13,395 bases of DNA from Rodentolepis nana (Eukaryota > Platyhelminthes > Cestoda > Cyclophyllidea > Hymenolepididae), in contig UZAE01013548.1 in assembly GCA_900617975.1 (NCBI GenBank), forward strand, positions 7,914 through 21,308. Reading direction: 5' to 3'. Positions 1 to 13,395 of the stretch are shown in pieces. A program made the position numbers and the translations under genes. The notes under the pieces are model-generated. The model was not told where the DNA came from, ran no database searches, and saw only the letters and a program-made list of their open reading frames with translations. The stretch's first letter is position 1. The number at the start of each line of letters is the position of its first letter.

Positions 1-894
1 CCCCCTCTTCCCCCGCCTCTCCCTTAAGTGCTTCCTTTATTGACTTCTTTTAACGGTGTGATGACCGTGAATAGGCGCGTTTATAGGTGCGAATATATCG
101 AAGAATGCCTTGTTATTCTAGTCAATTTGATCAACTGAAGGCGGCATTTAGACAATGTTGCATTTACTGATTTGCGAAAAAGGTGGCATTTTTGCAAATT
201 TAGGCCTTTGTTGGAAATTGCGTGGTGGTTATTGACGACTCTTCCTTTCTTTGTACTTGAGAACACTTCGTTCTATGCAAGCTCAGCTTTGAAAGTAACA
301 CCAGATTTTGGTCATTAAAAGCCACAGTTTTTACTCATTTTGCATATCTCAGTTCAATCTTATTTTTTTTTCTCGATAGCAGAAGAAGGTAGAGTGCATT
401 TTTGGTGGATGTTGACAATTCTCCCAGTTTTTAATTACTTTCCATAACTTCTGCGTATTTTGATAGATTTTCTTTCTAACTCACCTTGCAGTTACTTCGG
501 TATGATTTTCATCTATCTTGGTTTTTTTAATAATAATTCAAACTCCTCGTGATTTGAAAAAGATTGGTCTTTACTCAACTTGTAGGTATTCCTCTTACTT
601 GCGCAAATATTTCGTGATCAATTAACTTTCCAACTAACAAGTAGGCAAGTTAGGTTTATAGGCAATAAACCACCACAGTATAGTTGATAAACAAATCTAA
701 TTGGTTCAAAAAGGCGGTTTATTTATATTTTCCTCTATCAAAATTGGAATTTACTATGAAAACAACTATCTTTCCTCTACTGTCTCTTAAATATTTAACG
801 CCGAATTGGAGAGTATTTTCGTTAAAGCGCAGGCATGTTAAAGCTGCTGTTTCTTTTTTTGTTCTACATCTGGTATTTGTGAAGTTACCTGGTT

Positions 895-933
895 TGGGGG
901 GAGAGAGAGAGAGGGAGAGAGAGAGAGGAGAGT
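895..933. repeat. (GA)n purine microsatellite
   Basis: A G run is followed by an almost uninterrupted GA dinucleotide tract of about 35 bp. It lies just upstream of a GT microsatellite. The end of the 83-residue open frame that reads through it (Arg-Glu repeats) is an artefact of the repeat. Confidence 0.95.
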
Positions 934-956
934 AGAATTAATAATTGACATATTCC

Positions 957-958
<2 letters not shown>

Positions 959-1002
<44 letters not shown>
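959..1002. repeat. (GT)22 microsatellite
   Basis: A perfect GT dinucleotide run of 44 bp, long enough to be length-polymorphic and of the alternating purine-pyrimidine type that can adopt Z-DNA. Confidence 0.97.
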
Positions 1003-1004
<2 letters not shown>

Positions 1005-1235
1005 CCCTCCCTACTCCACATGACTACTCAAAGTTCTTTCCCCTCCAGTCTCGCACACAAAAGAATGCTTTGTAATTTAACATAGCTTGCCTTCTTTTCT
1101 CCTTCTCCTACTAAAATGCTAAAAATAAAACTGTTTGTTTAATTGGGAAAATCTTATTCTAGAAAAACATGGAGGGGCATTTTTTGCCTCGTCAAATGTA
1201 ACAAATTGCAATTCCACCTCAACTGAATGCAAAAG

Positions 1236-1240
<5 letters not shown>

Positions 1241-1270
<30 letters not shown>
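1241..1270. repeat. (TG)n microsatellite
   Basis: A second perfect TG tract of about 29 bp, about 240 bp downstream of the first. Confidence 0.96.
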
Positions 1271-1271
<1 letters not shown>

Positions 1272-1610
1272 AGGAATGATGTGCCACCGAGAGTTTATTA
1301 ATAATGATAGTGTCCAATATACCAAGCGTTTTGCTCATTTTGACAAAAGGCAATCTCATTCCAATAACACCAACTACTTAACTTCTTGAATATCCGAGAT
1401 CCCATAGCTTTTTTATCGCCAAATACATTGCTGTTCATTGGAGGAACTAGCATTACCATCAATTCAGTGTCAAATGCTGTATATGTTGCCTTAAATGGGT
1501 TTTACTAAATGACGGTTTATGCTACAGAGACGCCATTGAAGAATTACTTCTTAATAGAATCACATAAATACTGTTTGCTTTAAATTTTCTTTATCTGTTT
1601 TTTTGTTCAG

Positions 1611-1670
1611 AAGATTCGATGACGCTTTACTAGTCTGTCCTCCGGAGCACAAGATTCAACTCTACGGAAA
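1611..1670 (+). CDS. Candidate upstream exon of the BUB1/Mad3-type gene
   Basis: Predicted 60-bp internal exon. The acceptor is a long T-rich tract ending TTCAG at 1610, and the donor at 1671 is a full-consensus GTGAGT. Of the three frames, the one using the first base to finish a codon stays open for 19 codons, encoding RFDDALLVCPPEHKIQLYG, and leaves two bases (AA) for the next exon. The phase fits the candidate exon at 3394, whose first base completes a Lys codon. I do not recognise a domain in it. By position it would lie just before the FE motif that precedes the Mad3/BUB1 region. It begins in mid-codon, so at least one upstream exon must exist. The assignment to the same gene rests on phase and order only. 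Confidence 0.4.
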
Positions 1671-1999
1671 GTGAGTTCACTTTTCATCTTTAATTTTCTC
1701 TATCCTCTTAGTCTAGTTAGTGGTAATGCTATATCTACATAATTGAATTAACATATTGTAACAGATAAGTGCTTTGTAGACACATTCCATTAGCTTTTTT
1801 CTTTGTTACTGATTTATGCTAATTTGACTATGGCGACTGTAATGTGAACCTGCGAACCGATAGCAACAATGTGGGAAAGTCTTGTTAAGGACAATAATGG
1901 AATTGTACTGATAGAGGTCATTTGATGTATCCTAACTTGAATACTGTGTTATGCTATTGGGGGAAGCCCGCCCAATGCCCCCCTCTTAACTGCAAATAT

Positions 2000-2268
2000 T
2001 TATATTAAATGGCAGGTTTTATGATGCTTTTCATTAGCCCTTTATTTAACTTCCGACTTCACAGAAGGGAGGAGCATCAAAGTCAAAAAAATTCGAGAGG
2101 GGGGGGGGGAGGGAAGGTGAGTATTGTGGAAGTGTTCGAATATGGCATACAATAAGGTTATGGTAGTTTGAAGTCCGGAGTTAACTACCGGTTTATAGAC
2201 AATTTTTTGCCGTATGGGTATACTTTGCCCAGGGTGCACAACATGGAGGGAAGTCTATCGTGCACTCT
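2000..2268 (-). mobile_element. Ribozyme-headed SINE, copy A (oldest-looking)
   Basis: Reads on the minus strand: 5' head at 2268, tail near 2000. It shares the whole layout of copies B, C and D: ribozyme head, GTTGAC/TTC stem arm, CATATTCG.ACACTTCC core, variable G/CA-rich segment, second stem arm, GGCTAATG.A, CCTGCCATTT and an AT-rich tail. It is the most diverged copy: two bases of ribozyme P1 and P3 are changed, the 3' hairpin is imperfect, and an 11-G run (2099-2109) sits in the variable segment. No clean target duplication is visible. The best is an 8 of 10 match between 1990-1999 and 2271-2280, so the left boundary is uncertain by several bases. Confidence 0.85.
2195..2268 (-). ncRNA. 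HDV-like ribozyme, degraded (SINE copy A)
   Basis: The fold is still readable. P2 (AUAGAC with GUCUAU), the P4 hairpin (GUAU, loop ACCC, AUAC), GGGCAA and the GGC catalytic-site motif are kept, as is the P1 3' strand GCACCCU. P1 has one A-C mismatch. P3 has lost two of three pairs (CCC with UGU). Activity is unlikely. Confidence 0.75.
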
Positions 2269-3393
2269 CTCCGTAAATATAGTGATTTTGGAACTATATT
2301 TGCGCATTTTGAAAAGGGGTATAAATTCCTAAACAATGGGATGGAATTTTCCCATGCCAATTTTTACTTAACTAAGGTCTGCATTCATTTGCATTTTCCT
2401 AATTAAGTTCAAATTCGTCTTGTTATGCACGTGGACTTGCTTATAACTTTACCAATTTCAAAAGGTTGGGTCATGGTACTGCTTCCAATTTTGTGTGTGT
2501 TGTAGAACTGTTTTGGACATGAGCTTAGTCTATTGGTTAATACTTCAATAGCAACGTGCAAGGGGGACGTCATTCATATTAGGTTGATGTTAAGTGTTTA
2601 ATGAACTGTGTTGCAATAAATGTACAAATCACCATGGTTTTATTCATAATTTAATTTTGACTTGCTCAAAATATTGTTAAATTAGAATTCATATTTGCTG
2701 GCTTTTGTTATTTAAGCAAATTGTTCTTATATGTGTGGCTGATTTTATAACTTTTATTTTCAAATAGAGTGTTATCTTTTCGTTGTTATTTCTTAGTATA
2801 TTGCCATGATTGCTAGACACGAATTTTGGAGCTGTCTGAGAGGTTTGACGTCTTTACTATTTTTAAATTGTGTCTTTCCTGACGTTAGCAACGAAATTTC
2901 ATGAAATTAAAATCGACAGTTATTTCGTTATTTTGTTTAGAGGATTAGAAGGTTAGGCTTGGTGGGATTTAAATGATAGCGAACATATGGTGATCAACCG
3001 CCCAAGTCATAAAAGTTTCATAACATGAATTTCCTTAAATCGCCTGTCAGTAAGTGGAGTGAAGAATTGGCTTGAAAATGGTGAATTCTTGAATATCGTA
3101 ACTCACTATTTTTCTGATGCAAGTTGCTCTTTCAGTGATTTGATCTAAACTCTCAGATTTTGACAATTTTTAAAAAAACTCTCTGAGCGGACATAAATAC
3201 TCGCCCAATCACGAGACCATGTGTAGGCATTCAGTAATTGTGGATGCGCTTTACTACCTGAAAACAGTGTACGGTTGGAAGCTTTAATACTTCCCTCTTA
3301 TTTTTTCAATCTATGGCTCACTCTAGAGTTAAATATTTTCGTAATTGTTTAAGTACTAAATTTTCTTCTTTTTTTTCAACAATCGATTGCCAG

Positions 3394-3419
3394 ATTTGAA
3401 TCAGCAGTGTCTGTCAAAG
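3394..3419 (+). CDS. Candidate micro-exon of the BUB1/Mad3-type gene
   Basis: Predicted 26-bp exon between a C/T-rich tract ending CCAG at 3393 and a GTAAAA donor at 3420. Its first base completes a Lys codon begun in the exon at 1611-1670. It then reads FESAVSVK and leaves one base (G). An FE pair about ten residues before a DPL..W..YIRW segment is a recurring feature of the N-terminus of Mad3/BUB1 proteins, as I recall the family, and the strong exon at 9276 begins with YIRW. The exon is very short, so chance is a real alternative. No exon joining its 1-base remainder to the 2-base remainder needed at 9276 was convincingly found. Confidence 0.33.
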
Positions 3420-3762
3420 GTAAAATGCATCAGCTTGTTTATCATTTATTAAATTGTGTCAACATTTCAAAATGCCATATCACCTTAATATATTGAGAAA
3501 TTAATTTTGTTTTCGTTTTTTTTTGAAAATGCGAAGACTTAGAAATCTGGAATGCAGCTAATTCATCGCTCTTCCAACTTTTAATATTCTTTACTGCTCA
3601 AATAGACGGAAGTGAGTTATGCTGAGCTCACTTTATTTTGTTGAGATGAAATTCTCAAAGCCACGATTCCTTGAACTGATGCAAGGCGAAGATTGGTAGA
3701 GCTAGCCAAGTCTCTAGTTGAAAAGGAGAGCTAAAATGTACATCTACAGTAGTCATTTATCA

Positions 3763-3776
3763 AGTAACAAAACATT
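3763..3776. repeat. Target-site duplication, left (SINE copy B)
   Basis: AGTAACAAAACATT, repeated with one mismatch at 4151-4164 on the other side of SINE copy B. A 14-bp duplication is the signature of target-primed reverse transcription. Confidence 0.92.
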
Positions 3777-3921
3777 TATTTGTTTATTTATATAAATTCG
3801 CAGGCTTTATGGGAGTCTTCATTTGCCCATAAGTTGATTTCAGACTTCACAGAAGAGGGGAACATTAAAGTCACAAAAAGTGGAGAGGGCGAAGAGAAGA
3901 GTGATTCACAGATGTAGAAGT

Positions 3922-3928
3922 GACAGAC

Positions 3929-3971
<43 letters not shown>

Positions 3972-3984
3972 AAAACAGACAGAA
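3922..3984. repeat. (GACA)n microsatellite inside SINE copy B
   Basis: About 13 nearly perfect GACA/CAGA tetranucleotides, interrupted by ATAG and by an A5 run. Copies C and D carry only one or two such units at the same place, so this is a local expansion after or during insertion. Confidence 0.93.
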
Positions 3985-4079
3985 AGGTAGAAAAAAGGTA
4001 AGGTAAGGTGATAAATGTGGAAGTGGTCGAATATGACATACGGTGGGGTCATGGTAGTTTGAAATCAACTGCCGGATTT

Positions 4080-4150
4080 TAGACTTTTTTGCCGTATGAG
4101 TATACATTGCCCAGGGTGCACCACGTGGAGGTAAGTCTATCACACACCCC
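4080..4150 (-). ncRNA. HDV-like self-cleaving ribozyme, intact (SINE copy B)
   Basis: Read 5' to 3' from 4150 (nt 1) to 4080 (nt 71). P1: nt 1-7 GGGGUGU with 32-38 GCACCCU, including the G1.U wobble expected at the cleavage site. J1/2: GUG. P2: 12-18 UAGACUU with 65-71 AAGUCUA. P3: 19-21 ACC with 29-31 GGU, closing a 7-nt L3 UCCACGU. P1.1: L3 C23-C24 with G39-G40. Joining strand GGGCAAU. P4: GUAU, loop ACUC, AUAC. Then GGC followed by A-rich J4/2, where C60 sits at the position of the general-acid cytosine. Every element of the nested double pseudoknot is present, in order and with ordinary lengths. Known HDV-like ribozymes sit at the 5' ends of R2, RTE and other non-LTR elements and process their transcripts there. 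The fold is seen directly by pairing; activity is inferred. Confidence 0.87.
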
Positions 4151-4164
4151 AGTAACAAAGCATT
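4151..4164. repeat. Target-site duplication, right (SINE copy B)
   Basis: AGTAACAAAGCATT, partner of 3763-3776. It starts immediately next to nt 1 of the ribozyme. Confidence 0.92.
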
Positions 4165-5211
4165 AAAAGGAGAATTCCATAATTAGTCAAGTTTTGCATT
4201 ATTTTAGATTACTCTAGATACACAAGAGGCGTCGTATTAGGTGTTGAATCATTCATTCCACTCAAATTAATCCTTCACCTTCAATCAATTAATATAAGAA
4301 ATTTTGGCGATGCAATCAGGGAACTGTGAGAGAAGGCTTTTCCAAAAAAAGCATAGTTTCAAATACTTTGTGCGTTCATTTTAAATAAGTAAAAAAAGTG
4401 ATGCGTACTTTTGCTTGAACTGGCAATCCCAAAATGATGCTTCGGCCATTGTTAGGAGCTACGTAATGAGTTAACCATAAATGGCGACTTCAAAGAGTAT
4501 TTAACATTTTATTGCATTAGTCCCTTGCCACCTGTATTTTATTTAAACTGATGTAATCGGCGAACTATCAACAGGAACTTTTAGTTACTTTATTATCATA
4601 CTTCCGCCTTCACTTGAACAATTTCAATTGTTTCTACTTGCGCCAGGGTAAGATGTTGGTCATGAGTAAGAATAAGTACTAAATTTCAGGAAAAGGAAGT
4701 AGATAAAATTGGGGATCAATAAGAAGCCGAGTATTAAAACGAGTCTTTCTTCATTTATTTTTTTTTGGAGTTGGGTTGCCCTGACTCTGAGTGGCAAATA
4801 ACTATTTAAGTAATACACCGACTCAACCGGTAACATTTAATCCTGAGAGAGGCTTTCATATGGTGTACTACTTAAAGATGTCAGTTGGTTTCCTTCTCTG
4901 CATGCGCAAATTTTTACCTGCCACTTACTCGTACTCTCCTTTCTAGTATTTGCCTAGCTAATTGCTCTCAACAAGCCGATATTCCAGCCAAAAAAAATGA
5001 AAATACAAGTTCTCGTTGATATAATGAAGGATCGTTCTACTTCAACTCCACCTAGCCACAGCATGCACCCTGCCAAACTTCATGGAAAATTAAAAAAATT
5101 GTCAGGCATTTTTTGTGCCTACATCAGTTTCCACTCATGTTTGGCCTTCGAACTACCCCTCACCCACCAAGATCTTAATCTGATGGGCTATTATTCATGC
5201 ATGCGTGGATA

Positions 5212-5213
5212 TA
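5212..5213. repeat. TA target duplication (mariner, left)
   Basis: The dinucleotide TA directly precedes the left terminal repeat and is matched by TA at 6522-6523, as expected for Tc1/mariner insertion. Confidence 0.85.
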
Positions 5214-5244
5214 TTGGGTGGGCAACTAAGTCATTGCCGTTTTT
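5214..5244. repeat. mariner left terminal inverted repeat
   Basis: TTGGGTGGGCAACTAAGTCA and following bases match the reverse complement of 6491-6521 at all but about four of 31 positions. Confidence 0.93.
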
Positions 5245-5394
5245 GTTGACAGATTCACTCTATACTTTCTTTTGTTTTGTTAACGTGGCCAGAGCATCTA
5301 ACCTTTATTTTTTTCTTACTGTATGGGCTTCTAGGTTAATTAGTAAAAATTTTTTTGCTTAGTTCTTTAGTTTTGTTTTTATCCCAATTTAAAA

Positions 5395-6447
5395 ATGAAA
5401 GAACAGGACGTGCACTTCCGACACATTTTATTGTATTACTTCCGAAAAGGCAAGAATGCATCGCAAGCACAAAAGAAGTTATGTGCCGTATATGGAGATG
5501 AAGCCTTAAAAGAAAGGCAGTGTCGAAATTGGTTTGAAAGATTTCGTTCCGGTGATTTTTCACTGAAAAATTCGCAACGATCTGGCCGCCCAGTCGAAGT
5601 GGATGAAACCCATATCAAGGCCATTATCGATTCAAATCGTCACAGCACAACACGAGATATTGCAGAGAAGCTGCTCAATGTGTCGCATACATGCATTGAA
5701 AAAAAAATTAAAAACCCTTGGTTATGTCAAGAAACTTGATTTATGGATCCCTCACCAGCAGTTAAAGGAAATTCATTTGACGCAACGGATTAGCATCTGT
5801 GATTCGCCGCTACTGAAACGCAATGAGAATGAGAATGATCCATTTCTGAAGAACCTAGTTACTGGCGACGAAAAGTGGATAGTTTATAACAATGTTAGTG
5901 GCAAGAGGTCATGGGTGAGGCAAGATCAACCAGCCCAAACAGTATCAAAAGCAGCAGAGATTCACGAAAAAAAGATTATGCTGTGAGTCTGGTGGGATCA
6001 CAAAGGAATTTTGTATTTCGAACTCATGCCGCAGAACCAAACGATAAATTCAAATGTGTATGTTGAAGAACTCGAAAAACTGAAGGATGCAATTGAAGAT
6101 AAGTGGCCGGCATTATCAAATCGGAAGGATGTTGTTTTCCATCATGATAACGCAAGACCCCACACATCTTTGGTTACTCGGCAAAAATTATTGGAACTGG
6201 GTTGGGATGTTTTGTCACACCCACCATATAGCCCTGCCCTGACCTTGCGCCTTCGGATTACCATTTGTTTCGTTCCATGCAAAACTCTTTAAATGGTAAA
6301 ATTTTTAACAACGCGGATGATGTCGGATCACACCTAATTAATTTTTTTAATAGCAAAGACCAGATATTTTAAGAGCGGGGCATTTTTACTCTGCCAGAAC
6401 GATGGGGAAAGGTCATCGACAAGAACGGCCAATATCTAATTGAATAA
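5395..6447 (+). pseudogene. mariner transposase (DD34D), frameshifted pseudogene
   Basis: Encodes the enzyme that binds mariner ends and cuts and pastes the element in the nucleus. From ATG 5395 (MKEQDVHFRHILLYYF) the N-terminal helix-turn-helix half runs through WFERFRSGDFS and RSGRP. The catalytic half shows WIPH, TGDEKW (first Asp), HHDNARPH (second Asp) and, after a frameshift, APSD (third Asp) with 34 residues between the last two: the mariner DD34D triad. Four lesions are visible. (1) A 1-nt shift at the A9 run 5699-5707 ends the first frame at 5739. (2) TGA at 5984-5986 lies before VWWDHKG, where the family usually has Cys. (3) A 5-bp tandem duplication GCCCT (6231-6240) shifts the frame just before the third Asp. 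(4) TAA lies at 6370-6372 in the C-terminal F-Y-x-x-G-I region. The reading ends at the normal terminus LPERW...NGQYL, stop 6445-6447. At roughly 350 codons it is otherwise full length. Confidence 0.95.
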
Positions 6448-6490
6448 AGTTATATTTTTAAACGAAAATTCCGAATTTGCCTTCTTATTT

Positions 6491-6521
6491 GAAATCGTCA
6501 ATGACTTAGTTGCCAACCTAA
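6491..6521. repeat. mariner right terminal inverted repeat
   Basis: Inverted copy of the left end; the outermost bases read inward as TTAGGTTGGCAACTAAGTCA. Followed by TA at 6522-6523. Confidence 0.93.
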
Positions 6522-8532
6522 TATGTCATGCAACTTTAACATTCAAGTTGAAGTTGACTTCGCTAAAGTCACAGTTATGAGGCATTCATCTAACTTTCTC
6601 TCCATTTTAACAAGCCTGAATCTAAGCAGATTGGTTAAATATTGGATTCATAGTTCTATACTGAGGCTAAAAAGACCTCATTTGATGGAATGTTTAATTA
6701 AATAAGATAAATGTGCTGTCGTTTTGTTCTTACCCTCCTTCTTCATTCTCTAATTTTAGCATTGTACTACTTCTCATTGAATTTCCCCTATCTAGTGAAT
6801 GAGGAGTCTAGTATCTAAACAGCGAAGGGAAGTGCTTATGTGCAATATTGTTCTCAACGCATTAATTTGATGTTGCTACTTTTGAATATTTGTTAAAAAC
6901 TGCTGAATTACAGTGTCACTGCCTTAAATCCCTGTCATTTAGACAATTACCTCTTACTATTGACTTTTTGGGGTTTTAAGAGAGGTGTTAGTTAGTATTT
7001 CTTTGCTATTGGGCAGGATTTGTGTTGATTAATTGAGAAGAAAAGAACTCAAAACGATTTTCGTCATTCGTCGTAGATCTGTATTCTCTCACTTTCCCCT
7101 TTTACTTGCCAATTAATGTGAGTGTTCCACGCGTGTTTAGGCATCCTCCTTATTAACTGAGAAATTTGAGTTACTATGCTAGTAAATCAACGCTCATTAT
7201 GATATTGCTATGGCTCCGCCCTTTGTTAGCTCTGTTTTCTTGTTTATTTTTCAATACTGGATTAATGTGTATTGTTGCACTAGTCTCTCCCCTTTCAAGA
7301 GAATGGTACAAATGGCCTCTCTTCTCCCTCTTTTTTTGCCATCTTCTTGTACGCCTAGGTTGTGATATCTGTATGTTTTCCGGTTGTCCACGCTTTTCTC
7401 TATGGGCGTAGTTCACTGCGTCGCTAACTCCACTTTTTCCAAATTCAGACTCCTAAATTTGCGTGTTCTTTTTGTCTGCGATGCTCCGAGTGTATTGGGT
7501 GGTCGAGCCATCGCTATAAATGTTCGATTTGAGACAGCCAATCGTATCCTTACGAGACTCTCGCTCAAGATTTTTAAACAATTCACTATTCTCTCTGAAA
7601 TGGGTTATTAAGAAACAAATTACGTCTTCTAATTTTCATAACTTGCATGCAATTAATTAATTTCATGCTAATAAACTTCGAATCCATGCTCTTACTTGTC
7701 AATTGTAGTAGCATAGTTGATACTCATGTTTTGGAATCTATATATTATTTGTTCCCTTGTGAAGTCATTAACTATACACTATTTTCTTACATTTTCAGTT
7801 TAAACATTTTTTGTTGGATATCTGTTGATTTCCGGCTTATTAAAACATTCTTGTACTAGGTAATTTATCGGACCTACCCCACACTTTTTAATAGCACTAA
7901 AATTGCGCATACTTTACATCATCCTCGTAAAGCACCCATAATTGATACTAATCCTCTTTTTTTCAAAGTTTCTTCGTTGTCATATCTGGGCTTGCTAATT
8001 GGTAGTTTGCATCAGTTTGATGGGCTAACATACTGAACGATGCCATTTGTCTGCCATCTTAGCAAAACCACTTAATAGGCGTGATAAATGGTGTCTAGGT
8101 TTAGCACTCCACTCGATAGACACTAATTATTTCGCTTGAGAGGTGTGTGTATTGCCTTCAAAGTTATATTTGAAAAGGATGAGGTGGATATGTGAGATGA
8201 AGACTCAGCTCTCGAGATGTGAATAGTTCTCGGTACTTGAAGTATTCCTTGAACCCTCGTTGCAAATTAATGCTGAAACAGTTGTGCTGAGTGCGAGTTT
8301 TTTTGCGAAGGAAGGTTCGCATTCACCTTTATTGCTATCTACGCATACTTCCTAGGCAAATATTTCACTTGAAGGAAAGTGTTTAGTGATTTGAGGTTTA
8401 AAAATAACCTCTAATAAATTTATATTTTTTATTAAAGTTTAAGAAAATTAAATCCCCCCCCCTCTCTTATGCCTTCTCTTTTTGTCTTATTGCGGTGGCC
8501 AGCTAAACAAACTTGGAGCTGGGGTTAAGAGA

Positions 8533-8546
8533 AGATGTGAAATATT
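8533..8546. repeat. Target-site duplication, left (SINE copy C)
   Basis: AGATGTGAAATATT, a perfect 14-bp match to 8846-8859 across the element. Confidence 0.96.
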
Positions 8547-8556
8547 TATTTGTTTA

Positions 8557-8580
8557 TATCAAATGGCAGGCTTTTTGATA
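8557..8580 (-). repeat. Conserved 3' hairpin of SINE copy C
   Basis: TATCAAA and TTTGATA form a perfect 7-bp stem around the 10-nt loop that reads AAGCCTGCCA in the element's sense strand. It lies directly before the A-rich tail, where reverse transcriptases of partner LINEs commonly recognise their templates. Confidence 0.75.
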
Positions 8581-8652
8581 GTTATCATTAGCCCCTTAGT
8601 TGACTTCGGACTTCACAGAGGAAGAGAGACATAAAATCGAAATAAGTCGAGA

Positions 8653-8662
8653 GGGGGGGGGG
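8653..8662. repeat. G10 tract inside SINE copy C
   Basis: A mononucleotide run in the internal variable segment of the SINE, at the position where copy A has an 11-G run (2099-2109). Confidence 0.85.
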
Positions 8663-8803
8663 TCGGAACAGAAGAATGTTTTAAAGATGTAAAAGAGGCA
8701 GACACAAAGGTAGATGAAAGGTGAGGTGGGTACTGTGAAAGTGGTCGAATATGACATACAGTGAGGTCATGATAGCTTGAACTCAGAAGTCAACTGCCGG
8801 TTT

Positions 8804-8845
8804 ATAGACTTTTTTGCCGCATGAGGTAAGTCTATCGCACACCCC
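8804..8845 (-). ncRNA. Remnant of HDV-like ribozyme (SINE copy C)
   Basis: Keeps nt 1-18 (P1 5' strand GGGGUGU, P2 5' strand), ACCUC, then GGCAAAAAAGUCUAU (catalytic-C motif and P2 3' strand). The middle is deleted, so P1, P3 and P4 cannot form and it must be inactive. Confidence 0.85.
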
Positions 8846-8859
8846 AGATGTGAAATATT
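8846..8859. repeat. Target-site duplication, right (SINE copy C)
   Basis: AGATGTGAAATATT, partner of 8533-8546. It abuts the first G of the element head. Confidence 0.96.
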
Positions 8860-8960
8860 AATGTCTTCACAGAGATACCAGTCTGTTGGAAATGGGTGTC
8901 TTAGCCACTTTCCCATTCGTTAGTTAATTTATCCGAGTTTTAAATTTATGTGTGTGAGAA

Positions 8961-8993
8961 CGAGAGAGGGAGAGAGAGAGAGAGGGGGGGGGG
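8961..8993. repeat. (GA)n plus G-run purine tract
   Basis: GA dinucleotides ending in a run of about ten G. This all-purine strand is similar to the tract at 895-933. Confidence 0.93.
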
Positions 8994-9275
8994 TGTTTAC
9001 TGTCACTGAAATTTGTTGTATTTGGGGGACTAGTAGCATTTCGATATCATTGGCCTATTGTAATAAATTATTTAATCTCATATGTTTTCTTGGCTTTTTG
9101 GAATTATTTATAACCCTTTAATAAGGCGGAAATCTCATGCTCATCACAAGGCAAGAGTTGCCTTAACATATTATCCCAAAGCACAAACTTGGGAAAACAT
9201 CCTTTGATTGGGCTTTTTTCGCTTCCTAATTAAAAGCAAACGGATGCTTACCGCTATTGTTTCTTTGCTTTGTAG

Positions 9276-9420
9276 GTACATTAGGTGGATAGAGGACTTT
9301 TATCCTTCCCTGGGTGCTGCTTCAAAGTATCGCAACGTTCTCTACAGATCCGTGAAGGATACTTGCTACATTCAGGATATACACAATCATCCCATCTACG
9401 TGGATGCATGGCTTAAATTA
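9276..9420 (+). CDS. BUB1/BUBR1 (Mad3) homology region exon, first half
   Basis: A 145-bp exon of a spindle-assembly-checkpoint protein. The acceptor TTTGCTTTGTAG ends at 9275 and the donor GTGAGC starts at 9421. The first base completes a codon, then 48 codons follow, ending in phase 0. The peptide opens YIRWIEDFYPSLG, the hallmark of the Mad3/BUB1 region I (YI.W.E..P), and ends HPIYVDAWLKL, matching the D-P-R-F-x-x-x-x-L-K segment of the family. This region is a TPR-like helical fold that contacts the kinetochore scaffold KNL1. It joins in frame to 12879, giving LKL-INYCDSASELFNLLF. BUB1, BUBR1 and Mad3 all share this region, so I give no gene symbol. The upstream splice partner must end with two bases of a codon and was not found. 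Confidence 0.87.
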
Positions 9421-11255
9421 GTGAGCTCACTCAATTTCCCTCAGTGATTTTTGCTCTATCAGCGTCTTGTCCACTGTCAACTTTTTTTTAGATTGTGTAA
9501 TCGAGCTTGGTCTCTCTAATTACCGTAGACGAATTATTTCATGTTTTTGAATGCCTTCCGATGTCTCTCAATGCTTATGGCAACTACTACCCGCCTGACT
9601 GTAAGAGTTCAGCAAGTTATTTCGCGGGAAAGAAATTATTTGACGTTTACCATTGCTGTAGTGGTTAGCACACACATGTCTTTACTGTAGTGATTTACCA
9701 CCGACTTGCTATTGCACAAGGTGCTCATGTAGCCACGTTCTTCCGCCCCCTATTAACCAACTTAAAGAAAACAAGTACCTTATTAACTTCATGGACAATT
9801 GCTTACCATTGCAAAATCTCTAATACCGGAATTTTCCGCAAATCCGCCCAGGGCGGTTAAACGGAAACCTCAATTTCATGAATCTATCTTTGGAGCCCAA
9901 GTAATTCGATTGGGCGGACTTTCGGATGACCGCGGTACATCTACTTATTTGCGTTCCAGCTGGCGTTTTGTGGGTTCTAAAACTGTCAACATGCTTAATC
10001 ACTGACCCAACTTTACGCTACGCTGCATTAAACCGCTTGCTATTTGATTGGGATCTCTGTGTGCTTACCACACTTTCCAGCAAGGTTATAGATCGCATGA
10101 GGTTTCTTCGGTTAAAACAATTAGGTTTCAGAGCTTAGTGGTGAACAAGGCAAAACACACAATTTTTCACCTTTTAAAGGTTTTAAAAGCGTAAACAATG
10201 TAATGTACGCCAGTGCAACAGTGGTTAACAGACGCGTTCGCCAAACCAAAGTTCACAGGATCATTCTCCATCGGTTTTACACCATATTGCTATGGCTAGT
10301 CAGCAGAATTGGCGTTAGAATGCGATTTTCTTGTGAAAGCGGTTACAAGCCAAGTGCTTTGAACTCTTTTCTGGTGGTACAATATTGCCCTGTTTGTTTC
10401 GGCCAAGTATTTGCTAGTATTTTTCGTATATATTATCAAAATTACCAAGAGGTAATTCCCGAGAAAAGAGCATCTTAATTTAAATCCTGAAATCACGATT
10501 AATACACTACTTTGGTAAATCGAAGTTAAATTGTGATTTCAATGAATGTTACAGCATTTGGGTATTTGAAGCAGGATGCTTGAGACTTCGGACTGAGGTG
10601 TTTATTTAACCCGTTTAATCAACTGTGCGAGTTGCAGAAATTTTATTTGTGTGAAATATGGTAAATGTGAAAGAGATGTCGTATTTCTGTTCAATATGAG
10701 TTGTGATTTGTGTCTGGTTTGGGAAATATGGCTCGAGAATCTAAGATCATCGAATTTAAATTCGGAAAGTGACTGAGATCTAGAGCTAAGAATAAATTGT
10801 AAGTTCATGACACCTTGTTAATTCAACAAAGACGTATTCATCTTCATATTTCTAATGTTAACGATTTTTGGAGTACCAGCTAATGACTGGCATCAATCAA
10901 CGTCAAATTACGGTTCTTAAAGTATAACATGGGAAATGTGTAGGCTGAAGGGTATTGCATAAACAACGATAGGGGTTCTAGCTAATACGATGAAGATGAA
11001 AGGGAAGAGTAGGATCCGGTAAATGATGGGCGTGTGTCTACGTGTGGGTGTTTTACAAAGAGCTTTATAGAGTTTCATACCTAGTTGCATAAACAGGTGG
11101 AATGGTTCTGAATATTGCTTGTCGTAGAGGGTAGGGGAGGAGGGTGCCGAACCCCAACTGTCCTCATTCAAGGACTTGGTATTTATAATAAACCACCTGA
11201 GGTCACCGTTGGTTCAAGCATCGCTGTGAGGTTGAGGAAATTAAGTTTCAGGGAT

Positions 11256-11278
11256 TATATATATATATATATATATAT
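11256..11278. repeat. (TA)n microsatellite
   Basis: A perfect 23-bp TA run inside the BUB1/Mad3-type intron. Confidence 0.95.
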
Positions 11279-12161
11279 GAAATGGCATGAGGCCTATAAG
11301 AGGTGCGGAAGTTGGAAACAAGGTCATAGTTGATGATGAGAGCAGACCACCATTTGCTCTCATACCTTCAACTTCCCTTCCAGCCATTGCTAACGCTGGT
11401 TATGTGGTCTGATCTGGCCAATGACTACACAGTTCGGCTTATACATTTGTCTACTATGTGTGGAACATTTGCTTCAGTTCAATCTAGGAGTTTTGCTCGC
11501 CTACTTATAACCCTCTTGCCCTTTGTTTCACCTCTCCCCTCTCCACCTTCTCCTCTGAGTCAGCAGCACCTTACTAACTTCTAGTGGAAAAGATTGATTA
11601 TGTTGGTAGAGGGGAGACAACAGTATCACAAAAGGAAGAGATTCATGGAAATTGGAGAACTCGATATTGAACTTGAACTTGGAGCCAATATGCATCTCAC
11701 AAGTCAGGGATTTAAAGTTTTATTTTTTTTGCTGAGAGAATGAGGAGATTCGAGCTATTAATTTTGGATCTTGTGGTTGCGTTATTCCCAGGGTATTTAT
11801 CAATTTTATCCGTCTGCTACCCCCACAGTTAGATATGTATGCTTCAAAACACTTCGGGCATGTTGAATAGTATGGAATGATACATAATGCGCTTTATAAA
11901 AAATACGGTTGCATCGGTCTTGTCCACTGTATCTTTCCAAGAATTGAGCAATCGGTTCTTTAAAGCTATTTTACCTACCTTGTTAAATGCTTAATAGAAC
12001 GTTTATGGTTTCTAATAGAAGGGGCAATAACAGTGCTTGATAAGTTTCACATACTTTACTTCCCACAATGCGGTTGAAAGAAGGCAAATAATAGATACAC
12101 TTCTAGATTTCAGCAGAGGAGTTATGTTGATTAGCTCCATTTCACTTACTCATTTCCTAAT

Positions 12162-12173
12162 CTTAAATTACCC
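12162..12173. repeat. Target-site duplication, left (SINE copy D)
   Basis: CTTAAATTACCC, repeated with one mismatch at 12500-12511. It ends exactly where the ribozyme head GGGG begins. Confidence 0.88.
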
Positions 12174-12246
12174 GGGGTGTACGATAGACTTACCTCCACG
12201 TGGTGAACTCCAGGGCAACGTATACTCATACGGCAAAAAGGTCTAT
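12174..12246 (+). ncRNA. HDV-like ribozyme, partly degraded (SINE copy D)
   Basis: Kept: P1 5' strand GGGGUGU, P2 (AUAGACU with GGUCUAU, one wobble), P3 ACC/GGU with L3 UCCACGU identical to copy B, GGGCAAC, P4 GUAU/AUAC and GGC. Changed: the P1 3' strand reads GAACUCCA in place of GCACCCU, with a one-base insertion. P1 therefore has a G-A mismatch and an extra wobble, and the cleavage-site pairing is uncertain. Reduced or no activity is likely. Confidence 0.8.
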
Positions 12247-12449
12247 TATTCGGCAGTTGACTTCGGACTACCATTGCAACACTGTATGTCATATTCAACC
12301 ACTTCCGCAGTACCCATCTTTTCTTTTCTCCCCCTTTTTGTCCGTCTGTCTATTTACATCACTTTTCTGTTATCCCTCTCGACTGTTTTTCACTTTGTCT
12401 GTTACTCCCCTTCATGAAGCCTGAAGTCAACTAAAGGGCTAATGCTAAC

Positions 12450-12473
12450 TATCAAAACGCCTGCCATTTGGTA
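12450..12473 (+). repeat. Conserved 3' hairpin of SINE copy D
   Basis: TATCAAA pairs with TTTGGTA around a 10-nt loop ACGCCTGCCA. The one difference from copy C makes a U.G wobble, so the stem still forms in RNA. Confidence 0.72.
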
Positions 12474-12496
12474 TAAATAAATAAATAAATAAATAT
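12473..12496. repeat. (AAAT)n tail of SINE copy D
   Basis: Five tandem AAAT/ATAA units at the end of the element, typical of short-repeat tails left by RTE-like non-LTR machinery. Confidence 0.9.
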
Positions 12497-12499
12497 AAC

Positions 12500-12511
12500 C
12501 TTAAGTTACCC
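12500..12511. repeat. Target-site duplication, right (SINE copy D)
   Basis: CTTAAGTTACCC, partner of 12162-12173. Confidence 0.88.
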
Positions 12512-12878
12512 TAAGTTTCATGACGAAATTTATTTCCATTCCTATTCTATGGTAGTCTGCTATAACCCGCTTTGTGAGGTCTATTGTCATTAAAATGTAG
12601 TACCAAAATTGCTAAGCATTCGATGGGGTTGCCGTTGCTCAGACGTCCACTTACTTAGATTAAGCCGTTTCTTCTTCACTTTATTACCTAAGCATGCATA
12701 ATAAAATAACTGGCTGCTTGATTGGTTTTTAATGTCCGGCAATTGTAAGTTTACAAATCTAGACACGAGACTATAGGTCCAATAATCGATTTTTCAGTTC
12801 ACCAGTGGCGAAACTGGAAATTTGCAGTTTCGCAGTTCCCAATCTTCTTCTTATATTGTCGTTCATATTTCTTTCCAG

Positions 12879-13102
12879 ATCAATTATTGTGACTCTGCCA
12901 GTGAACTCTTCAACCTACTCTTTCACAATGGGGTGGGCACTCTGAATACCGAGTTCTACCTGGCCTGGACCGACCACCTTAAGCAATTGCCTGAGAGAGC
13001 GTCGGATACTCAAGCAAAACGATGGGCCCGTATAGCCTCCATTTTTGCTCACGGTCTGCGGGCTGGTGCGAAACCACACTATCTGTTGGAGGACAAGGCT
13101 GA
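12879..13102 (+). CDS. BUB1/BUBR1 (Mad3) homology region exon, second half
   Basis: A 224-bp exon: acceptor TTTCTTTCCAG ends at 12878, donor GTGAGT starts at 13103, entry in phase 0, exit after two bases of a codon. It reads INYCDSASELFNLLF, then HNGVGTLNTEFYLAWTDHL, then RIASIFAHGLRAGAKP. This matches the family pattern: F-x-F-L-x-x-x-G-I-G-T-L, Y-I-A-W-A-x-x-L and A-x-x-x-x-x-x-G-I-x-x-x-A-x-P, the helices of the TPR-like region that binds KNL1. Between them is a short extra stretch around KRWA compared with vertebrate proteins as I recall them. The GTL after the G-x-G resembles BUB1 slightly more than BUBR1, but this is weak. No KEN box, GLEBS motif or kinase domain is visible; these would lie outside the window. 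Confidence 0.9.
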
Positions 13103-13356
13103 GTGAGTTTGTAATTATGCCACTTAATCGTCCGATGGTGCGATTGTGATGGCTTCGTTTTGCAATCAAATCACAGCTAGTTCATTACTTGACTACCTAC
13201 CTTTCAATCCACTCGATTTAAATCCTTTTGTTGAATATTCCCTTGAATGGCAATAGTTTCTTCTTTTCAACCTCCTAGCTAGATGGGGTTTTTTACCATT
13301 AGGAAAAATGTTCGGTATTTTAAGTTTAGCAATGGAATAGTAGACGTGCTCCATCT

Positions 13357-13395
13357 ACTTATTTATATCAAATGGCAGGCGTTTTGATAGTTATC
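13357..13395 (-). mobile_element. Ribozyme-headed SINE, copy E (3' end only, cut by window)
   Basis: The A/T-rich tail and the perfect 3' hairpin (TATCAAA 13366-13372, TTTGATA 13383-13389) are followed by GTTATC, nearly identical to the tail end of copy C. The rest of the element, including any ribozyme, lies to the right of the window. Confidence 0.85.
13366..13389 (-). repeat. Conserved 3' hairpin of SINE copy E
   Basis: A perfect 7-bp stem with a 10-nt loop; the loop differs from copy C by a single base. Confidence 0.72.

Follow-up and report, generated by a model that had tools for sequence, protein, structure and literature searches.

A predicted HDV-like ribozyme heads a dispersed short retrotransposon and its likely LINE partner in a tapeworm

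The question raised by this locus is whether a 71-nt segment of the window (the whole stretch of DNA analyzed, 13,395 nt) is an HDV-like ribozyme and, if so, what kind of element carries it. The reading favored here, at a probability of roughly 0.8, is that a short noncoding retrotransposon begins with the segment, that these first 71 nt form a predicted HDV-like self-cleaving ribozyme, and that the ribozyme is shared with an endonuclease (EN)-reverse transcriptase (RT)-RNase H LINE likely mobilizing the short element.

Read from 4150 to 4080, the minus strand is GGGGUGUGUGAUAGACUUACCUCCACGUGGUGCACCCUGGGCAAUGUAUACUCAUACGGCAAAAAAGUCUA (71 nt, the ribozyme of element copy B, with G1 at 4150). 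Every helix of the nested double pseudoknot that the initial annotation had drawn was found in place: P1 pairs GGGGUGU with GCACCCU, P2 pairs UAGACUU with AAGUCUA, P3 pairs ACC with GGU, P1.1 pairs CC with GG, and P4 pairs approximately CGUAU with AUACG, the first P4 pair being U.G in copy B, with C60 located within GGC. When the window was scanned against 4,227 Rfam families, RF02682 matched over its full length at 4079-4150(-) (42.1 bits, E = 4.3e-5) and a second time at 12176-12246(+) (37.5 bits, E = 5e-4), and RF00094 reached only 33.2 bits (E = 0.12). No Rfam family matched anywhere in the window at gathering thresholds, the gathering score of RF02682 being 44. The Rfam models used contain P1, P3, and P4, and the pseudoknot helices were placed separately in the present analysis. 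Nested-only minimum-energy folding gave no excess stability for the 71-nt ribozyme (z = +1.38; copy D, z = +0.88); folding of this kind misses the double pseudoknot, as expected for any pseudoknot, and thus neither supports nor excludes the fold. RF02682 is the HDV-F-prausnitzii ribozyme, bacterial by its Rfam name, and the segment described here has the same helices, the same L3/J1.1-4 core, and a full-length match to the model, whereas the sequences of P4 and L4 differ.

The search was extended to the whole assembly (107,105,815 bases in 4,701 contigs). Of 25,212 first-look candidates, 61 were scored against RF02682 and yielded at least 59 matches for the assembly at E <= 0.001; 37 of the 59 lay above gathering, and the top score among the scored copies was 54.5 bits (E = 1.1e-7). 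The covariance-model search that had been suggested as a check was therefore favorable to an HDV-like fold, with the window match below gathering and other copies in the assembly above it. The same model gave no match in any of 14 control genomes, and a genome search with RF00094 at E <= 0.001 returned no match among 86 scored. An exact 23-mer from the ribozyme core had 5,897 occurrences in the assembly (3,008 + 2,889; reversed control, 0 + 0), and a 31-mer from the core, allowing up to 3 mismatches, was found at 15,713 places (7,865 + 7,848; reversed control, 0 + 0), counts that take in LINE heads as well as clustered units (arrays) and are hence inflated. For example, 6 clusters account for 18 places among the first 100 in the 23-mer list. 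Allowing for arrays, core density is approximately one per 7 to 8 kb of assembly. A scan of viral contigs with the core gave no match.

The flatworm origin proposed for this DNA agreed with the mitochondrial sequence of the assembly, as its COX1 gene (L093) is nearest to those of tapeworms; the host is called here a hymenolepidid-like tapeworm. The gene is open throughout under the flatworm mitochondrial code, as it is under the general invertebrate code, and its flatworm-code translation is closest among named sequences to Pseudanoplocephala crawfordi (86%) and Taenia serialis (84%), with 89% for the best match that bears no species name.

In this genome a dispersed, noncoding repeat of approximately 310 nt, with an AAAT-rich tail, starts with the ribozyme. 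To define the repeat, 41 copies shorter than 345 nt and starting with GG, AG, or GT were aligned, with longer copies containing internal duplications excluded. Not counting the AAAT-rich tail, their majority sequence measures 314 nt, and individual copies are 82 to 96% identical to it (median, 90%). A stopless sense frame was present in 0 of the 41 aligned copies, and the longest ATG frame had a median of 40 aa and a maximum of 75 aa; in the window, some stop-to-stop frames cross copies B and D. Rather than one copy of the element, the window carries five (Table 1), among them copy C, in which the ribozyme core is deleted (TTACCTC is joined to ATGCGGC), yet the 5' end still lies at G1. What had been suspected from the window alone, a short, noncoding, AAAT-tailed, SINE-like family, was thus borne out by copies that are dispersed and, in most cases, flanked by target-site duplications (TSDs). 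SINEs in the strict sense have a Pol III promoter derived from tRNA, 5S, or 7SL; in the window ARAGORN gave no tRNA gene and Rfam gave no family at gathering, and the label SINE-like, or SIDE-like, is preferred. A (GACA)n microsatellite inside copy B (3922-3983) looks as though it arose by expansion of TGTCTGTCT, a stretch native to the SINE. In one subfamily of the SINE (the L002, L004 to L006, and L008 type), the 5' arm (GTTGACTTCAAACTACC) is shorter and the ribozymes are nearly identical; these are perhaps the youngest copies.

Table 1. Copies of the element, the predicted ribozyme, and flanking duplications in the window
Feature	Position	Strand	Description
SINE copy A	~2000..2268	-	Repeat families; degraded head; without clear TSD (TSD score only 6)
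TSD, 3' end of copy B	3763..3773	-	GTTTTGTTACT
SINE copy B	3774..4150	-	Runs from the ribozyme to the AAAT-rich tail; (GTCT)n tract within it is expanded; exactly TSD-flanked
HDV-like ribozyme (predicted), copy B	4080..4150	-	RF02682, 42.1 bits, E = 4.3e-5; helices mapped
TSD, 5' end of copy B	4151..4161	-	GCTTTGTTACT; abuts G1; 10/11 letters the same as 3763-3773
SINE copy C	8547..8845	-	TSD AATATTTCACATCT identical (14/14) at 8533-8546 and 8846-8859
SINE copy D	12174..12495	+	5' ribozyme, (AAAT)n tail; TSDs 12158-12173 and 12496-12511, 14/16 alike
SINE copy E, 3' part	~13353..13395	-	Repeat families; extends beyond window

A reverse-transcriptase search of the assembly gave at least 150 matches (150 scored of 460). 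One LINE family accounted for 20 of 30 examined loci, including L039, with RT stretches approximately 87 to 95% identical to that of L039. Pfam searches of locus L075 revealed, in order, an Exo_endo_phos_2 endonuclease (PF14529, 58.2 bits), RVT_1 (PF00078, 87.2 bits), and RNase H (PF00075, 22.1 bits, under the cut-off); RVT_1 scored 134.4 bits in L039, and RNase H scored 55.1 bits, above the cut-off, in L079. An APE-like EN together with RT and RNase H is, judged by domain content only, the domain set of an I/ingi-type LINE. Among named matches to the LINE RT, the best were proteins of Rodentolepis nana, with 89% identity across 62% of the query, and of Hymenolepis microstoma, with 74% across 65%. 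Two other identities were considered. An RTE partner was set aside since the LINE has RNase H, which RTE elements are not known to have, and an R2 identity is contradicted by varied flanks that do not fit 28S site-specific insertion.

The LINE and the SINE resemble each other at both ends. At its 3' end the LINE (letters AAGGGCTAATGATAAATATCATAAAGCCTGCCATTTGAAATAAATAAAT) resembles the last 45 to 75 nt of the SINE, with approximately 72 to 88% identity depending on the copies compared. Its 5' end begins with the ribozyme, followed by an untranslated region of its own and, in L075, by the endonuclease frame (L075:1975-). A query combining ribozyme nt 23 to 71 with adjoining LINE sequence was spanned nearly whole at 40 of 40 scored places (of 1,648 candidates), a result that is partly by construction, as the query itself contained that part of the ribozyme. 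All 12 LINE heads examined from those places matched RF02682 at scores below gathering (E between 2.6e-4 and 0.056), and their upstream flanks differ by eye. A SIDE takes both its ends from the LINE and lacks the LINE interior, with nothing foreign added; here the SINE ends match the LINE ends, and the SINE middle (approximately nt 100 to 260) could not be clearly matched to any of nine LINE loci, none of them complete, apart from inserted SINEs and short words. Internal deletion of a LINE is thus not an obvious origin for the SINE. The EN-RT-RNase H LINE, which has the SINE's ribozyme at its 5' end and a 3' end in common with it, is likely the autonomous partner of the SINE. In the LINE 3' untranslated region (e.g., L039, approximately 2999 to 3025), most of eight tails have a C-run and then a G-run just upstream of the common tail, likely forming a strong hairpin.

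The SINE can also be drawn with a predicted panhandle, in which AGTTGACTTC directly after the ribozyme pairs with GAAGTCAACT directly before the tail. In the alignment, 94.0% of panhandle cells were paired versus 16 to 41% when the strands were slid, but 211 of 500 shuffles scored as high, making this a lead only, and copy D folded alone did not adopt it. The LINE has a counterpart: 10 of 13 heads (L075 and L081 to L092) carry TTTGACTTC and all 8 distinct tails carry GAAGTCAAA, and one compensatory G-C to U-A change separates the two families. The panhandle, if real, could bring a cleaved 5' end near the tail.

Because HDV-like ribozymes are predicted to cleave just upstream of G1, the position of TSDs relative to G1 was determined in 65 heads from the window and 37 other loci (L001 was excluded as a duplicate of copy B). 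Fifty-one heads were usable; the remaining 14, including window copy B, were dropped because their own 3' end was missing or the flank was too short. At a score threshold of 9 or more, with ties assigned to the offset nearest 0 in real and mispaired sets alike, a clear TSD was present in 35 of the 51 copies, and in 35 of 35 its 5' copy ended between -2 and +1 of G1 (-2 in 4, -1 in 4, 0 in 24, and +1 in 3). The other 16 had no duplication at this threshold. In a mispaired control, where the 5' flank of one copy was compared to the 3' flank of another, 27 of 493 pairings passed, with 9 falling within -2 to +1. Upstream of G1, the sequence varies between copies (by eye). TSDs ending at the ribozyme G1 place the 5' end of the element at the predicted HDV-like cleavage site and lend indirect support to self-cleavage there.

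This boundary suggests a route by which the element could move. It would be transcribed from an internal promoter or as a segment of a longer host RNA, and the predicted ribozyme would cut just upstream of G1, freeing an exact 5' end. The LINE enzyme could then recognize the common 3' tail (a small hairpin plus AAAT repeats) in trans, and target-primed reverse transcription at a nicked target would copy the RNA up to the freed 5' end, with insertion producing duplications of approximately 11 to 17 nt. With the ribozyme carried in the RNA that is copied, each insertion would set its own 5' end and need no promoter upstream.

Transcription starting at G1 would yield an identical boundary, and the head could instead be kept mainly as an internal promoter, with the fold as a by-product or second role. 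Such a combination has a precedent in the trypanosomatid Pr77, described in the available text of PMC4035085 as a promoter at the DNA level and a ribozyme at the RNA level. We consider this explanation improbable here, as conservation in the head falls on the letters of the HDV-like fold (L3, P1.1, J4/2, and C60), the head matches a model built from a bacterial ribozyme, and scans of the window gave neither a tRNA gene nor an Rfam family at gathering.

How well the predicted self-cleaving fold is kept was assessed in an alignment of 74 of 87 collected heads, after exclusion of 8 array units, 3 repeats of kept rows, and 2 degraded heads (L075:219-294 and L084:483-558). Since aligned heads were selected by resemblance to the ribozyme, the conservation figures are biased upward and represent upper estimates. 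C60 was kept in 70 of 74 heads, and paired helix cells made up 90.9% in P1, 89.0% in P2, 98.1% in P3, 97.2% in P1.1, and 95.3% in P4. Total pairing was 92.7% and fell to 30 to 52% when 3' strands were slid by 1 to 3 columns. Fourteen sites vary in at least 10% of heads, six of them in J1/2, L4, or J1.1/4 and eight in helices. Helix variants include wobbles as well as changes that abolish a pair, among the latter a U18-to-C change, found in 18 of 74 heads, which disrupts the last P2 pair. The covariation score was matched by 37 of 500 shuffles and the number of double-sided pair changes by 95 of 500, and copies this alike make within-family covariation uninformative on the fold. In the test of pairing envisaged in the initial annotation, P1 and P2 are largely paired, and covariation does not clearly exceed shuffles. 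The kept pairing is itself weak evidence, the copies being too alike for covariation and picked for similarity.

All pairs were intact in 20 of the 74 heads and at least one helix cell was unpaired in 54, and these breaks, together with the loss of the core in copy C, could indicate that the head is an inactive relic of the LINE ribozyme carried along in the SINE. This is very unlikely, given that every helix of the nested double pseudoknot pairs in the majority head sequence, with C60 present, that the breaks are scattered over single copies, and that TSDs abut G1 in 35 of 35 copies showing one. Chance similarity in a repeat with no ribozyme history, to which a window match just under gathering and the silence of RF00094 in the genome might point, is extremely improbable in view of the best assembly copies (54.5 bits, E = 1.1e-7) and a 5' boundary at the predicted cleavage site.

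A predicted self-cleaving head common to a LINE and a short element has parallels in other organisms. According to the available portions of PMC3414825, Drosophila R2 SIDE and R2/R1 SIDE are also short and noncoding, with a 5' HDV-like ribozyme and a LINE 3' end, and are moved in trans. R2 SIDEs occupy 28S rDNA and are called rare in that text, whereas the tapeworm family is dispersed and has thousands of copies, and unlike the R2 SIDE partner, the tapeworm LINE has an Exo_endo_phos-type endonuclease and RNase H. The L1Tc/NARTc and ingi/RIME systems of Trypanosoma cruzi and T. brucei likewise combine an EN-RT-RNase H LINE with a short nonautonomous element having a common 5' ribozyme (PMC4035085, in the text available). 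Cleavage has been measured in both trypanosomatid systems (PMC4035085) and in Drosophila R2 SIDEs (PMC3414825), as reported in the accessible parts of these papers. NARTc and RIME are truncated LINEs in that account (PMC4035085), unlike the tapeworm SINE, most of whose body (approximately nt 100 to 260) could not be clearly matched to the nine LINE loci compared. The present host, unlike that of L1Tc/NARTc, is an animal, and the LINE/SINE pair would be an animal counterpart of that trypanosomatid system.

Ribozyme-bearing SINEs are already represented in flatworms by Sm-alpha of schistosomes, which carries a hammerhead. The tapeworm element, unlike hammerhead elements, carries a different ribozyme class, and no hammerhead motif was matched in the window in Rfam scans at gathering or by E value. 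It shares with hammerhead SINEs and metazoan retrozymes the character of a small noncoding ribozyme-bearing animal repeat; for retrozymes, a route through PLE machinery and circular RNAs has been proposed (PMC7761336, available text). Flatworm R2 elements are known, and the accessible text of two papers that describe them mentions no ribozyme in a flatworm element (PMC5035012, PMC13188248). The initial annotation regarded the family as undescribed, and among the matches listed from the open-licence literature, in the portions of text available, no published description of an HDV-like ribozyme in a tapeworm retroelement was found; the claim is tempered by the parallels with NARTc/RIME (PMC4035085) and R2 SIDEs (PMC3414825). 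The present data put a predicted HDV-like ribozyme on both the LINE and the SINE of a tapeworm genome at high copy number, in an architecture that has known parallels. In H. microstoma, 14.8% of repetitive sequence is unclassified (PMC7653826, available text), and we infer that the LINE/SINE family may account for part of such unclassified hymenolepidid repeats. The thousands of natural variants could be used to map which ribozyme changes are tolerated while the element still jumps, and the family bears on whether self-cleavage or an internal promoter defines retrotransposon 5' ends.

Some places contain two to six ribozyme units spaced 40 to 120 nt apart. The composite heads at L016 and L069 to L074 contain repeated ribozyme pieces, some mixing SINE-type and LINE-type letters. 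The L071 head was 99 to 100% identical at 40 of 40 scored places (of 2,816 candidates), 34 of the 40 on one strand, and heads of this type resemble each other far more closely than ordinary copies do. In L027, one SNP is present in both units and absent from L069 and L070. This near-identity and the shared SNP suggest that L071-type composites stem from assembly or from the filling of gaps where a word is extremely frequent; single-N joins occur in many loci, one of them within a ribozyme (L036). Both units of the L074 head were spanned at 87 to 100% identity in 31 of 40 scored places, six of which continue into LINE sequence. The L016 element, which has an exact 14-nt TSD at G1, includes three diverged pieces of ribozyme. 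On the strength of this recurrence and of the TSD-flanked L016, some composite heads are probably real, and others are possibly assembly artifacts. Duplicated body segments were also present in other TSD-flanked copies (L003, L011, L020, and L035). A tentative and rather doubtful explanation is that the composites at L016 and L069 to L074 are retrotransposition products, in which template jumps from LINE to SINE RNA or back would have added pieces and kept G1 and one complete core; each composite would still be a single HDV-like ribozyme, its internal loops greatly enlarged, and the composites would have spread as subfamilies. If true, composites would show the origin of the large variable J1/2 loops in R2-type ribozymes.

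The window also contains a degenerate mariner element (5208-6527), with Mos1-type HTH_48 and Transposase_1 pieces in separate frames, bounded by 36-nt inverted repeats that are alike at 31 of 36 positions.
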